Below the pieces are notes generated by a model. It saw nothing but the letters and a program-made list of their open reading frames with translations, did no database searches and had not been told where the DNA came from. From Candidatus Aminicenantota bacterium (lineage in GTDB: Bacteria; Acidobacteriota; Aminicenantia; Aminicenantales; UBA4085), in NCBI GenBank assembly GCA_003141555.1, contig PLMN01000019.1, positions 1 to 64,000 on the forward strand: a stretch of DNA of 64,000 nt, read 5' to 3'. A program made the position numbers and the translations under genes. Of the stretch, positions 1-64,000 are shown piece after piece (within the stretch, counting starts at the first letter, position 1; every line of letters starts with the position of its first letter).

Positions 1-8
1 CATCATAG

Positions 9-69
9 AAGGGGACACAGAACACCCGCCTGCTCTAAACGGGGAATCCTCGCGGTTCTGTGTCCCCTT
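9..69. repeat. REP-like inverted repeat
   Basis: A perfect 15-bp inverted repeat (AAGGGGACACAGAAC at 9-23, its complement at 55-69) encloses a 31-nt spacer. It lies downstream of the radical-SAM gene stop. On the plus strand the right arm runs into a short T tract, so it could act as a terminator in that direction, but the long loop is more typical of REP or small mobile-element ends. A related motif (GGAGACACAAT) occurs near 63430. Confidence 0.6.
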
Positions 70-156
70 TTTCCGGAGGCCGCTGGGGCTGGCCGGCGAC
101 AGGACCCGCATCCCCCGAGCACGCTCAATTACCTTCCTCGGAAGCGGCGATTCCAA

Positions 157-2706
157 TTACTTGTAGACGATTTTCTCGCGGACGAGGACGTAGACCGCCT
201 TCTTCAACCCCAGGATCCGCTCCACGACATCCTGGGGCCGCAGCGGCTTGCCGTTCGTGTGGGCGATCGTGAGGACAAGACGCCCCTCGGCCCGGTCGAC
301 GCGGTTGTCCGTGAGCAGAGGATCGCGCGGATTCAGAGCCTCGGCCGCGAGCGCCTCGACGGCGTCCGCGTCCGAAGCCGGCAGGCCCCCCCCCCTCTCC
401 CGGCGCCGCTCATCGATCGCCGCGCGGACCTCCTCAGCGGCGAGGTCTAGCCCGTAGCTCATGGAGGCGAGCCGGTCGTTGAGCCGGGGCGCTCCAGGCG
501 CAATGCGCTCCAGCCGGGAGAACACGATCCCGGGAGGAACGGCGCGGTTCAGGGCATCGACGAATTCCGCCTCTTCGAAATCGAACGCCGACTTGAACTC
601 GAAGGCCTCTTCCCGCCCCTCCATCCCGAGCGGCAGGGCGGGGACGAACGACATCCGCATCTTGGGGTGGAACCCCTCCGAATAAAGGACCTCCACCCGC
701 GCTCTTCGGAATGACCTCTGCAGGACGTTCAAGAGGTCATTGTGCCCGAAAAACCGGGCCGGCCCTTGTTTCGCGTAGACGGCCAGATAGCGGAAGACGC
801 CGTCGGTTTTGCGACCCAGGGACGCATGGTCGGGCTCGGCGACTTCAATCACCGCCCCATGGCCGCACTCGAAGGACGCGGGGAATTCGCACCCCCCGCA
901 GCGCGCGCAGGCGATCTCGAGGCAGGACGGCGTGGCTTCGGCCCGGAGCGCTCGCTCGAATTCCTCGCGGAGGAATCTTTTACGGATGCCCGTCCGGATG
1001 TGGTCCCAGGGAAGCTCCGCGTCCAAAGAGAGCGGGCCGAGATAATCCCCGGGGGCGATGCCGGCCGCGGCAAAGGCGTCGTCCCAGACCTGAAAGCGGA
1101 AGTCGTCCTTCCAGCTGTCGAAGCGGGCCCCGCCCTCCCAGGCCTTGCGGAGAACCGGACCGAGCCGCCGGTCGCCGCGGGCGAAGACGCCTTCGAGGAC
1201 CGAGCTTTCCACGGGATGGTCCTTGATCTGGACGTGGCCCTTCCTCCGGAAGCTCCCCCGGAGGAAGGCCTGTTTCTCCCGTAGCGCCGCCGCGTCGTCC
1301 ATGGCCGCCCATTGGAACGGCGTGTGGGGCTTGGGGATGAACGACGAGACACTGACGTTGATCCGGGGCGGCGATCCGAGGATGCCGCGGCCGAGGGCCG
1401 TGATCCCGTCGACGAAGCGGACGATCTCCTCGAGGTCCGCCTCGGTCTCGGTGGGCAGGCCGATCATGAAATAGAGCTTGATCAGCTTCCAGCCCTCGCG
1501 AAAGGCGTTGGCCGCCGCCTCGCGGACGTCCGCGTCCGTGAGGTCCTTGTTGATCACCCGCCGGAGCCGTTCGGAGCCGGCCTCGGGGACGAGGGTGAAG
1601 CCCGTTTTTCGGACGCGAGTGATGTTCCGGGCGATCTCGGCGGACAGGCCGCGCGGGCGGAGCGAGGACAGGGACAGGGCGACATGGTCTTTTTCGAGGC
1701 TGTCCATGAGCCGGCCGACCGTCTCCCCGAGATAGGGATAGTCGCCGACCGACAGGGAAAAAAGAGAGGCGTCTTCGTAGCCCGTGGCCCGGAGGCTCCG
1801 GAAGACCTTGTCCACGACGAAAGACGGGTCCTTGATCCGGTAGGGAGCGTAGAGGCTCGTCGCCTGGCAAAAGCGGCACTTCTGGGGACAACCACGCGCC
1901 ACTTCGACCGCCACGCGGTCGAAGACGGCCTGGAGGTTGGGCACTAGGATGGCCTCGGGGAACGGGGAGCGGGCAAACGCCCGCAGGACCCGCTTTTCGA
2001 CGCGGGCCGGGGCCCCTCCAGAAGGCCGGACCGCGAGCAGCCGCGAGCCTTCCGGCGCAAAGGGGACGTAGAGCGAAGGCACATAGACGCCCGGAATCCG
2101 GGCCAGCTCGCGGAGGATCTCGGCCCGGGTCGCGCCCCGCTCGCGAAGCGCCGCGGCGGCGGCGATGATCTCCAGGAAGGCTTCCTCGCCGTCTCCCGCA
2201 AGCATGACGTCGAAATACTCGGCCACGGGCTCCGGGTTGAACACGGCCGGCCCCCCCGCGGCCACGATCGGCTGGCCGCCGGTCCGGTCTGCGGCGAGGA
2301 TCGGGATGCCGCCCAGCTCGAGCATGGTCAGCACGTTGGAATAATTGAGCTCATAGAGAAGCGAGAACCCCACGATGTCGACCTCGGCGAGCGGGATCTT
2401 GTTCTCGATCGTCGGGAGCCTCAGGCCCGCGGCCCGGAGCTCCCGCTCAAAATCGGGCCAGGGGGCGAAGACGCGCTCCGCCAGGATGTCGGGAGCCGCG
2501 TTGAGCCGGTCGTAGAGGATTTTCTGGCCGAGGTACGACATCCCGATCTCATAGACGTCGGGAAAGGCCAGGGCGACCTTGGTCCCGACCCTGTCGGGAT
2601 CCTTGCGGATCTCATTCCATTCCCCGCCTGCGTAGCGGCCCGGCTTCTCCACCGAGGCCAGGATCCGCTCGAAGGACGCGGCCGAACGCCGTTCAGACGT
2701 TGACAT
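157..2706 (-). CDS. TIGR03960-type B12-domain radical SAM protein with C-terminal DUF2344 domain
   Basis: An 849-residue protein. The N-terminal half resembles a cobalamin-binding-like region. It is followed by a radical-SAM core with the CxxxCxxC iron-sulfur motif at Cys273, Cys277 and Cys280 (context RGCPQKCRFC). The last ~200 residues (from about 640, around RFFGHNDLLNVLQ) look like the DUF2344 domain that follows this enzyme in its family. The family's reaction is not established; other genomes often place it next to ribosome or RNA-processing genes. The ATG overlaps the end of rodA by 14 bp, so translation is probably coupled and the gene is the promoter-distal member of the cell-shape operon. 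Length and domain order look complete. Confidence 0.85.
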   Translation of the reverse strand: MSTSERRSAASFERILASVEKPGRYAGGEWNEIRKDPDRVGTKVALAFPDVYEIGMSYLGQKILYDRLNAAPDILAERVFAPWPDFERELRAAGLRLPTIENKIPLAEVDIVGFSLLYELNYSNVLTMLELGGIPILAADRTGGQPIVAAGGPAVFNPEPVAEYFDVMLAGDGEEAFLEIIAAAAALRERGATRAEILRELARIPGVYVPSLYVPFAPEGSRLLAVRPSGGAPARVEKRVLRAFARSPFPEAILVPNLQAVFDRVAVEVARGCPQKCRFCQATSLYAPYRIKDPSFVVDKVFRSLRATGYEDASLFSLSVGDYPYLGETVGRLMDSLEKDHVALSLSSLRPRGLSAEIARNITRVRKTGFTLVPEAGSERLRRVINKDLTDADVREAAANAFREGWKLIKLYFMIGLPTETEADLEEIVRFVDGITALGRGILGSPPRINVSVSSFIPKPHTPFQWAAMDDAAALREKQAFLRGSFRRKGHVQIKDHPVESSVLEGVFARGDRRLGPVLRKAWEGGARFDSWKDDFRFQVWDDAFAAAGIAPGDYLGPLSLDAELPWDHIRTGIRKRFLREEFERALRAEATPSCLEIACARCGGCEFPASFECGHGAVIEVAEPDHASLGRKTDGVFRYLAVYAKQGPARFFGHNDLLNVLQRSFRRARVEVLYSEGFHPKMRMSFVPALPLGMEGREEAFEFKSAFDFEEAEFVDALNRAVPPGIVFSRLERIAPGAPRLNDRLASMSYGLDLAAEEVRAAIDERRRERGGGLPASDADAVEALAAEALNPRDPLLTDNRVDRAEGRLVLTIAHTNGKPLRPQDVVERILGLKKAVYVLVREKIVYK

Positions 2707-3787
2707 AGCGTCTCATTTTCACGTTGACCGCCAGCCCGACGCCGAGGAAAGTCGACAGGAGCGAGGATCCGCCATAGCTCAGGAGCGGGATGGGGACGCC
2801 GGTGACGGGGAAGAGCCCGACGATCATCATGACGTTGACCAGGAACTGGAACGTCAGCAGACAGGCTACCATGAAGATGAGATACGTCCCCGCCCTGTCC
2901 CGGGACTTGGGCACGGACGTGAACAGCCGGGCCAGGAACAGGAAATACGCCAGGAAGACGAAGACGACGCCCAAGAATCCGAACTCCTCGCCGAGGACGG
3001 AAAAGACGAAATCCGTGTGGCGCGCCGGGAGGAACCGGAGGCGGCTCTGGGTCCCCTTCATGAACCCTTTGCCGGTCAGGCCGCCCGAGCCGATGGCGAT
3101 CTTGGACTGGAGAACGTGGTAGCCCGCCCCGCGGGGATCCTGGCCGGGATTCATGAGGGTCATCACCCGCTTCTTCTGGTAATCCTTGAGGGCGAAGTTC
3201 CAGCCGACGAAGCCGAAGGCCAGTGTCCCGACCAGCAGGAGGACGACGGTCTTGCGGGTCAGCCCGGCGAGGACCAGGGCTCCGGCCAGGATTGGCACGA
3301 GGCTGACCGCCGTCCCCAGATCGGGCTGGAGGCCGATCACGGCGAAGGCGAGCCCCGTGGCGCCGGCGCTGAGCAGCCCGAACGGGAGGCTGAGCGTCCG
3401 CCGCTTGAATTCCGAGAAGATGCGGGCCAGGACGAGGATCAGACCGATCTTGGCCAGCTCCGACGGCTGGCCGCCGAAGAACGCCGCGCTGAAGAGCCAG
3501 CTTCGGGCTCCGGACACGGCGCCTCCGAAGAGGAGGAGCGAGCCGAGGAGCAGGATGAAGAACCCGTAGATGTAGGGCGAGAACCCGAGCAGGACTTTGT
3601 AGTCGACCGATAGGGTCAGAAAGAGGGCGACGATGCTGACCAGAAGCCAGATCATCTGCCGGACGGCAAAATTCCCCGAGAGGTAGTGTGAGGAGCTGGT
3701 GATGAGCCCGACCCCGATCAAGGCGTTCGCGAGGAGCAGCCCGATCAGGACCCAGTCAATTTCCCTGAGTTGTACCCGGTCGATCAT
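2693..3787 (-). CDS. rodA: peptidoglycan glycosyltransferase RodA
   Basis: A 364-residue SEDS-family membrane protein that polymerises lipid II with PBP2 in the elongasome. About ten hydrophobic segments are visible. The family signature is present near the C terminus (GVPIPLLSYGGSS), and QPDLGTA is the conserved loop seen in RodA and FtsW. I chose the ATG at 3787 (MIDRVQLREIDWV) because the open frame upstream of it is only the overlapping mrdA sequence in another frame and is Arg/Ser-rich, not membrane-like. It overlaps mrdA by 32 bp and the radical-SAM gene by 14 bp. FtsW is the alternative, but the PBP2 and MreBCD context favours RodA. Confidence 0.93.
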   Translation of the reverse strand: MIDRVQLREIDWVLIGLLLANALIGVGLITSSSHYLSGNFAVRQMIWLLVSIVALFLTLSVDYKVLLGFSPYIYGFFILLLGSLLLFGGAVSGARSWLFSAAFFGGQPSELAKIGLILVLARIFSEFKRRTLSLPFGLLSAGATGLAFAVIGLQPDLGTAVSLVPILAGALVLAGLTRKTVVLLLVGTLAFGFVGWNFALKDYQKKRVMTLMNPGQDPRGAGYHVLQSKIAIGSGGLTGKGFMKGTQSRLRFLPARHTDFVFSVLGEEFGFLGVVFVFLAYFLFLARLFTSVPKSRDRAGTYLIFMVACLLTFQFLVNVMMIVGLFPVTGVPIPLLSYGGSSLLSTFLGVGLAVNVKMRRYVNV

Positions 3788-5558
3788 ACTTGTCCTTGTA
3801 GAGCTTGAGGACCTGGCCGGCCAGCGGGGCCGCCGTCTCCCCCCCCATGCCTCCCCTCTCGACGAGGACCGCGATGGCGATCCGGGGATCGTTCCTCGGG
3901 GCGAATCCGGCGAACCAGGAATGGGTCTTTTTCTTGATGCCCAGCCGCTCCGACGTCTCGCGGCCGATGAGCTGAGTCGAGCCCGTCTTGCCGCAGACAT
4001 CGAAGCCCTCAACCTTGGCTCCCCGGCCCGTCCCTTCCATGTTGGCCGAGCGCCACATGCCCTCGATGACCTTCTCGAAGATCGAGGCCGGGATGGCCGC
4101 TTTCCCCGGCGAGGCCGCCGGCGCAGCGCCCTCCTCGAGCAGGAGGTGGGGCCGGAGCCGCGTCCCCCGGTTGGCGATGCAACCCATCATCGCCGCGATC
4201 TGGATCGGCGTCACCTGGAGCGGGCCTTGCCCGATGGCGACCGAGATCGTCTCCCCGGCAAACCAGGTCGCACCCTGGGTCCGGCGCTTCCAATCCGAGC
4301 TCGGGACGAGACCCGTCTTCTCGCCGGCGATGTCCACGCCCGTCTTCTGCCCGAGGCCGAGGTCCCCGGCGTATCGGGCGATGTCGTCGATCTTCATCCG
4401 CATCCCCAGATTGTAGAAAAAGATGTTGCAGGACTGGCGGATCGCCTCGGGAAGCGTGAGCGCCCCGTGGCCGGGCTCGTACCAGCAGTGGTACACCCGC
4501 TCGTAAAACTGGGCCACGCCGCCGCAGAAGAACGTCGTCTGGTCGGTGATGATCCCCAGGTCCAGGGCCCCGAGGGCCATGGCCGGCTTGAAGATCGAGC
4601 CCGGCGAATACTGACCCTGGATCGCCCGGTTGACGAGGGGGTTGTCGGGGCTCTTCACCAGCTCGATCCACTCCTCGGGGGTGAACCGGTTGATGAACTT
4701 GTTGGGGTCGTAGGTCGGAGAGCTGGCCATGACCAGGACGCCGCCCGTCCGGGCGTCGAGGGCAACCACCGCGCCCTCCTTGCCGACAAGCAGCTCCTCG
4801 GCCTTGGCTTGGAGGTCGAAGTCGATCGTCAGGGCAAGCTTGGGGCTCTGCTGAGGTTCGACCCGCTCGAGCTCGTCGCGCTTGCGGCCCAGGCTGTCGA
4901 CGACCTCGACGATCTTCCCGTCGATGCCCGCCAGCCGGGCATCGTAGGCCCCTTCGATGCCGGTTTTGCCCGCCATGTCGCCGACCTTGCGGTCCTTGAA
5001 GGCGGCCCGGAGATCGTCCGGCGTCAACTCCTGCATGTAGCCCAGGACATGGGCCCCGAAGCTGGTGAAGGGATAGAACCGCTTGGGCTCGGCCTCGATC
5101 ACGAGCTCCGGAAAATCCATCCGCCGGCCCTCGATCCGGGACACGTTCTCGAGCGAGAGGTTGTCCATGACGACGATCGGCCGGAAGGCGGGCAGCGTCC
5201 GGTACTTGGCCACGCGCTGGCGGAGCACGCCCACGTCCAAGCCGAGGAGAGGGCTGATCCGCTGCAACGATTCCTCGAGGTTCCGGGTGCTCTCTCGGAG
5301 GATGGACACCTTGAACGAGGCGATGCTGTTGGCCAGGATGACCGCCCCGTTGCGGTCGGTCACGACGGCCCGGGGCGCGGGGATCACGATGTCGCGCGTC
5401 CGGTTGGATTCAGCCTGCCCCCAGTATTTCTTGTAGTCCAGGATCTGGATCTTCCAGTAGTAGAAGAGCACGATCCCGAACACGATCGCCGCCAGGATGA
5501 AGACGACTCGAGCCCTCTTCAGGATTGGGGTCAGGTCCTCGTAGATCTGGCTATCCAT
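3756..5558 (-). CDS. mrdA: penicillin-binding protein 2 (elongasome transpeptidase)
   Basis: A 600-residue class B PBP that cross-links peptidoglycan during cell elongation. It has an N-terminal membrane anchor (about residues 18-37), a dimerisation domain, then the transpeptidase with SxxK (Ser321-Lys324 in PGSIFKP), SxN (QSCNIFF) and KTG (CGKTGSTQ). The start at 5558 (MDSQIYEDL) overlaps the mreD stop in ATGGATAG; a slightly longer start 33 bp upstream is open but lacks this coupling. Length and order match MrdA. Next gene is rodA, its known partner. Confidence 0.93.
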   Translation of the reverse strand: MDSQIYEDLTPILKRARVVFILAAIVFGIVLFYYWKIQILDYKKYWGQAESNRTRDIVIPAPRAVVTDRNGAVILANSIASFKVSILRESTRNLEESLQRISPLLGLDVGVLRQRVAKYRTLPAFRPIVVMDNLSLENVSRIEGRRMDFPELVIEAEPKRFYPFTSFGAHVLGYMQELTPDDLRAAFKDRKVGDMAGKTGIEGAYDARLAGIDGKIVEVVDSLGRKRDELERVEPQQSPKLALTIDFDLQAKAEELLVGKEGAVVALDARTGGVLVMASSPTYDPNKFINRFTPEEWIELVKSPDNPLVNRAIQGQYSPGSIFKPAMALGALDLGIITDQTTFFCGGVAQFYERVYHCWYEPGHGALTLPEAIRQSCNIFFYNLGMRMKIDDIARYAGDLGLGQKTGVDIAGEKTGLVPSSDWKRRTQGATWFAGETISVAIGQGPLQVTPIQIAAMMGCIANRGTRLRPHLLLEEGAAPAASPGKAAIPASIFEKVIEGMWRSANMEGTGRGAKVEGFDVCGKTGSTQLIGRETSERLGIKKKTHSWFAGFAPRNDPRIAIAVLVERGGMGGETAAPLAGQVLKLYKDKYDRPGTTQGN

Positions 5559-6048
5559 CGCGGCGCGCCTTGATCTTCCGGTAGCCGGCATACAGGAGCG
5601 TGACGGAGAGGGCGGTCGCCACGGGCCTGAGAAGGGCCATGCCGCCTCCCCAGGGGAACCCCCGGCCGAAGAACACGGACGTGAGAAGGGCCCACAGCGA
5701 AAAATCGAGGAGGCCCATGAGGCCGCTGAAGACGAGCATCCGCCCCGGAGAGAGCACGTTGATCTTCCGGGAGATGGTGCCCGTTAGATAGCCCGTGACC
5801 GTGCCCGCCATCCCGGCCAGCCCGAACACGCCGAGCGAGAAGGAATCGATGACGAGCCCGCAGGCCGTGCCCATGACCGCACCGGCGATTTCTCCCTTGA
5901 CCAGGGCGAAGAGGATGACGGCCACGGCATAGACGTCGAGGGCGATCAGGAACGGGACCGTGATCCAGCGGAGGGCCGCGTGGACGACGAACGCGGCGAG
6001 CAGGGTCAGCCCGCCGTGGAGCACGTCGCGCAGCCAGGAGGGCTTCAC
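5551..6048 (-). CDS. mreD: rod shape-determining protein MreD
   Basis: A 165-residue, highly hydrophobic protein with about five membrane segments, in the position expected between mreC and mrdA. I assign a GTG start at 6048 because it overlaps the mreC stop in GTGA. The open frame continues upstream, but that part is Arg/Pro-rich out-of-frame mreC sequence. MreD is poorly conserved in sequence, so the call rests on size, topology and synteny. It would join MreC and RodA/PBP2 at the inner membrane. Confidence 0.85.
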   Translation of the reverse strand: MKPSWLRDVLHGGLTLLAAFVVHAALRWITVPFLIALDVYAVAVILFALVKGEIAGAVMGTACGLVIDSFSLGVFGLAGMAGTVTGYLTGTISRKINVLSPGRMLVFSGLMGLLDFSLWALLTSVFFGRGFPWGGGMALLRPVATALSVTLLYAGYRKIKARRDG

Positions 6049-6884
6049 GGCCGCCCTCCCGTCGGCGCGGTCAGCACGGCCACGCGTCCGAGATCGCGGA
6101 AATCGAGATAAGGCTTCACCTCGATCTTCCGGAACAGCGAGTTGTCCTTGGCAATGGACGTCACCCGGCCGGCTTTGAGCCCGGGCGGGAAGATCCGGTC
6201 GTAGCCGGTGGTGATCAGCTCCTCGCCTTCGGCCAGCCTCTCCTCCGTGGCGAGGATGTAGCGGAGCAGGCATCGGCCGTTCTTCGCGTCCCCGGTCAGC
6301 TGGCCCAGGACCCGGCTCTCCGAGGACCGGACGTTCACCGCGCAGTTGTCGTCCGTGATGAGCTGGATCGTCGCCTCGCGGGCCGCAACCGGGTTCACGA
6401 TCCGGCCGATGAGGTTTCCGGCCCGGTCAATCACGGCCATGTTGGCCTTCAAGCCGTCCCGCGATCCGCGGTCGATGACGATGGACCGGTAGACGTTCGC
6501 CGCGTCGACGCCGATGACGGAAGCAACGACGAACGAGGAATGGACCCCGGCCAGGAAGCCCTCGAGCTCCCGGACGTCCTTTAGCCGCCCGATCTCGTTC
6601 CGGAGGAGCAGATTTTCCTGCCGAAGGTGGAACAGCTCGTCGCGCATCTGCTGGTTCTGGCCCTCGACCGTCCGGAGATAGACGTACCGGGACCATAGGC
6701 GCCCCGCCGCTTCGAACAGGCCATGGAAGGCGTGTTCGAGGGGGGCCAGGACGAAGAACACCGCCTTTTCGAAATAGCTCGGCTCGTCGCCGAGCGGGAC
6801 TTGGATGGACAGGACGGTCAGCTGGCCGATAAGGAGCGCCGCGAGGACGATGCCGCCGCGGTGGGCCTTGAGGAAGCGAGGCAT
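6045..6884 (-). CDS. mreC: rod shape-determining protein MreC
   Basis: A 279-residue protein with an N-terminal membrane anchor (about residues 10-28), a coiled-coil stretch (residues ~75-105, EGQNQQMRDELFHLRQEN) and two periplasmic beta domains, the normal MreC layout. It scaffolds the elongasome outside the inner membrane. It lies 22 bp downstream of mreB and overlaps mreD by 4 bp. Length is normal for the family. Confidence 0.92.
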   Translation of the reverse strand: MPRFLKAHRGGIVLAALLIGQLTVLSIQVPLGDEPSYFEKAVFFVLAPLEHAFHGLFEAAGRLWSRYVYLRTVEGQNQQMRDELFHLRQENLLLRNEIGRLKDVRELEGFLAGVHSSFVVASVIGVDAANVYRSIVIDRGSRDGLKANMAVIDRAGNLIGRIVNPVAAREATIQLITDDNCAVNVRSSESRVLGQLTGDAKNGRCLLRYILATEERLAEGEELITTGYDRIFPPGLKAGRVTSIAKDNSLFRKIEVKPYLDFRDLGRVAVLTAPTGGRP

Positions 6885-6906
6885 GTTCCCATGTCGCGCG
6901 CCGCGG

Positions 6907-7938
6907 TCAGGTGACCGCGATCTTCTTCAGGAGATCCAGGTCGTCCAGCATCTTGCCGGCGCCCAGGACCACGGTGGTGAGAGGGTCCTCGGTGATGAAC
7001 ACGGGGAGCTGCGTTTCCTCCCGGATGCGCTTGTCGAGGTTTTTGAGCAGGGCGCCCCCGCCGGTAAGGATGATGCCCCGGTCGATGATATCCGCCGAGA
7101 GCTCGGGCGGGGTCTTCTCCAGGGCGACGCGGACCGCGTTGACGATCGCGGCCACCACGTCCTCCAGGGACTCGCGGATTTCCTGATCGTCGATGACGAT
7201 CGTCTTCGGGATCCCCTCGCGGAGGTCGCGGCCCTTGATCTCCATGGTCAGCGGCTCGTCGAGCGGGTAGGCCGAGCCGATCTGCATTTTGACCAGCTCC
7301 CCGCTCCGCTCGCCGATCAGAAGGTTGTATTTCTTTTTCAGGTACTGGATGATCGCCTCGTCCATCTCGTTGCCCGCGATGCGGATCGAGTGGTTGAAGA
7401 CGATCCCGTCGAGGGAGATGACGGCGATATCCGTGGTCCCGCCCCCGATGTCCACGACCATGTTCCCCGTCGGCTCGGAGATGGGCAGGCCCGCTCCGAC
7501 CGCGGCCGACATCGGTTGCTCGACGAGGTAGACCTCGGTCGCCTTGGCCCGCATGGCCACGTCCTTCACCGCCCGGCGCTCCACCTGGGTGATGCCCGTC
7601 GGGATGCCGATGACGATCCGGGGCCGCAGCAAGAAGCCCCGGTTGTTGGTCGCCCGCTTGATGAAATGATCGAGCATCTTCTCGGCGATCTCGAAGTCGG
7701 CGATGACCCCGTCGCGCATGGGCTTGATGGCCAGGGTGTTGGTCGGCGTCTTGCCCAGCATCTCCTTGGCCCGCGCGCCCACGGCCACGACCTTGCCGGT
7801 CTGGCGGTTGACGACGACGATCGACGGCTCCTGGATGATGATCCCCTTGCCTTTGAGGTAGACCAGGGTGTTGGCCGTCCCCAGATCGATGGCCAGGTCG
7901 CAGAAAAGCCGGCCCTTGATCCAACTGAATAGGCTCAT
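6907..7938 (-). CDS. mreB: rod shape-determining protein MreB (actin-like)
   Basis: A 343-residue actin-fold ATPase that forms the cytoplasmic filaments guiding lateral wall synthesis. The N-terminal phosphate-1 motif (DLAIDLGTANTLVY), the phosphate-2 motif (VDIGGGTTDIAVI) and the adenosine motif (GGGALLKNLD) are all present. It is the first gene of mreB-mreC-mreD-mrdA-rodA. AAAGGACGG lies about 9 nt before the ATG as ribosome-binding site. The 138-bp region upstream is shared with the divergent OPT gene; the minus strand has TATGCT-like -10 sequence there but no convincing -35. Confidence 0.97.
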   Translation of the reverse strand: MSLFSWIKGRLFCDLAIDLGTANTLVYLKGKGIIIQEPSIVVVNRQTGKVVAVGARAKEMLGKTPTNTLAIKPMRDGVIADFEIAEKMLDHFIKRATNNRGFLLRPRIVIGIPTGITQVERRAVKDVAMRAKATEVYLVEQPMSAAVGAGLPISEPTGNMVVDIGGGTTDIAVISLDGIVFNHSIRIAGNEMDEAIIQYLKKKYNLLIGERSGELVKMQIGSAYPLDEPLTMEIKGRDLREGIPKTIVIDDQEIRESLEDVVAAIVNAVRVALEKTPPELSADIIDRGIILTGGGALLKNLDKRIREETQLPVFITEDPLTTVVLGAGKMLDDLDLLKKIAVT

Positions 7939-8016
7939 GTCCGTCCTTTATGTTTCAACGCTTTTATTTAGCATAATTTACCGCCCGGCGCAACGAAAAA
8001 GTCGCGCGCGCCGGCC

Positions 8017-8045
8017 TTGACGCAAGGCTCCGAATCCACTATATA
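8017..8045 (+). promoter_or_regulatory. sigma70-type promoter of the OPT transporter gene
   Basis: TTGACG, 17-bp spacer, TATATA. It lies 32 bp before the ATG, which is preceded by a strong AAAGGAGG ribosome-binding site. Predicted start of transcription near 8052. Confidence 0.7.
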
Positions 8046-8076
8046 AGGGGCATCGCTTCCGACAAAGGAGGGAGAG

Positions 8077-10101
8077 ATGGCTCAGCAACCGTATGTTCCC
8101 GAAAAGACGGAGATGCGCGAGTTCACATTCCGGGCCGTGATCATCGGCCTCGTCCTGACCGTCATCCTCGGCGCGGCCAATGCCTACCTCGGCCTGAGGG
8201 CGGGGATGACAATCGCGGCCACCTACCCGGCGGCGGTCATCGGCATGGCCGTCCTCAAGCTGATGAAAGGCTCGATCCTCGAAGAGAACATCGCCCGGAC
8301 CGTGGGCTCGATCGGCGAGTCCGTGGCGGCCGGGGCCATCTTCACCCTCCCGGCCTTTCTGATTTCCGGGGCCTGGCTGAAGTTCAACAGCGTCGAAGCC
8401 TACATCAAGTCCTCGGCCCTGATGTTCGTCGGCGGGTTCCTGGGGATCATGTTCGTGACCTTCCTCCGGCGGGTCATGGTGACCGACCCCGATCTCGTCT
8501 TCCCGGAATCCATCGCCGCGTCCGAGATCCACAAAGCCGGCCAGAAGGGCAGCGGCAGCGCCCGGTTCCTGTTCCAGGCCATGGGCATCGGATCGCTGCT
8601 CTATGCCCTCGGCGTCGCCCAGCTTTTCGCCCAGGGCTACGACCTGATCGTGAAAGTGGGCCGCCTCGGAGCCAGCTTCGTCCGTCTCGGCTCGGCCGAT
8701 GATGCGCCGAAGGTGGCCGCGGGCGGAACGGTTTCGGTGGCCGGCCCGGGCATCTATCCCGCCTTCATCGGCGTGGGCTACATCATCGGCCCCCGCCTCG
8801 CCTCCTTGAACTTCGCCGGCGGCCTGCTGGCTTGGGGGCTCTTCGCGCCGCTGCTCATGTTCTTCCTTGGTCCCCAGCTGATCTCCGCCTTCTACGGGCC
8901 CGGCGTCGCCTTGGCCGACGCCAACTGGCCGGACATGGTGACCAACGTCTGGAAGTTCATCATCCGGCCGATCGCCGTCGGGGGCATGCTCGTCGGCGCC
9001 GGCTATACCCTCTACAAAATGCGGAAAAACCTGGCCACCGGCATCAAGCGCTCCCTGAGCGACGTCAAGAAGGCCGCCGGCCAGGGCGCCGTCGTCTCCC
9101 GGCTGGAGAAGGACCTGAACATCAAGGTCGTCCTCGGCGGCCTGGCCCTGGCCTTCGTCCTGATGATCTTCGTCTACAGGGTCTTCGCCGGAGCCCTCCT
9201 GCCGGCGGTCGTCGCCGCAGTGGTGATGGGTGTCGCCGGTTTCTTCTTCGCCGCCGTCTCGGGCAACCTCGTGGGCACGATCGGCTCGTCGAACAATCCC
9301 ATTTCGGGCCTGACCCTCTCGACGCTGATCATTGCCGCCCTGCTCATGGTCGTCATCGGCGCTTCGGGGGCGAGCGGCGTCGCCGCCGTCCTGGGCGTGG
9401 CCGCGGTCGTGTGCGTCTCCTCGGCCGTCGCGGGCGAGATGCTCCAGGACCTCAAAGTCGGGCACATCCTCGGCGGCACGCCCTGGAAGATGCAGATCGG
9501 AAACATCCTGGGCATTCTCGTTTCCTCGCTCGTCCTGTACTTCCCTTTGATGGTCCTCAACGGGGCATTCACTTTCGGCAGCAAGGAGCTGCCCGCCCCG
9601 CAGGCCGGGCTGATGGCCGCCCTGGCCAAGGGCATCGTCGGCGGGGAAATGGCCTGGCCGCTCGTCATCGTCGGCATGCTGATGGGTTTCGCCTTCATCC
9701 TCGTCCAGGTCAAGTCGCCGATGCTCGTGGCCGTCGGCATGTACCTGCCCCTCGAAACGACGTTCGCCATCTTCTGCGGAGGCATGATCAAGGGCATCGT
9801 CGACAGGATCTCGGCCCGCCGCAGTCACAACGACGCTCAGAAAGCGAGAGTGGGCAACATAGGGATCCTCCTGGCCGCCGGCTTGATTGCCGGCGAAGGC
9901 CTGACCGGGCTGCTCCGCGCCTTGTGGAAGTTCCTGTTCCTCCAGAAGGTCATCGGGCTCGACATCCCCAAGATCTTCACGAACCCAAGCTACGCCCTGG
10001 GTCTGGTCGTGCTCGTCCTGATGGCCTTCTACCTGATCGCGATCCCGCTCAAGAACGCCGGCGCGCCGGACGAGCCTCCGCCGCCGTCGGCCGTGATCTG
10101 A
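8077..10101 (+). CDS. OPT-family oligopeptide transporter
   Basis: A 674-residue polytopic membrane protein of the OPT/YSL superfamily. The N terminus carries the family hallmark region (ILGAANAYLGLRAGMTIAAT) followed by LPAFLISGAW, and about 14-16 hydrophobic segments run to the end. The length fits bacterial OPT proteins (about 600-680). It would import peptides or metal chelates driven by protons; the substrate cannot be read from the sequence. The start is supported by AAAGGAGGGAGAG just upstream. It stands alone between a divergent mreB operon and a convergent ATP-grasp gene. Confidence 0.9.
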   Translation: MAQQPYVPEKTEMREFTFRAVIIGLVLTVILGAANAYLGLRAGMTIAATYPAAVIGMAVLKLMKGSILEENIARTVGSIGESVAAGAIFTLPAFLISGAWLKFNSVEAYIKSSALMFVGGFLGIMFVTFLRRVMVTDPDLVFPESIAASEIHKAGQKGSGSARFLFQAMGIGSLLYALGVAQLFAQGYDLIVKVGRLGASFVRLGSADDAPKVAAGGTVSVAGPGIYPAFIGVGYIIGPRLASLNFAGGLLAWGLFAPLLMFFLGPQLISAFYGPGVALADANWPDMVTNVWKFIIRPIAVGGMLVGAGYTLYKMRKNLATGIKRSLSDVKKAAGQGAVVSRLEKDLNIKVVLGGLALAFVLMIFVYRVFAGALLPAVVAAVVMGVAGFFFAAVSGNLVGTIGSSNNPISGLTLSTLIIAALLMVVIGASGASGVAAVLGVAAVVCVSSAVAGEMLQDLKVGHILGGTPWKMQIGNILGILVSSLVLYFPLMVLNGAFTFGSKELPAPQAGLMAALAKGIVGGEMAWPLVIVGMLMGFAFILVQVKSPMLVAVGMYLPLETTFAIFCGGMIKGIVDRISARRSHNDAQKARVGNIGILLAAGLIAGEGLTGLLRALWKFLFLQKVIGLDIPKIFTNPSYALGLVVLVLMAFYLIAIPLKNAGAPDEPPPPSAVI

Positions 10102-10133
10102 GCTTCACGGCTTCGCCCCGCTGATATCGATAT

Positions 10134-11102
10134 TTATCCGAAAAAGGCTCGGGGCAAGGAAGCCGGATCGAGCCGATCGTAGGTCTGCTCGATTTCCAGA
10201 GCCGCGGCCCGGATCTCGGCCCACAAGGACTCGGGCAGGAGAAGGCTCGTCCGTCCGACCGTATCCTCGAAGAGGTTGTGGGCCAGGTAGGAGGGAGTTT
10301 CATCCCCAAACCAGATCTGAGCTTCCCATGATTTTTCATTGAACGAGACGGTCTCAAACGTCCGGTTCGTCAGGCCGAACCGATCCCCAGGCTCGACAAA
10401 AGCCAGAACGCCGTGGTTCGAGGGCGCGCTCCGGGCCAGGTTCGCGTAAGCGCAAAGGAACCGGCCGGCGAAGGCCAGCGCCCGGATTGAGACCGCATAG
10501 CCGTCCACGCGGGAGTCGACGTGCTCCTGAAGAATCATCGGCCAAGCCGGATCCGGCCGACGCCGGAGCGCTCCGGGTTCGCGCACGATCTCGAAACCCC
10601 GGCCCCCGCGACCCGTCCGCCGTTTGAGGACGAGGGACCCGCATCGTTCCAAGAGGGACCGCGCCGCCGCCTGATGCGCGTTATCGAACGGGACGGTCGC
10701 CGGCATAGGGACGCGGCCCTTGAGAACCCGGTACTGGACCCACTTGTCCTCGAGCCTAAGAACGGGGGGGATGACCGCCGGAAGCAATCCCTCGCCGTCC
10801 ATCCATAGCTTGAAGGCTTTGAGCGACGGCAGAAAGGCGAGCGTATCCAGGTATCCGGCAAACGACTTCCCGTAGCAGGCCCGGGAGATGGCTTCAATGT
10901 CCTCGAAAATTCCCGAGCGCAGGCCCGCGCGGACAAGGAACGTCCGGTCGTATTCCTGGGCACCACCCGGGAGCCCGACATTGACGTCGACGACGAACGG
11001 ACGGAGTCCGGGGCTTATCAGGAAGTCTATGCCCAGGTACATGGTCAGATTGATGGCGTTTGGGGTCCCGGCCGCCGGCCTCGACCCGGCTGAAGGCCAC
11101 AT
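10134..11102 (-). CDS. circularly permuted ATP-grasp-like protein, possibly N-terminally short
   Basis: A 322-residue protein with ATP-grasp motifs in permuted order. The metal- and substrate-binding segment comes first (YLGIDFLISPG, then VVDVNVGLPGGAQEYD, residues ~21-52). The nucleotide-binding Lys/Gly loop follows (LVLKRRTGRGGRGFEIV, ~165-181), then ILQEHVDSRVDGY. This order matches the DUF404/DUF407 CP_ATPgrasp families that join an amine to a carboxylate, often on peptides. Those proteins usually have a further N-terminal region, but here an in-frame stop lies seven codons upstream of the ATG and no Shine-Dalgarno is visible. The gene may therefore be truncated or a shorter family. It ends 32 bp from the convergent OPT gene. 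Confidence 0.6.
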   Translation of the reverse strand: MWPSAGSRPAAGTPNAINLTMYLGIDFLISPGLRPFVVDVNVGLPGGAQEYDRTFLVRAGLRSGIFEDIEAISRACYGKSFAGYLDTLAFLPSLKAFKLWMDGEGLLPAVIPPVLRLEDKWVQYRVLKGRVPMPATVPFDNAHQAAARSLLERCGSLVLKRRTGRGGRGFEIVREPGALRRRPDPAWPMILQEHVDSRVDGYAVSIRALAFAGRFLCAYANLARSAPSNHGVLAFVEPGDRFGLTNRTFETVSFNEKSWEAQIWFGDETPSYLAHNLFEDTVGRTSLLLPESLWAEIRAAALEIEQTYDRLDPASLPRAFFG

Positions 11103-11286
11103 ACGGAACCGGCCCCGATTAGCCTATTGCCCAGAGCCATTTAATCACAGCCGGCGCCCGTCCATCAAGCCGCCCGGACAAAAGGGTTCCAGGCAAACCG
11201 AACGAATGCCCGGGATTTATGTCCGGCGGGGGTGCGGGCCGAAACGCCCGCCCCTGCCCTGGCTTGCGCGGGAGGGCGGGGCCAGA

Positions 11287-11367
11287 GCCCTGCCGCAGCA
11301 CTTGCTCGCGATCGTAGGCGCTCGCAAGTACGGCGGAACTTGATCCCCAAGCCAAGTTTGGGGCCCC
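11287..11367. repeat. double-hairpin dispersed element, copy A
   Basis: An 81-bp sequence about 83% identical (hand alignment) to 33202-33283. Hairpin 1 pairs ACTTGC (11300-11305) with GCAAGT (11324-11329). Hairpin 2 pairs CCCCAAGC (11345-11352) with GTTTGGGG (11356-11363) around a 3-nt loop. Both stems differ from copy B by paired changes. It lies between the minus-strand ATP-grasp gene and the promoter of def. Confidence 0.75.
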
Positions 11368-11375
11368 TGGCGCCG

Positions 11376-11404
11376 TTGAACTCACCCGCCGAATCCGCTA
11401 CAAT
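11376..11404 (+). promoter_or_regulatory. sigma70-type promoter of def-fmt
   Basis: TTGAAC, 17-bp spacer, TACAAT, starting 12 bp after the second hairpin of the repeat. The predicted transcript begins about 12-14 nt before the def ATG, giving a very short leader that still holds GAGGA. Confidence 0.7.
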
Positions 11405-11423
11405 GAACGACGAGGACAACGAC

Positions 11424-11936
11424 ATGGCCCGATTGGAAATCCTAAAAATCGGTCACCCGAGCCTGGCCAAGACGTCCGCCCGCATCGAGGCGATCGACGA
11501 CGAGATCCGCCGCCTGGCCGAGGACATGATCGAGACCATGTACGCCGCGCCGGGCATCGGGCTCTCCGCGCCCCAGGTCAACGTCAACCGGCGGCTGATT
11601 ACGATCGACCTGTCGGTCGGCGAGCAGGCCTCCGACCTCATCGTGATGATCAACCCCGAGATTGTCTTTCGCGAGGGCAAGGTCGTCCGCGAGGAGGGTT
11701 GCCTGTCCGTCCCCGAGATCTACGAAAAGGTCACGCGGCCCCAGAAGGTTCGGGTGAAAGGGCTGGACCTCACGGGCCTGGAGCGGACAATCGAGGCCCA
11801 AGACAGCCTTGCTCGAGCCTTCTGCCACGAAATCGACCACTTGGACGGGAAGCTGTTCGTCGATACGCTCTCTCCCCTCAAGCGAAAGCTGATCCGGAAG
11901 AAATTCAAGAAAAAGGACGAGACGGTCGAGCTCTGA
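11424..11936 (+). CDS. def: peptide deformylase
   Basis: A 170-residue metalloenzyme that removes the N-formyl group from nascent proteins. All three family motifs are present: GIGLSAPQ (Ser where Ala is usual), EEGCLSVP with metal ligand Cys93, and HEIDH with His135, Glu136 and His139. The ATG at 11424 is chosen because GAGGA lies 7 nt upstream and the protein then starts at the usual place (MARLEILKIG). The frame is open further upstream, but that part covers the repeat and promoter. It overlaps fmt in TGATG. Confidence 0.95.
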   Translation: MARLEILKIGHPSLAKTSARIEAIDDEIRRLAEDMIETMYAAPGIGLSAPQVNVNRRLITIDLSVGEQASDLIVMINPEIVFREGKVVREEGCLSVPEIYEKVTRPQKVRVKGLDLTGLERTIEAQDSLARAFCHEIDHLDGKLFVDTLSPLKRKLIRKKFKKKDETVEL

Positions 11937-12868
11937 TGCGCACCGTCTTTTTCGGCAGCCCTGAGCCCGCCCTCCCCTCTCTCCGGGCGCTTCTCGAAGC
12001 CGGCCACGGGGTGGAGCTCGTCGTCACCCAGCCCGACCGGCCCGCCGGCCGGGGCAGGAAGCCGACACCCAGCCCGGTGAAGGAATTCGCCCTCTCCCGC
12101 GGCCTGGCTGTTTTCCAGCCGGAGCGGATTCGAAATGATCCCGCCGCGGTCGAGCGCCTTCGCGCGGCCCGGGCCGATCTGTTCGTCGTCGTGGCCTACG
12201 GCCAGATCCTTCCGCCGGACATCATCGACATCCCCCCCCATAAGACGATCAACCTCCATTTTTCGCTGCTGCCTAAATACCGCGGGGCGGCGCCCGTCCA
12301 GGCGGCCCTTCTCGCCGGGGATGCCAAGACCGGCATCACAATCTTTCGTTTGAACGAGAAAATGGATGAAGGGGACATCCTGACGGCGGTCGAAAGCGAT
12401 ATCTCGCCGATCGAAAACGCGGGCGAGTTGGAAGCGCGGCTCGCCGGTCTCGGATCCTCCCTGCTTCTTGATACTATTTCCAGGATCGGTGCCATTCCCC
12501 GGCATCCGCAGGATGCCGCCGCCGCCACTTCGGCGCCCAAGCTCCGAAAGGAAAACGGCCTGATCGATTGGGATCAGGACGCGGCGGCGATCGACCGCAG
12601 CGTCAGGGCCTTCACGCCCAAACCGTCGGCCTTCACATTCTTCAAGGGCCAGCGGCTGATCGTTCTCAAGGGTGCGCCCGCTTCGGACCGCGTCACGGCG
12701 GGGGCGCCGGGACAGGTGCGCCGGGTAACGAAACGGGGGCTGGAAATTCAGGCCGGGGACGCGACTTTGTTCTGGATCGAGTTCGTCCGGCCGGAGAGCC
12801 GCGGCCCCCTGGACGCCTATGCGTTCTCGTTGAACGGACGGGTCCGGGCCGGCGATATTCTGGGATAA
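11936..12868 (+). CDS. fmt: methionyl-tRNA formyltransferase
   Basis: A 310-residue enzyme that formylates initiator Met-tRNA using 10-formyl-tetrahydrofolate, so it forms a functional pair with the adjacent deformylase. The N-terminal catalytic domain starts with VFFGSPEPALPSL and carries the signature HFSLLPKYRGAAPVQAA (~residues 108-124). The C-terminal tRNA-binding domain runs from about residue 205. The ATG overlaps the def stop (TGATG), indicating translational coupling. Length matches the family. Confidence 0.95.
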   Translation: MRTVFFGSPEPALPSLRALLEAGHGVELVVTQPDRPAGRGRKPTPSPVKEFALSRGLAVFQPERIRNDPAAVERLRAARADLFVVVAYGQILPPDIIDIPPHKTINLHFSLLPKYRGAAPVQAALLAGDAKTGITIFRLNEKMDEGDILTAVESDISPIENAGELEARLAGLGSSLLLDTISRIGAIPRHPQDAAAATSAPKLRKENGLIDWDQDAAAIDRSVRAFTPKPSAFTFFKGQRLIVLKGAPASDRVTAGAPGQVRRVTKRGLEIQAGDATLFWIEFVRPESRGPLDAYAFSLNGRVRAGDILG

Positions 12869-12883
12869 AGGAAGAGGCGGCGC

Positions 12884-13768
12884 CTATTCCAGGATGAATT
12901 TCATGGGGTTGAGGATCTTGTCGTTCTCGCGGATCTCGTAGTGGAGATGGCTCCCCAGGGAGCGACCCGTGTTCCCGACCTTCCCGATCTCCTCGCCCCT
13001 CTTGACCCGCTGGCCGGGCGTGACTTCGATCTTGCTCAAGTGGCCGTAGAGGGTTGTGATTCCCCCGCCGTGGTTGATCTGGATCGAATTGCCGTAAAAT
13101 TTGTCGAAGGTGGTCGAGATCACGTAGCCGTCCGCCGGAGCAACGACCGGATTGCCGTAGGCCGCGGCGATGTCCAGGCCCGAGTGAAATGTCTGCTTCC
13201 CGGTGAACGGGTCCAGCCTATAGCCCACTCCCGACGAGGGCCAGCCGTTTGTCGGCCAGATGCTCGGCGTCGAGGCCAGCAGGGAGGTCAGATTCTCGGA
13301 CATCTTGATGACGGTGTTGAAGTTTTTCTGAATGTCCTCGGCCTTCTGCTGAATGTTCTGGAGATTGCCCGGAGAGAGCTGGCCCGGGACCCCCGCCAGA
13401 GACTGTTCCGCCCTCGGATCGCCGACCGAGCCGGGGCTCGACAGCTTGTCCGGCGACTTAAGGCCGAACATCAGATTGATCTTGCCTACGTACTCGTCGA
13501 ACTTGCCCAGATCGGTCTGGAGAGCGGTAAACTGGCTCTGATATTTCTCGAGTTCAGCTTTCTGTTTCAGATTTTCAGCCTGCAAGGATCGGTAGCTCTC
13601 GTGGGATAACTGGATCCGGACATAATCCACGCTTATCGCCACGAGCAGGACGGCCAGGATAATCCCTCCCCACAAGGCCGCTTTAATCGTCCGTTTGGTG
13701 AAAGACAGAGTCCTGGAGGACCTCTTTGTATGGGGGATGATGATCAGGGATAGGAATTTCTTAGCCAT
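12884..13768 (-). CDS. membrane-anchored M23 (LytM-type) peptidase
   Basis: A 294-residue protein with a cytoplasmic basic start, one membrane segment (~residues 32-48), a coiled-coil region (~50-105, LQAENLKQKAELEKYQSQF) and a C-terminal M23 domain. The zinc motifs HSGLD (about residue 195) and HLH (274-276) are both intact, so it should be an active peptidoglycan endopeptidase rather than a degenerate activator. The layout resembles cell-division or elongation endopeptidases such as MepM-type proteins. It lies 24 bp after the B12-binding gene on the same strand and ends 15 bp from the convergent fmt. Confidence 0.85.
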   Translation of the reverse strand: MAKKFLSLIIIPHTKRSSRTLSFTKRTIKAALWGGIILAVLLVAISVDYVRIQLSHESYRSLQAENLKQKAELEKYQSQFTALQTDLGKFDEYVGKINLMFGLKSPDKLSSPGSVGDPRAEQSLAGVPGQLSPGNLQNIQQKAEDIQKNFNTVIKMSENLTSLLASTPSIWPTNGWPSSGVGYRLDPFTGKQTFHSGLDIAAAYGNPVVAPADGYVISTTFDKFYGNSIQINHGGGITTLYGHLSKIEVTPGQRVKRGEEIGKVGNTGRSLGSHLHYEIRENDKILNPMKFILE

Positions 13769-13792
13769 ATTGGATTGAGTACGCTCTTTTGA

Positions 13793-14257
13793 TTAACACA
13801 TGGCCTTTTGGGATGTCAAGCGTTTATTTTTCCCCTCCGGCCCTTTCCGGCCCGCCATCCGGGCCTCGATCCAGCGAATGATGTCCCGGGTCGAAGCGCC
13901 TGGAAGAAAAATCTCGGCGGTTCCTGCTTTTTTTAGTTTGATGACATCTCCATCCGGGATGATGCCGCCCGCGATCACGGGAATGTCCCCCGCTCCCACG
14001 GCTTTCAAGAGCTTCAGGATCTTGGGGATGAGGACATTGTGGGCCCCCGAAAGGATGCTCAGGCCGACGATGTCGACGTCCTCCTGGACGGCCGAGACGG
14101 CGATCTCCTCGGGTGTGCGCCTCAAGCCGGTGTATATGACTTCCATGCCCGCATCTCGCAGCGCCCGGCAGATGACCTTGGCTCCCCGGTCGTGGCCGTC
14201 AAGCCCCGGCTTGGCGATTAAAACCCTGATTTTTCCGAAATTAGGTCGGTCTTTCAT
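13793..14257 (-). CDS. stand-alone cobalamin-binding subunit of the methylmalonyl-CoA mutase type
   Basis: A 154-residue protein equal to the C-terminal B12 domain of acyl-CoA mutases. It has the base-off/His-on motif DGHDRG with axial His22, followed by the usual LSILSGAH and [11 protein letters not shown] segments. In two-subunit mutases this chain binds adenosylcobalamin and partners a separate substrate-binding subunit, which is not in this window. AAAGGA lies 8 nt before the ATG. The C-terminal tail ([12 protein letters not shown]) is extra. Neighbours are an SDR enzyme (42 bp upstream) and the M23 peptidase. The mutase partner is unknown, so methylmalonyl-CoA is only the most likely substrate. 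Confidence 0.85.
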
Positions 14258-14299
14258 GAAATATCCTTTAATGCATTTTCGATATCACCATGCCCCCGA

Positions 14300-15058
14300 C
14301 TATCCGCACAGGACGGAGCCGCCATTGACGTTGATAATCGCGCCGGTAACATGCCGGGCCAAGTCCGAGGCCAGGAACAGGATGGGCCCGGCAATGTCCT
14401 CGGGAGCGGGGATTCGTTTCAGGGGGATGGACTGGCGGACGCTCTCGCGGAAGGCGGGATCGCTGAATACTCCGTTGCACATATCCGTGTCCACCCAGCC
14501 CGGAGCGACGCAATTCACCCTGATGTTCCAGGGGGCGAATTCGACGGCCCAGGATTTGGTCATGGCGTGGATGGCCCCCTTGGAGGCGGCATAATGCGAA
14601 TGCAATGCCTCGCCCCTGACCCCGGCGGTCGAGCCGATGTTGACGATCCATCCCCGGCCCTGCTTTTTCATATGGGGGACAACGGCGTCGACGACATGAA
14701 AAACGCTCTTGAGATTGACGTCCACGGTCTCATCGAGAATTTCTCGGTCCAGATGCCCCATCTCGAGGTAGGTCCAAACGCCCGCGTTGTTCACGAGGAT
14801 ATCGATCCTCCCCCAGGCCCGGACGATCTCGTCGACCGTGCCTCTGACCTCGGATTCGCGGGCGAGCTGGGCCTTGAACGCCAGGCAGCGCCGCCCTCGC
14901 TTCTCGACTTCGGCCTTCACTTCGAAGGCCTCCTTCTCTCGGCAGGCATAGTTGAAAGCGATATCGCTGCCAGCTTCGGCCATCAGAATTGCCGCAGCCC
15001 GGCCTATGCCTCGGGAGCCGCCGGTGATCAGCGTCGTGCGTCCAAGCAAGGAAATCAT
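14300..15058 (-). CDS. SDR-family oxidoreductase (FabG-like)
   Basis: A 252-residue classical short-chain dehydrogenase. The cofactor loop TGGSRGIG (residues 12-19) suits NADP(H). NNAG follows, and the catalytic Tyr156 and Lys160 lie in YAASK, with an upstream Ser in NIGSTAG. The C-terminal GAIINVNGG is typical of the 3-oxoacyl-ACP reductase-like group. The substrate is unknown. GAGGAGAG provides a ribosome-binding site. It sits 37 bp downstream of acnB and 42 bp upstream of the B12 subunit, so the three may be co-transcribed. Confidence 0.85.
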   Translation of the reverse strand: MISLLGRTTLITGGSRGIGRAAAILMAEAGSDIAFNYACREKEAFEVKAEVEKRGRRCLAFKAQLARESEVRGTVDEIVRAWGRIDILVNNAGVWTYLEMGHLDREILDETVDVNLKSVFHVVDAVVPHMKKQGRGWIVNIGSTAGVRGEALHSHYAASKGAIHAMTKSWAVEFAPWNIRVNCVAPGWVDTDMCNGVFSDPAFRESVRQSIPLKRIPAPEDIAGPILFLASDLARHVTGAIINVNGGSVLCG

Positions 15059-15079
15059 ACGCGCTCTCCTCTACATTTA

Positions 15080-15097
15080 AGATATATCGCCATATCT
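15080..15097. repeat. short AT-rich inverted repeat between acnB and the SDR gene
   Basis: AGATAT and ATATCT separated by 6 nt, overlapping the acnB stop codon. It could be an operator-like site or a weak RNA hairpin; no regulator is assignable. Confidence 0.35.
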
Positions 15098-17630
15098 AGA
15101 TAAAAAAGTCCTTCATTTCGTCGAACTGAAGATAACGATAGATCTCCGATTCGAAAGGGATCACCTTTGCCTTCATCACCTCGAAATATTCCTCGGGGGA
15201 CGGCAGCCTTCCTTTCAGGGCCGCGATAGCGGCCAGCTCGGCCGAGCCGAGGTATACGCGGACGCCATCGCCCATCCTGTCATCGAAATTCCGGGTCGAC
15301 GTAGAGATGATCGTGCTTCCCGGCTGGACGCGGGCCTGGTTACCCATGCACAGGGAACAGCCAGGGATCTCCGTCCTGGCGCCCACCTGGGAGAAAATGC
15401 CGTAATAGCCCTCTTTTTTCAGTTGGATTTCGTCCATCCTGGTCGGGGGTGCGATCCATATCCTGGTTTTCGGATAGCCGGCCTTGTCGAAAATCCTCCC
15501 GGCGGCCCGGAAGTGGCCGATATTGACCATGCAGGAGCCGATGAACGCCTCTTCGATCTCGTCCCCCGCCACCGCTGAGAGAGGTCGGACGTCGTCCGGA
15601 TCGTTTGGACAAGCCAGAAGAGGTTCGCGGATCTCAGCCAGGTCGATCTCGAGTACGGCGGCGTACTCGGCCGTGGCGTCCCTTTCGAGGAGAGTGGGAG
15701 CTTCGAGCCATTTCTTGGCCGCCGCAATTCTTCTTTCCAATGTCCCGGCGTCCTGGCAGCCCAAGCTGATCATCTTCTCCATGAGAGCGACATTACTCCG
15801 GAGGAACCGGGCGACCAGGTCCGGGCTTAGGGCGATGGCGCTCCCGGCCGCCGACCGCTCCGCGGACGAATTGGCGAGCTCGGAGGCCTGGCCCACGGAA
15901 AGGCCGGGCAGCCCCTCCATCTCGAGAATCCGATTGTTGAAGACGTTCTTCTTGCCCGTCTTGGCGACCGTCAACAGGCCTTGGCGGATGGCGAAGTACG
16001 GGATGGCGTTCACCACATCGCGCAGCGTGATCCCCGGATTCAGGGCCCCCTTGAAACGGACCAGGACCGACTCGTACATGTCGAGGGGCATGAACCCCAG
16101 CGCTCCGGCGAACGCCACGAGCCCGGACCCGGCGGGCAGGCTCAGCCCGACCGGGAAGCGGGTGTGGGAATCGCCGCCCGTGCCCATGGTGTCGGGCAGG
16201 GCCAGCCGGTTCAGCCAGGAATGGATGACGCCGTCCCCCGGCTTGAGCGCCACGCCTTTGCGGGCGACGACAAACGGGGGAAGCGTCCCGTGCGTTTTCA
16301 CATCCGCCGTCTTGGGGAAAGCGGCCGTATGGCAGAACGACTGCATGAACAGGTCGCACCGGAACTCGAGGCAAGCCAGCTCGTTGAGCTCGTCGGCGGT
16401 CATCGGGCCCGTGGTATCTTGGGACCCGACCGTCGTCATCCGGGGCTCGCAGGCCGATCCGGGCAGGACGCCGGCCATTCCGCAAGCCCGGCCCACGATC
16501 TTCTGGGCCAGGGTGTAGCCTTGCCCGGGCTTGGGGGCCGGATTGGGAGCGTTCGGGAAGAAGGAGGCTTCGGGCAACCCCAGGACCGTCCGCGCCCGTC
16601 CGGTCAAGGCCCGGCCGATGATGTAGTTCAGCCGGCCGCCGGCCCGGAACTCGTCCCTGAGTGACGCGGGCTTCAAGACGAACCGCGACAGCAGAGTTCC
16701 GTCCTCGCCCCGGATCGTGAGATGATCGTAATCGATGACGATGCGCCGGCCCGTCCTGAGTCCTGAAACATCGACTTCGCCGAGGGGCAGCCCTCCCGAA
16801 TCCTCCATCGTAGTGAAAAAGATGGGAGCGATCTTCCCGCCCAGGACGACCCCGCCCCGGCGCTTGTTGGGAATGAACGGGATGTCCTCCCCGATATGCC
16901 AGAGGAGGGAATTGCAGGCCGACTTGCGGGACGAACCCGTCCCGACGACATCGCCGACGAACGCCACGCGAGCGCCCGCGGCCCGGAAGCCGGCGATCGC
17001 CGCGATCCCCCCGGGAAACCGCGACTCGCCCATCGAAAGCGCGTGGAGCGGTATGTCGGGTCGGGTCGGGGCGTGCTTCGCCGGCGATAAATCGTCGGTG
17101 TTGATCTCGCCATCCGCCCTAAACACCGTATAGGCCTCGGACGCGGGCAGCGCCGGCCGGGACAGGAACCACTCCCCCGCCGCCCAGGATTCCAGGACGG
17201 CCTCGGCCGCGGGGTTCGATCCCGCCCGCCGGACGACCTCGTCGAACGCTCCGGAGACGAGGACGATCCGCTTTAGGGAGTCCGCCGCACTTGCCGCCAG
17301 GATGGGATCTGCCAGAAGCTCGACGAGCGGAGCGACGTTATAGCCACCGATCATCGTTCCCAGCCAGCCGACCGCCTCGGACGGGGACACGACCGGGCTT
17401 CGGACCTCACCCCTTGCGACTCGCGCCAGCCAGGCTGCTTTGACCTCGGCGGCCGGATTCACGCCCGGTGAAACTCGTTCGCCCAAGAGAACCCTCAACG
17501 CGTTTCCCACGCCCTCCGGCGGCCTTTCAAGAAGCCGACAGATCTCGGCCGCGGCATTGGGGCCGAGGGGCAAGGGCGGAATGCCGAGGGCTTTGCGTTC
17601 CTCGACATGCTTGAAATAGGCGTCCAACAT
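15096..17630 (-). CDS. acnB: aconitate hydratase B / 2-methylisocitrate dehydratase
   Basis: An 844-residue protein with AcnB domain order: an N-terminal HEAT-like region, the swivel domain (FVGDVVGTGSSRKSACNSL), then the three iron-sulfur-cluster domains. The [4Fe-4S] cysteines are in MQSFCHTAAFPK and in EIPGCSLCMGNQARVQ. Substrate loops such as SQDTTGPMT and GGDSHTRFPVGL are present. It interconverts citrate and isocitrate, and AcnB enzymes can also serve the methylcitrate cycle. That is of interest because a B12 mutase subunit is encoded downstream. Length is close to E. coli AcnB (865). Confidence 0.95.
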   Translation of the reverse strand: MLDAYFKHVEERKALGIPPLPLGPNAAAEICRLLERPPEGVGNALRVLLGERVSPGVNPAAEVKAAWLARVARGEVRSPVVSPSEAVGWLGTMIGGYNVAPLVELLADPILAASAADSLKRIVLVSGAFDEVVRRAGSNPAAEAVLESWAAGEWFLSRPALPASEAYTVFRADGEINTDDLSPAKHAPTRPDIPLHALSMGESRFPGGIAAIAGFRAAGARVAFVGDVVGTGSSRKSACNSLLWHIGEDIPFIPNKRRGGVVLGGKIAPIFFTTMEDSGGLPLGEVDVSGLRTGRRIVIDYDHLTIRGEDGTLLSRFVLKPASLRDEFRAGGRLNYIIGRALTGRARTVLGLPEASFFPNAPNPAPKPGQGYTLAQKIVGRACGMAGVLPGSACEPRMTTVGSQDTTGPMTADELNELACLEFRCDLFMQSFCHTAAFPKTADVKTHGTLPPFVVARKGVALKPGDGVIHSWLNRLALPDTMGTGGDSHTRFPVGLSLPAGSGLVAFAGALGFMPLDMYESVLVRFKGALNPGITLRDVVNAIPYFAIRQGLLTVAKTGKKNVFNNRILEMEGLPGLSVGQASELANSSAERSAAGSAIALSPDLVARFLRSNVALMEKMISLGCQDAGTLERRIAAAKKWLEAPTLLERDATAEYAAVLEIDLAEIREPLLACPNDPDDVRPLSAVAGDEIEEAFIGSCMVNIGHFRAAGRIFDKAGYPKTRIWIAPPTRMDEIQLKKEGYYGIFSQVGARTEIPGCSLCMGNQARVQPGSTIISTSTRNFDDRMGDGVRVYLGSAELAAIAALKGRLPSPEEYFEVMKAKVIPFESEIYRYLQFDEMKDFFI

Positions 17631-17676
17631 GGCCCGTTCTCCCGGTCTCCGCCGCGGCCGCGTGAAACCGGAGGGA

Positions 17677-17706
17677 GTTATAATCGGTTTCGGCGGTTCC
17701 TGTCAA
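17677..17706 (-). promoter_or_regulatory. sigma70-type promoter of acnB
   Basis: On the minus strand TTGACA (17706-17701), 18-bp spacer, TATAAC (17682-17677). It lies about 46 bp before the acnB ATG. Confidence 0.7.
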
Positions 17707-17737
17707 AATGATTTTTGAAGGCCGGGCCGATCTCCGG

Positions 17738-17766
17738 TTGATCTGATCTTCCAATCGGGATAAGAT
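17738..17766 (+). promoter_or_regulatory. candidate promoter of the PHP gene
   Basis: TTGATC, 17-bp spacer, TAAGAT, about 60 bp before the PHP ATG. The leader has no clear Shine-Dalgarno directly before the ATG. Confidence 0.5.
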
Positions 17767-17826
17767 CGCGGAGGAGAGAGCGGGCCTCAGCCCCATCCGG
17801 CTCGCGGGCCTCTTCGTCGCCGCTTC

Positions 17827-18513
17827 ATGCTCAAAGTTGATTTTCATACCCACACGGCCGAAGACCACCGGGATTTCATCACGTATTCGGCCCGGGAATT
17901 GATCGACCGGGCCGCAGAGAAAGGCTACGATGCCCTGGCCATCACCTGCCACGATGCCCTCCTCCGCCGCCCTTCGCTCGACCGGTACGCGGAAGAGAGG
18001 GGCATCCTTCTCCTGCCCGGCGTGGAAATCACCCTGGGAGGAGGCCATGTCGTCGTCATCAATCCCCGCTTCTCGCCCCGCCCCAAGGGCTACGGCCTCG
18101 CGGATATCCGCTCGCTGCGGAGCGAGGACGGTCTGTTCATCGCGGCGCACCCTTACTTCCCTTTCTTTCCCTCGCTCCAACGGAAGCTCGTCCCCCTCCT
18201 GCCTTGGATTGACGCCGTCGAGGTCACGAGCTACCACAATGCCCTGATCGACTTCAACCGGAAGGCCATCCGGATGGCGCACCTCCATGGCAAGCCGCTG
18301 GTCGGGGATTCGGACTGCCACAACCTCCTCCAGTTCGGGAAGACGTTCACCCTCGTGGATGCGGAGAAAAGCCTGGAATCCATCGTCCGCGCCGTTCGCG
18401 CGGGCCGGTGCGAGGTGCGGACCGAGCCGATCGCCTTGGGGGCCATGGCCCTTCTCTTCGCCCATTCGTTGACCGTCGAAAAGGCGCGTCGGATCATCGA
18501 GAACCGGTGGTGA
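17827..18513 (+). CDS. PHP-domain metal-dependent phosphoesterase
   Basis: A 228-residue protein with the four PHP metal motifs: DFHTHT (residues 5-10), ITCHD (~39), the AAHPYFPF segment (~100) and GDSDCHN (~160). This fold hydrolyses phosphoesters, such as nucleoside phosphates or histidinol phosphate, or serves nucleic-acid enzymes as a domain. A short free-standing PHP protein of this kind has no fixed substrate. It is divergent from acnB. Confidence 0.85.
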   Translation: MLKVDFHTHTAEDHRDFITYSARELIDRAAEKGYDALAITCHDALLRRPSLDRYAEERGILLLPGVEITLGGGHVVVINPRFSPRPKGYGLADIRSLRSEDGLFIAAHPYFPFFPSLQRKLVPLLPWIDAVEVTSYHNALIDFNRKAIRMAHLHGKPLVGDSDCHNLLQFGKTFTLVDAEKSLESIVRAVRAGRCEVRTEPIALGAMALLFAHSLTVEKARRIIENRW

Positions 18514-18550
18514 ACCGCTCCTCGACGACGCTTGACGGGCATGTCCCCTC

Positions 18551-18580
18551 TTGTCGGGCATACCCGTTTTTGGCTATAAG
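18551..18580 (+). promoter_or_regulatory. promoter of the secreted MBL-fold gene
   Basis: TTGTCG, 18-bp spacer, TATAAG, followed by AAGGAG before the ATG at 18607. Confidence 0.55.
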
Positions 18581-18606
18581 AAAGCAACGCCCATAAGGAG
18601 ACCTCC

Positions 18607-19500
18607 ATGAAACTCATCATCAGCCTCGCGGGATTGATTCTTGCGGTCACGGCCATCGCCCCGGCCGGCCCACCCTCATCGCCTGCCCCGCAGCTCCAGC
18701 CTCAACCCCTGACCATCCAGAAGATCCGAGGGAACGTCTACTTCGCCATGGGCGGCGCCGGGGCGAACTGCGGCTTCGTCGTCGGGGACAAGGACGTGCT
18801 CGTTATCGACTCCAAAATGACGGCCGACTCCTCGCGCCAGATGCTGGCCGAGATCGGGAAGATCACCCCCCTGCCGGTCAGGACCCTGGCCCTGACCCAT
18901 AGCGACGCGGATCACGTCAACGGCCTCGGCGCCTTCCCCGCCGGCCTGAAAATCTACGGACATGCCCGGACGAAGAAGGACATGGAGGAGGCTTTCGGCA
19001 AGGACGCCGCCCTCAAGCCCCTGCTGGCCTATCTCCCCAACGAGATCGTCGCCGACACGCTCGAATTCAAGCTGGGTGCGGATACGGTCCGCCTGCTCTA
19101 TTTCGGCCCGGCCCACACGAGCGGCGACATGGTCGTCTATCTCCCCGCCGAAAAAACGGCCTTCGTCGGCGATCTCCTGTTCGTCGGACGCGATCCGCTG
19201 ATCCACAGGCAAAAGGGCGGGAATTCGTTCGGGCTCGTGAAGAACCTGAAGGGCCTGCTGGCCTTGGACGCCGACACGTATCTCTCGGGCCACGCCGCCC
19301 CGCTGAAAAAAGCCGATATCGAGACGCTGGTCAAGAGCATCGAGGAGAAGCAAGCGAAGGTCCAGACTCTGCTCAAGGAAGGGAAATCCTTTGACGAGAT
19401 CAAGAAGGCCTTCGGCATCACGGACCAGCCCGGGCCGGGCGGCATGCGCTGGCCGAGCCTGGTCGAGGTCATCTTCCAGGAGCTGACCGAGAAGAAATAG
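18607..19500 (+). CDS. secreted MBL-fold metallohydrolase
   Basis: A 297-residue protein with an N-terminal signal peptide (about residues 1-20, ending near AIAPAG) and a metallo-beta-lactamase fold. Zinc motifs are HSDADH (the HxHxDH motif with Ser in the middle), the later AHTSGD, VGDLLFVG and SGHAAP. A C-terminal helical tail (~residues 235-297) follows. Relatives include quinoprotein-relay and beta-lactamase-like proteins; the substrate is unknown. AAGGAG lies upstream. It ends against the convergent ChaN-PDZ gene inside a palindrome. Confidence 0.8.
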   Translation: MKLIISLAGLILAVTAIAPAGPPSSPAPQLQPQPLTIQKIRGNVYFAMGGAGANCGFVVGDKDVLVIDSKMTADSSRQMLAEIGKITPLPVRTLALTHSDADHVNGLGAFPAGLKIYGHARTKKDMEEAFGKDAALKPLLAYLPNEIVADTLEFKLGADTVRLLYFGPAHTSGDMVVYLPAEKTAFVGDLLFVGRDPLIHRQKGGNSFGLVKNLKGLLALDADTYLSGHAAPLKKADIETLVKSIEEKQAKVQTLLKEGKSFDEIKKAFGITDQPGPGGMRWPSLVEVIFQELTEKK

Positions 19501-19512
19501 GCCTATTTCTTC
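19491..19512. repeat. perfect 22-bp palindrome joining two convergent stop codons
   Basis: GAAGAAATAGG followed directly by its complement. It encodes Lys-Lys-stop for the MBL gene on the plus strand and Lys-Lys-stop for the ChaN-PDZ gene on the minus strand. It has no loop and no T run. Confidence 0.6.
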
Positions 19513-20759
19513 GGATCGGCGGCCGGCGAGGGCGATTCCCTGAATTTCAGGGTCACCGCCTTTTCCGCGCCGGCGCGCAGGAGACGGAGCTTCACCTCGC
19601 CGCCCCAGGGGAATTTGGCCAGGTAGGTCCGAAGCTCGTTCGCGTCCCCAAAGGCCTTGCCGTCGACGTCCAGGATGACGTCGCCTTTCTCGAAATCCTG
19701 GCCGAGAGCAACGCCGTCCTGGGGCTTGGACTCGATGACGAGGTTCTCGAGCCCCCTGATCTTCTTGAACGCCAGCCCCACGGAGGGATAGGCGGGCCGG
19801 GCTTCCTCGGGAACGCCCATCACGTAATCGCCGAGGCTCCGGGTGACCTGGAACGAGGGCTTCCCGGTCGGGATTAAAACGCCGACGACGGTCTTGAACG
19901 GCAGCTTGCTCGCTTGAAAAGCCCGCAAGTTGGCCCCAAGGCCGTAAATCACGTGGCCGGACCCGATCAGGACGACCATCTTCTTCTGTTCCCGGGCGAC
20001 GCCCTTGGCCGCGTTGGACCCCATCACGTGGTCCCAGGCCGACTGGGCGCGATACAGGCCTTCGAACATCATGTCCAGCCCCGCGCCCCTCATCTGAGCC
20101 GGGATATCCATGCCTTCGAAGATCGCCCGGATGAGCTGGCGGTGTTCGGGATGGGCTAGGTCGAGCTTGGGGACGATTGTCTTCTCGGAGTCGGTCAGGG
20201 CGTCCCAGCCCGACATCCGGACCTTCGTGATGATCTCCCGCGGCGCGTTGAGGGCCACGATCGGGATCTTGTTCTCCTTGGCGAACAGGAACACCCTCCG
20301 GTAGAAGGCAAAGTTGAAATTCCAGTTCACGTACCACTGCGCCTCGCGGACGAATTCCTCCTCGGACATGACGCCCAGGCTCCATTTCGTCAGGACGTCC
20401 TGGGCGGTCACCGGGAACATCTCGAGCCCGAGGCAGAGGCTCCGGTCCTGTTCGTAGAGCGCCTCGACGATGCGGGCCTGGAGCTCATGGATCGGAAGGG
20501 AGTTGTGCGTTTCGCCCACGTAGACGATCCGGGCCGGCCTCATCTCCCGGATCATCCCGGCGAAGGAGACGGGCTTGCCCGTCTCGGCGGAGTACAGCTC
20601 ATTCGGAATGACATCCAGGGTCTTGTCCTTGAAGCGCGGATCTCCGAGCTTGAGGGTCAGTGTTTTGTCCCCGGCGGCGTCTTGGGCGGGCGCCAAGGCC
20701 GGAAGAATCAGAAGGGCCGCGATCAGGACCGTCCAGGAGCCTCTCAACACGGGTCTCAT
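19503..20759 (-). CDS. secreted ChaN-like (DUF399) protein fused to a PDZ domain
   Basis: A 418-residue exported protein. A signal peptide covers residues 1-25 (LIAALLILPALAPAQ). The ChaN/DUF399 domain follows (from VYVGETHNSLPIHE at about 95 to LIGSGHVIYGLG at about 295); ChaN of Campylobacter is a haem-binding lipoprotein. The C-terminal ~90 residues form a PDZ domain (QDFEKGDVILDVDGKAF). The ATG at 20759 is chosen because GGAGAGGAG lies 6 nt upstream; an ATG two codons earlier sits on top of that site. The fusion suggests envelope protein handling linked to metal or haem, which is inference. Confidence 0.75.
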   Translation of the reverse strand: MRPVLRGSWTVLIAALLILPALAPAQDAAGDKTLTLKLGDPRFKDKTLDVIPNELYSAETGKPVSFAGMIREMRPARIVYVGETHNSLPIHELQARIVEALYEQDRSLCLGLEMFPVTAQDVLTKWSLGVMSEEEFVREAQWYVNWNFNFAFYRRVFLFAKENKIPIVALNAPREIITKVRMSGWDALTDSEKTIVPKLDLAHPEHRQLIRAIFEGMDIPAQMRGAGLDMMFEGLYRAQSAWDHVMGSNAAKGVAREQKKMVVLIGSGHVIYGLGANLRAFQASKLPFKTVVGVLIPTGKPSFQVTRSLGDYVMGVPEEARPAYPSVGLAFKKIRGLENLVIESKPQDGVALGQDFEKGDVILDVDGKAFGDANELRTYLAKFPWGGEVKLRLLRAGAEKAVTLKFRESPSPAADPKK

Positions 20760-20790
20760 CGACATCTCCTCTCCACAATTTATCGGGCGT

Positions 20791-20819
20791 ATCATACTGT
20801 CGGCTTTGGCCCAAGTCAA
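20791..20819 (-). promoter_or_regulatory. sigma70-type promoter of the ChaN-PDZ gene
   Basis: On the minus strand TTGACT (20819-20814), 17-bp spacer, TATGAT (20796-20791), about 32 bp before the ATG. Confidence 0.75.
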
Positions 20820-20889
20820 TTTGGCGACCCGGGAGGTCCCTTCTCCGCTCCGCGCAAAACTAACGACGCACGGGATCCCGGATTTGGAA

Positions 20890-20895
20890 TATAAT
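20890..20895 (+). promoter_or_regulatory. candidate -10 box of the MFS gene
   Basis: A perfect TATAAT 46 bp before the MFS ATG. No good -35 hexamer lies 16-18 bp upstream, so the promoter may be activator-dependent or weak. Confidence 0.45.
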
Positions 20896-20941
20896 AGCCC
20901 TCCATGCCGCCCGAGCGCGAAAGCCGCACGGAGAGACGCCC

Positions 20942-22126
20942 ATGAATGAGACACCGAATCCCGAAACCGGTCCCGATAGAGTCCGAAAACCGCTCCGCAT
21001 CTTCGCCCTCGCGTCGTTTCTCAACGACATGGGATCGGACATCATCTATCCCATCTGGCCGATGTTCGTCCGCACCGTCCTCCATGCGAACATGGCCGCC
21101 CTGGGCCTCATCGACGGCCTGGGCGAGGCCGTGGTATCGCTGTCCCAGGCCGCGGCGGGCTACCTCTCCGACCGCTTCCGAAAGCGCAAGATCTTCATCT
21201 GGGCGGGATATCTTTGCGGCTCGCTCTCCCGCCTGGGCTATGCCGTATCCACCGTCTGGCAGCACCTGATCCCCTTCAAGATCCTGGACCGGGCCGGGAA
21301 AATCCGGAACTCCCCGCGCGACGCCATCATCGCCGACCTTTCTTCCGACCGGACCCGGGGCCGCAACTTCGGCCTGCTTCGGACGATGGACAACGCGGGG
21401 GCCTTCGCCGGAATATTGATCAGCATCGCCTTCCTGAAGCTTTTAGGCTTCCGCCTCCTCTTCGCCCTGGCCGCCGTCCCCTCGGCGATCGCCGTCCTGC
21501 TCATCCTCCTGGCGATCAAGGAAGAAAAGAGCGAGCGGAAGATTTTCAAGGGCCTGTCCCTCCGCCAGATCGACGGCAACCTCCGGCTCTACATGGTCCT
21601 CAACGCCGTCTTCTCGCTGGGCGCATTCTCCTATTCGTTCCTCCTGGTCTTCGCCCAGAACTCCGGCTTCGCCATGGGATTCATCCCCGTCCTTTACCTC
21701 ATCTACACCGCGGCCGCGGCCGTGTCGTCCCTGCCCTTCGGGCGGCTGTCCGACAGGATCGGCCGCAAATCCGTCCTGTTCATGGCCTACGCCGGCTGGG
21801 CCGCCGTCTGCCTGGGCATGGTCTTCGGCCGGGGCCGGGCCACGATCATCCTCCTGTTCGTCCTGTACGGATTTCACAAGGGCGCCCTGGATCCGGTGCA
21901 ACGGACGCTGGTCACGGAGATCTGCCCGCCCGCCTATCGGGCGAGCGCTCTGGGCGCGTTCCAGATGATCATCGGGCTCTGCGCCCTCCCCGCGTCCCTG
22001 GCCGCGGGACTTCTCTGGGAGCGCTTCGGAGCCTTCGTCCCCTTTGCCCTCTCCGCGGGGCTGACCGTAGCGGCGGCGGCGCTGCTGCTGTTCGTCAAGG
22101 AGCGCCCCGCATCGGCAGGGGCCTAG
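20942..22126 (+). CDS. MFS transporter
   Basis: A 394-residue, 12-segment major facilitator. The loop 2-3 motif is visible (GYLSDRFRKRK) and repeated in the second half (GRLSDRIGRKS). NSPRDAIIADL and RGRNFGLLRTMDN resemble a group of uncharacterised MFS proteins often annotated as tetracycline- or sugar-like efflux pumps. The substrate is not readable. GGAGAG is the ribosome-binding site. It is divergent from the ChaN-PDZ gene and is followed by a separately promoted GNAT gene. Confidence 0.88.
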   Translation: MNETPNPETGPDRVRKPLRIFALASFLNDMGSDIIYPIWPMFVRTVLHANMAALGLIDGLGEAVVSLSQAAAGYLSDRFRKRKIFIWAGYLCGSLSRLGYAVSTVWQHLIPFKILDRAGKIRNSPRDAIIADLSSDRTRGRNFGLLRTMDNAGAFAGILISIAFLKLLGFRLLFALAAVPSAIAVLLILLAIKEEKSERKIFKGLSLRQIDGNLRLYMVLNAVFSLGAFSYSFLLVFAQNSGFAMGFIPVLYLIYTAAAAVSSLPFGRLSDRIGRKSVLFMAYAGWAAVCLGMVFGRGRATIILLFVLYGFHKGALDPVQRTLVTEICPPAYRASALGAFQMIIGLCALPASLAAGLLWERFGAFVPFALSAGLTVAAAALLLFVKERPASAGA

Positions 22127-22139
22127 CTCCCTGCCCGGC

Positions 22140-22168
22140 TTGACAACCTCTCCGGCAGCCCCTATAGT
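22140..22168 (+). promoter_or_regulatory. sigma70-type promoter of the GNAT gene
   Basis: TTGACA, 17-bp spacer, TATAGT, with start near 22175 and AAAGGAGG before the ATG. This is the closest to consensus in the window. Confidence 0.8.
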
Positions 22169-22195
22169 GAATTCAGGAAGAGAAAAGGAGGGGCC

Positions 22196-22780
22196 ATGAT
22201 CAAATCCGTCAAGCTCCAGGACGGGACCGAGCTTACGATCCGGGACCTGGCCAGGCAGGATCTCGAGGCTCTCATGGAGTTCTTCGGCTCCTTGAGCCCG
22301 GAAGACCGGCGCTATCTCCGCAACGACGTCACCAACCGGAAGACGATGGAGCAGCGGCTGAACTTGATGGATTTCGGCTATCATTTCCGGATCGGCGCCT
22401 TTCAAGGCGACAAGCTCGTCGCCGAGGCGGCGCTGGAGCTTCCCTTCGAGGAATGGCGACGGAACCAGGGCGAAGTCCGGGTGCTCATCGGCGGGCCCTT
22501 TCAGCGCCGGGGTCTGGGCATGCTCCTGTTGAGGGAGCTGTACTGCCTGGCTCTCCGCCAGAAAGTCGATACGGTCGTGATCTGGATGATGAAGCCCCAG
22601 GTCGGCGCCCAGAACCTGGCGCGCAAGATGGGATTTCACGATGTTTCGATCCTGCCCGACTACGTCCGCGACCAGGACGGACAAATGCAGGACCTGGTCA
22701 TCATGAAGAGCGGCGTGCTGGCCCTGATGAAAGAGATCGAAAAATTCTACGGCGAGGTCGACTGGCACGCCTGCTCGTGA
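22196..22780 (+). CDS. GNAT-family N-acetyltransferase
   Basis: A 194-residue acetyl-CoA-dependent transferase. The fold's acetyl-CoA loop is QRRGLGMLLL (about residues 102-111), preceded by the beta-4 strand GEVRVLIGG and followed by GAQNLARKMGFHDV. The substrate is unknown; the protein resembles single-domain GNATs that are also found fused to acyl-CoA synthetases. It has its own strong promoter. Its stop is 8 bp from a hairpin that works as a terminator for the convergent strand. Confidence 0.85.
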   Translation: MIKSVKLQDGTELTIRDLARQDLEALMEFFGSLSPEDRRYLRNDVTNRKTMEQRLNLMDFGYHFRIGAFQGDKLVAEAALELPFEEWRRNQGEVRVLIGGPFQRRGLGMLLLRELYCLALRQKVDTVVIWMMKPQVGAQNLARKMGFHDVSILPDYVRDQDGQMQDLVIMKSGVLALMKEIEKFYGEVDWHACS

Positions 22781-22784
22781 AATG

Positions 22785-22813
22785 AAAAAGGGGCGCCCCC
22801 CGGGACGCCCCTT
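22785..22813 (-). terminator. rho-independent terminator, minus strand
   Basis: An 8-bp GC-rich stem (22788-22795 with 22806-22813), 10-nt loop, followed on the minus strand by TTTTT. It lies just after the stop of the duplicated fusA tail, so it is probably the original fusA terminator. Confidence 0.75.
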
Positions 22814-22833
22814 CGCTGGAATCGCTCCCCGGC

Positions 22834-23210
22834 CTATTCTTCCTCGGGCCTGACCCGCCCTTCCTTGACCGCCTCGGCGATGATCTTCTGCTGGAGGTGG
22901 GCCGGGACCTCGTCGTAATGCGAGAACTCCATCATGTATGATCCCCGGCCGCCGGTGATCGAGGTCAGCGTCGACTCAAAATCGAGCATCTCGGACATGG
23001 GGACGACCGCCTTCAGGATGCGCATGTTGCCCTTCTGCTCCGTGCCTTGGACCTTTCCCCGCCGGCCGTTCATGTTGCCCATGATGTCGCCCATGTAGGC
23101 TTCGGGCGTGTAGATCTCGACGTTCATGACCGGCTCGAGAATCGTGGGCTTCGCGGCCGTCATGGCCAGCTTGAAGGCCTTATGGGCCGCGATCTTGAAG
23201 GCGATGTCGT
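22834..23210 (-). pseudogene. displaced 3' end of an EF-G gene (direct-repeat copy 1)
   Basis: These 377 bp match the last 377 bp of the complete EF-G-type gene (25907-26283) with 11 differences that I could count, one of them within the stop codon. Only two change residues (Met to Thr, Pro to Ser in SEMLDFE-TLTS). Homology stops abruptly at 23210, after the codons for DIAFKIAAHK. Beyond that the frame continues 22 codons into AT-rich sequence to an ATG at 23277. The fragment holds only the C-terminal EF-G domains IV-V and cannot work alone. It keeps a good terminator, unlike the complete gene. It may be the old chromosomal end of fusA displaced by an insertion. Confidence 0.85.
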
Positions 23211-23500
23211 TTGTATAAGAATTTAATAATATAATAATATACGACAATATTGCTTGGCTGGGTTTCTTTATCTCCAAAGACTATTTGATGCTGATGACTA
23301 CCATCAGAAGAAGTAATTGCTCTGTGGTCGTCCGGGTCAATAATCCAAACAACCGGTGTTCCCCACCCCGGTTGAACTTGTACGAGTCCTAAGGCGTGTG
23401 AATGGGGAACGGACTTCGTAGTTTCGAAAGCGGTCGCATGGGGTTGATATGATCCCAACTTACGTGTAGTGTCAGGATCGGAGTATTGACCATCAATCAA
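23211..23500 (-). pseudogene. AT-rich foreign fragment, resembles the C terminus of a phage tail-collar-type protein
   Basis: About 290 bp with G+C of 27-53% in sampled lines, far below the neighbours. One minus-strand frame is open throughout, from a TTG overlapping the GH127 stop. Its end (KETQPSNIVVYYYIIKF) resembles the [E]xxPxN..YxIK ending of phage tail-collar and microcystin-dependent-like proteins, and a His-rich GSHQHQIVFGD precedes it. After that ending the frame runs on into the fusA fragment out of frame. No start, upstream domains or phage genes are present, so I read it as a remnant. The family match is by eye only. Confidence 0.4.
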
Positions 23501-25395
23501 GAAGATGACTGTTCACCGAAGCAGTCCTCCATCAGCTCATCGTCCACGGCGTTGTCGAGATCGAGCAGGTGGACATAAGTGATGATCCCGGTGGGATCGA
23601 TGAATTCGGTGAAGGTCAGCGTGACATAGGGGGCTCCCCGGCTCCAGGCGCCCGGGGCTTCCACCCTCGCCTGGACCGTCACTTTTTTCCCGTCGGGACG
23701 GATCGACCGGTCCGGTTCCGGCTCGCCCAGCCGGGCCGGATCAATCACGATCCCGTTGAAATTCGGGTATTTTTTCAGGATTTCCTCGTTCTGCGCGGTG
23801 CCCAGGCAGTACACGACGGGGCCGCGGGCCAAAGCCGCTTTGCCCTCTTGCAGCCGGTGGCCTTTGACGAAACGCCAGACCATCGGCAATTCCAACGTCA
23901 CCGTGTCGCCGGCTTTCCATTGGCGGCGGATCTCAAAAGGATTCGCCCCGTTCGGAACGGCCGCCGGCTCCCGGCCATTGATGCTGACCGTGGCGTTGCG
24001 GCACCACCGCGGAATGCGCGGCATAATTGAGAAAACAGCCTCTTTAGATGGTGTCACGCGGAAGACCACATGCCCGGAGCTCGGGTAGTCAGTCTCCTGG
24101 GCCAAAGTCACCGACAGATCCTTGTCCAGCTCTACGGTTGTTCGGGACGTGGTGTACAGGTTGACGGCGATGGTCTTATTCGCGCGCTGGTAGTAGACTT
24201 TTTGCGGCAGCTCCGCCATGATCCGGCGGAAATTCCCTGGACAGCAAAAGCCGTCCTGATCGAAATAGACGCGCGATCCCGTGAACGGCGTGAAATACCG
24301 GATCTTTCTTCCCTCGGGATCTTGCGCGGCCAAGAGCGCATTATAGATCGTACGCTCCATGATGTCTCCGTAACGGAGATCGCCCTCCAGGCGCATTAGA
24401 CTATCCAACCAGCGCACCAGATAGGCCGTCACGCACGATTCGCCGATCATGCCCGCGCCGTTCTGGGTATAGGAGAACCGCTCTCCGTCGGAGGCGGAGC
24501 CGACCACGTTGAGCCCGCCGCCCTTCCGCAGCAGCTCGTGCCGCATATAGGCCGACATCTCCAACAAAGACGGCAACCCTTTCTGTCGATAAAGCTCCGT
24601 CTGGGCGTAACATCGGGCCAACATCACGTACACATGCGCGGCGCCCGAATCGAAAGTCTGCTTCCAATCCAGAAGCGACGCGCATTGGACCTCACCTTCC
24701 GAATTCCCGTGCCGGATTTCGGCGGCGAATTTCAGATACTTCTCGTCGCCGGTAGCCTTGTAAATAAGGAGGAAGGCTTCCGGAAGTCCGGCGGTGCGCA
24801 CCTCCTCGGGCTTGTCGTCCCGGCCGAAGGTCCTGATCACGTAATCGGCGAGCTCCCTGGCATACCGGAGCGAATTCGCGCCGCCGGCGGTGAGCGCGTG
24901 ATGGGTCAGTCCGAGCAGCAGGTACTCCTGCTCATGAAGCGCCCAGTTCCGGTGGTTTTGATGTGCGCCGGGTTCGGGCTTGAACGCGCCGATATAGCCG
25001 TCGGCATCACGTGTTTTCAGGATGCCGTCGATCAGAAGGGCGGTTCGTTCGGCTACCTTCGGATCTCCCGTGTATGCCGAAAAGAGACTTCCGGCATCGA
25101 TCACCTTGCCCACTCCGACGTAATGATAATCGTCCGTGAACGGGCGCGATCGGAACGGAGCGATAAAAAAACCGTCCATGTCGAGCTTCATATAGTTCTT
25201 ATAGATGAGATCATCGATCCGCCGGCCGATCTCACCCGATAGTTCCGCCTGCTTCAGCGTCATCGGCCGAAGCTTATCCTGCCCGTCTGATTCCTTCGAT
25301 TGCGCATTCGAAAAAAGGGCACCCACGAATATCGCCACGAATAGGATGGAGATCAGCCTTCGGCTCTTTGGACCTTGCTTTCCTCGATTGGACAA
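23497..25395 (-). CDS. secreted GH127-type beta-L-arabinofuranosidase (DUF1680)
   Basis: A 632-residue exported protein. A basic start and hydrophobic segment (LISILFVAIFVGALFSNAQ) form a signal peptide, followed by the (alpha/alpha)6 DUF1680 catalytic domain and C-terminal beta domains. GH127 zinc and nucleophile residues are visible: Glu and Cys in GESCVTAYL, and the paired cysteines in FCCPGNFRRI, the first being the expected nucleophile. It should remove terminal L-arabinofuranose. I suggest TTG at 25395 as start because AAAAGGAGG lies 4 nt upstream; a longer frame exists but starts in non-signal sequence. Sampled G+C is about 53-55%, lower than the flanks, and the gene lies between the two fusA-tail repeats, which suggests acquisition. 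Confidence 0.8.
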   Translation of the reverse strand: MSNRGKQGPKSRRLISILFVAIFVGALFSNAQSKESDGQDKLRPMTLKQAELSGEIGRRIDDLIYKNYMKLDMDGFFIAPFRSRPFTDDYHYVGVGKVIDAGSLFSAYTGDPKVAERTALLIDGILKTRDADGYIGAFKPEPGAHQNHRNWALHEQEYLLLGLTHHALTAGGANSLRYARELADYVIRTFGRDDKPEEVRTAGLPEAFLLIYKATGDEKYLKFAAEIRHGNSEGEVQCASLLDWKQTFDSGAAHVYVMLARCYAQTELYRQKGLPSLLEMSAYMRHELLRKGGGLNVVGSASDGERFSYTQNGAGMIGESCVTAYLVRWLDSLMRLEGDLRYGDIMERTIYNALLAAQDPEGRKIRYFTPFTGSRVYFDQDGFCCPGNFRRIMAELPQKVYYQRANKTIAVNLYTTSRTTVELDKDLSVTLAQETDYPSSGHVVFRVTPSKEAVFSIMPRIPRWCRNATVSINGREPAAVPNGANPFEIRRQWKAGDTVTLELPMVWRFVKGHRLQEGKAALARGPVVYCLGTAQNEEILKKYPNFNGIVIDPARLGEPEPDRSIRPDGKKVTVQARVEAPGAWSRGAPYVTLTFTEFIDPTGIITYVHLLDLDNAVDDELMEDCFGEQSSS

Positions 25396-25906
25396 ATTGC
25401 CTCCTTTTCGGTCGCGGGCCGCGCTCCTTTCCGTCCCGCCGCCGCTCGTACTAACCGGAGCTGTGCGGGCCAAGTCGCGCGGCCACGGCAGGCCTGGTAT
25501 CGGCTTTTTCCTTACGGATCATGATATTTCCCGTATCGTATAGAAGTCAATAGCTCCGATGCCGAAGGGTCGGCAGCCGCCGAACCATCCCGGTTGGTCC
25601 TTCGTTGTGTTGACATCCTATGGGACCGAATTTGGATAGGAATTTTCTTTTGTGCTCGTCCCCATTTAGGGACTCGAGATCGTCCTGAAATCCCATCTTG
25701 CCTTCGCCGCCGAATATAAACTCGCGTTGGAGGAATGCCAAAGGCGTGAAGATGGCCCGGGCCGGCCCTTCGGCCACTTGGGGCCCCGGGTGAGCCGAAA
25801 ATCGACCGGGCTTTCCCCCCCAGATTCGGAACCAATCAAGAAAAATAATCGACCTGGGGAGCGGCAATCAGGGGAAGATCCTGAAAAACGCTCTCCGGCA
25901 GCGGCC
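25396..25906. other. 511-bp intergenic region upstream of the GH127 gene
   Basis: It holds the GH127 promoter candidate (25521-25550) and the sequence following the complete fusA gene. A minus-strand frame of 107 codons (25547-25867) covers most of it, but it matches nothing I recognise and has no ribosome-binding site. No strong terminator follows fusA here; only a 4-bp stem with a T run is visible near 25885-25900. Confidence 0.6.
25521..25550 (-). promoter_or_regulatory. candidate promoter of the GH127 gene
   Basis: On the minus strand TTGACT (25550-25545), 18-bp spacer, TATCAT (25526-25521), about 125 bp before the chosen start. Confidence 0.5.
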
Positions 25907-26283
25907 TTACTCTTCCTCGGGCCTGACCCGCCCTTCCTTGACCGCTTCGGCGATGATCTTCTGCTGGAGGTGGGCCGGAACCTCGTCGTAATGCGAGAAC
26001 TCCATCATGTACGATCCCCGGCCGCCGGTGATCGAGGTCAGCGTCGGCTCGAAATCGAGCATCTCGGACATGGGGACGACCGCCTTCAGGATGCGCATGT
26101 TGCCCTTCTGCTCCATGCCTTGGACCTTTCCTCGCCGGCCGTTCATGTTGCCCATGATGTCGCCCATGTAGGCTTCGGGCGTGTAGATCTCGACGTTCAT
26201 GACGGGCTCGAGGATCGTGGGCTTCGCGGCCGTCATGGCCAGCTTGAAGGCCTTGTGGGCCGCGATCTTGAAGGCGATGTCGG
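25907..26283 (-). repeat. direct-repeat copy 2: 3' end of the complete fusA gene
   Basis: Same orientation and about 97% identical to 22834-23210. The two copies flank 2.7 kb that holds the GH127 gene and the AT-rich fragment. Differences are mostly synonymous. Confidence 0.85.
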
Positions 26284-28000
26284 ACGAATCGACGTCGTGG
26301 TAGGACCCGTCGTAGAGGATGACCTTGAAGTCCACGACCTGGTAGCCCGCCAGGACGCCTTTCTTCCGGGCCTCTTCCATCCCCTTCTGGACGGAGGGGA
26401 TGAAGTTCCGGGGGATCGCCCCGCCGAAGATCTTGTCCTCGAACTCGAAGTCCTTGCCGCGCGGCAGGGGCTCCATCTTGATCCAGACGTCGCCGAACTG
26501 GCCGCGGCCCCCCGTCTGCTTCTTGTGCCGGCCCTGGACATCCGCCCGGCCCTTGATCGTCTCCTTATAGGAGATCTTGGGCGGCTTGAGCTCGACGTCC
26601 ACGTTGTAGCGCTTCTTCATTTTCTCGGTAACGATCCGGACATGGAGCTCGCCGTTGCCCGAGATGAGGAGCTGGGACGTGTCGGGGTCGCGCTCGAACC
26701 TCAGGGTGGGGTCCTCTTCCGTCAGCCGATGCGAGGCCTGGGAGATCCGGTCCTCGTCGGCCCGCGTCTTGGGCTCGATGGCGAACGAGATCGACGGCTC
26801 GGGGAACTTGATCCGGGGAATGACGACGCCCGAGCCCTTGCCCGCGAGCGTGTCGCCCGTGGCCGTGACCTTGAGCTTGGCCGTGGCGACGATGTCGCCC
26901 ACCTTGGCCTGGCCCGCCGGCGTCTGCTCCTTCCCCTGGAGGAAGAACAGGCCGCCGAGCTTCTCGTCCGCTTCGCGGGCGGGATTGGTCACCACCGCGT
27001 CGGGGTTCGCCTTGCCGGAGAAGACGCGCATCATCGTGATCCGGCCGGTGTAGGGATCCGAGACGGTCTTGAAGACCAGGGCGGCGAACGGCCCGTCGGC
27101 CGAAGGCTTGAGGGGCTCGTCTTGGCCGTTGACCGAGGCCGCGATCGGGCCCCGGTCGAGCGGCGAGGGCATCAATCCGAGGATGCCGTCGAGGAGCGTG
27201 GCGACGCCGATGTTCTGCCCGGCCGATACGGCGACCACGGGGAACAGCTGCCGGGCCAGGATCTGGGCCTTCAACCCTTCCCGGACCTCGTCGGCCGAGA
27301 GCTCGCCCTTTTCCAGGTATTTCTCCATGAGCTTCTCGTCGTTCTCGGCGATCATCTCGACGAGCTCCTTGAAGCGTTTCTCGACGTCGGCCTTGAGCTC
27401 GGCGGGTACGGCCTCTTCCTTGAGCTTGCCGCTCTCGTCCCGCTCGTAGAGATAGGCTTTCCGCTGGACGAGGTCGACGACGCCCCGGAAATTCTTCTCC
27501 TCGCCGAGAGGGATCTGCACCGGGACGGCCTGCCGGCCGAAGAACTGCTGGATCGATTCGACCGCCCGAGCGAAGGCGGCGTTTTCACGGTCCATCTTGT
27601 TGACGACGAGGAGCCGGGGCAGCCCGAACTCATCGAGCATCTCCCAGACCTTCTCCGTGCCGACCTCGACGCCGGCCACGCTGTCGATGAGGACCGCCGC
27701 GGAGTCCACGGCCCGGAGGCTGGCCTTCGTGTCCCAGAGGAAATTGCTGTAGCCGGGCGTATCGATGATGTTGATCTTGTGGTCCTTCCACTCGGCGAAG
27801 CAAACCGCCGAGCCGATTGAGATCTTGCGCTCGATCTCCTCGGGCTCGAAGTCGGTGACCGTGTTGCCCTTGTCCACTTTGGTCAGGCGGCTCGTCGCCC
27901 CGACGTCGAACAGGATGGACGCCGCCAGCGTAGTTTTCCCCGAGCCGCCGTGACCGATGAGAGCGATGTTCCGGATTTTGTCGGCCGTATAATCCTTCAT
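25907..28000 (-). CDS. fusA: elongation factor G, EF-G2-like type
   Basis: A 697-residue translational GTPase with all five EF-G domains. The P loop reads GHGGSGKTT rather than the GHIDAGKTT of the canonical factor. Switch II is DTPGYSNF and the G4 motif is NKMD. These variations fit the EF-G2/EF-G-like paralogue group, so it may be an auxiliary factor rather than the main translocase. The ATG at 28000 has GGGAGG 7 nt upstream; an in-frame GTG precedes it directly. Its last 377 bp are the repeat copy discussed separately. No tufA, rpsL or rpsG is adjacent, which also fits a paralogue. Confidence 0.9.
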   Translation of the reverse strand: MKDYTADKIRNIALIGHGGSGKTTLAASILFDVGATSRLTKVDKGNTVTDFEPEEIERKISIGSAVCFAEWKDHKINIIDTPGYSNFLWDTKASLRAVDSAAVLIDSVAGVEVGTEKVWEMLDEFGLPRLLVVNKMDRENAAFARAVESIQQFFGRQAVPVQIPLGEEKNFRGVVDLVQRKAYLYERDESGKLKEEAVPAELKADVEKRFKELVEMIAENDEKLMEKYLEKGELSADEVREGLKAQILARQLFPVVAVSAGQNIGVATLLDGILGLMPSPLDRGPIAASVNGQDEPLKPSADGPFAALVFKTVSDPYTGRITMMRVFSGKANPDAVVTNPAREADEKLGGLFFLQGKEQTPAGQAKVGDIVATAKLKVTATGDTLAGKGSGVVIPRIKFPEPSISFAIEPKTRADEDRISQASHRLTEEDPTLRFERDPDTSQLLISGNGELHVRIVTEKMKKRYNVDVELKPPKISYKETIKGRADVQGRHKKQTGGRGQFGDVWIKMEPLPRGKDFEFEDKIFGGAIPRNFIPSVQKGMEEARKKGVLAGYQVVDFKVILYDGSYHDVDSSDIAFKIAAHKAFKLAMTAAKPTILEPVMNVEIYTPEAYMGDIMGNMNGRRGKVQGMEQKGNMRILKAVVPMSEMLDFEPTLTSITGGRGSYMMEFSHYDEVPAHLQQKIIAEAVKEGRVRPEEE

Positions 28001-28072
28001 CACTGAGCCTCCCGAAGTCGAAAGTCCTTGTAACGCCTTTAAATTGAAATATTTAAGAGAAAATTAAAGGTT

Positions 28073-28102
28073 ATCATACACTAAGAACCGGGCGATTCTC
28101 AA
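28073..28102 (-). promoter_or_regulatory. promoter of the EF-G gene
   Basis: On the minus strand TTGAGA (28102-28097), 18-bp spacer, TATGAT (28078-28073), giving an AU-rich leader of about 65 nt. Confidence 0.6.
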
Positions 28103-28143
28103 GGAAAAAGAAGACGCCGGCCGCGAAATGGAATTTCGCGGCC
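28103..28143 (-). terminator. terminator of the rluD-like gene
   Basis: A perfect 11-bp stem (28119-28129 with 28133-28143) and 3-nt loop 12 bp after the pseudouridine synthase stop. On the minus strand a T-rich tract follows. Confidence 0.75.
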
Positions 28144-28155
28144 TCCGGGAGAGGC

Positions 28156-29070
28156 TCAGGCCAGCGCGTCGAGGATCGACTGGAGCCCGGGGGGAAGAGG
28201 AGAAACGAACTCCACCGGCTCGCCCGTCGCGGGATGGAGGAACGACAGGCGGTGGGCGTGGAGGAAGAGCCGCGAAAATTTATCCTTGGCGTTCCGGCCC
28301 GCGCCGTAGCGCCGGTCTCCGGCCAGCGGGTGCCCCGCCGCGGCGAGATGGACCCGGATCTGGTGGGTCCGGCCGGTCAAGGGGCGAACCTCGAGCAGGC
28401 TGTAATCGCGGTAGACGCGGCGGACGGAATATTCGGTGAGGGCGCTCCGCGGCTTGTCGGTCCGGACCGACATCCGCTCCCCGTGCTTGGGATGCCGGCC
28501 GATCGACCAGGTGAAGCGTCCCGACGGCGCCGGCATCGCGCCCCGGGCCAAGGCCAGGTAGACCTTCTTCACGATGCGGTCCTTGAACTGGCGCTTCAGC
28601 TCCGTTTCGGCCCGCGCGCTCCGGGCGACGACCATCACCCCCGACGTCTCCTTGTCCAGCCGGTGGACGATCCCCGGCCGGTCGTCACCGGACAGGTCGC
28701 GGATGCCGGGGAACCGGCTGAGCAGGGCGTTAACAAGCGTTCCCGTCCTCACGCCCGCCCCGGGATGGACGACGAGACCGGAGGGCTTGTCGAGGACAAT
28801 GATGTCGTCGTCGGCATAAAGGATGTCCAGGGGAATTTCTTCGGCCGGAAGCCCGGCCACTGCGGCGGGAACCTCGAGCTCAACGGCCACCCTCTCCCCC
28901 GCCTTGAGCTTGGAGCTCGATTTGCGGAAGGCACCGTCGACCGTCACCCGCCGCCTGTCGATCAGTCTCTGAAATTCGGCCCGGGCGAATGCGGGCAGCC
29001 GCGTGGCCAGGAAGACGTCCAAGCGCTGGCCCGCGCCCGAGTCCGCGGTAACGAGGAATTCCGTTGTCAG
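28156..29070 (-). CDS. RluD-family pseudouridine synthase
   Basis: An enzyme that isomerises uridines in ribosomal RNA. An N-terminal S4-like region is followed by the RluA/RluD catalytic domain with the motif HRLDKETSG (catalytic Asp) and the later RTHQIRVHLAA. The first ATG- or TTG-type codon in frame (TTG at 29022) would cut into the conserved QRLDVFL start. The frame TTEFLVTADSGAGQRLDVFL is intact upstream, back to a CTG at 29070 that overlaps the lgt stop in CTGA. I therefore extend the gene to that CTG; the start is uncertain. It is the last gene of ileS-lspA-lgt-rluD. Target uridines cannot be told from sequence. Confidence 0.85.
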   Translation of the reverse strand: MTTEFLVTADSGAGQRLDVFLATRLPAFARAEFQRLIDRRRVTVDGAFRKSSSKLKAGERVAVELEVPAAVAGLPAEEIPLDILYADDDIIVLDKPSGLVVHPGAGVRTGTLVNALLSRFPGIRDLSGDDRPGIVHRLDKETSGVMVVARSARAETELKRQFKDRIVKKVYLALARGAMPAPSGRFTWSIGRHPKHGERMSVRTDKPRSALTEYSVRRVYRDYSLLEVRPLTGRTHQIRVHLAAAGHPLAGDRRYGAGRNAKDKFSRLFLHAHRLSFLHPATGEPVEFVSPLPPGLQSILDALA

Positions 29071-29864
29071 GCTCCCTTCCGCTGCCGGCCCTTGAAGATT
29101 ATGTAGAGGACGAGGCCCGCCGCGAGCCCGATGATGCAGAAGAACTGGGGGTACGTCACCGTCAGCAGGGCCGACGGTCCCTGGAACAGAACAGATTCAT
29201 GATCGCCCCGGAAGAACTCCGTGAAATAGCGGATGAGGGAATAGTTGATGATATAGAAGGGGAAAACCTGGCCGTCGAACTTCTTCCGCCGGAGCAGGAC
29301 GAACAGCACGAGAAAATTCAGGAAGTTCAGGATGGATTCGTAGAGCTGGACGGGGTGGAGCGTCTCGTTCAGGGGGATGCTGGTCAGGCTGTGGGCGTAC
29401 TCGTCATGGAACGTGACGCCCCAGGGCAGGGCGCATTCCTTGCCGTAGCAGCAGCCGGCCATGAAGCAGCCGATCCTCCCAAACCCATGGCCCAGGGCCA
29501 GGGCGGGGGCGGCGAGGTCCGCGATCGTCCAGGTCGGCATCTTGTGGCGGTGGAAGTACCAGAGGGCGAAGACCAGCCCGAAGGCCAGGCCGCCCTGGAA
29601 GACGCCGCCCGAGCGGGCGATCCAGAAGAGCTCTTTTGGATTCGAGAAGTAATAGGAGAAATTGCCGGCGAGGAGGGCGAGCTTCGCCCCGACCAAGGCG
29701 ACGATCATGATGTAGAACGCGGCGTCCAGGAGCTTGGCCGCGTCGAGGGACCGGGCCTTGGCCTGGCGATAGATGAACCAGAGGGCGAGTCCCACGCCGA
29801 GGGCCATGAAAAATCCATAGGAATGGAGCGTGATCGGTCCGAGCTTGACCAGGACGGGATGCAT
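29067..29864 (-). CDS. lgt: prolipoprotein diacylglyceryl transferase
   Basis: A 265-residue inner-membrane enzyme with about seven membrane segments that adds diacylglycerol to the lipobox cysteine. The Lgt signature GHGFGRIGCFMAGCCYG is intact. ATG 29864 is used because it overlaps the lspA stop (TGATG) and has GGAGG 5-7 nt upstream. It works directly before LspA, the neighbouring gene, in lipoprotein maturation. Confidence 0.95.
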   Translation of the reverse strand: MHPVLVKLGPITLHSYGFFMALGVGLALWFIYRQAKARSLDAAKLLDAAFYIMIVALVGAKLALLAGNFSYYFSNPKELFWIARSGGVFQGGLAFGLVFALWYFHRHKMPTWTIADLAAPALALGHGFGRIGCFMAGCCYGKECALPWGVTFHDEYAHSLTSIPLNETLHPVQLYESILNFLNFLVLFVLLRRKKFDGQVFPFYIINYSLIRYFTEFFRGDHESVLFQGPSALLTVTYPQFFCIIGLAAGLVLYIIFKGRQRKGA

Positions 29865-30337
29865 CAAGGCCTCCTTATGACGAAGATGAGGATGAGGAGA
29901 AGCGCGCCGATCGTGATGCAGGAATCGGCCACGTTGAACGTCGGGAAATAGGCGCGCCGGACGTGGAATTCCATGAAATCGACGACGTAGCCTCGGCCGA
30001 TCCGGTCGATGAAGTTCCCCAGGGCCCCGGCCATGATGAGAGCCAGGGAGACCTTCATTCCCATCTGGGAGGCCGGCGTCCGGAAGAAATAGACCACGAC
30101 CATGACCAGGGCGAAGAGGGAGGCGGCGGCCAGGAAGATGGTCACGATCGGGCTGCCCGACTGGGAGAAGGTGCCGAAGATGGCCCCCCGGTTATGGATA
30201 TGGGAGATGGAGAAGAACCCCGGGATGACGCTCACATTCCCGTAGAACGGGATCAGCTTGACGACCACGGCCTTTGCGGCTTGATCCAGGGCGACCAGCC
30301 CGGCGATGAGACCGAGGAACGGGAGATGGCGCTTCAT
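29864..30337 (-). CDS. lspA: lipoprotein signal peptidase (signal peptidase II)
   Basis: A 157-residue inner-membrane aspartic protease with four hydrophobic segments. Both catalytic regions are seen: GNFIDRIGRGYVVDFMEF and FNVADSCITIG, each with an Asp. The start ATG at 30337 overlaps the ileS stop (ATGA). The longer open frame upstream is out-of-frame ileS sequence. The pair ileS-lspA is a common bacterial arrangement. Confidence 0.95.
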   Translation of the reverse strand: MKRHLPFLGLIAGLVALDQAAKAVVVKLIPFYGNVSVIPGFFSISHIHNRGAIFGTFSQSGSPIVTIFLAAASLFALVMVVVYFFRTPASQMGMKVSLALIMAGALGNFIDRIGRGYVVDFMEFHVRRAYFPTFNVADSCITIGALLLILIFVIRRP

Positions 30338-33114
30338 CGGCCGAGATCCCGGACGACCGCCTCGCAGCGCGCGCAGAGGTTCGGATGATCCACGCTCGTC
30401 CCCACGTGGGTCGAATAGTTCCAGCAGCGGACGCACTTGCCCCCGGGAGCTTTCGCCACCGCGATGCCGACGCCCTCACCCTCCCCGTCGGCCAGGACGA
30501 CGGCCGAGACGATGAACAGGGACGCCAGGCCGGCCCGGTGCTTGTCCAGGAGAGGCCGGTCCGCCGGCGGCACGCGGAGCGTGACCTGGGCCTCGAGCGA
30601 ATTGCCTATGGTTTTCCGTTCGCGCGCGCTTTCAAGCTCCTTGAGGACGCGTTCCCGGAGGGCGATCAGGGCCCGCCATTCGGACTTTTCCGCCTCGCCG
30701 AGGATGACGTCTCCGCCGATCGCCGGGAAGGCCTCGAGATGGACGGACTGCTCCTTGCCCCGGAAAGCGGGCATGACCTCCCACGCCTCCTCCGCGGTGA
30801 AGGGCAGGATGGGCGCCATCAGCCGGAGCGTGTCCTTCAGGATCCGGAACATCGCCGTCTGCCCCGACCGCCGGAGCCGCGACGCCTTTCCGGAGCAGTA
30901 CATCCGGTCCTTCAGGATGTCGAGATAAAAGGCGCTCAAATCCACGGTGAAGAAATTGTAGAGGGCGTGGAAGACGGTGTGGTATTCGAACTCCTCGTAG
31001 CCGCGGAGAACCTTGGCTCCGACCTCGGCGGACGCGGCGAGCGCCCAGCGGTCCAGGCCGTCCATCTCCGAAGCCGGCACGGAGTCCCGGTCGGGATTGA
31101 AATCGGAGAGGTTCCCGAGGAGGAAGCGCCAGGTGTTGCGGATTTTGCGATAAGCCTCCACCACCCGCTGGAGGATCTCGTCGCCGAACGGCGCATCCTC
31201 CTTGTAGTTCAGCATGGCGGTCCAGAGCCTGAGGATCTCGGCCCCGTTCTGGGCGATGATGGTCCGGGGCTCGATGACGTTCCCCGCCGACTTGGACATC
31301 GCCCGGCCCTTGGCGTCGAGGATGAAGCCGTGGGTGATGCAGGTCCGATAAGGCGAGGCGCCCTTGGCCTCGACGCCGATCACGATCGAGCTGTTGAACC
31401 AGCCGCGGTGCTGGTCGTGGCCCTCGATGTAGACGTCGGCCGGCCAGGGAAGGTCGGGCCGGTGGCCCAGGATGCCGTGGCTGGCCCCGGACTCGAACCA
31501 GACGTCGAGGATGTTGTGCTCCTTCTCGAACGCCGTTCCGCCGCATTTCGGGCAGCGGGTCCCGGAGGGCAGGAGGTCTTCCGCTCCGCGGACGAACCAG
31601 GCGTTCGAGCCCTCGGCGGCGAAGATGTCCGCGACGTGGAGCGTCGTCGCTTCGTTAGCCAGGATTTCGCCGCAGGCCCGGCAGGCGAAGGCGGGGATGG
31701 GCACGCCCCAGCTGCGCTGGCGCGAGATGCACCAGTCGGGCCGGCTCTCCATCATCCCCGCCATCCGCTCTTCTCCCCAGGCGGGGATCCAGCGCACGCG
31801 CCGGATCTCGTCGAGCGTCCTCTGCCGGAGCCCGCCCTCGTCCATGGAGATGAACCACTGGGCCGTGGCCCGGAAAATGACCGGGTTCTTGCAGCGCCAG
31901 CAATGCGGATAGGAATGGGAGATCTCCCCTTCCTCGAGGAGCGCGCCGTCGCGCCGCATGTCGTCGTTGATCAGGCGGTTGGCCTTGAAGACGCTCATCC
32001 CGGCGTAGCGGGCCACATCCGGGGTGAACCGGCCCTCGTCGTCCACCGGGGCATAGATGTCCAGCCCATAGGCCCGCCCGGTCTGGTAGTCCTCCAATCC
32101 GTGCCCCGGGGCCGTATGGACGCAACCCGTGCCGTCGTCGAGAGTCACATAGTCGGCCAGGACGAACAGCGAGTCGCGGTCGATCCACGGATGGCGGGCT
32201 TTCAGCCCCTCGAGGTCGCGGCCGAGGATGGTCGCCAGGATCTTGGGATCCCGGATCCCCAGCATCCCGGCGATCTTGGGCACCAGCGTCTTGGCGACGA
32301 TGTAAACGTCCTCGCCGCTTTCGAAGGCGGCGTATTCGTGTTCCGGATGGAAGGCGATCGCCAGGTTGGCCGGCAGCGTCCAGGGGGTCGTCGTCCAGAT
32401 GATGACCGAAGCGCGGCGGCCGCGAAGCTCCGGGATCTTCGCCCCGAGGTCCGTCGCCATCGGGAATTTGACGTAGATCGAGGGCGACGTCTTGTCCTTG
32501 TAGATGATCTCGGCTTCGGCCAGGGCCGTCCGGCAGGTCGGGCACCAATGAACCGGGCGCTTGCCCTTGAAAACGTTGCCCGCGGCGAAGAACGCGGCGA
32601 GATGGCGCAGGACCCCGGCTTCGTAGCCGGGGGCCATGGTCAGGTACGGATCGTCCCATTCCCCGAAGACGCCGAGCCGGATGAAGTCCGACCGCTGGAT
32701 GTCGACGTATTTCAGGGCGTAGGCCCGGCACTCCTCGCGGATCTCGATGATCGACATGTCCTTCTTCCGGTCGCCGAGGAGCTTGTCGACGTGAATCTCG
32801 ATGGGCAGCCCGTGGCAGTCCCAGCCGGGGACGTAGGGCGCGAGGCGCCCCTGCATGGTCCGGGACTTGACGATGAAGTCCTTGAGGATCTTGTTCATGG
32901 CCGTGCCCAGGTGGATGGTCCCGTTGGCGTAGGGCGGGCCGTCGTGGAGGACGAACGTCGGGTCGGCGGCGTGCTTGCGGAGGATTCTCCCGTACAGGCC
33001 GGTCTCCTTCCACTTTTTGAGAAGCTCGGGCTCCTTCTGGGTCAGCTTTGCCTTCATGGCGAAGGCGGTCTGAGGCAAGTTGAGCGTACTTTTTACGTCG
33101 AAGGGTTCGGCCAT
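30334..33114 (-). CDS. ileS: isoleucyl-tRNA synthetase
   Basis: A 926-residue class Ia synthetase. The ATP motifs are DGPPYANGTIHLGT (HIGH equivalent, with Thr in the last place) and GRAMSKSAGN (KMSKS equivalent). The editing CP1 domain contains the threonine-rich WTTTPWTLPAN. A C-terminal zinc finger (CVRCWNYS and CARCEAVV) marks the bacterial type 1 form. Length is normal. GGAG precedes the ATG. It is the first gene of ileS-lspA-lgt-rluD. No T-box is visible in the 229-bp upstream region. Confidence 0.96.
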   Translation of the reverse strand: MAEPFDVKSTLNLPQTAFAMKAKLTQKEPELLKKWKETGLYGRILRKHAADPTFVLHDGPPYANGTIHLGTAMNKILKDFIVKSRTMQGRLAPYVPGWDCHGLPIEIHVDKLLGDRKKDMSIIEIREECRAYALKYVDIQRSDFIRLGVFGEWDDPYLTMAPGYEAGVLRHLAAFFAAGNVFKGKRPVHWCPTCRTALAEAEIIYKDKTSPSIYVKFPMATDLGAKIPELRGRRASVIIWTTTPWTLPANLAIAFHPEHEYAAFESGEDVYIVAKTLVPKIAGMLGIRDPKILATILGRDLEGLKARHPWIDRDSLFVLADYVTLDDGTGCVHTAPGHGLEDYQTGRAYGLDIYAPVDDEGRFTPDVARYAGMSVFKANRLINDDMRRDGALLEEGEISHSYPHCWRCKNPVIFRATAQWFISMDEGGLRQRTLDEIRRVRWIPAWGEERMAGMMESRPDWCISRQRSWGVPIPAFACRACGEILANEATTLHVADIFAAEGSNAWFVRGAEDLLPSGTRCPKCGGTAFEKEHNILDVWFESGASHGILGHRPDLPWPADVYIEGHDQHRGWFNSSIVIGVEAKGASPYRTCITHGFILDAKGRAMSKSAGNVIEPRTIIAQNGAEILRLWTAMLNYKEDAPFGDEILQRVVEAYRKIRNTWRFLLGNLSDFNPDRDSVPASEMDGLDRWALAASAEVGAKVLRGYEEFEYHTVFHALYNFFTVDLSAFYLDILKDRMYCSGKASRLRRSGQTAMFRILKDTLRLMAPILPFTAEEAWEVMPAFRGKEQSVHLEAFPAIGGDVILGEAEKSEWRALIALRERVLKELESARERKTIGNSLEAQVTLRVPPADRPLLDKHRAGLASLFIVSAVVLADGEGEGVGIAVAKAPGGKCVRCWNYSTHVGTSVDHPNLCARCEAVVRDLGR

Positions 33115-33161
33115 GGATTTCTCCGCAATTCCTTGAATACCAATCGATTATAAAACAACTT

Positions 33162-33189
33162 ATTTTATCCCTCCGGCCCGAAAAGTCAA
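33162..33189 (-). promoter_or_regulatory. candidate promoter of ileS
   Basis: On the minus strand TTGACT (33189-33184), 16-bp spacer, TAAAAT (33167-33162). A second TATAAT (33152-33147) lies closer to the gene without a -35 match. Confidence 0.5.
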
Positions 33190-33201
33190 CCGAGGCGCGA
33201 G

Positions 33202-33283
33202 GCCCTGCCGGGCGCACTCGCTCGCGATCTTAGGCGCGAGCGAGTACGACGGAACCGGATCCCCAGGCAAAGCCTGGGGCCCC
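33202..33283. repeat. double-hairpin dispersed element, copy B
   Basis: Same orientation as copy A at 11287-11367. Hairpin 1 is a perfect 11-bp stem (33216-33226 with 33235-33245, 8-nt loop). Hairpin 2 is a perfect 8-bp stem (33261-33268 with 33272-33279, loop AAA). It lies between the divergent ileS and outer-membrane-barrel promoters. Confidence 0.8.
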
Positions 33284-33295
33284 CCTCCCGTCGCC

Positions 33296-33324
33296 TTGAT
33301 TCCGGGAACCGCCTCGCCGATAAT
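33296..33324 (+). promoter_or_regulatory. promoter of the outer-membrane-barrel gene
   Basis: TTGATT, 17-bp spacer, GATAAT, 16 bp after hairpin 2 of the repeat and about 20 bp before the ATG. The geometry parallels the def promoter after copy A. Confidence 0.65.
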
Positions 33325-33343
33325 GGGCCGGAGAGGTGGCCTC

Positions 33344-34210
33344 ATGAGGAAAGACGCCGGAGCCCTGGTATTCGCTGCCGCCCTAGCCGCGGCGGCGCTC
33401 GTCCCGTCCGCCTCGGCCGCCGTGTCCCTCAAGCTCAAGGGCGGCGGCTTTTACGCCGCGGCCTCGGAATTCAACGCCGGGCTACAGGGCGTGTGCGATC
33501 TCGCCGTGGCTGCGGCTTCCTATACAGGCGATTACCGCCCCCTTCACTTCGGAACCCAAATCGGCGCGGAGATCGTCGTGGATCTCGGAGGCGGATTCGG
33601 ACTCGGGCTCGGCGTCGACTTGCAGCGCGCGAGCCGGGAGAGCGCTCTCGAGTACGCCTCGCCTCTTTTTTCGGAATCCGATACGATCGCGCCGCGCATC
33701 ACGGCCGTTCCGCTCGCCCTCAATCTCCACCGCGAATGGCGGATCGGCCGGTCGTTTTCGTTCGACGCCTATGCCGGGATCGGATGCACCTGGGCCACGT
33801 TCCATCAGGAATATCGGACGGTTTCCGATTTCTTCGACTACCGGCAGACGGACTCGTTCACGGCCCATAAGGCGGCGTTCGGCGGGCAGGCCGGCGTCGC
33901 CCTGGAATTCGAGATCGCCCGCGCTGTGGGGCTGTTCGTCCAAGCCGAAGGCCGGCTGGCGGCCTTGACCGAACTCCGCGGCGATAGGACCATCTCGGGA
34001 TCTTATTTCCTGGGCCCCGTGCCGGAGGAGACCAGCCCGGCCTATCTTTGGGCCTATACGCTGACCGTATCGGCCAGAGCGTTTCCCCAGCTGGCCGTGT
34101 CCCTCGCGGCGCCGACGGCGGGGACCGGAGAGATGATCGACAACGTCCACAAGGCCCGCCTCGATCTGAGCGGGGCTTCGCTTTCGGCGGGGATCCGCAT
34201 CCGGCTGTGA
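33344..34210 (+). CDS. outer-membrane beta-barrel protein (porin-like), candidate
   Basis: A 288-residue protein with a clear signal peptide (LVFAAALAAAALVPSASAA, cleavage near residue 27). Alternating amphipathic strands follow, starting VSLKLKGGGFYAAASEFNAG, with several Tyr/Phe-rich strands, and the protein ends in a strand (GASLSAGIRIRL). This is the pattern of small 8-12-strand outer-membrane barrels such as the OmpW/PorT-like groups, but no family signature is certain. The ATG at 33344 fits GGAGAGG 7 nt upstream and the signal peptide; in-frame starts upstream lie in the promoter. Confidence 0.65.
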   Translation: MRKDAGALVFAAALAAAALVPSASAAVSLKLKGGGFYAAASEFNAGLQGVCDLAVAAASYTGDYRPLHFGTQIGAEIVVDLGGGFGLGLGVDLQRASRESALEYASPLFSESDTIAPRITAVPLALNLHREWRIGRSFSFDAYAGIGCTWATFHQEYRTVSDFFDYRQTDSFTAHKAAFGGQAGVALEFEIARAVGLFVQAEGRLAALTELRGDRTISGSYFLGPVPEETSPAYLWAYTLTVSARAFPQLAVSLAAPTAGTGEMIDNVHKARLDLSGASLSAGIRIRL

Positions 34211-34259
34211 CGCGCGGCGGTCGCCGGCGCCCTGACGGGCCCGCCGGCCCGCCTCGCCG

Positions 34260-35834
34260 TCAATCCACCCGGAAGTGGGCACCCAGGCTGACGGGGTTGG
34301 CCAGGGCGGCGTGGGTGATCATCAGCGCGACCCGGATGCCGTGCTTCAGCCCCACGAGCTTGACGTCCATGGCCGCTTCCCGGTAGAACTTCTCGATCCG
34401 GTGCAGGAGATACTCCAGGTCGGCCAGGGCCCGCTCGAGGCGCTTCGTCGTCCGAACGATGCCCGCGTAGTTCCACATCGTGGTCCGGATGGTCAGCCAG
34501 TCCTGATTGATCAGCGCGGGATCGATCGCCTCTTCCCGGGCCGGGTAGTACCACTCGTGGATATCCGAGGCTTTGAAGGGGACGCCGCCCTCGAAGCGCG
34601 CGGCGATATCGCGCCCCGCGCGGGTCCCCCAGACCAGGCCTTCGAGGAGCGAGGTCGAAGCCAGGCGGTTCGCCCCGTGGAGGCCGGTGCAGGAGACCTC
34701 TCCCACGGCATAAAGCCCCGCGAGAGATGTCCTCCCCCACCCGTCCGCCAATACCCCTCCGCAGCTGTAGTGGGCCGCGGGGACGACGGGGATCGGCTCC
34801 CGGGTGATGTCGATGCCGAAGCGGCGGCAGGTTCGGTAGATGTTCGGGAAGCGCTTCCGGATGTCGATCTTGGCGTAGGAGGCGAGATCGAGGAGGACGT
34901 AGTCGGAGTTGGTGTTGATCATCTCCTCGTAGATCGCCCGGGTCACCACGTCGCGCGGAGCCAGGTCCTTTCGCTCGCTGTAATCCTGCATGAACGTCCG
35001 CCCGTCCCGCGTCTTGAGCCGGGCTCCTTCCCCGCGGACGGTCTCGGAGATGAGGAAGCTGTCCGCGTCCCGATGGAAGAGGGTGGTCGGGTGGAACTGG
35101 ATGTATTCCATGTTGACGATGCGCGCCCCGGCCCCGTAGGCCATGGCGTAGCCCGCGCCGATCGTGCCCCGCGGATTGGACGTGTGGAGGTAGATGGACC
35201 CGCATCCGCCCGTGGCCAGGATTGTCTGGGCGGCGAAGATCCGCTTGACCGTTCGCGCGCCGTTGTCTAGGACGTAGGCCCCGATGCACCGCGGCTCGTG
35301 GTAATAAGCGATCGGGTCGCGGGAGTGGTGCGGGACGGTCAGAAGGTCGACCGCCGTATGGTCGGCCATCAGGACGACGTTGGGCTGGCGGCGGAGCGCC
35401 TCGATGAAGCGCTCCTCGATCGTCCGGCCGGTCGTGTCCCGGACGTGGAGGATGCGCCGCCGCGAGTGCCCGCCTTCCTGGGCGAAGTCCAGCTTCGATC
35501 CGTCCCCCCGAGTGAACGGGACCTTGAGCTCATCGATCAAAATGGAATCGACCAGGGGCTTGCTTTCGCGGACGAGAATGTCGACCGCTTCGGGATTGCT
35601 GATGCCGTCGCCGGTCTTGATGATGTCGGCCCGGAGAAGCTCGGGGTCGTCGTCCGGCCCGAGCGAGACGATGCCCCCCTGGGCATAGAACGTGTTGGAT
35701 TCCTCGGGCGCCGTCGCCTGGGTGATCACCGTAACGTGGAGCCCGCGCTTGGCCGCCTCGAGGGCGGCGCTCGCGCCGGCGATGCCGCACCCGATCACGA
35801 GGACGTCGGTCTTGAGCGGAGTATCCTTGGTCAT
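34260..35834 (-). CDS. nadB: L-aspartate oxidase
   Basis: A 524-residue flavoprotein that oxidises L-aspartate to iminoaspartate, the first step of NAD synthesis. It has the N-terminal FAD loop GCGIAGASAALEA, the SNTFYAQGGI segment, the catalytic region with HPTTLF and SETVRGEGARL, and the C-terminal ~100-residue helical domain (LERALADLEYLLHRI). Succinate dehydrogenase flavoprotein is the near relative, but HRDADSFLISE and synteny with nadC favour NadB. Its ATG overlaps the nadC stop in ATGA. No quinolinate synthase (nadA) is in the window. Confidence 0.93.
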   Translation of the reverse strand: MTKDTPLKTDVLVIGCGIAGASAALEAAKRGLHVTVITQATAPEESNTFYAQGGIVSLGPDDDPELLRADIIKTGDGISNPEAVDILVRESKPLVDSILIDELKVPFTRGDGSKLDFAQEGGHSRRRILHVRDTTGRTIEERFIEALRRQPNVVLMADHTAVDLLTVPHHSRDPIAYYHEPRCIGAYVLDNGARTVKRIFAAQTILATGGCGSIYLHTSNPRGTIGAGYAMAYGAGARIVNMEYIQFHPTTLFHRDADSFLISETVRGEGARLKTRDGRTFMQDYSERKDLAPRDVVTRAIYEEMINTNSDYVLLDLASYAKIDIRKRFPNIYRTCRRFGIDITREPIPVVPAAHYSCGGVLADGWGRTSLAGLYAVGEVSCTGLHGANRLASTSLLEGLVWGTRAGRDIAARFEGGVPFKASDIHEWYYPAREEAIDPALINQDWLTIRTTMWNYAGIVRTTKRLERALADLEYLLHRIEKFYREAAMDVKLVGLKHGIRVALMITHAALANPVSLGAHFRVD

Positions 35835-36682
35835 GGCCGTCTCCCGTGCGCCTTCCGGAATTCGAGGCTGAGGTCGATCGCGGAGATGGAATGAGTCAGG
35901 CGACCGACGGAAATGAAATCGACGCCGAGGGCCGCGATCCCGCGGACGTTCGCCAGGCTGACGTTGCCCGACGCCTCGATTCTGACCCGGCCGGCCGCCC
36001 AGGCCACGACCTTGAGCATGGCTTCGGGGGGCATGTTGTCCAGCATGATCCAGTCCGCGCCCGCGGCCACGGCGGACCGGGCCTGGCGGAAATTCGTGAC
36101 CTCGGCTTCGATGAGCAGGCGCCGCCCGATCTTGCGACGGGCGCGCGCGACCGCTTCCCCGACGTCGCCGACGCTCGCCACGTGGTTGTCCTTGATCAGG
36201 ACCATGGCCGACAGGTCCCGCCGGTGGTTGGTCCCTCCGCCCATGCGGACCGCATATTTCTCGAGGTCGCGCAGGCCCGGCGTCGTCTTGCGGGTGTCCA
36301 GGATCCGGGCGCCGGTCCCGGCGACGGCATCCACGTAAGCCCGGGTGGTCGTGGCGATGCCGGACATCCGCTGGACGAAGTTCAGGGCCGTGCGCTCGGC
36401 CGCGAGGAGGGCGCGGGTCCGGCCCGCCACCTCGGCCAGCGCGTCGCCGGGCTCGAACCGTTCGCCGTCCCGGATGAGAATCTCGAAGGACGTCTTAGGG
36501 TCGATTTTTTGGAAAACCCGGCGGGCGACGTCGATCCCCGCCAGGACGCCGGGCGCCTTCGCCATCAGGACGGCCCGGGACCGGACTCCCATCGGGATGA
36601 GGCTCTCGGAGGTGATATCGCCGTGGGGTATGTCCTCTCGGAGCGCGGCCGCGATCAGGCCTTCAACAAGCTTCATGTTCAT
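35831..36682 (-). CDS. nadC: nicotinate-nucleotide pyrophosphorylase (carboxylating)
   Basis: A 283-residue quinolinate phosphoribosyltransferase. Signature residues are visible in LDTRKTTPGLRDLEKYAV, GGGTNHRRDL and VLIKDNH, with the phosphate-binding IEASGNV near the end. It converts quinolinate to nicotinate mononucleotide. It is the first gene of nadC-nadB (4-bp overlap). The ATG lies only 7 nt after a consensus TATAAT, so the transcript may have no leader; no Shine-Dalgarno is seen. A second ATG two codons later is possible. Confidence 0.94.
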   Translation of the reverse strand: MNMKLVEGLIAAALREDIPHGDITSESLIPMGVRSRAVLMAKAPGVLAGIDVARRVFQKIDPKTSFEILIRDGERFEPGDALAEVAGRTRALLAAERTALNFVQRMSGIATTTRAYVDAVAGTGARILDTRKTTPGLRDLEKYAVRMGGGTNHRRDLSAMVLIKDNHVASVGDVGEAVARARRKIGRRLLIEAEVTNFRQARSAVAAGADWIMLDNMPPEAMLKVVAWAAGRVRIEASGNVSLANVRGIAALGVDFISVGRLTHSISAIDLSLEFRKAHGRRP

Positions 36683-36689
36683 GGCGATG

Positions 36690-36719
36690 ATTATAGGTGT
36701 TTTCGCCGAGGACCGTCAA
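36690..36719 (-). promoter_or_regulatory. sigma70-type promoter of nadC-nadB
   Basis: On the minus strand TTGACG (36719-36714), 18-bp spacer, TATAAT (36695-36690). Expected start of transcription falls on or next to the nadC ATG. Confidence 0.75.
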
Positions 36720-36808
36720 ACGAAGCGGCATGGGGCCGTCTGAAAAACGGGGGGCCAAGACCCGGCCCTTTCCCTCCGAAATCGTGATCGAATGACCGCG
36801 GCCGGGTC

Positions 36809-39472
36809 CTACTCCCCCCTCAGCTCGAAAACATAGCGGCCGGAGCCCGCCTTGATCACGAGAGCGGATGCGGTCTCCTCGACGCCGCGCACGCCCTCCG
36901 CGCCGGAAACGTATTTCTTGTCGGCCCAGACGACTTTCCCGCCTTCCGAGAGGACGATATTCCGGAGGTTGAACTTGGGCAGGACGATCTCGGCTTCGCT
37001 GCCTACGGGAACCACGGCCTCCATCGCCAGGCTCCTGTCCTCGCGGCGCCACGCTGACACCACCCGGCCGCGGATCGTGTCCACCGCTCCGGAGGCGAAC
37101 ATGAGGTCACGGACCATCTGGGGTTCGAGCCGGATCTTCTCGAAAGCCGCCACCTGCGGATCGAGGTTGATCCCGGCCAGGGCTTTATAAAACCACACCC
37201 CGACGCTGCCGAACATGGGGTGGTTGTGGGAATTCATCGATGGCCCCTCGCGGCGCTGCCAGAGCTCCCAGAGCGTCGTCGCCCCGTTTTCGATCATGTA
37301 GCCCCAGCTCGGGTACGTCGTCTGCGTCGCCACGTCGTAGGCCAGGTCGGAGTTACCGAAACGGGTCAGGACCTCCATGATGTACTTCGTCCCGATGATG
37401 CCCGTCGTCAGGTGGGACGCGTTTTTATAAGCCAGGTTGTCGAAGAGATTGCCCCAGGCGGCGCCGCGTGCGTCGTCGGGCGCGAGCTCGAGGAACAAGG
37501 CCAGGGCATTGGCCGTCTGGCTGCCGTTGGCGTAGTTGCCCGTCTTCGGATCGAAGTATTCCTTGTGAAAGGCGGCTTTGATGTCCTCGGCCAGTTTAGC
37601 GTAGGCTTTGGCCTCGGCTGCGTTCCCCAGAACCTGGGCGATATCGGACAGGATCTTGACGTCGTAATAATAATAGAACGAGGAGACGATAGCCCCCGGC
37701 GTTTTGTCCACCGCGACCCAGTCGCCGTAATAGCTGTACTTGAGCAGGAGCCCGTTCTCGGCCTTGCTCCTGAGGAATTCCACGTACTTCTTCAAGCCGG
37801 GGTATTGTTCCTCCAGGATCCGAGTGTCGCCGCAGTAGCGGTACATGTACCAACAGAGGAGCGGGTAGGCCGTCCCCCACGCGGGATCGGCCGGCCGGCT
37901 GCCCCAGATATGGGGGACCGTGTCGGTGATCGTGCCGGCCGCGTCCTGGACGTCGCGGATGTCCCGGATGAAGTTCGTATAAAAGGCGGCCATGTCGAAA
38001 TTCATCAGCGCCTCTTCGGCCGTGCCCTGGGCGTCCCCCATCCAACCCATGCGCTCGTCGCGCTGGTTGCAGTCGGTCGGAATGCTGTGGAGGTTGGTCT
38101 TTTGCCCCCAGGTGACGATGCGCTGAATTCCGTTCAGGACGGGCTTGGAGGCGGCGAACGAGCCCGCCTGCCGGACGCTCGAATGTACCACCCGGCCGCG
38201 GATCGAATCCGCCGTCGGCACACCGGGAAAGCCCGTCACTTCGACATAGCGAAAGCCATGATACGTGAAGCGCGGCTCCCAGGCCTCCTCGCCCTCGCCC
38301 TTGAGGATGTAGACATCCTGAGCTCGCGCGCTGCGGAGGTTCTCCTGGTTGATCATCCCGTCGGAGTACAGGAGCTCCGCGAACCGCAGCTTGACCGCCG
38401 CCCCGCGCGCTCCGGTCACACGGAGGCGGGCCCAGCCGCTGGCATTCTGGCCCATGTCGAACACATAGACGTCCGGCCGGGGCGTCGTCATTTTCAGGGG
38501 GACCAGGGTGTCCATGACCCGGATGGGAGGCATCATCTGAGCCGAGAGGACGCCCCTCGGCCCGGCTACGGCCGCGGCTTTTGTCCAGCCCTTGTCGGCG
38601 AATCCCGGCTCGTCCCAGCCGGGCATCTCGAGTCGGGCGTCATACGTCTCGCCGTTATAGACGCTGTCCTCGACGACCGGCCCGGACATGGCCTTCCAGG
38701 TCGCGTCGCTTACGACGCTCATCGTCTTGCCGCCGGCGAGCTCGATGTTGAGTTGGAAGAGAAGCGCCTTGCCTTTGAACCAGCCGTCCCCCAGCATCAC
38801 GCCGACAGCGTTGGCCCCCGCCTTGAGCATCGAGGTGACATCGTGGGCGACATAGAGCGCCCGCGTGTCATAGGTCGTCCAACCCGGATCGAGGACGTTC
38901 GAACCGGCCTTCCGGCCGTTGATCCGGAGCTCATGGTAGCCGAGCCCGCAGACGTAAGCCGTGGCCCGGACGACGCTCCCGGGGACGTCGAATTCCTTGC
39001 GGAGCTGGTTGGCCCCGCCGATCCAGGAACCCTGCCAGTCCCCCTTCGTCAGGAGGCCGGTCCCGAAGGACGCGACGGCGCTGTAGGGGCTCTCTTGGCC
39101 GTCCTTGTCCCAATACCTGACCTTCCAATAATAGCGCCCGTCGCTCGCCAAGGACTTGCCCTTGTAGACGACATGGGTGAACGCGGCCGAGGGAACCTTG
39201 CCGCTGTCCCAGGCGTCTCCTTTCTCGCAGGAAGGAACCGTGGAGACGATCACCTGGTAGGCCGTCTGGGCCTGCCCCCGGCCGGGATGGCGGGGAATCC
39301 AGAACAGCCGGGGTAGTTGGACGTCGATCCCGAGCGGGTTGATGAGGTACTCGCAACGCAGAGCGGCGGGGGCGATCGGCCCTTCCTCTCCGGCCGCGGC
39401 CCGGGTCAGCGAAAAACAGAACGTCAGGAGACCGATGACGATCAAGGCCTTGACGGGAATTGCGAATGGCAT
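36809..39472 (-). CDS. secreted GH78 alpha-L-rhamnosidase
   Basis: An 887-residue exported enzyme. A signal peptide covers residues 1-25. Next come a fibronectin-like N-terminal domain, the carbohydrate-binding beta domains (LGYHELRINGRKAGSNVLDPGWT is diagnostic), the (alpha/alpha)6 barrel and a C-terminal beta domain. The catalytic region shows TDCNQRDERMGWMGDAQ (general acid in the DER part) and the later NGATTLWELWQRREG with the putative base Glu. Length is typical. It removes terminal alpha-L-rhamnose from plant or microbial glycans. GGGAGGG lies 5 nt before the ATG. It is monocistronic, with 126 bp to the nadC start region. Confidence 0.93.
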   Translation of the reverse strand: MPFAIPVKALIVIGLLTFCFSLTRAAAGEEGPIAPAALRCEYLINPLGIDVQLPRLFWIPRHPGRGQAQTAYQVIVSTVPSCEKGDAWDSGKVPSAAFTHVVYKGKSLASDGRYYWKVRYWDKDGQESPYSAVASFGTGLLTKGDWQGSWIGGANQLRKEFDVPGSVVRATAYVCGLGYHELRINGRKAGSNVLDPGWTTYDTRALYVAHDVTSMLKAGANAVGVMLGDGWFKGKALLFQLNIELAGGKTMSVVSDATWKAMSGPVVEDSVYNGETYDARLEMPGWDEPGFADKGWTKAAAVAGPRGVLSAQMMPPIRVMDTLVPLKMTTPRPDVYVFDMGQNASGWARLRVTGARGAAVKLRFAELLYSDGMINQENLRSARAQDVYILKGEGEEAWEPRFTYHGFRYVEVTGFPGVPTADSIRGRVVHSSVRQAGSFAASKPVLNGIQRIVTWGQKTNLHSIPTDCNQRDERMGWMGDAQGTAEEALMNFDMAAFYTNFIRDIRDVQDAAGTITDTVPHIWGSRPADPAWGTAYPLLCWYMYRYCGDTRILEEQYPGLKKYVEFLRSKAENGLLLKYSYYGDWVAVDKTPGAIVSSFYYYYDVKILSDIAQVLGNAAEAKAYAKLAEDIKAAFHKEYFDPKTGNYANGSQTANALALFLELAPDDARGAAWGNLFDNLAYKNASHLTTGIIGTKYIMEVLTRFGNSDLAYDVATQTTYPSWGYMIENGATTLWELWQRREGPSMNSHNHPMFGSVGVWFYKALAGINLDPQVAAFEKIRLEPQMVRDLMFASGAVDTIRGRVVSAWRREDRSLAMEAVVPVGSEAEIVLPKFNLRNIVLSEGGKVVWADKKYVSGAEGVRGVEETASALVIKAGSGRYVFELRGE

Positions 39473-39623
39473 GCGTCCCTCCCTGAGATGTCGGCGCGGC
39501 GGGAACCGTCCGCTCGCGCGGGAAAGAATATCACGTTGGCCAAAAAAAGTCAGGCCATCGGAGAAGGCCCTCGAAATCCCCCTCCCGGGCGGGCGGCGGC
39601 CGCGGCCCTGGAGGAGTGAACAA

Positions 39624-39652
39624 TTGCCAACGGGCGCCGTTTATGAAAGAAT
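39624..39652 (+). promoter_or_regulatory. candidate promoter of tldD-tldE
   Basis: TTGCCA, 17-bp spacer, AAGAAT, ending 13 bp before the first ATG. It lies in the 193-bp gap between the divergent GH78 and tldD genes, which otherwise shows nothing notable. Confidence 0.4.
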
Positions 39653-39665
39653 CTAGCGATTGCGA

Positions 39666-41120
39666 ATGGACAATGAGCCGATGAACGAAACGAACCTGAT
39701 CCGGCCGATCCCCTTCGAGGACCATTTCGGCCTTTCAAAGGAGGACCTCCAGCGAGCCCTGGCCACCGCCCTGGCGAGCGGCGGAGATTTCGCCGAGATC
39801 TACCTCGAATACCGGGCTTATAACTTCGTCATGATGGAAGACGACATCATCAAGGAGACCGCGGAAAGTATCAGCCTGGGGATGGGCATCCGCGTCATTT
39901 CCGGCGAAAAAACGGGGTTCGGCTACACCAACGATCTTTCACCCGACAAGGTCCGAAGGGCGGCCCTGGCCGCCGCGGCCATCGCCCAATCCGCGAAGAC
40001 CGTCCCGGCGATCGACCTCCGGTCTCAAACCCTGGATCACGACTATTACCCTGTCGGCGAGCCCTGCCACCGGCTTCCGCTGGAGCCCAAGATCGCGCTG
40101 GTCAAGGAGGCCTATCTTGCCTGTCAGGCGTTCGACCCGGCCGTCACCAAAGTCAGGGCCGGCATCCAGGACAGCATCCAGTTCGTGACGATCGCCAATT
40201 CGGATGGGCTCCTGGCCTCGGACTCCCGGCCCATGGTCAAGCTCACCTGCACGGCGATCGCCGAAAAAGGTGCCCTCCGCGAGCACGGCTATTCCGGAGG
40301 CGGAGGCCGCGTCGGCTTGGAATATTTCCGAAGTGCGCTCGGCCCGGAGGAAATCGGCCGGGAGGCGGCCCGGGAAGCGGTCGGCCTGCTCGAGGCCAGG
40401 GAGGCGCCCGCCGGAGAGATGCCGGTCGTCCTGTCGCCCGGCCACGCCGGCGTCCTCATCCACGAGGCGGTCGGCCATCTTCTCGAAGCGGATTTCAACC
40501 GGAAGAAGACCTCGATCTTCTGGGACAAATTCGGGAAGAAGATCGGCACGCCGCTGATCACGATCTATGATGATCCGACCATCCCCGCCTTCCGCGGCTC
40601 GTACAACATCGACGACGAAGGCACTCCGCCCCGCAAGACCCTGCTGATCGAGAAGGGGGTCATCCGGGGGCTGCTCCAGGACCGGCTGTCCGCCGGCCTC
40701 ATGAAGATGCCACTCACCGGCCACGGCCGGCGCCAGGACTACAGCGACATCCCCATCCCCCGGATGGCCAACACGTACATCGCCCCGGGCGAGAGCGCGC
40801 CCGAGGACATCTTCAAGTCCGTGAAGAAGGGGTTTTATGCCGACCGGTTCCAGGGCGGTCAGGTCGAGGATTCGGGCAAATTCACCTTCTCGGTGAGCTC
40901 GGGCTTCCTGATTGAGAACGGCCGCCTCACGGCCCCGGTCAAGCAGGCGACGCTCATCGGCTCGAACATCGACATCCTGAACAAGATCGAGATGGTCGGA
41001 TCGGACCTGATGTTCGGCCTCCAGACGGGGACGTGCAGCAAGGAAGGGCAGGACGTGCCGGTCATGGACGGCTGCCCGACGATGAAGATCTCGAAGATGA
41101 CGGTCGGAGGCCGCTCGTGA
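39666..41120 (+). CDS. tldD: TldD-type metallopeptidase
   Basis: A 484-residue protein (or 479 from the ATG at 39681) of the U62 family. The zinc motif HEAVGHLLEAD (HExxxH) lies at about residue 266, and the C-terminal TldD segments (GQVEDSGKFTFSVS, GTCSKEGQDVPV) are intact. TldD and TldE form a heterodimer that degrades unfolded peptides and matures modified peptides such as microcin B17. The next gene is the partner, with GTGA overlap. The start is not fixed by a strong ribosome-binding site. Confidence 0.9.
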   Translation: MDNEPMNETNLIRPIPFEDHFGLSKEDLQRALATALASGGDFAEIYLEYRAYNFVMMEDDIIKETAESISLGMGIRVISGEKTGFGYTNDLSPDKVRRAALAAAAIAQSAKTVPAIDLRSQTLDHDYYPVGEPCHRLPLEPKIALVKEAYLACQAFDPAVTKVRAGIQDSIQFVTIANSDGLLASDSRPMVKLTCTAIAEKGALREHGYSGGGGRVGLEYFRSALGPEEIGREAAREAVGLLEAREAPAGEMPVVLSPGHAGVLIHEAVGHLLEADFNRKKTSIFWDKFGKKIGTPLITIYDDPTIPAFRGSYNIDDEGTPPRKTLLIEKGVIRGLLQDRLSAGLMKMPLTGHGRRQDYSDIPIPRMANTYIAPGESAPEDIFKSVKKGFYADRFQGGQVEDSGKFTFSVSSGFLIENGRLTAPVKQATLIGSNIDILNKIEMVGSDLMFGLQTGTCSKEGQDVPVMDGCPTMKISKMTVGGRS

Positions 41121-42463
41121 GCGCGCTCGGCCCGAAGAGCGACCTTCTGACCCTGGCCGAGCGCCTCGTCGCCGCCGGGAAAGCCTGCGGGGCGGACGAG
41201 ATCGAAGTGGCCGTCGGCGACAGCGAGGAATTCTCGGTCGACGTCCGTATGGGCGATATCGAGAGCCTGGTCGAAGCCGGCTCCCGGTCCATGGGCTTCC
41301 GGATCATCAAGGACGGGAAAACGGCCTCCGCCTCCTCCTCGGACCTGACCGAGGAGACGCTCGCCCGCCTGTTCCGGAACGCGGTCCAGCGGGCCGAGCT
41401 CTCGAACCGCGACCCATTCTCCGGCCTCCCGAAGCTCTCGCCCCTCCGCGTCGACCCGGAATCCCTCGACCTCTACGACCCCGAAGTGCAAACCCTCGAC
41501 GCGATCATCAAGATCGACCTGGCCCTCGAGACCGAGCGGACCGCTCTCGCCGACAAGAGGATCACGAACTCCTTCGGGGCAAGCTTCGGGACCCACGAGA
41601 TCCGGTCCGTGCTCGCCAGCTCGAACGGCTTCAGCGGCGAGTTCCGGAAGACCTATTGCAGCCTGAGCCTCGGACTCCAGGCCGGCGAGACCAACGACAT
41701 GGTCGAGGATTTCTGGTTCTCCTCCGAAACCCATTTTCGCGACCTCGAGACGCCCGAGCAGGTGGCCCGAAAGGCGGTCGAGCGGACCGTGCGCCAGCTC
41801 CACCCCCGGAAGATCAAGACCCAGAAGGTTCCCGTCATCTTCGAGCCGCTCATGACCTCGAGCCTGCTGGGCTTCTTGTTCGGCTGCGCGGCCGGGACGT
41901 CGATCTACCAAAAGGCGTCGTTCCTCGCGGACAAGCTCGGCCGGACGATCGGCAACGAGCGCCTCACGGTCGTCGACGACGGCCTCCTCCCCGGCCGCCT
42001 CGGCACGAGCCCGTTCGACGCCGAAGGCGTCCCGACGCAGCGGACGGTGGTGGTGGACAAGGGCGTCCTCAAAAGCTACCTCTGCAACACCTATGCCGCC
42101 CGCAAGCTCGGCCTCAAGACCACCGGCAATTCGGACGGCGGCGGCGTCAGCCCGAACAACTTCTACATGGAGCCGGGGCCCAAAACGCCCGAGGAGATCG
42201 TCCGGTCCTGCGCCAAGGGCCTGCTTCTCATCCGGACCCTCGGCCACGGGCTCAATCCCGTCACCGGCGACATCTCCCGGGGGGCGTTCGGACTGTGGAT
42301 CGAGGCCGGGGAAATCGCTTATCCCGTCTCCGAGATCACGATCTCCGGCAATCTGGGCGAGATGCTGAAGAACGTGGAGATGGTCGGGAACGATCTCGAA
42401 TTCCGAGGCTCGATCTGCGGCCCGACGGTCAAGGTCGCCGAGATGACCGTCGCCGGCGAATAG
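41117..42463 (+). CDS. pmbA: TldE/PmbA-type subunit
   Basis: A 448-residue partner of TldD, without the HExxxH motif, as expected for the non-catalytic subunit. The conserved C-terminal region (TTGNSDGGGVSPNNFY, SRGAFGLWIEAGEI) is typical. I use the GTG at 41117 because it overlaps the tldD stop (GTGA); the frame upstream is out-of-frame tldD. The pair is a frequent marker in genomes making peptide natural products, but no precursor peptide or cyclodehydratase is visible here. Confidence 0.9.
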   Translation: MSALGPKSDLLTLAERLVAAGKACGADEIEVAVGDSEEFSVDVRMGDIESLVEAGSRSMGFRIIKDGKTASASSSDLTEETLARLFRNAVQRAELSNRDPFSGLPKLSPLRVDPESLDLYDPEVQTLDAIIKIDLALETERTALADKRITNSFGASFGTHEIRSVLASSNGFSGEFRKTYCSLSLGLQAGETNDMVEDFWFSSETHFRDLETPEQVARKAVERTVRQLHPRKIKTQKVPVIFEPLMTSSLLGFLFGCAAGTSIYQKASFLADKLGRTIGNERLTVVDDGLLPGRLGTSPFDAEGVPTQRTVVVDKGVLKSYLCNTYAARKLGLKTTGNSDGGGVSPNNFYMEPGPKTPEEIVRSCAKGLLLIRTLGHGLNPVTGDISRGAFGLWIEAGEIAYPVSEITISGNLGEMLKNVEMVGNDLEFRGSICGPTVKVAEMTVAGE

Positions 42464-42474
42464 GGCCGGCGCGC

Positions 42475-44148
<1,674 letters not shown>

Positions 44149-44155
44149 GCCGGAG

Positions 44156-44185
44156 ATTGTACAGGAATCCGCCCGGCTATGGAAA
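44156..44185 (-). promoter_or_regulatory. candidate promoter of ettA
   Basis: On the minus strand TTTCCA (44185-44180), 18-bp spacer, TACAAT (44161-44156). It ends 7 nt before the ATG, suggesting a leaderless transcript. Confidence 0.45.
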
Positions 44186-44300
44186 GGAAGAAATGATCCG
44201 CCCTGCCCCGCCCCGCGATCGCGGCCAACGAAGGCCATGAGAAAAACCGGGCGCATTGAACGTCCTGATTATTGACAGCCTAGGCAAGGAGGACGCCCCC

Positions 44301-44624
44301 ATGGACCATTCGATCTTTTTTCAGCCCGCCCTGCCCTTTCCCCTCCGCATCGTCCAAACCGCCCAGGGCCTCTTCCGGGTTTATGAGATTCCGGAAGCCA
44401 GGAAAGTGGACGTCCTGCGAATGACGTATCCTTTTTTCCCCCTGCCCGGCCTCGAGGACCTCATGGAGGACGTCCATACCGGAAAAACCTTCAAGGTCAG
44501 GGACTTCATCGTCGCCCGGGAAGGCGGGATGAACGTCCTGGCCAGTCCCTACTATTTCGAAGCCGGCGGTACGGTCATCGATTGGTGGCCGGCGGATGAG
44601 GACGAGGCCGGGAACGAGGCGTAG
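44301..44624 (+). CDS. small conserved-looking protein of unknown function
   Basis: A 107-residue soluble protein with no signal peptide or membrane segment. I do not recognise a family. It is Pro- and aromatic-rich (MDHSIFFQPALPFPLRIV) and ends in an acidic tail (IDWWPADEDEAGNEA). AAGGAGG lies 8 nt before the ATG at 44301, which supports translation; the frame is open about 45 bp further upstream without a better start. It is divergent from ettA and ends 7 bp from a convergent nitroreductase gene. Confidence 0.6.
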   Translation: MDHSIFFQPALPFPLRIVQTAQGLFRVYEIPEARKVDVLRMTYPFFPLPGLEDLMEDVHTGKTFKVRDFIVAREGGMNVLASPYYFEAGGTVIDWWPADEDEAGNEA

Positions 44625-44631
44625 CGGCCGC

Positions 44632-45210
44632 TCAGAATTTATTGAAGTGGAGGATTTCGGTCAGGCCGCGCTTCGGGACGTGGAACATCAAGTCGGAATC
44701 CTGCCAGTATTTCTTCCGCTCCTCGGACATCGTTTCGACGACCGACACCTGACCCGGATAGCCCAGGGCCAGGACCGAATCCAGGCGGCGCGTCTCCGGA
44801 ATGCCCAACAGCTCGACGATCCGGGGCTTGTCGATCGAGACCAGCCAGCAGCTGGCGATCCCCTCGCCCCAGGCCGCTAAGGCCATGTTCTCGATGGCCG
44901 CCCCGGCATCATATTCGTACATCTTGTCCCGGACCAGGGTGTTGACCAGAACGAAGACGTAGGCCGTCGGCTCGTGGCCGGGCCGCGGGTTGCCTAGGGG
45001 GGAGATGGCCGCCGCCCATTTCAAGCAGGGGAAGATCTTTGTCCGGATCGCCGCGTCGTCGACGGCGACGTATTCCAGGGGCTGGAGGTTCGCGGCCGAC
45101 GGGGCCAACCGGGCGGCATTCGCGATCTTTTCCAGGATCCCGCGCGGGATCGGCTTCGGATCAAACTGGCGGATCGTCCGCCGTCCGACGATGGCTTCGT
45201 AGACGTCCAT
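44632..45210 (-). CDS. nitroreductase-family flavoprotein
   Basis: A 192-residue FMN-dependent oxidoreductase. The N-terminal phosphate-binding motif is GRRTIRQFDPKPI, APSAANLQPLEYV follows, and the flavin-contact helix is AGAAIENMALAAWGEGIASCWL. The substrate (nitroaromatics, flavins, quinones or dehalogenation) cannot be told. GAGGTG lies 6 nt before the ATG. It is downstream of the serine dehydratase gene on the same strand with a 63-bp gap. Confidence 0.88.
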   Translation of the reverse strand: MDVYEAIVGRRTIRQFDPKPIPRGILEKIANAARLAPSAANLQPLEYVAVDDAAIRTKIFPCLKWAAAISPLGNPRPGHEPTAYVFVLVNTLVRDKMYEYDAGAAIENMALAAWGEGIASCWLVSIDKPRIVELLGIPETRRLDSVLALGYPGQVSVVETMSEERKKYWQDSDLMFHVPKRGLTEILHFNKF

Positions 45211-45273
45211 GGATTCACCTCGCGAAGAGAGCTTTATGATAGCACAATCGCCCGGATCGGTCCCGGCTCCCGG

Positions 45274-46830
45274 CTATTTTTTGGCTTTCATCGCCAGAGC
45301 AGACGGCGCCACGGCCAGGCCGCCGAGCGACGTGCAGAGCAGCTCCGGCGGAAGCATCTTGCCCGATGCATAGACGGCGTCGACCGTTTCGTCGAGGGGA
45401 ATGGGATTCCGATAGCCGCCGAGGATGAGGTCCGCGCAGAGGAACGCGTTCGAGGCCGCGACCGCGTTCCGGGTATGGCAGGGGATCTCGCACAGGCCCT
45501 GGACGAGATCGCAGACAGAGCCCATGGTGTTCTGGAAGGCGATGGCGGCCGCGTCCGCGGCTTGGCGGGCCGTTCCGCCCGCGGCCTCCACGACGGCGGC
45601 GGCGGCCATGGCCCCGGCTGCGCCGATCTCGACCTGGCAGCCCGCGACCTCCGCGGCGAAGGTCGCCCGGCGGGCCACGACGGCGCCCACGGCCCCGGCC
45701 GCGAACATGGCCAGACCGAGAGAGGTCCGGCCGAGGCCGCGGTCCCGGGCGAGCGTCACGGTGACCCCCGGCAGGACGCCCGCCGAGCCACCGGTCGGGG
45801 CGGCGACGACGATGCCGCCGCTGGCGCTGACATGGAGGGCGGCCAGGGCGCGGGCCGCGGCCCGGGCATGAAGCCCCCCCGCAGCCAGCACTCCCCGCCG
45901 CTCGGCGTCCAGGATGGAGGCGGCGCTCGGCTCGAGGAGCTTCATCCTCAAGTTGGCCCTCTCGAGTCCCGCCGCGACGGATGCGGCCATGATATCGGCC
46001 CGCCGGAGCATCTCGTCCATGGCCTCGGCTTCGGTCAGGCCGAGAAGCCCGGCTTCGCCGCGCAGGGCCGCCTGCCCCATTGTCAGGTCATACTCCCGGG
46101 CATAGCGGAGCAACCCGGCGCCGTCGTCGAAGAGCGGCTCGCCCCGCTTCGGATAAAAGACTGGGGAAGCCGCCCACAAGCCCTTGGTCCCGGGCCGGCG
46201 GGCGAAATTGTCCAGGATTCCCTGGGACGGGGGATCCGGGCTCCGCGCCACGAGCATCAGGTCGCCGGAGCCGGGGTTCTCGGAAAAATGCTTGTCTCCG
46301 GGCAGACCTTTGAGGAGAGCCTCGATCGAGGCCGTATCTTTCTTGTCGACCAGGATCCAGGTCTCGAACGACTTGCCGTCGACAGCCGCCGGCCAATTCT
46401 CGATCTGGTTGATGAGAAACCCGCCCCCGCCCGTCGATTTGGCCATGAGCCGAAGCTCGCGGCCTGAAACGCCCCGGAGATCGATCCGGACGGCGTTCGG
46501 ATGATCCGCGCCGTCGAGGGCGACGGTTCTGAAGGAGAGCTCCGGTCCCGCCTCCGCGGCCGCGTCCAAGGCCCGGGGGAACCGGTCGTCGGTAAAGGCC
46601 CAGCCCATCAGACCCGCGGCAAAGGCCTTGTCCGCGCCCTGCTGCCGGTAGGTCGCGGCATAGGAGCCGTCCGGATCGAACGTGAACGCGGCCGAGGCCG
46701 GGACCTCTCCGAGAAGCGCGCGGGCGATCCGGCCGATATGATACGACCCCGCCGTGTGCGAGCTCGAGGGCCCGCGCATGACCGGGCCGAGGACGTCGTT
46801 GAAGATGCTGACGAAATCCAAGGGGCTCAT
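45274..46830 (-). CDS. sdaA: L-serine ammonia-lyase, iron-sulfur-dependent, single chain
   Basis: A 518-residue enzyme that converts L-serine to pyruvate and ammonia. The N-terminal beta domain begins VLGPVMRGPSSSHTAGS. The C-terminal alpha domain carries the [4Fe-4S] cysteines in AGCQVEIG and GSVCDLVQGLCEIPC. The middle (HVSASGGIVVAAPTGGSAG) is conserved. The ATG at 46830 is used; a TTG precedes it. It is the last gene of the operon after KDPG aldolase (9-bp gap). It lacks a strong ribosome-binding site, so coupling is likely. A sugar-acid cluster is an unusual home for it. Confidence 0.9.
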   Translation of the reverse strand: MSPLDFVSIFNDVLGPVMRGPSSSHTAGSYHIGRIARALLGEVPASAAFTFDPDGSYAATYRQQGADKAFAAGLMGWAFTDDRFPRALDAAAEAGPELSFRTVALDGADHPNAVRIDLRGVSGRELRLMAKSTGGGGFLINQIENWPAAVDGKSFETWILVDKKDTASIEALLKGLPGDKHFSENPGSGDLMLVARSPDPPSQGILDNFARRPGTKGLWAASPVFYPKRGEPLFDDGAGLLRYAREYDLTMGQAALRGEAGLLGLTEAEAMDEMLRRADIMAASVAAGLERANLRMKLLEPSAASILDAERRGVLAAGGLHARAAARALAALHVSASGGIVVAAPTGGSAGVLPGVTVTLARDRGLGRTSLGLAMFAAGAVGAVVARRATFAAEVAGCQVEIGAAGAMAAAAVVEAAGGTARQAADAAAIAFQNTMGSVCDLVQGLCEIPCHTRNAVAASNAFLCADLILGGYRNPIPLDETVDAVYASGKMLPPELLCTSLGGLAVAPSALAMKAKK

Positions 46831-46839
46831 CAAGGGCGA

Positions 46840-47508
46840 TTATGACCCGGAAGAATGCGGGGGGCCTTCGACCGCGGCCAGCGAGGCCACGAGACGGCGG
46901 GCAGATCCGGCCAGAGCCTCCCAGTCTCCGCGCTCGATGAGCTTCGGGTCGAGGAGGGCCGTCCCCACGCCGACGCAGCAGGCGCCCTGGCGGATGAACT
47001 CCGCCGCGTTCTCGAGATGGACGCCTCCCGTGGGCATGACCCGGATGCCCGGCAGCGGGCCCCGCAGGTCCTTGAAAAACGCCGGCCCGAGGGATGTCGC
47101 CGGGAAGACCTTGACCACGTCCGCGCCGAGGCGCCAAGCGGACAGGATCTCGGTCGGGGTGAACGCCCCGGGCGCAACGAAGACGTCCGACTCGCGGCAG
47201 ACGCGGATGAGGTCGGGGTTGAGGACCGGCGAGACGATGAAATCCGCCCCGGCCTCGACGGCCGAGAGGGCGGTCTCCGGGTCGAGGACGGTCCCGGCCC
47301 CGATGATCGTCCCCGGCCCCTTCGCGGCCGCCATCGTCCGAATGACGTCCAGCGCGCCGGGCACGGTCATGGTGACTTCGAGCGCCTTGACCCCGCCTCG
47401 GGCCAGCGCGGCCGCGACATCGGGGAGCTTGGCCGCATTTTTCATCCGGATCACGGCGATCACCTTGGTCTTGAGGACAAGATCCAGGACGTCCATCCGC
47501 GCGGTCAT
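46840..47508 (-). CDS. eda: 2-dehydro-3-deoxyphosphogluconate (KDPG/KHG) aldolase
   Basis: A 222-residue class I aldolase that cleaves KDPG to pyruvate and glyceraldehyde-3-phosphate. Motifs: VIAVIRMKNA, the catalytic Glu in ALEVTMTVPGA, GAGTVLDPETA, and the Schiff-base Lys in ADVVKVFPATSLGP. TPTGGVHLEN-type phosphate binding is seen as MPTGGVHLENA. Length is normal. It starts 3 bp after the KDG kinase stop, with GAGGAGG upstream, so the two steps are coupled. Confidence 0.93.
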   Translation of the reverse strand: MTARMDVLDLVLKTKVIAVIRMKNAAKLPDVAAALARGGVKALEVTMTVPGALDVIRTMAAAKGPGTIIGAGTVLDPETALSAVEAGADFIVSPVLNPDLIRVCRESDVFVAPGAFTPTEILSAWRLGADVVKVFPATSLGPAFFKDLRGPLPGIRVMPTGGVHLENAAEFIRQGACCVGVGTALLDPKLIERGDWEALAGSARRLVASLAAVEGPPHSSGS

Positions 47509-47511
47509 GGC

Positions 47512-48540
47512 CTACCTCCTCACCCGGCCCGAGCCGTCGCCCCGCATCAGGACGAGGATCTCACGCTCGGACGCCAGATTGAAGTCGCCGGGGATGGAAT
47601 GCTTCAGGCAGGACGCGGCCAGGGCGAAGGCCAGGGCCTCGGCGTCCGTCGGAAAGGCGTCGAACCCATGGATGAGGCCCGCAACGAAGGCATCTCCGCC
47701 GCCGATCCGGTCGACGACGTCCATGATCTCGTAGCGCGGCCCGGTGAGGAAGCCGGACCGCGTCCTCAGGACGGCCGACCAGCCGTTCCGGTCGGCGCTC
47801 ATGTTCTCCCGGAGCGTGACGGCGACCTTGGCCAGGTTGGGAAAACGGGACATGACCGTATCCGTGATCGCTTCATACAGGCTCGGGTCGAGCCGCCCCG
47901 AAGGATTGGGGAGGGCGACCTCGAGGCCGAGGGATTTCTGGAACTCCTCCTCGTTGGCGATGCCGACGTCGGCGAAGCGGAAGATCTCGCTCATCACCTC
48001 GGGGGCCGCGACGCCGTAGTTCCAGAGCTTCGCCCGGAAGTTGAGGTCGACCGACACCGTGAGGCCCGCGGCTTTGGCCGCCCGGACCGCTTCGAGCGAG
48101 AGGTCGGCCGCCGACCGGCTGAGGGCGGGCGTGATCCCGGTGATATGGAACCAGTCCATCCCGGCCAGGGACCGGCCCCAGTCGATGTCGCCCGGACCCG
48201 CCGCGGCGATGGCCGAGCCGGCCCGATCATAAACCACCTGCGTCGGCTTCTGGTTGGCCCCCGTCTCGGAGAAATAGATGCCCATCCGGCTCCCCTTCCG
48301 GACGATGGCCCCGGTGTCGACGCCGAGCATCCGGAGCTCCCGCACGGCGGCCGAGCCGATCTCATTCGGCGGCAGGACGGTGATGAGCCGGGCCGCGTGT
48401 CCGAGCTGGGCGAGCGAAGCGACGACGTTGGCTTCGCCGCCTCCGAAATACGTCTGAAGCCGCGGGGATTGGAAGAACCTCTCGTGCCCCGGCGGAGAAA
48501 GCCGGAGCATGATCTCGCCGAATGCAGCCACGCTTTTCAT
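47512..48540 (-). CDS. kdgK: 2-dehydro-3-deoxygluconate kinase (PfkB family)
   Basis: A 342-residue sugar kinase. The N-terminal GGGEANVVASLAQLG and the C-terminal DRIGGGDAFVAGLIHG hold the PfkB signatures. The second departs slightly from the usual DTxGAGD but keeps the catalytic Asp. Adjacent KDPG aldolase supports KDG as substrate, which is inference from context. AAGGAG lies 6 nt before the ATG. Related PfkB kinases for other keto-sugars cannot be excluded. Confidence 0.85.
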   Translation of the reverse strand: MKSVAAFGEIMLRLSPPGHERFFQSPRLQTYFGGGEANVVASLAQLGHAARLITVLPPNEIGSAAVRELRMLGVDTGAIVRKGSRMGIYFSETGANQKPTQVVYDRAGSAIAAAGPGDIDWGRSLAGMDWFHITGITPALSRSAADLSLEAVRAAKAAGLTVSVDLNFRAKLWNYGVAAPEVMSEIFRFADVGIANEEEFQKSLGLEVALPNPSGRLDPSLYEAITDTVMSRFPNLAKVAVTLRENMSADRNGWSAVLRTRSGFLTGPRYEIMDVVDRIGGGDAFVAGLIHGFDAFPTDAEALAFALAASCLKHSIPGDFNLASEREILVLMRGDGSGRVRR

Positions 48541-48591
48541 GTTCGCTCCTTATCCGCGGGACGGCGCACGCTCGCGCCGGCTCGCGCTACG

Positions 48592-49053
48592 CTATTGTCC
48601 CACGGTCTCCCAGCCGCGCCGGCTCAGGTCCGTATAGATGACGGCCCCGAGAGCCAGCCCGGCCCCGACGGCGATCATGAACTTCCAGGCGTCGGCGATC
48701 GAGCTCATGAAGAACGTGACGACGGCCGAGAGGACCATGAGGAGCATGGTCATCACCTGGGACACGCCGACGTAGTGCCGGTCGCTCCAGCCGGGGACAA
48801 GGAACCGGCGGTAGAGGTCGTTGACGAGGTAGCTGGCTCCCCAGTTGAGCTCGGTGCCGATCGTGGACATGTAGGCCGCGCCGAAGGTGGTGGCGACCAT
48901 GGACGTGCCCGCCAGCCACCAGGAGACGTTCCGTCCCGAAACGAAGAAATCGTCGACGCTCCGGGTCGCCCGCTTCCGGTAGTAGAGGCCGATCCCGAGG
49001 TTCAAGGCGAAATAGGCCAGGATCACCAGGCCGTCGACCAAGGTCAGCTTCAT
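48592..49053 (-). pseudogene. sodium:solute symporter (SSS family), internally deleted
   Basis: A 153-residue remnant. Residues 1-60 match the normal N terminus of SSS transporters through TM2 (ARSVDDFFVSGRNVSWWLAG-like, SMVATTFGA). The next residues (AYMSTIGTELNWGASYLVND) belong to a region that in full proteins lies ~250 residues later. The tail (YTDLSRRGWETVGQ) looks like the C terminus, so a second deletion may exist. Full SSS proteins have 13-14 segments and ~500-600 residues, so this cannot transport as is. It sits 31 bp after the GH106 gene and 51 bp before kdgK, where an intact uptake gene would be expected. Confidence 0.75.
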
Positions 49054-49084
49054 GACCCGAACGTATTACAGCCCGGCGTTTCTG

Positions 49085-52000
49085 TCAATCGCGCGCCGCG
49101 CGGAGCGTCACGGGGCCGAGCAGGCCCGACGGAAGCAGCGGCGAATCCTTGGTGAAATGGCGCCACGTGGCGAAGGTCCGCCGCCCGGCCGACGGGCGCG
49201 GCGCGCCCTTCAAGAGCCAGTCCGGCCAGCGGACCAGGCTTCCGTCCTTTGAATATTCGGCGTCGGGCGGCTCCTGCTCGTCGCCGATCAGGCGGTTCGG
49301 CCAGAGATTGGCGACCTCGATTTCCAAGAGGTTGCCCGCAGCCTTGACAGCCGGGGTGATGTCCACTCTCCACGGATCGCACCAGACGACCCCGAGGTCG
49401 CGGCCGTTCAAGAGGACGCGGGCGATGTTTTTCACGACGCCCAGGTCGAGAATAAGGCGCAGGCCGGCACGGCCGGCAAAGGCCCGGGGGAGATCGAACG
49501 TCCGCCGGTAGGTCGCCCGCCCCGAATAATACTTGAGGCCGGGCTCGGGCCGAAGGCTCCAATCGCCGAGCGCGTCAAAGGTGATCTTTGCCGGCCCGCC
49601 CCATTTCGGATCGAAGGAGACGTCCCAAGGCCCCGTCAAGGCGACCGCGTCCTCCCCCGTCGGGAAATTCGGGGCCGGTGTCACGTCCGCCCGGGGAGCC
49701 GTCGCGGGTTCCCGGAAGACGATGAAGAACGATTGGTAGGGCTCGAAGCGCAGGGGCACGGTCATAAGCCCTCCCGTCCTCGAATAGCGGGCGAGATCGC
49801 GGTGCGCCCCGGTCACCGGGTCCCATATCTCGGGACGCTTGTCCTCGACCCGGAAAGCGGCGGTGGTTTCAAGCGCCCGGTCCTGCGGATTGGCCAGGAA
49901 AAAGATGTCGGTCCCGCCGTCCCGGCGATGGATGTAGCGGAGCGGAACCCCGGAAGAAAAATCAAAGGGGACGGACATCCTTTTCAGGACATCCGCGACG
50001 ATCGTGAAATCGCCATACTGGGCAGGCAGGGAGAGGGGCGGCTCGCCGACGGTCCAGATCTTGCCGGTTGAAGCTTCCGGGCTCTTCCCCGGAGGGGCCG
50101 AGGGGGAAGCCGCGGCTGCGCCCGGTCCGCCGCGCACCCAGATGACCCGGCCCCGCCCGAACGAGCGCTCCGTGGCGCGCTCGCCGTCGAGATTCCCCCA
50201 GAGCTCGGCCGCCAAGGCCTTGACCTCGGCGTCGCAGCCGGGGTAGCCCGACAAGGCCGGCGATTTTCGCGGCGGCGGGCCGATGATCGTCGCCCCGGCC
50301 GCGGCGAGGTCGCGCACCTTCCGCAGCAAGGCGGGCGTCATCGTCTCCCGCTCGGGGAGGACGAGGACGCGGTAACTCATGCCGTCGGGAAACGCGATCC
50401 GGCCCTCCTTGACCGAAGCCCTGGCCAGAAGCGTTTCCGGCGCGCAGGCGTCGAAACCGTAGCCGAGCCGGTCGGGAGGATCGCCGCGCAGGGCCGAAGC
50501 GGGCGCCCGGAAAACGTGGGGCGCCCCTTCCGCGACCAGATAGCAGACATCCGCCACGGGCAGCCCCTGCCGGAGGAGATACTGGCTCCGGGCGAGATAA
50601 GCGTGAAACGCGGGAACCATGTCCCACCAGGTCTGGGTGCGCTCCCAGTGAACACCGTAAGGCCCCATGGTCATCCCCGGGGCGAGCCCGAGGCTCGCCT
50701 GGTGCTGGTAGCGGTGGAAGACGATGCGGTTGACCCCCGCGGCCAGGGCCCAGTCCGCGAGCGGCTTGACCGACCCGGGATAGGCCCGCCAGGCCTCCTC
50801 GTCTCCCGAGGTGAACGACTCCGCGGCCATGATCCTCCGCCCGTTCGTGTGGGCGAGGCCGGCGACTTCGATGACGCTGTGGGCCGTGTTGAAGCCATAG
50901 AGCCAGAACTCGCTCATCGGCACGTCGGCCGCGGTGCCGAGGGTCATATCGGCGAGCGGGGTCATGTCGTAGGGCTCGATGGACAGACCGAAGCCATCCT
51001 TGCGGCCGAGCTCGCCGAGGTAGCGGGCGTGATTCTCGACGATCAGCTCCTGGACGGTTTGCCTCAGGTCCCAGAGGAATCGCTCCGAGGTTTCCGCGCT
51101 TTGGACGGCCCGGCCGGCGATCGCCGGGAGATACCGGAGCGGGTCGTATCCGCGGCGCCGGGTGAACTCTCCCCGGAACGCGGCCGTCCAGTTCTGGGAG
51201 CCCATCTCCCAGCTGTCGATATGGAGCATCGTCCAGCCGGCTGCGCCGTCCGTCCGGCGCGGCCCGATCTCGCGCAGGAGCGCCCCGATGAAGGCCTCGT
51301 ACTGGGCATCGAGGGCGGCCTTGTCGAGCTTGTCGCATTCGAGGCCCAGGCCGGGCACGGGCGCGGGGCGGGTGTTGGCCCCGGTGGGGGTCCGCCCGAA
51401 GCGCATGATCGTCCACCGGCCCTCGGGCACGTCCCAAGCGAGACGGCCGTCGGCCCCCAGGCGGGCGCTTAGATCGACGATGCGCGGGGAATCGATCGCC
51501 GCTCCGGCGGGCAGGGCCGGGAAATCCGCGGGCGAGGGCAGGAAGGGCCGGATCCCCTTCTTTGAGGAATAGGGCTCGCGGATGTAGAGAGCCTTCTCGT
51601 CGATGGCCGCGATTGTCCCCCCTGCAGCTGGCGTGGGAAACGCAAGGACGGCGACGTCCCGATAGAACTCGTTCGTCGCCTTCTGAATGGCGGGGGGCAA
51701 CGCGCCGTCCCCGAAATAGGCCGGCCGGCGCTTAGGCCGGGGAAGGACCGCGTCGAACCGCGACGGGCCCGTAACGTCAACGGAGGCGGCGACGATGTGC
51801 TGCATCGATTGCTCGGGCTTGACCCAAGGCCCGCCGCTCCCCGTCCAGCCCGGCCCGGCGTTCAGCGTGATCTGCAACCCCAGGCGCTCGGCTTCGCGGA
51901 CGACATGGGCGAACAGCTTCCGCCATTCCGGACTCATGAACTCGACCGGGCCCCGCGGGACGCCGACGTTCACTTCGCAGATGATCACCCCGCCTAGGCC

Positions 52001-52222
52001 GGCGGCTTTCATCGCCTCGAGGTCGGCCGTGATCCCCTCCCGGGTCAGGTTGCCGTCCATCCACATCCAATAGACCCAGGGCCGGGCCGCATCGGGCGGA
52101 TGGGCGAAATTCTCGGCAAGCTCGTCGGACGGCGCCGGCGCGGGCAAGCCGAGGCCGGAGGCCATCGCGATCAAAGCCAGGGCGCCGAGGACGGATACGA
52201 GAGACGGGCGAAAGCGGGGCAT
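49085..52222 (-). CDS. secreted GH106-type alpha-L-rhamnosidase
   Basis: A 1045-residue exported glycosidase. A signal peptide covers ~residues 1-30. The long (beta/alpha) catalytic part starts with ARPWVYWMWMDGNLTREGIT and has the GH106-like HIDSWEMGSQNWT and AESFTSGDEEAW segments. C-terminal beta-sandwich domains (LILDLGVVKNIARVLLNGRDLG) follow. The start is set to ATG 52222 because AGGAGAG lies 6 nt upstream; two earlier in-frame ATGs lack one. It heads the minus-strand operon GH106 - SSS remnant - kdgK - eda - sdaA and shares a divergent promoter region with the unknown secreted pair. Confidence 0.85.
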   Translation of the reverse strand: MPRFRPSLVSVLGALALIAMASGLGLPAPAPSDELAENFAHPPDAARPWVYWMWMDGNLTREGITADLEAMKAAGLGGVIICEVNVGVPRGPVEFMSPEWRKLFAHVVREAERLGLQITLNAGPGWTGSGGPWVKPEQSMQHIVAASVDVTGPSRFDAVLPRPKRRPAYFGDGALPPAIQKATNEFYRDVAVLAFPTPAAGGTIAAIDEKALYIREPYSSKKGIRPFLPSPADFPALPAGAAIDSPRIVDLSARLGADGRLAWDVPEGRWTIMRFGRTPTGANTRPAPVPGLGLECDKLDKAALDAQYEAFIGALLREIGPRRTDGAAGWTMLHIDSWEMGSQNWTAAFRGEFTRRRGYDPLRYLPAIAGRAVQSAETSERFLWDLRQTVQELIVENHARYLGELGRKDGFGLSIEPYDMTPLADMTLGTAADVPMSEFWLYGFNTAHSVIEVAGLAHTNGRRIMAAESFTSGDEEAWRAYPGSVKPLADWALAAGVNRIVFHRYQHQASLGLAPGMTMGPYGVHWERTQTWWDMVPAFHAYLARSQYLLRQGLPVADVCYLVAEGAPHVFRAPASALRGDPPDRLGYGFDACAPETLLARASVKEGRIAFPDGMSYRVLVLPERETMTPALLRKVRDLAAAGATIIGPPPRKSPALSGYPGCDAEVKALAAELWGNLDGERATERSFGRGRVIWVRGGPGAAAASPSAPPGKSPEASTGKIWTVGEPPLSLPAQYGDFTIVADVLKRMSVPFDFSSGVPLRYIHRRDGGTDIFFLANPQDRALETTAAFRVEDKRPEIWDPVTGAHRDLARYSRTGGLMTVPLRFEPYQSFFIVFREPATAPRADVTPAPNFPTGEDAVALTGPWDVSFDPKWGGPAKITFDALGDWSLRPEPGLKYYSGRATYRRTFDLPRAFAGRAGLRLILDLGVVKNIARVLLNGRDLGVVWCDPWRVDITPAVKAAGNLLEIEVANLWPNRLIGDEQEPPDAEYSKDGSLVRWPDWLLKGAPRPSAGRRTFATWRHFTKDSPLLPSGLLGPVTLRAARD

Positions 52223-52244
52223 GGTCACTCTCCTGAAAAGTCTG

Positions 52245-52273
52245 TTCATAGTATAACCCCGGTGGAGTGTCAA
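52245..52273 (-). promoter_or_regulatory. promoter of the GH106-kdgK-eda-sdaA operon
   Basis: On the minus strand TTGACA (52273-52268), 17-bp spacer, TATGAA (52250-52245), about 23 bp before the ATG. An alternative -10, TATACT, overlaps it. Confidence 0.65.
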
Positions 52274-52333
52274 GAGAACCCGCGCCGGGAACCATCTTTA
52301 GAAAAAGCCGGCCGCCGCGGCGCCTTTGCCTCC

Positions 52334-52363
52334 TTGATTTCCCGTGGGATTATTCATTAGAAT
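52334..52363 (+). promoter_or_regulatory. promoter of the secreted-pair/xylB operon
   Basis: TTGATT, 18-bp spacer, TAGAAT, 54 bp before the first ATG. The 60 bp between this and the divergent promoter is a plausible operator region, but no clear palindrome was found. Confidence 0.55.
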
Positions 52364-52417
52364 GAATTGAATTTTTTCCTTCAGCCCCAACGTCCGTCCG
52401 CTTGGAAAAGGAGGCCC

Positions 52418-54160
52418 ATGAAAAAGATCGCGGCATCCCTCGTCCTAGCCATCATCGCCCTCGTCTCGGCCGCGGCGGCTGAGGAATTCGGCTATCCCGT
52501 GGGCGGCGAGAGCTGGTATTATATCAAAGTCGTCATGGCCGACGCGGCCCCGGCCGGGCCGGGCGTCTGGACGGTCGCCCGGGTCTCGGTCAACGGCCGG
52601 CCCGCCCGGGATTTCGCCGTCCGGCAGGGCGGCAAGGAGCTCCCGAGCGCGGACGTCGACGGGACGAAGCCCTTCGAGCTCAAGGTCCGCTGGAGCTGGG
52701 CCAAGGGCGAGGTCTACGAGATCAAGGCCGAGCTCGAGAACGCCAAAGCGGGGACGAAGGCCGCGGCCGCCTGGAAGGGCCGGGCCGCGGCGGGCAAGGG
52801 ATATTGGAACCCCGCCTGGAAGAATTACCTGGCGCTCGTGGTCTCCGAGGACGACAACATCGAGCGGACGAACCTCCCCGTCCATGCGACCTTCGGCGTC
52901 CTGAGCTCCTACCTCAAATCAACGGACGAGATCCGCCTCGTCCGGGCCGACCGCAAGGGCGACGACGTGGCCTACGCCGAAATCCCCCACCAGGTCTACG
53001 ACGTCCGGACATGGAACGACCCGAAGATCACGGCCCTCGTGGACAAGGACGAGAAGACGGGCAAGACCAGTCCGCGCTACCATCCGACGACATCCTTCAG
53101 CCTGGCCTTCCTGGCGAACCTCAAGCCCAAGGAAAAGGCCACGTATCTCGTCTTCTACAACAATCCCGGCGCCCGGAAGCCGTCGTTCAAGACCGACCTC
53201 AGGGTCACCGGCACCGGCCTGGCCAAGACGATCGAGAACGATTTCTACAAAGTCATCCTCCATCCTCAAAGCGGGACGATCTACGAGGTCGTCGAAAAAT
53301 CCTCGGCCGTCAAGCTCGAGCACAAGCTCGAGACGAACGGCTCGATCCATTGGAACCCCGACGTCTATTCCCCGCCGCACGCCTGGTACCATTGCTCGGA
53401 CTGGGACAATCCGCCCTACACCGAGGACGCCGCGGGACCGATCTTCTATTCCCTGCGACGGGAAGCTCCGCTCGCCCAGCCGCCCGGCGTCCAGGTCGCG
53501 ATCACCTACCGCTTCTACGCGGGCTCGCCGGTCATCATCGCCGAATCGCTGATGGAGATCCGGGACGACATCTTCGTCGAGGCGCTGCGCGACGCCGAGG
53601 TCGTCTTCAACAAGGCGGTCTTCACCCGGGCGGCCGCCCGGACGGTCGAGGGCAAGCTCGAGACCTGGGATTTCGCCTCGACAAAAATGCATCCCCAGCA
53701 CGCCGCCGTCCTCCGGCCGGACACGCCCTGGGTGGCGTTCTACGGCGAGGCGAAGGGCGTCGGGTTCGCCAGCCTGTTCCTCGACCTGTCCCTGCCCAAC
53801 CGCCACGGCGGTCCGGCGTCCCAGCAGCAGCCGTTCCTCTACATCCAGAACGGGCCGTGGTATTACATGTCGCGCGGCTTCGTCTACTCTTTCGCCTCCA
53901 ACAACCAAACCCGGATGCTCGCGGTCAGGGCCGGGAGCGTCTACTATGAGAAGAACGCCTTCGTCCCCTTCGCCTTCAAGAAGGAGGCCGGCTTCGCGGG
54001 GATGCTCGACAAGACCTACGCCATGTGGAAATTCCCCCTCGGCCTTTCGGACGACTTCGAGACATATGCCGAAAGCCCGGAGGGCTGGGTGACGCCGGTC
54101 CTGACCGAGCCCTTCGACGAGGGCGTCAAGGGAGCGATCAGAACGCCCAAAAAGAAATGA
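52418..54160 (+). CDS. secreted protein of unknown family, copy 1 of a tandem pair
   Basis: A 580-residue exported protein. A signal peptide (KKIAASLVLAIIALVSAAAA) is followed by an N-terminal beta-rich domain (~residues 25-130) and a large C-terminal domain. Landmarks of the latter are HPQSGTIYEVVEK, GSIHWNPDVYSPPHAWYHC and GSVYYEKNAFVPF. The same landmarks occur in order in the next gene, so they are paralogues. I do not recognise the family. Position between a rhamnosidase operon and xylulokinase suggests glycan binding or cleavage, which is inference. AAAGGAGG lies before the ATG at 52418; the open frame upstream has no signal sequence. Confidence 0.75.
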   Translation: MKKIAASLVLAIIALVSAAAAEEFGYPVGGESWYYIKVVMADAAPAGPGVWTVARVSVNGRPARDFAVRQGGKELPSADVDGTKPFELKVRWSWAKGEVYEIKAELENAKAGTKAAAAWKGRAAAGKGYWNPAWKNYLALVVSEDDNIERTNLPVHATFGVLSSYLKSTDEIRLVRADRKGDDVAYAEIPHQVYDVRTWNDPKITALVDKDEKTGKTSPRYHPTTSFSLAFLANLKPKEKATYLVFYNNPGARKPSFKTDLRVTGTGLAKTIENDFYKVILHPQSGTIYEVVEKSSAVKLEHKLETNGSIHWNPDVYSPPHAWYHCSDWDNPPYTEDAAGPIFYSLRREAPLAQPPGVQVAITYRFYAGSPVIIAESLMEIRDDIFVEALRDAEVVFNKAVFTRAAARTVEGKLETWDFASTKMHPQHAAVLRPDTPWVAFYGEAKGVGFASLFLDLSLPNRHGGPASQQQPFLYIQNGPWYYMSRGFVYSFASNNQTRMLAVRAGSVYYEKNAFVPFAFKKEAGFAGMLDKTYAMWKFPLGLSDDFETYAESPEGWVTPVLTEPFDEGVKGAIRTPKKK

Positions 54161-55776
54161 ACTCCGCCATGAGAACCCCGACGATCACGAAATCCATCCC
54201 GGGCGTTCTTTTCGCCCTCGCCTTCGCCACCCTCGTCGCGAGCGGCCCGGCGAGGTCCGGTCCTTCGGGATCCAAGCCGGCCCCCCTGGCATTCAACGCG
54301 CCGAGCTACGCCTCGCCATATTTCGAGATCCACGCCCCGTTCGGCATCGAAGGCGAGAAAACTCTGTTCAAGAGCCTGACGATCAACGGCGCCCCCACGG
54401 ACCAGTTTCTGCTCATGAAGGACGGCCAGCCGGTCGACCTGGCCAAAGCCCTGAAGCCCGGCGATTACGATATCGTCCTCAGCTTCGCCTGGCGGTCCGC
54501 CGCACCGTACAAAGCCGCCGCACTCCTCCAGGAGCTCAACGGCAGGGAGACGACCCTGGAGTGGGCCGGGACCTCGCCCGACCAGGGCGGCATCCCCGCG
54601 GGCTGCGAAGAGGGGTTCTACCGCGTCTTCAACGTCGAGGAGACGGCCGGCCTCGAGCGGAAGGGCGAGATCGTCACCTTGACGATCACCAAGTCCAAGA
54701 GCGACGTCGAGATGCAGAACTACCGGATCTACGACGGCCCGGCTCTCGTGCCCTACCAGATCGTCGAAACCCGGGAATCCGTCCCTCCCGCGAGCGAGGC
54801 GAAGACCCAGCCCGTGACCGTGACGATCAAACTCGCCTTGCCCGTCGACGCCGCGGCGAACCAGCGCAAGATCCTGATCCTCCTTAAGGGCGAGGGCGGG
54901 CGGCCGGCCGACGGCGCGTTCGCCGTCGCCGGCGAAGGCCTGGGCAAGACCGTCTCCACGTCCCGGATCGCCCTCGGCTTTCATCCCCAGAGCGGGCAGA
55001 TCAACACCATCGAATACCTCAAGGAGGGAATCAAGCTCCACAACGAGAAGGCCGGGGTCATCCATTGGAACCCGGACGTCTTCGTCCCGGGGATCGCCTG
55101 GGACCATTCGTTCGACTGGAATCCGCCCGAGTCCTTCGCTGAGAAGAACGGCCCCTTCCTCTACCTCAACGCCCGGAAAGGCCCGATGCCCCGGGTCAAG
55201 GACGTCGCCCTCGAGGTGAAATACACGATCATCCGGGACGCGCCCTATTTCATCGTCGAGACCCTGATGACGGTCGGCCGGGATATGGGCGTCGTCGCCC
55301 TGCGCAACGACGAGATGGTCTTCTACAAGCGGCTGTTCGACACGCTGGTCTACAAGGACCGCAAGGACGGCGTCGTCCAGCGGCCGCTCATCGAGCTCCC
55401 CGGCTTCCCCTTCGGCTTGGCCCACATCGCCCCGTCCGAGCTCGACTGGCTGGGGCTGGTCAATACGTTCAACCACTACGGCTTCTTCGGCCTCCGCCTC
55501 CAGGCCGCGGCCGCGAGCCTCGGCGCGGCGGGCGATTTCAGCCACAAAGCCGGGACGTATTTCTACGCTCCGGCCGACGGCGAATACGTCTACTGGGTCC
55601 GGCCCTATCTCTACACGTGGGGAGAATTCCTGACGAGCAATCACCTGACGTTTCTCCCCCAGGGCAGCATCTTCTACGAGAAGAACGCCTACATTCTCCT
55701 GCCCATGAACGACAAGACGCCCGCGGTCCTCGACGAGCTGACCCTCCGGCTCAAGTCCCCCCTGCGGGTGTTCTGA
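54157..55776 (+). CDS. secreted protein of unknown family, copy 2 of a tandem pair
   Basis: A 539-residue (535 from the ATG at 54169) exported protein. A signal peptide (GVLFALAFATLVASG) precedes an N-terminal beta domain with a Cys-containing loop (GCEEGFYRVFNVEE). The C-terminal domain is shared with copy 1 (HPQSGQINTIEYLKEG, GVIHWNPDVFVPGIAWDHS, GSIFYEKNAYILLP). The ATG overlaps the stop of copy 1 (ATGA), so translation is coupled. The shared IHWNPD motif, aromatic and acidic residues could line a sugar site, but no catalytic signature is known to me. Confidence 0.75.
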   Translation: MNSAMRTPTITKSIPGVLFALAFATLVASGPARSGPSGSKPAPLAFNAPSYASPYFEIHAPFGIEGEKTLFKSLTINGAPTDQFLLMKDGQPVDLAKALKPGDYDIVLSFAWRSAAPYKAAALLQELNGRETTLEWAGTSPDQGGIPAGCEEGFYRVFNVEETAGLERKGEIVTLTITKSKSDVEMQNYRIYDGPALVPYQIVETRESVPPASEAKTQPVTVTIKLALPVDAAANQRKILILLKGEGGRPADGAFAVAGEGLGKTVSTSRIALGFHPQSGQINTIEYLKEGIKLHNEKAGVIHWNPDVFVPGIAWDHSFDWNPPESFAEKNGPFLYLNARKGPMPRVKDVALEVKYTIIRDAPYFIVETLMTVGRDMGVVALRNDEMVFYKRLFDTLVYKDRKDGVVQRPLIELPGFPFGLAHIAPSELDWLGLVNTFNHYGFFGLRLQAAAASLGAAGDFSHKAGTYFYAPADGEYVYWVRPYLYTWGEFLTSNHLTFLPQGSIFYEKNAYILLPMNDKTPAVLDELTLRLKSPLRVF

Positions 55777-55858
55777 TGGAATTCGTCGATTTCCGGCCCG
55801 ATTTCTCCCCGTTGAAGAATTGCCGGACAATCGCTTAGCGCGCGGACGGGAGACCAAG

Positions 55859-57376
<1,518 letters not shown>

Positions 57377-57400
57377 GGACGACGCCCGCCAGGGCAACTC

Positions 57401-58459
57401 CTAAAGCCGCCCGTTCTCGTAGCAGGTCTCGTACATCGCCACGACGTTCTCGGGAGGGGTGATGGGCTGGATGTTGTGGCACGGGGCGAGGATGTAGCCG
57501 CCGCCCTCACCCAGGATCCAGAGGTTGTCGAGGACTTCCTGCCGGACGTCCGCGACCGTCCCGAAGGGCAGGGTGAACTGGTTGTCCACGCCGCCGTGGA
57601 GGACGATCCTCGATCCGAAATCCTTCTTGAGGCCCTCGCGCTCCATCCCCGGACACCGCCACTGGAGCGGGTTGAGGAGGTCGATGCCCGCCTCGATCAG
57701 CTCCGGGATGATGCGGCGGCAGCTGCCGTCGTCATGATGATAGGCGTACACTCCCGCCTGGTGAGCCAGGTCGATCATCCGCTTCATCCGCGGCAGCAGG
57801 AATTCCCGGATGTGCTTCAGGGAGAACATGAGATCGGTCTGGCCGCCCAGGTCCTCCGCGACGTACGTGAACGTCAAGCGCCCGGGGACGGTTTCCAGGA
57901 TCCGCCGCGTATCCTCATAGGCGAGACCGAACAGCTTGTCGAGGCAGTAGTGTACGATCTCGGGATTTTCGATGAGATCGATGAACGCCTGCTCCTGGCC
58001 CCGCAGCTTCTTGTAGATCAGGAACGGCTCGGAGCCTCCGCCCTTGAGGGGATAGCCCTCCCAATCCTCGGCCTGACGCCGGAGCGTGCCGTAGTCCCAC
58101 CAATCCGGGCTCGGCCAGGAATAATTCCGCTCGATCTCGGCCACCGAGCCGAATCCGGCCAACGGGTTGGTGATGGTTTCGTCGTAGGCGCCCGACCCGT
58201 AATCGACCCAGCGGATGCGGCAGCCGAAGACGTCGGTCAGGGGTGGAAGCGGAGGGCCGACGTAGGCGGGCTTGAGCTCGGCGGGGAAGTCCACCCGGAG
58301 CTTTTCCAGCATCTCGCGCTTCGTCGCGCAGCCCAGGTGCCTCATGATCCGGAGCGTGGCTTCGTCCGTCCCCCAATAGTCCATGGGAGTCCGGTCGGGC
58401 TTCTCGTGATGGAAGAGCGCCAGCCAGCGCTCCTGGGGGGTCATTGTTTCTCGGTGCAT
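57401..58459 (-). CDS. uroporphyrinogen decarboxylase (URO-D) superfamily protein
   Basis: A 352-residue protein of the URO-D/methyltransferase fold. Conserved parts are ERWLALFHHEKPDRTP at the start, YAYHHDDGSCRRIIPELIEAG in the middle and GGYILAPCHNIQPITPPEN near the end, with Cys and His that could bind zinc as in MtaA/CmuA-type methyltransferases. The Arg-rich N terminus of true uroporphyrinogen decarboxylases is absent, so haem synthesis is unlikely. Related genes are common next to sugar-utilisation genes in several phyla, with no known role. A second ATG at 58444 (MTPQERW) is an alternative start. It converges on xylB. Confidence 0.8.
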   Translation of the reverse strand: MHRETMTPQERWLALFHHEKPDRTPMDYWGTDEATLRIMRHLGCATKREMLEKLRVDFPAELKPAYVGPPLPPLTDVFGCRIRWVDYGSGAYDETITNPLAGFGSVAEIERNYSWPSPDWWDYGTLRRQAEDWEGYPLKGGGSEPFLIYKKLRGQEQAFIDLIENPEIVHYCLDKLFGLAYEDTRRILETVPGRLTFTYVAEDLGGQTDLMFSLKHIREFLLPRMKRMIDLAHQAGVYAYHHDDGSCRRIIPELIEAGIDLLNPLQWRCPGMEREGLKKDFGSRIVLHGGVDNQFTLPFGTVADVRQEVLDNLWILGEGGGYILAPCHNIQPITPPENVVAMYETCYENGRL

Positions 58460-58502
58460 GGGACTTGTCCTTAAGGATCGGATGGCGGGCCGGGCCCGGC
58501 CG

Positions 58503-60098
58503 TCAATTCTTGTGCAGGTCCTTGTGCATGATCCTGCGCGTCGCCACGAGGCGCTGGTCGACGGGCAGGTCGATGAGCAGCGTCTGGTTCATGAACTCGT
58601 CCTTCTCGGCGTCGAGCGAGCGGGCGGCATAGTCGATCACGCTCGCCGGGAAGACGCCGTCGCGCTCGTAGAGGCCGCGCTTGGCGAGCAGGAGCCGTCC
58701 GGACGCGACGCAGCTCGCCGGCAGCTCGGGCAGGCGCTTGAGGAGCTCCGCGTCGTCGAAGATGTTGCCCTTGACGTAGAGGTACTCGGCCAGGTCGAGC
58801 GGCGTCTTGCCCGGGACGAGAATGCTCTTTGCGCCCCCGAATCCCCAGGCCGCGGCCATGGCCAGCCCGGCCAGGAGGAGGTGGACGTTGGCGCTTCCGT
58901 CGGGGCTGCGGAGCTCCACGGTCTGGCGGCTTTCGATCCGGGAGAAGTCCTCGACGTCGCGCGGGTTCACCCGCCGGGAGAGGCCCTGGAGGTTGTTCCA
59001 GCCGAGGGGGACCCGGATCAAGACGCTCCGGTTGAAGTCGCTCCAGCAGATGCGCGTCGGGGCCTCCTGGTGGGGCACGAGGCGGAGATAGGCGGCCGAA
59101 ACCGTGTTGCCGAAGGCGGTCAGGGTGTCGGCGTACTCCAGGAGCCCGCCGATGAGGCGCCGGGCCTCCTCGCTCAGCCGGCCGGCCGCGCCAACCGGGT
59201 TGTCCGCGCCGGTCATGACGCTCCGGCCGTCCCGGGCGAGCTCCATGTGGACATGGAGGCCGTTGCCCGCGACGCCGTCCTCGATCTTCGGAGCGAACGT
59301 GGCCACGCAGCCATGCCGGGCAGCCACGTTGCGGATGATCCAGCGGGCGATAACCAGGTCGTCGGCCATCTCGGCGATCGGCCGGGGCAGGAATTCGATC
59401 TCGAGCTGCTCGGCCCGCCGGCCGTCGATCTCCGGGTTTTCGCTTTGGACGCGGTCCAGGAACCCGACTTCGCTGTGGGCGTACTTGACCGCGCCCGTGA
59501 TCCGGGTGATATGCCGGACCATCTCGTTGAGGATCGGCCCGCTCTTGATGAACGGGCCCGAGCCGTGGTAGCCCTGCTGCTTCGGGGGGACGAACAGGTT
59601 GCCGGCCGCCTCTCCCAGGAGGAAGAACTCGAGCTCGCCCAGGGCGCGCATCTCCAGGCCGGTATTCGCCCGGACGATGCCCGCCGCCCGGGCCAGGACG
59701 TTGTCCGGAGCGAACGGCGCCGGCTCCCCGTCCTTGGTCAGGTAGCGGCAGATGAAGTCCAAGCCGGCATCATCGAAGGGATTGAGGAATGCCGTCCGGT
59801 AGACGGGGACGACATAGAGGTCGGAGACCGCGGCGTCGACCATGCCCTTGAACAAGGAAGAGCCGTCCGCGCGCTCCCCTTCCGCGAGCACGGATTCGGC
59901 CTGGGCGGCGTCCGCCACCGGAATGCGGAGCTCCTTGAGCTTGCCGTCGAGCGCGGTGTAATGGAAGGTGATGCGCTCGATCCCCTTCTCGACGATGACC
60001 CGGAGCAGGTCGGCCCGGGTGAAATCCGCCGGCGGCTTCTGGAGCAGGACGGACAAAGGGTTGGACAGGGCGTAGGGCTCGTTCTTCGTCACGGCCAT
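58503..60098 (-). CDS. glutamine synthetase family protein
   Basis: A 531-residue protein with the GS fold. The N-terminal beta-grasp region ends near ADGSSLFKG, which is the conserved DGSS segment. Active-site strands include GLEMRALGELEFFLL, NGLHVHMEL and RQTVELRSPDGSANVHLLLA with DFNRSVLIRVP before it. The sequence diverges from GlnA at several points, and the family also contains gamma-glutamylpolyamine synthetases, so I do not assign glnA. A promoter (60146-60175) separates it from the DUF1343 gene. Confidence 0.8.
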   Translation of the reverse strand: MAVTKNEPYALSNPLSVLLQKPPADFTRADLLRVIVEKGIERITFHYTALDGKLKELRIPVADAAQAESVLAEGERADGSSLFKGMVDAAVSDLYVVPVYRTAFLNPFDDAGLDFICRYLTKDGEPAPFAPDNVLARAAGIVRANTGLEMRALGELEFFLLGEAAGNLFVPPKQQGYHGSGPFIKSGPILNEMVRHITRITGAVKYAHSEVGFLDRVQSENPEIDGRRAEQLEIEFLPRPIAEMADDLVIARWIIRNVAARHGCVATFAPKIEDGVAGNGLHVHMELARDGRSVMTGADNPVGAAGRLSEEARRLIGGLLEYADTLTAFGNTVSAAYLRLVPHQEAPTRICWSDFNRSVLIRVPLGWNNLQGLSRRVNPRDVEDFSRIESRQTVELRSPDGSANVHLLLAGLAMAAAWGFGGAKSILVPGKTPLDLAEYLYVKGNIFDDAELLKRLPELPASCVASGRLLLAKRGLYERDGVFPASVIDYAARSLDAEKDEFMNQTLLIDLPVDQRLVATRRIMHKDLHKN

Positions 60099-60145
60099 GC
60101 GGCGCGCTCCTTGCCGAGAGATTCGTTTACCGGAGAAAGGCCTTC

Positions 60146-60175
60146 ATTGTAGTGGAAAGGCCGGCCTATTTTCAA
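60146..60175 (-). promoter_or_regulatory. promoter of the GS-family gene
   Basis: On the minus strand TTGAAA (60175-60170), 18-bp spacer, TACAAT (60151-60146), overlapping the gap after the DUF1343 stop. Confidence 0.65.
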
Positions 60176-60180
60176 TCGAA

Positions 60181-61584
60181 TTAGCCCGTTGGAGCCTTGG
60201 AGCCGCCCGGGCCGTAGAGGAGATAGGCTTGCCGGAGCGATTCGAAGCGGGCCAAGCCGTCGGCCCAGCCCGCAACGATATCCTCGACACTCTTGCCCGA
60301 TTCGATCGCTTTCCGGACGGAGGCCGTGCCCATGATCTTGTCGAAATAGGCTTCGTGGAACGCGAACTTGGCGGGATACATGGACCTCAGGATCTTGATG
60401 ACGTGCAGCGTCGCGGCCAAGGGACGGTAGGCGTTCCGGTCGGTGACGTGGATCTGACAGCCGCCGCACAGCTGGTCCTTGAACTTCGAGAAGAGCGGTG
60501 TGAATCCCTGCTCGCGGAAGGTCACTCCGGGCAGCTCCAGGGCATTGAGGGCCCGGGCGAGCTCGTAGCCGTCGATCCAGGGGGCGCCGAACGTCTCGAA
60601 CGGCCGCGTCGTCCCCCGCCCCTCGGAGACGTTGGTTCCCTCGATAAACACTTGGCCCGGATAGACCGTCGCCGTCTCGAGCGTCGGCATGTTCGGCGAG
60701 GGGATCACCCAGGGCAGCCCGGTTTCGTCGAACCACATGCCGCGCGCATAGCCTTCCATCGGGACGACGGTGAGCTTCGCCTTCTTCTCCAGGAACTTGT
60801 CGTTGTAAAGGCGGGCCAGCTCGCCGATCGTCAGCCCGAAGCGCAGGGGAATGGGATAGAGGCCAACGAACGAGCTGAACGCCGGATATTCGAGGATGGG
60901 GCCCTCCATCAGGCGGCCGGTGATCGGGTTGGGGCGGTCGAGGACGACGTAGTCGATCCGGGCCTCGGCCGCGGCCTGCATGGCGTAGGCCATCGTCGCC
61001 TCATACGTATAAATCCGCGTCCCGATGTCCTGGATGTCGTAGATCAGGACGTCGATGTCCTTGGTCATGGACGGCGTGACCCCCTTGTCGGCATGGGTCG
61101 TGTCGAACGAACGCATGTACTCGTCGATGTTGCGGAGCATGCCCGCCGGCGGCTTCATCGAGGGGCCGTAGAGGCTGAAGACGGGGATCCTGAGCTTTTC
61201 ATCCACGTAGAACGGGACGTATTCGCCGGCCTGGGCATTTCCCCGGACGCCGTGCTCGGGGGCGTAGATGGCCGCGAGCGTAACGCCCGGAATCGAACGG
61301 AGGAGGTCCGCCGTGGAGCGGAGCTTGGAATCGACCCCCGACGGATTGGTGATAAGGCCGACCCTTTTGCCCCGGATGAGGTCCAGGCGCTTCTCGATCA
61401 GGACCTCGATCCCCGGCTTCACGCGTCCCGGGGCGGCGGAAGGTCCGCCGGTCGCGCCGGCGCCCGGGCCGGAAGCCGTGGGGGCGGGGGCGGAACCGGA
61501 CTGGCTGCCCCGGCAGGCCGGCCCCGAAACCGCAAGGGCCGTAGCGAGCACCGCGACGAGCGCGAACCGTCGATGTTCCGTCAT
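60181..61584 (-). CDS. DUF1343 protein, exo-beta-N-acetylmuramidase (NamZ-like)
   Basis: A 467-residue exported protein with an N-terminal signal peptide and a Cys at about residue 24 followed by a Ser/Gly/Ala/Pro linker, as in lipoproteins. The SGPAC lipobox is atypical. The DUF1343 domain covers the rest: YAPEHGVRGNAQAGE, YDIQDIGTRIYTYE, LDRPNPITG and SEGRGTTRPFE are conserved. NamZ of this family releases MurNAc from cell-wall fragments. AAGGAGG precedes the ATG. It lies 28 bp after the ABC permease stop on the same strand. Confidence 0.85.
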   Translation of the reverse strand: MTEHRRFALVAVLATALAVSGPACRGSQSGSAPAPTASGPGAGATGGPSAAPGRVKPGIEVLIEKRLDLIRGKRVGLITNPSGVDSKLRSTADLLRSIPGVTLAAIYAPEHGVRGNAQAGEYVPFYVDEKLRIPVFSLYGPSMKPPAGMLRNIDEYMRSFDTTHADKGVTPSMTKDIDVLIYDIQDIGTRIYTYEATMAYAMQAAAEARIDYVVLDRPNPITGRLMEGPILEYPAFSSFVGLYPIPLRFGLTIGELARLYNDKFLEKKAKLTVVPMEGYARGMWFDETGLPWVIPSPNMPTLETATVYPGQVFIEGTNVSEGRGTTRPFETFGAPWIDGYELARALNALELPGVTFREQGFTPLFSKFKDQLCGGCQIHVTDRNAYRPLAATLHVIKILRSMYPAKFAFHEAYFDKIMGTASVRKAIESGKSVEDIVAGWADGLARFESLRQAYLLYGPGGSKAPTG

Positions 61585-61612
61585 GGCCCGGCCCTCCTTG
61601 GTCGATCGAGCG

Positions 61613-62377
61613 TTAGACGCTCTCGCTTTTTTCGAAAAACCACGCCCCCAGGAACAGCATGACCAGGGCGAATCCGGCCAGAATAAGAAAGTCCGCGATG
61701 ATCGGCAGGGAATTCACGCCGATCAGCACTCCCCGCAGGCCGTCGATGCCATACGTCAGGGGATCGGCGTAAGACAGAGCCCGGATGATCCAGGGCAGGT
61801 TCTTCAAGGGATAGAGGGCGCCCGACAAGAAGAACAGGGGGAAGATGATGAAGTTGATGATGATCCCGAAGCCCTGCATGTCCTTCATGAGCGAGGCGAA
61901 GATCAGGCCGAACCCGATGAAGGTGAAAGAGATCAGGACCATGAAGAAGAAGGCCGCGAGAAGCCCGGCCGGGTGGGTCAGGTGGAATCCCATGAGCAGG
62001 GACAGGAGCAGGACGAGGACGCCCTGGAAGAGGGTCGTCGTCGTCCCGCCCGCGATCCGCCCCAGGACGATCGAGACGCGGCCGACGGGCGCGACCATGA
62101 TCTCCTTGAGGAACCCGAACTCCCGGTCCCAGAGGACGGACAAGCCCTGCATCGAGGACGAGAACAGGAGCGTCATCCCCAGGATGCCGGGAACAAGGAA
62201 GCTCATGTAGTTCACCCCGGGGGCGACGCCCGGGATGGCCATCTTGTTGAAGCCCAGGCCGAGAAAAGCCAGGAAAAACAGGGGCTGCATGAGGGAGCCG
62301 ATGATCCGCGACTTGGCCCGCATGAAACGCTTCATTTCCCGGAGCCAGAGCACGTAGACCGCGTAGCCGCTGATCAT
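61613..62377 (-). CDS. ABC-2 type transporter permease
   Basis: A 254-residue integral membrane protein with about six hydrophobic segments and the ABC-2 features typical of DrrB-like exporters (REFGFLKEIMVAPV, LSYADPLTYGIDGLRGVL). The ATG at 62377 is preferred because GGGAGGAG sits 6 nt before it; the earlier ATG at 62383 overlaps the ATPase stop (ATGA) but lies right on the ribosome-binding site. It forms an exporter with the upstream ATPase. Substrate unknown: drug, polysaccharide or lipid. Confidence 0.88.
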   Translation of the reverse strand: MISGYAVYVLWLREMKRFMRAKSRIIGSLMQPLFFLAFLGLGFNKMAIPGVAPGVNYMSFLVPGILGMTLLFSSSMQGLSVLWDREFGFLKEIMVAPVGRVSIVLGRIAGGTTTTLFQGVLVLLLSLLMGFHLTHPAGLLAAFFFMVLISFTFIGFGLIFASLMKDMQGFGIIINFIIFPLFFLSGALYPLKNLPWIIRALSYADPLTYGIDGLRGVLIGVNSLPIIADFLILAGFALVMLFLGAWFFEKSESV

Positions 62378-62379
62378 GG

Positions 62380-63381
62380 TCATCTCCTCCCGTGGCCCAT
62401 CATCCGCCCCCGGGCTCGCTCGCCGACGTTCGCCTCCTGCTCGCGGATCGTCCGGCCGGTGAAATGGAGGAACACGTCCTCCAGGCTCGGCTTGCGGAGA
62501 TGGACGCAGTCGACCGTGACCCCGTGGTCCTGGGCGAAGTTGATGAGCTCGGGGATCCGGCGCTCGCCTTTCTCCATGGTCAGGCTCAGGACGCCGTCGT
62601 GGCGCTGGAACTTCTTGATCCAGTCGAGCGCCTTGAGCGCGGCCTCGAGCGCCGCGGCGGCCCCCTCCTCGCCCGCGATCTCCAGGCTGACCACGTCGCC
62701 CCCGAGGACGTCCTTGAGGCGGGACGGGGTATCCAGGGCTACGAACTTGCCGTGGTCCATGATGGCGATCCGACCGCAAAGGTAATCGGCCTCTTCCATG
62801 TAGTGGGTGGTGAGGATGATCGTGACCTTCTTCTCCCGGTTCAGCTTCCGGACGTAGTCCCAGATGTGGCGGCGCGTCTGGGCGTCCAGGCCGAGCGTGG
62901 GCTCGTCGAGGAAGAGGACCTTGGGGTGCTGGATCAGGCCGCGGGCGATTTCGAGGCGGCGCTTCATCCCGCCCGAGTACTTCTCGACCAGGACTGCAGC
63001 TTTGTCCGTCAGATCAACCAGGGTTAGGACGTCGTCGATGCGGCGGCGCCGCTCCTCGGACTTGATGCCGTACATCATCCCGTGGAAGTCCAGGTTCTCC
63101 CGGCCGGTGAGCTTGCCGTCGAGGGCCGGTTCCTGGAAGACGACGCCGATCGACTTGCGGACGTCGTCGCGCCGGCGGGCCACGTCGAACCCGCCGACCT
63201 CGGCCCGGCCCGAGGTCGGCTTGAGGAGGGTCGAGAGCATGTTGATCGTCGTCGTCTTGCCGGCGCCGTTGGGCCCGAGGAGGCCGAACAGCTCCCCTTC
63301 CTCCACCGAGAACGAGATATGGTCGACGGCCGTTACGTCCTGGAATTGCTTTGTCAGGTCCTCGACTCGAATGGCATCCAT
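62380..63381 (-). CDS. ABC transporter ATP-binding protein (DrrA-like)
   Basis: A 333-residue cassette protein. Walker A GPNGAGKTTT, signature YSGGMKRRLE, Walker B VLFLDEPTLGLD and the switch His in TTHYMEEAD are intact. A ~100-residue C-terminal domain (from about 225) with the phrase LRKPSLEDVFLHFTG marks the daunorubicin-resistance-like exporters. GGGAG precedes the ATG. The gene is followed in the operon by its permease and the DUF1343 gene. Confidence 0.92.
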   Translation of the reverse strand: MDAIRVEDLTKQFQDVTAVDHISFSVEEGELFGLLGPNGAGKTTTINMLSTLLKPTSGRAEVGGFDVARRRDDVRKSIGVVFQEPALDGKLTGRENLDFHGMMYGIKSEERRRRIDDVLTLVDLTDKAAVLVEKYSGGMKRRLEIARGLIQHPKVLFLDEPTLGLDAQTRRHIWDYVRKLNREKKVTIILTTHYMEEADYLCGRIAIMDHGKFVALDTPSRLKDVLGGDVVSLEIAGEEGAAAALEAALKALDWIKKFQRHDGVLSLTMEKGERRIPELINFAQDHGVTVDCVHLRKPSLEDVFLHFTGRTIREQEANVGERARGRMMGHGRR

Positions 63382-63410
63382 GGAAACTCCCTTTCGATAA
63401 ACGGCCTCCT

Positions 63411-63439
63411 ATGATACATCCCCGAAATCGGAGACACAA
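63411..63439 (-). promoter_or_regulatory. candidate promoter of the ABC exporter operon
   Basis: On the minus strand TTGTGT (63439-63434), 17-bp spacer, TATCAT (63416-63411). The -35 lies inside the REP-like repeat. Confidence 0.5.
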
Positions 63440-63486
63440 TACCAATTTCCCTATTTTCGGGGTCCTCGGAGAATCGGGAAATAGGG
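63430..63486. repeat. REP-like repeat with inverted repeat
   Basis: GGAGACACAAT (63430-63440) is followed by CCCTATTT (63449-63456) and its complement AAATAGGG (63479-63486), 22 nt apart. The first part resembles GGGGACACAGAAC of the repeat at 9-69, so it may be a degenerate copy of the same family. It fills the 124-bp gap between two minus-strand genes. Confidence 0.4.
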
Positions 63487-63505
63487 ATCTTCTCTCCGAA
63501 CAAGA

Positions 63506-64000
63506 TCAGAGGCGGATGAAGATCTTCCGCTTGTAGAGGGGAAGAATGATCAGCAGCCAGAGGAGGATCAGGGCCAGCGGATAGAGGAGCGAGCCGAGGG
63601 TGGGGCCGGCGAGCGGCGAGAGGACATGCCGATAGAGATAGCCCATCGGAGTCACGGCCTGGCCGCCGTCGGGAATCGTGATCATCATCAGGATCTTGAC
63701 CATCAGCGTCGAACCGGCGAACACGGCGATGGCGTTCGTCCCGAAGACGAGAAACGGCGTGGCCCATTTCCGGGCCCCCAGGATCTCGATCAGGTAATAA
63801 CAGGCTCCGAAAACGAGGAGGGCCATCCCCGCGGTGAAGATCACGAACGTGCTCGTCCAGAGCTGCTTGTTGATGGGAAAGAACGGGTGGAGGGCCAGCC
63901 CGGCGGCGGTCAGGGCGGCGCCCGCGACGAGCATCCCTTGGAGCTTGCTGACGTTCGTCTGCGCGCCGCGCAGCCAATCCCCGGCCAGGGTGCCGAGGAG
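63506..64000 (-). CDS. membrane acyltransferase (DUF5009/NagX-like), partial at window edge
   Basis: Only the last 164 residues are in the window; the frame is open to base 64000 and its start lies beyond. The visible part has about five membrane segments and the conserved TLAGDWLRGAQ, LWTSTFVIFTAGMALL and FGTNAIAVFAGS phrases of the heparan-alpha-glucosaminide N-acetyltransferase-like/DUF5009 group. These membrane proteins acetylate amino sugars or export them. Being close to a DUF1343 muramidase suggests a link to cell-wall amino sugars, which is inference. The protein ends YKRKIFIRL. Confidence 0.75.
   Translation of the reverse strand, partial: LLGTLAGDWLRGAQTNVSKLQGMLVAGAALTAAGLALHPFFPINKQLWTSTFVIFTAGMALLVFGACYYLIEILGARKWATPFLVFGTNAIAVFAGSTLMVKILMMITIPDGGQAVTPMGYLYRHVLSPLAGPTLGSLLYPLALILLWLLIILPLYKRKIFIRL

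Follow-up and report, generated by a model that had tools for sequence, protein, structure and literature searches.

Why do two double-hairpin sequences in one stretch of an Aminicenantota genome each stand directly before a promoter? The window, meaning the whole stretch of DNA analyzed here, covers 64,000 nucleotides of contig PLMN01000019.1 (assembly GCA_003141555.1). It contains copy A, upstream of a peptide deformylase gene, and copy B, between ileS and a gene for a beta-barrel membrane protein. The original prediction described a dispersed structured element of regulatory or mobile nature. We surveyed the own genome (3.79 Mb in 33 contigs, of which the window is one) and its relatives. 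The sequence is very probably a small, non-autonomous, mobile palindromic element of Aminicenantes, similar to MITEs or REPs, which its target places beside promoters.

Copies A and B

Both double-hairpin copies were found where they had been predicted (Table 1). The parts common to A and B are hairpin 1 (11 bp), an outer stem of 5 to 6 bp with the sequence GGCGG/CCGCC, and hairpin 2 (7 to 8 bp), which lies inside the outer stem. The copies had been described as sharing about 81 bp with two stem-loops. They do contain the same hairpins and stems, but they have no 11-mer in common, and BLAST therefore gives no direct match between them. A third copy (C19:62234) is matched by each of them (E values of 9e-17 for A and 4e-18 for B). 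Both hairpins are present in each copy, but hairpin 1 of copy A has two unpaired positions. By folding alone, copy A is weak (z = -1.2) and copy B is strong (z = -5.8). Hairpin 1 of copy A folds weakly alone because TC is opposed to TC and stays unpaired.

The extra module listed near copy A has a different position in other own-genome copies, where it lies inside the element, 3' of hairpin 2. Copy B is flanked on both sides by -35-like boxes, GTCAA facing outward to ileS and TTGATT at the other end. A related genome (G009) contains an element (L116) at the corresponding place upstream of its own ileS. Both A and B lie between genes and are old members of a mobile palindromic family. The window also contains two 300-nt direct repeats (22835-23134 and 25908-26207). 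They are 97% identical and 3073 nt apart, and the second lies within long ORFs.

Table 1. Features of the window at copies A and B
Feature	Position	Strand	Details
Copy A core	11295..11377	+	Covariance model positions 1-83; 88.9 bits, E 1.2e-15; model seed sequence
Copy A hairpin 1	11300..11329	+	Arms 11300-11310 / 11319-11329; internal TC.TC mismatch
Copy A outer stem	11332..11374	+	11332-11336 pairs with 11370-11374; encloses hairpin 2 (11345-11351 / 11357-11363)
Extra hairpin module GGCGGGGGTGCGGGCCGAAACGCCCGCCCCTGCC near copy A	11225..11258	+	Same module in L069, L073, L078, L087
Deformylase promoter TTGAAC-17-TACAAT	11376..11404	+	TTGA doubles as the 3' target of copy A
Peptide deformylase gene, downstream of copy A	11424..11936	+	PF01327, E 2e-51
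ATP-grasp-like gene, other side of copy A	10134..11102	-	PF02655, E 3e-6
Copy B	33185..33295	+	Model match 33211-33295; 90.4 bits, E 5.5e-16; model seed sequence
Copy B 5' end GTCAA	33185-33189	+	Placed by sequence
Copy B hairpin 1	33216..33245	+	Arms 33216-33226 / 33235-33245
Copy B outer stem	33247..33293	+	33247-33252 pairs with 33288-33293; encloses hairpin 2 (33261-33268 / 33272-33279)
Promoter-like TTGATT-17-GATAAT, directly 3' of copy B	33296..33324	+	
Beta-barrel membrane protein gene, downstream of copy B	33344..34210	+	PF13505, E 8.5e-6, under curated cut-off
ileS, divergent, upstream of copy B	30334..33114	-	PF00133

Covariation and own-genome copies

The covariance model was built from 18 own-genome copies. 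It contained 83 positions with 23 pairs. The seed copies match it by construction; copies in other genomes do not. In the own genome, 27 copies were retrieved at E <= 1e-6. Among the 18 seed copies, standard pairs made up 93% of pair cells, and two-sided changes were present at 15 of the 23 pairs. None of 500 shuffles equaled this count, and the signal was lost on sliding. The claim that paired changes keep the stems is borne out.

Four own-genome copies (L077, L080, L081, and L084) form a separate subfamily with TTATACGCGGTCAAGTACAGGCGT and a flanking repeat of its own (GTGCCGACGGCCCTC, CCGACAGGACCCGC). As a rule, this subfamily lies away from promoters. One copy was present at an orthologous site in both species of the genus (L065 in G000 and L139 in G001), with 82% identity over 3 kb.

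Distribution among relatives

Covariance matches within the family numbered about 27 in G001, 86 in G007, at least 150 in G008, 40 in G009, and 2 each in G010 and G011. No covariance match was found in five genomes of the same family from two genera (g2 and g3). When the class was sampled evenly, matches at E <= 1e-6 were present in 9 of 119 genomes, including two from another family (f2) and one from a third family (f6). The exact 18-nt 5' end TCAAGGGACGAGCCTTCG was found 141 times in G008, 65 times in G007, 22 times in G001, and twice in the own genome; the reversed control pattern had 0 occurrences in the same genomes. Nine identical full-length copies of 103 nt were present among the copies examined. 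The same repeat pattern appears in two public Candidatus Aminicenantes MAG records.

The patchiness and the outbreak of near-identical copies argue for a mobile element. The original prediction of a dispersed structured mobile element is supported by the copy number, the patchy occurrence, and the empty sites described below. The further copies that it called for were recovered in the own genome and in relatives, with pairing preserved.

The viral contigs and plasmids searched contained no match to the element. Rfam returned 0 families at the gathering score in the window. The element has no name in the libraries and literature searched, in agreement with the earlier statement that it matched no known family, and a literature search yielded nothing on REPs in Aminicenantes.

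Boundaries, lengths, and target

In G007 and G008, the full element extends from GTCAAGGG to CCGCCG. Its order is 5' GTCAAGGG, a hairpin, hairpin 1, GGCGG, hairpin 2, CCGCC, and G 3'. Most lengths fell on a ladder with steps of 39 nt (13 codons), and the clean classes were 64, 103, 142, and 181 nt. Off-ladder lengths were also present (101, 102, and others), some of them because the loop of hairpin 2 contains a further 37-nt hairpin module, so that one hairpin is nested within another. At 64 to 181 nt, the element contains no coding capacity for a transposase of its own.

The 3' flank was T-S-G-A (S is C or G), with 1.57, 0.39, 1.21, and 0.98 bits over 87 copies. The 5' flank of 87 copies had no preference (at most 0.11 bits). 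Six sites filled in G008 are empty in its congener G007. They are in the PhzF gene, in the PIN_2 gene, and at L278, L275, L165, and L270. The net gain at filled sites was 102 nt for 103-nt elements and 63 nt for 64-nt elements, and no target-site duplication was found at the six empty sites. The empty target was TCGA or TTGA at L278, L275, and L165; at the PIN site it was TGGG. Junctions were less clear for PhzF and L270 than for the others. At three readable sites, the base 5' of the target was C or T when empty and G when filled, which suggests the replacement of a single base at the 5' junction. The base preceding TCAAGGG was G in 123 of 129 copies. Insertion is precise, lies directly 5' of T-S-G-A, and leaves no target-site duplication.

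Promoters beside the element

An order of element and then promoter had been predicted. The promoters are good by sequence and start at the 3' end of the element, but this order is explained by the target and not by a regulatory design. The element adjoins promoters because its target is TNGA and -35 boxes contain TTGA.

We considered that the end of the element supplies TTGA as an outward -35 box and creates promoters, and that copies are kept for that; this is unlikely. A -10 box at a spacer of 16 to 18 was present in 12 of the 15 own copies with a TTGN 3' end (27 own copies in total), compared with 5 of 150 control windows (P = 5e-12), and the GTCAA at the 5' end reads outward as TTGAC, which at copy B could serve the ileS side. 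Both observations fit such a carrier. Against it, recent copies in G007 and G008 had no significant -10 enrichment (7 of 87 versus 32 of 870 controls, P = 0.08), and TSGA belongs to the target and is already in empty sites. The deformylase promoter of copy A is also present without the element in three relatives. It reads TTGAA-17/18-TACAAT in G011 and TTGACC-17-TAAAAT in G099, and it has a weaker -35 in G010. In G001, this locus contains only a remnant of hairpin 2, before TTGAAG. The empty sites and element-free promoters indicate that TTGA was there first, and the element was rejected as a -35 donor. Because the promoter is element-free in relatives, we infer that it came first and that the element then entered at its TTGA with the -35 intact.

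An insertion just upstream of a promoter would leave the promoter intact and may tend to survive, since TTGA serves at once as a permitted target and as the -35 core; the target is observed, and the selective survival is our interpretation. Target preference alone can put a repeat beside promoters and mimic a regulatory element.

Copies inside protein genes

By a codon-usage test, 14 of 82 copies had coding flanks on the same strand. Eleven were in frame and open, and three were out of frame. At least one of these three (L165) sits just before a start codon. Together, codon usage and Pfam domains place at least 17 copies in frame inside genes, out of about 90 examined in G007 and G008. These counts are minimal because the codon-usage test misses some copies (PhzF and PIN).

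In-gene copies lie within PhzF, PIN_2, GT9, MacB/FtsX, sulfatase-TPR, and GH28 domains. The NAD-dependent DNA ligase (L257) contains 61 added residues in its adenylation domain. More copies were found in radical SAM, GH94, 3-keto-disaccharide hydrolase, and ABC transporter genes. G001 contains a copy in a LUD-domain gene, and a fen MAG contains one in an adenosine deaminase gene (L118). In-frame copies persist: G008 and G011, from two genera, both have a glucoamylase/GH94-type gene in which residues derived from the element occupy one and the same site.

The common forms add whole codons (21, 34, 47, and 60). A frame-keeping length was found in 17 of 17 in-gene copies and 50 of 74 others (P = 0.005), in a test that is not selection-free, as part of the 17 were recognized through their open frame. 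The consensus is open in 5 of 6 frames. Frame openness beyond composition was not supported, as 14% of shuffles reach 5 of 6 open frames. The difference from own-genome copies still stands, with 2.9 versus 5.2 open frames over the shared core. In-gene copies may survive because the common forms add whole codons and are open in most frames; the in-frame copies are observed, and selection on them is our interpretation.

Host function, other transposition, and RNA

The element may instead be a domesticated DNA element, such as a protein binding site or a control of nucleoid or supercoiling, as proposed for REPs. The hairpin is kept by compensatory changes, and the site upstream of ileS is occupied in two genera. 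The persistence of copy B by ileS and of the GH94-type element in two genera could also mean function. However, most genomes of the class are without the element, as are genera g2 and g3 within the family, and domestication seems improbable. A host function is not needed to account for the data.

A MITE of the classical DDE type, which would have terminal inverted repeats and duplicate its target, is very unlikely. The short outward GTCAA and TNGA ends and the size of 64 to 181 nt would suit it. The inverted repeats are internal, however, the target preference is one-sided, and the empty sites without duplication contradict it unless duplications were of 1 nt.

A structured cis-regulatory or small RNA, whose plus-strand transcript would fold and act on the neighbor gene, has in its favor the two-sided changes and the promoter that follows both window copies, but it is the least probable reading and was rejected on wobble symmetry, position, and Rfam. 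The original prediction took a G-T pair as a hint of plus-strand transcription. Over two alignments of distinct rows from own and related copies, there were 21 plus-strand G.T wobbles and 26 A.C wobbles (G.T on the minus strand), and the hint does not hold. Hairpin 1 of the own-genome copies has no G.U pair. Because its position is 5' of the -35 box, the element is not part of the downstream gene's transcript. The neighboring genes are unrelated, and in-gene copies occur on either strand. The regulatory reading by plus-strand RNA was therefore abandoned. The lack of strand polarity points to hairpins or palindromes in DNA, and not to a single RNA strand, as what is selected or copied. Replication-strand bias by local GC skew was not consistent (t = -2.2 in G007 and t = -0.2 in G008).

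Mode of movement

The mobile element is a chain of hairpin modules that inserts directly 5' of T-S-G-A. It may move via an enzyme supplied in trans that recognizes single-strand DNA hairpins, like the IS200/IS605 or REP transposases. By analogy with these systems, single-strand recognition is our tentative choice as the most likely mode of movement. No mobilizing enzyme was found in these genomes, and their Y1 transposase genes are flanked by other repeats. Element matches were present at 0 of 22 Y1_Tnp loci in 10 genomes (2 own and 20 in relatives). A REP mobilized by RAYT was rejected on these grounds.

The own genome contains two RAYT-like Y1 transposase genes (L061:1132-2060 and L062:1295-2186) between inverted repeats of their own (GGAGACACAATACCTATTTCCC and AAATCGGTGACAGTAACCTGATTTCCG). 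Several Y1 genes in relatives are flanked by similar but different inverted-repeat pairs. An IS200-like gene of 150 aa (L120, L121, and L119) was found in G008, in G005, and at a contig edge in G003, and CCCCGCGGCAAGCCGCGGGGCAT stands as a direct repeat at its two ends. The shape of its hairpin is like that of hairpin 2 of the element. Among the IS elements examined, the hairpins of this gene in G008, G003, and G005 differ from those of the element. Repeats of GTCATTCCCGCGAAAGCGGGAATCCAG in the flanks of G008 element copies (L163 and L164) resemble CGTC-tagged REPs.

Significance

The best-known peptide-adding palindromic elements are those of Rickettsia; a 2024 review considers in-gene palindromic inserts outside Rickettsia conceivable (PMC10969869). 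The Aminicenantes family, from a distant phylum, is the second case that is well resolved. It offers empty sites, an exact target, a copy-number outbreak, and graded insert sizes, so the tolerance of proteins for in-frame inserts and the mode of movement are testable. It is possible, though we would not presume it, that this is a protein-invading element outside Rickettsiales that evolves in nested 13-codon modules. Even the usually essential DNA ligase would then tolerate it, and the enzyme that moves it, with T-S-G-A as target, would be one not yet described.

Comparison with known systems

(a) IS200/IS605. Single-strand recognition is known from IS200/IS605 and REP systems (PMC8266576). The element shares subterminal hairpins, a short one-sided target, and the lack of target duplication with IS200/IS605 and their non-autonomous derivatives. 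It differs in that no transposase with matching ends was found among the IS elements examined. One target base appears to be replaced, which plain IS200/IS605 insertion does not predict.

(b) REP/BIME with RAYT (TnpA-REP). REPs inside genes, DNA ligase among them, are known from several phyla (PMC3733652). The element also has high-copy hairpin units, mosaics, and in-gene copies including DNA ligase. It is longer, with several hairpins, and the RAYT genes here are flanked by other repeats. The terminal GTAG/CGTC tag is absent from the hairpin foot, where the ends are GTCAAGGG and CCGCCG. The one place where GTAG occurs is the loop of hairpin 1 in some own copies, and CGT+C can arise where CCGCCG joins a TCGA target.

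(c) ERIC, Correia/NEMIS, YPAL, and other MITEs. These are likewise small non-autonomous palindromic repeats, and some bacterial MITEs have open frames fused in genes (PMC2229807). Correia, ERIC, RUP, and YPAL are listed with target duplications, unlike the element; the sequence comparison comprised the Rfam and plasmid searches. The element is dispersed, inserts precisely with empty sites, and has no transposase of its own, and it is a MITE in the wide sense.

(d) RPE and WPE. The palindromic elements of Rickettsia and Wolbachia lie in frame inside genes (PMC10969869, PMC2229807). Compared by description, the Aminicenantes element differs in its phylum, its GC-rich sequence, its chain of separate hairpins in 39-nt steps, and its one-sided TSGA target. 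Like them, it is palindromic and dispersed, of about 100 to 150 bp, with many in-frame copies in unrelated protein genes (PMC10969869, PMC2229807).
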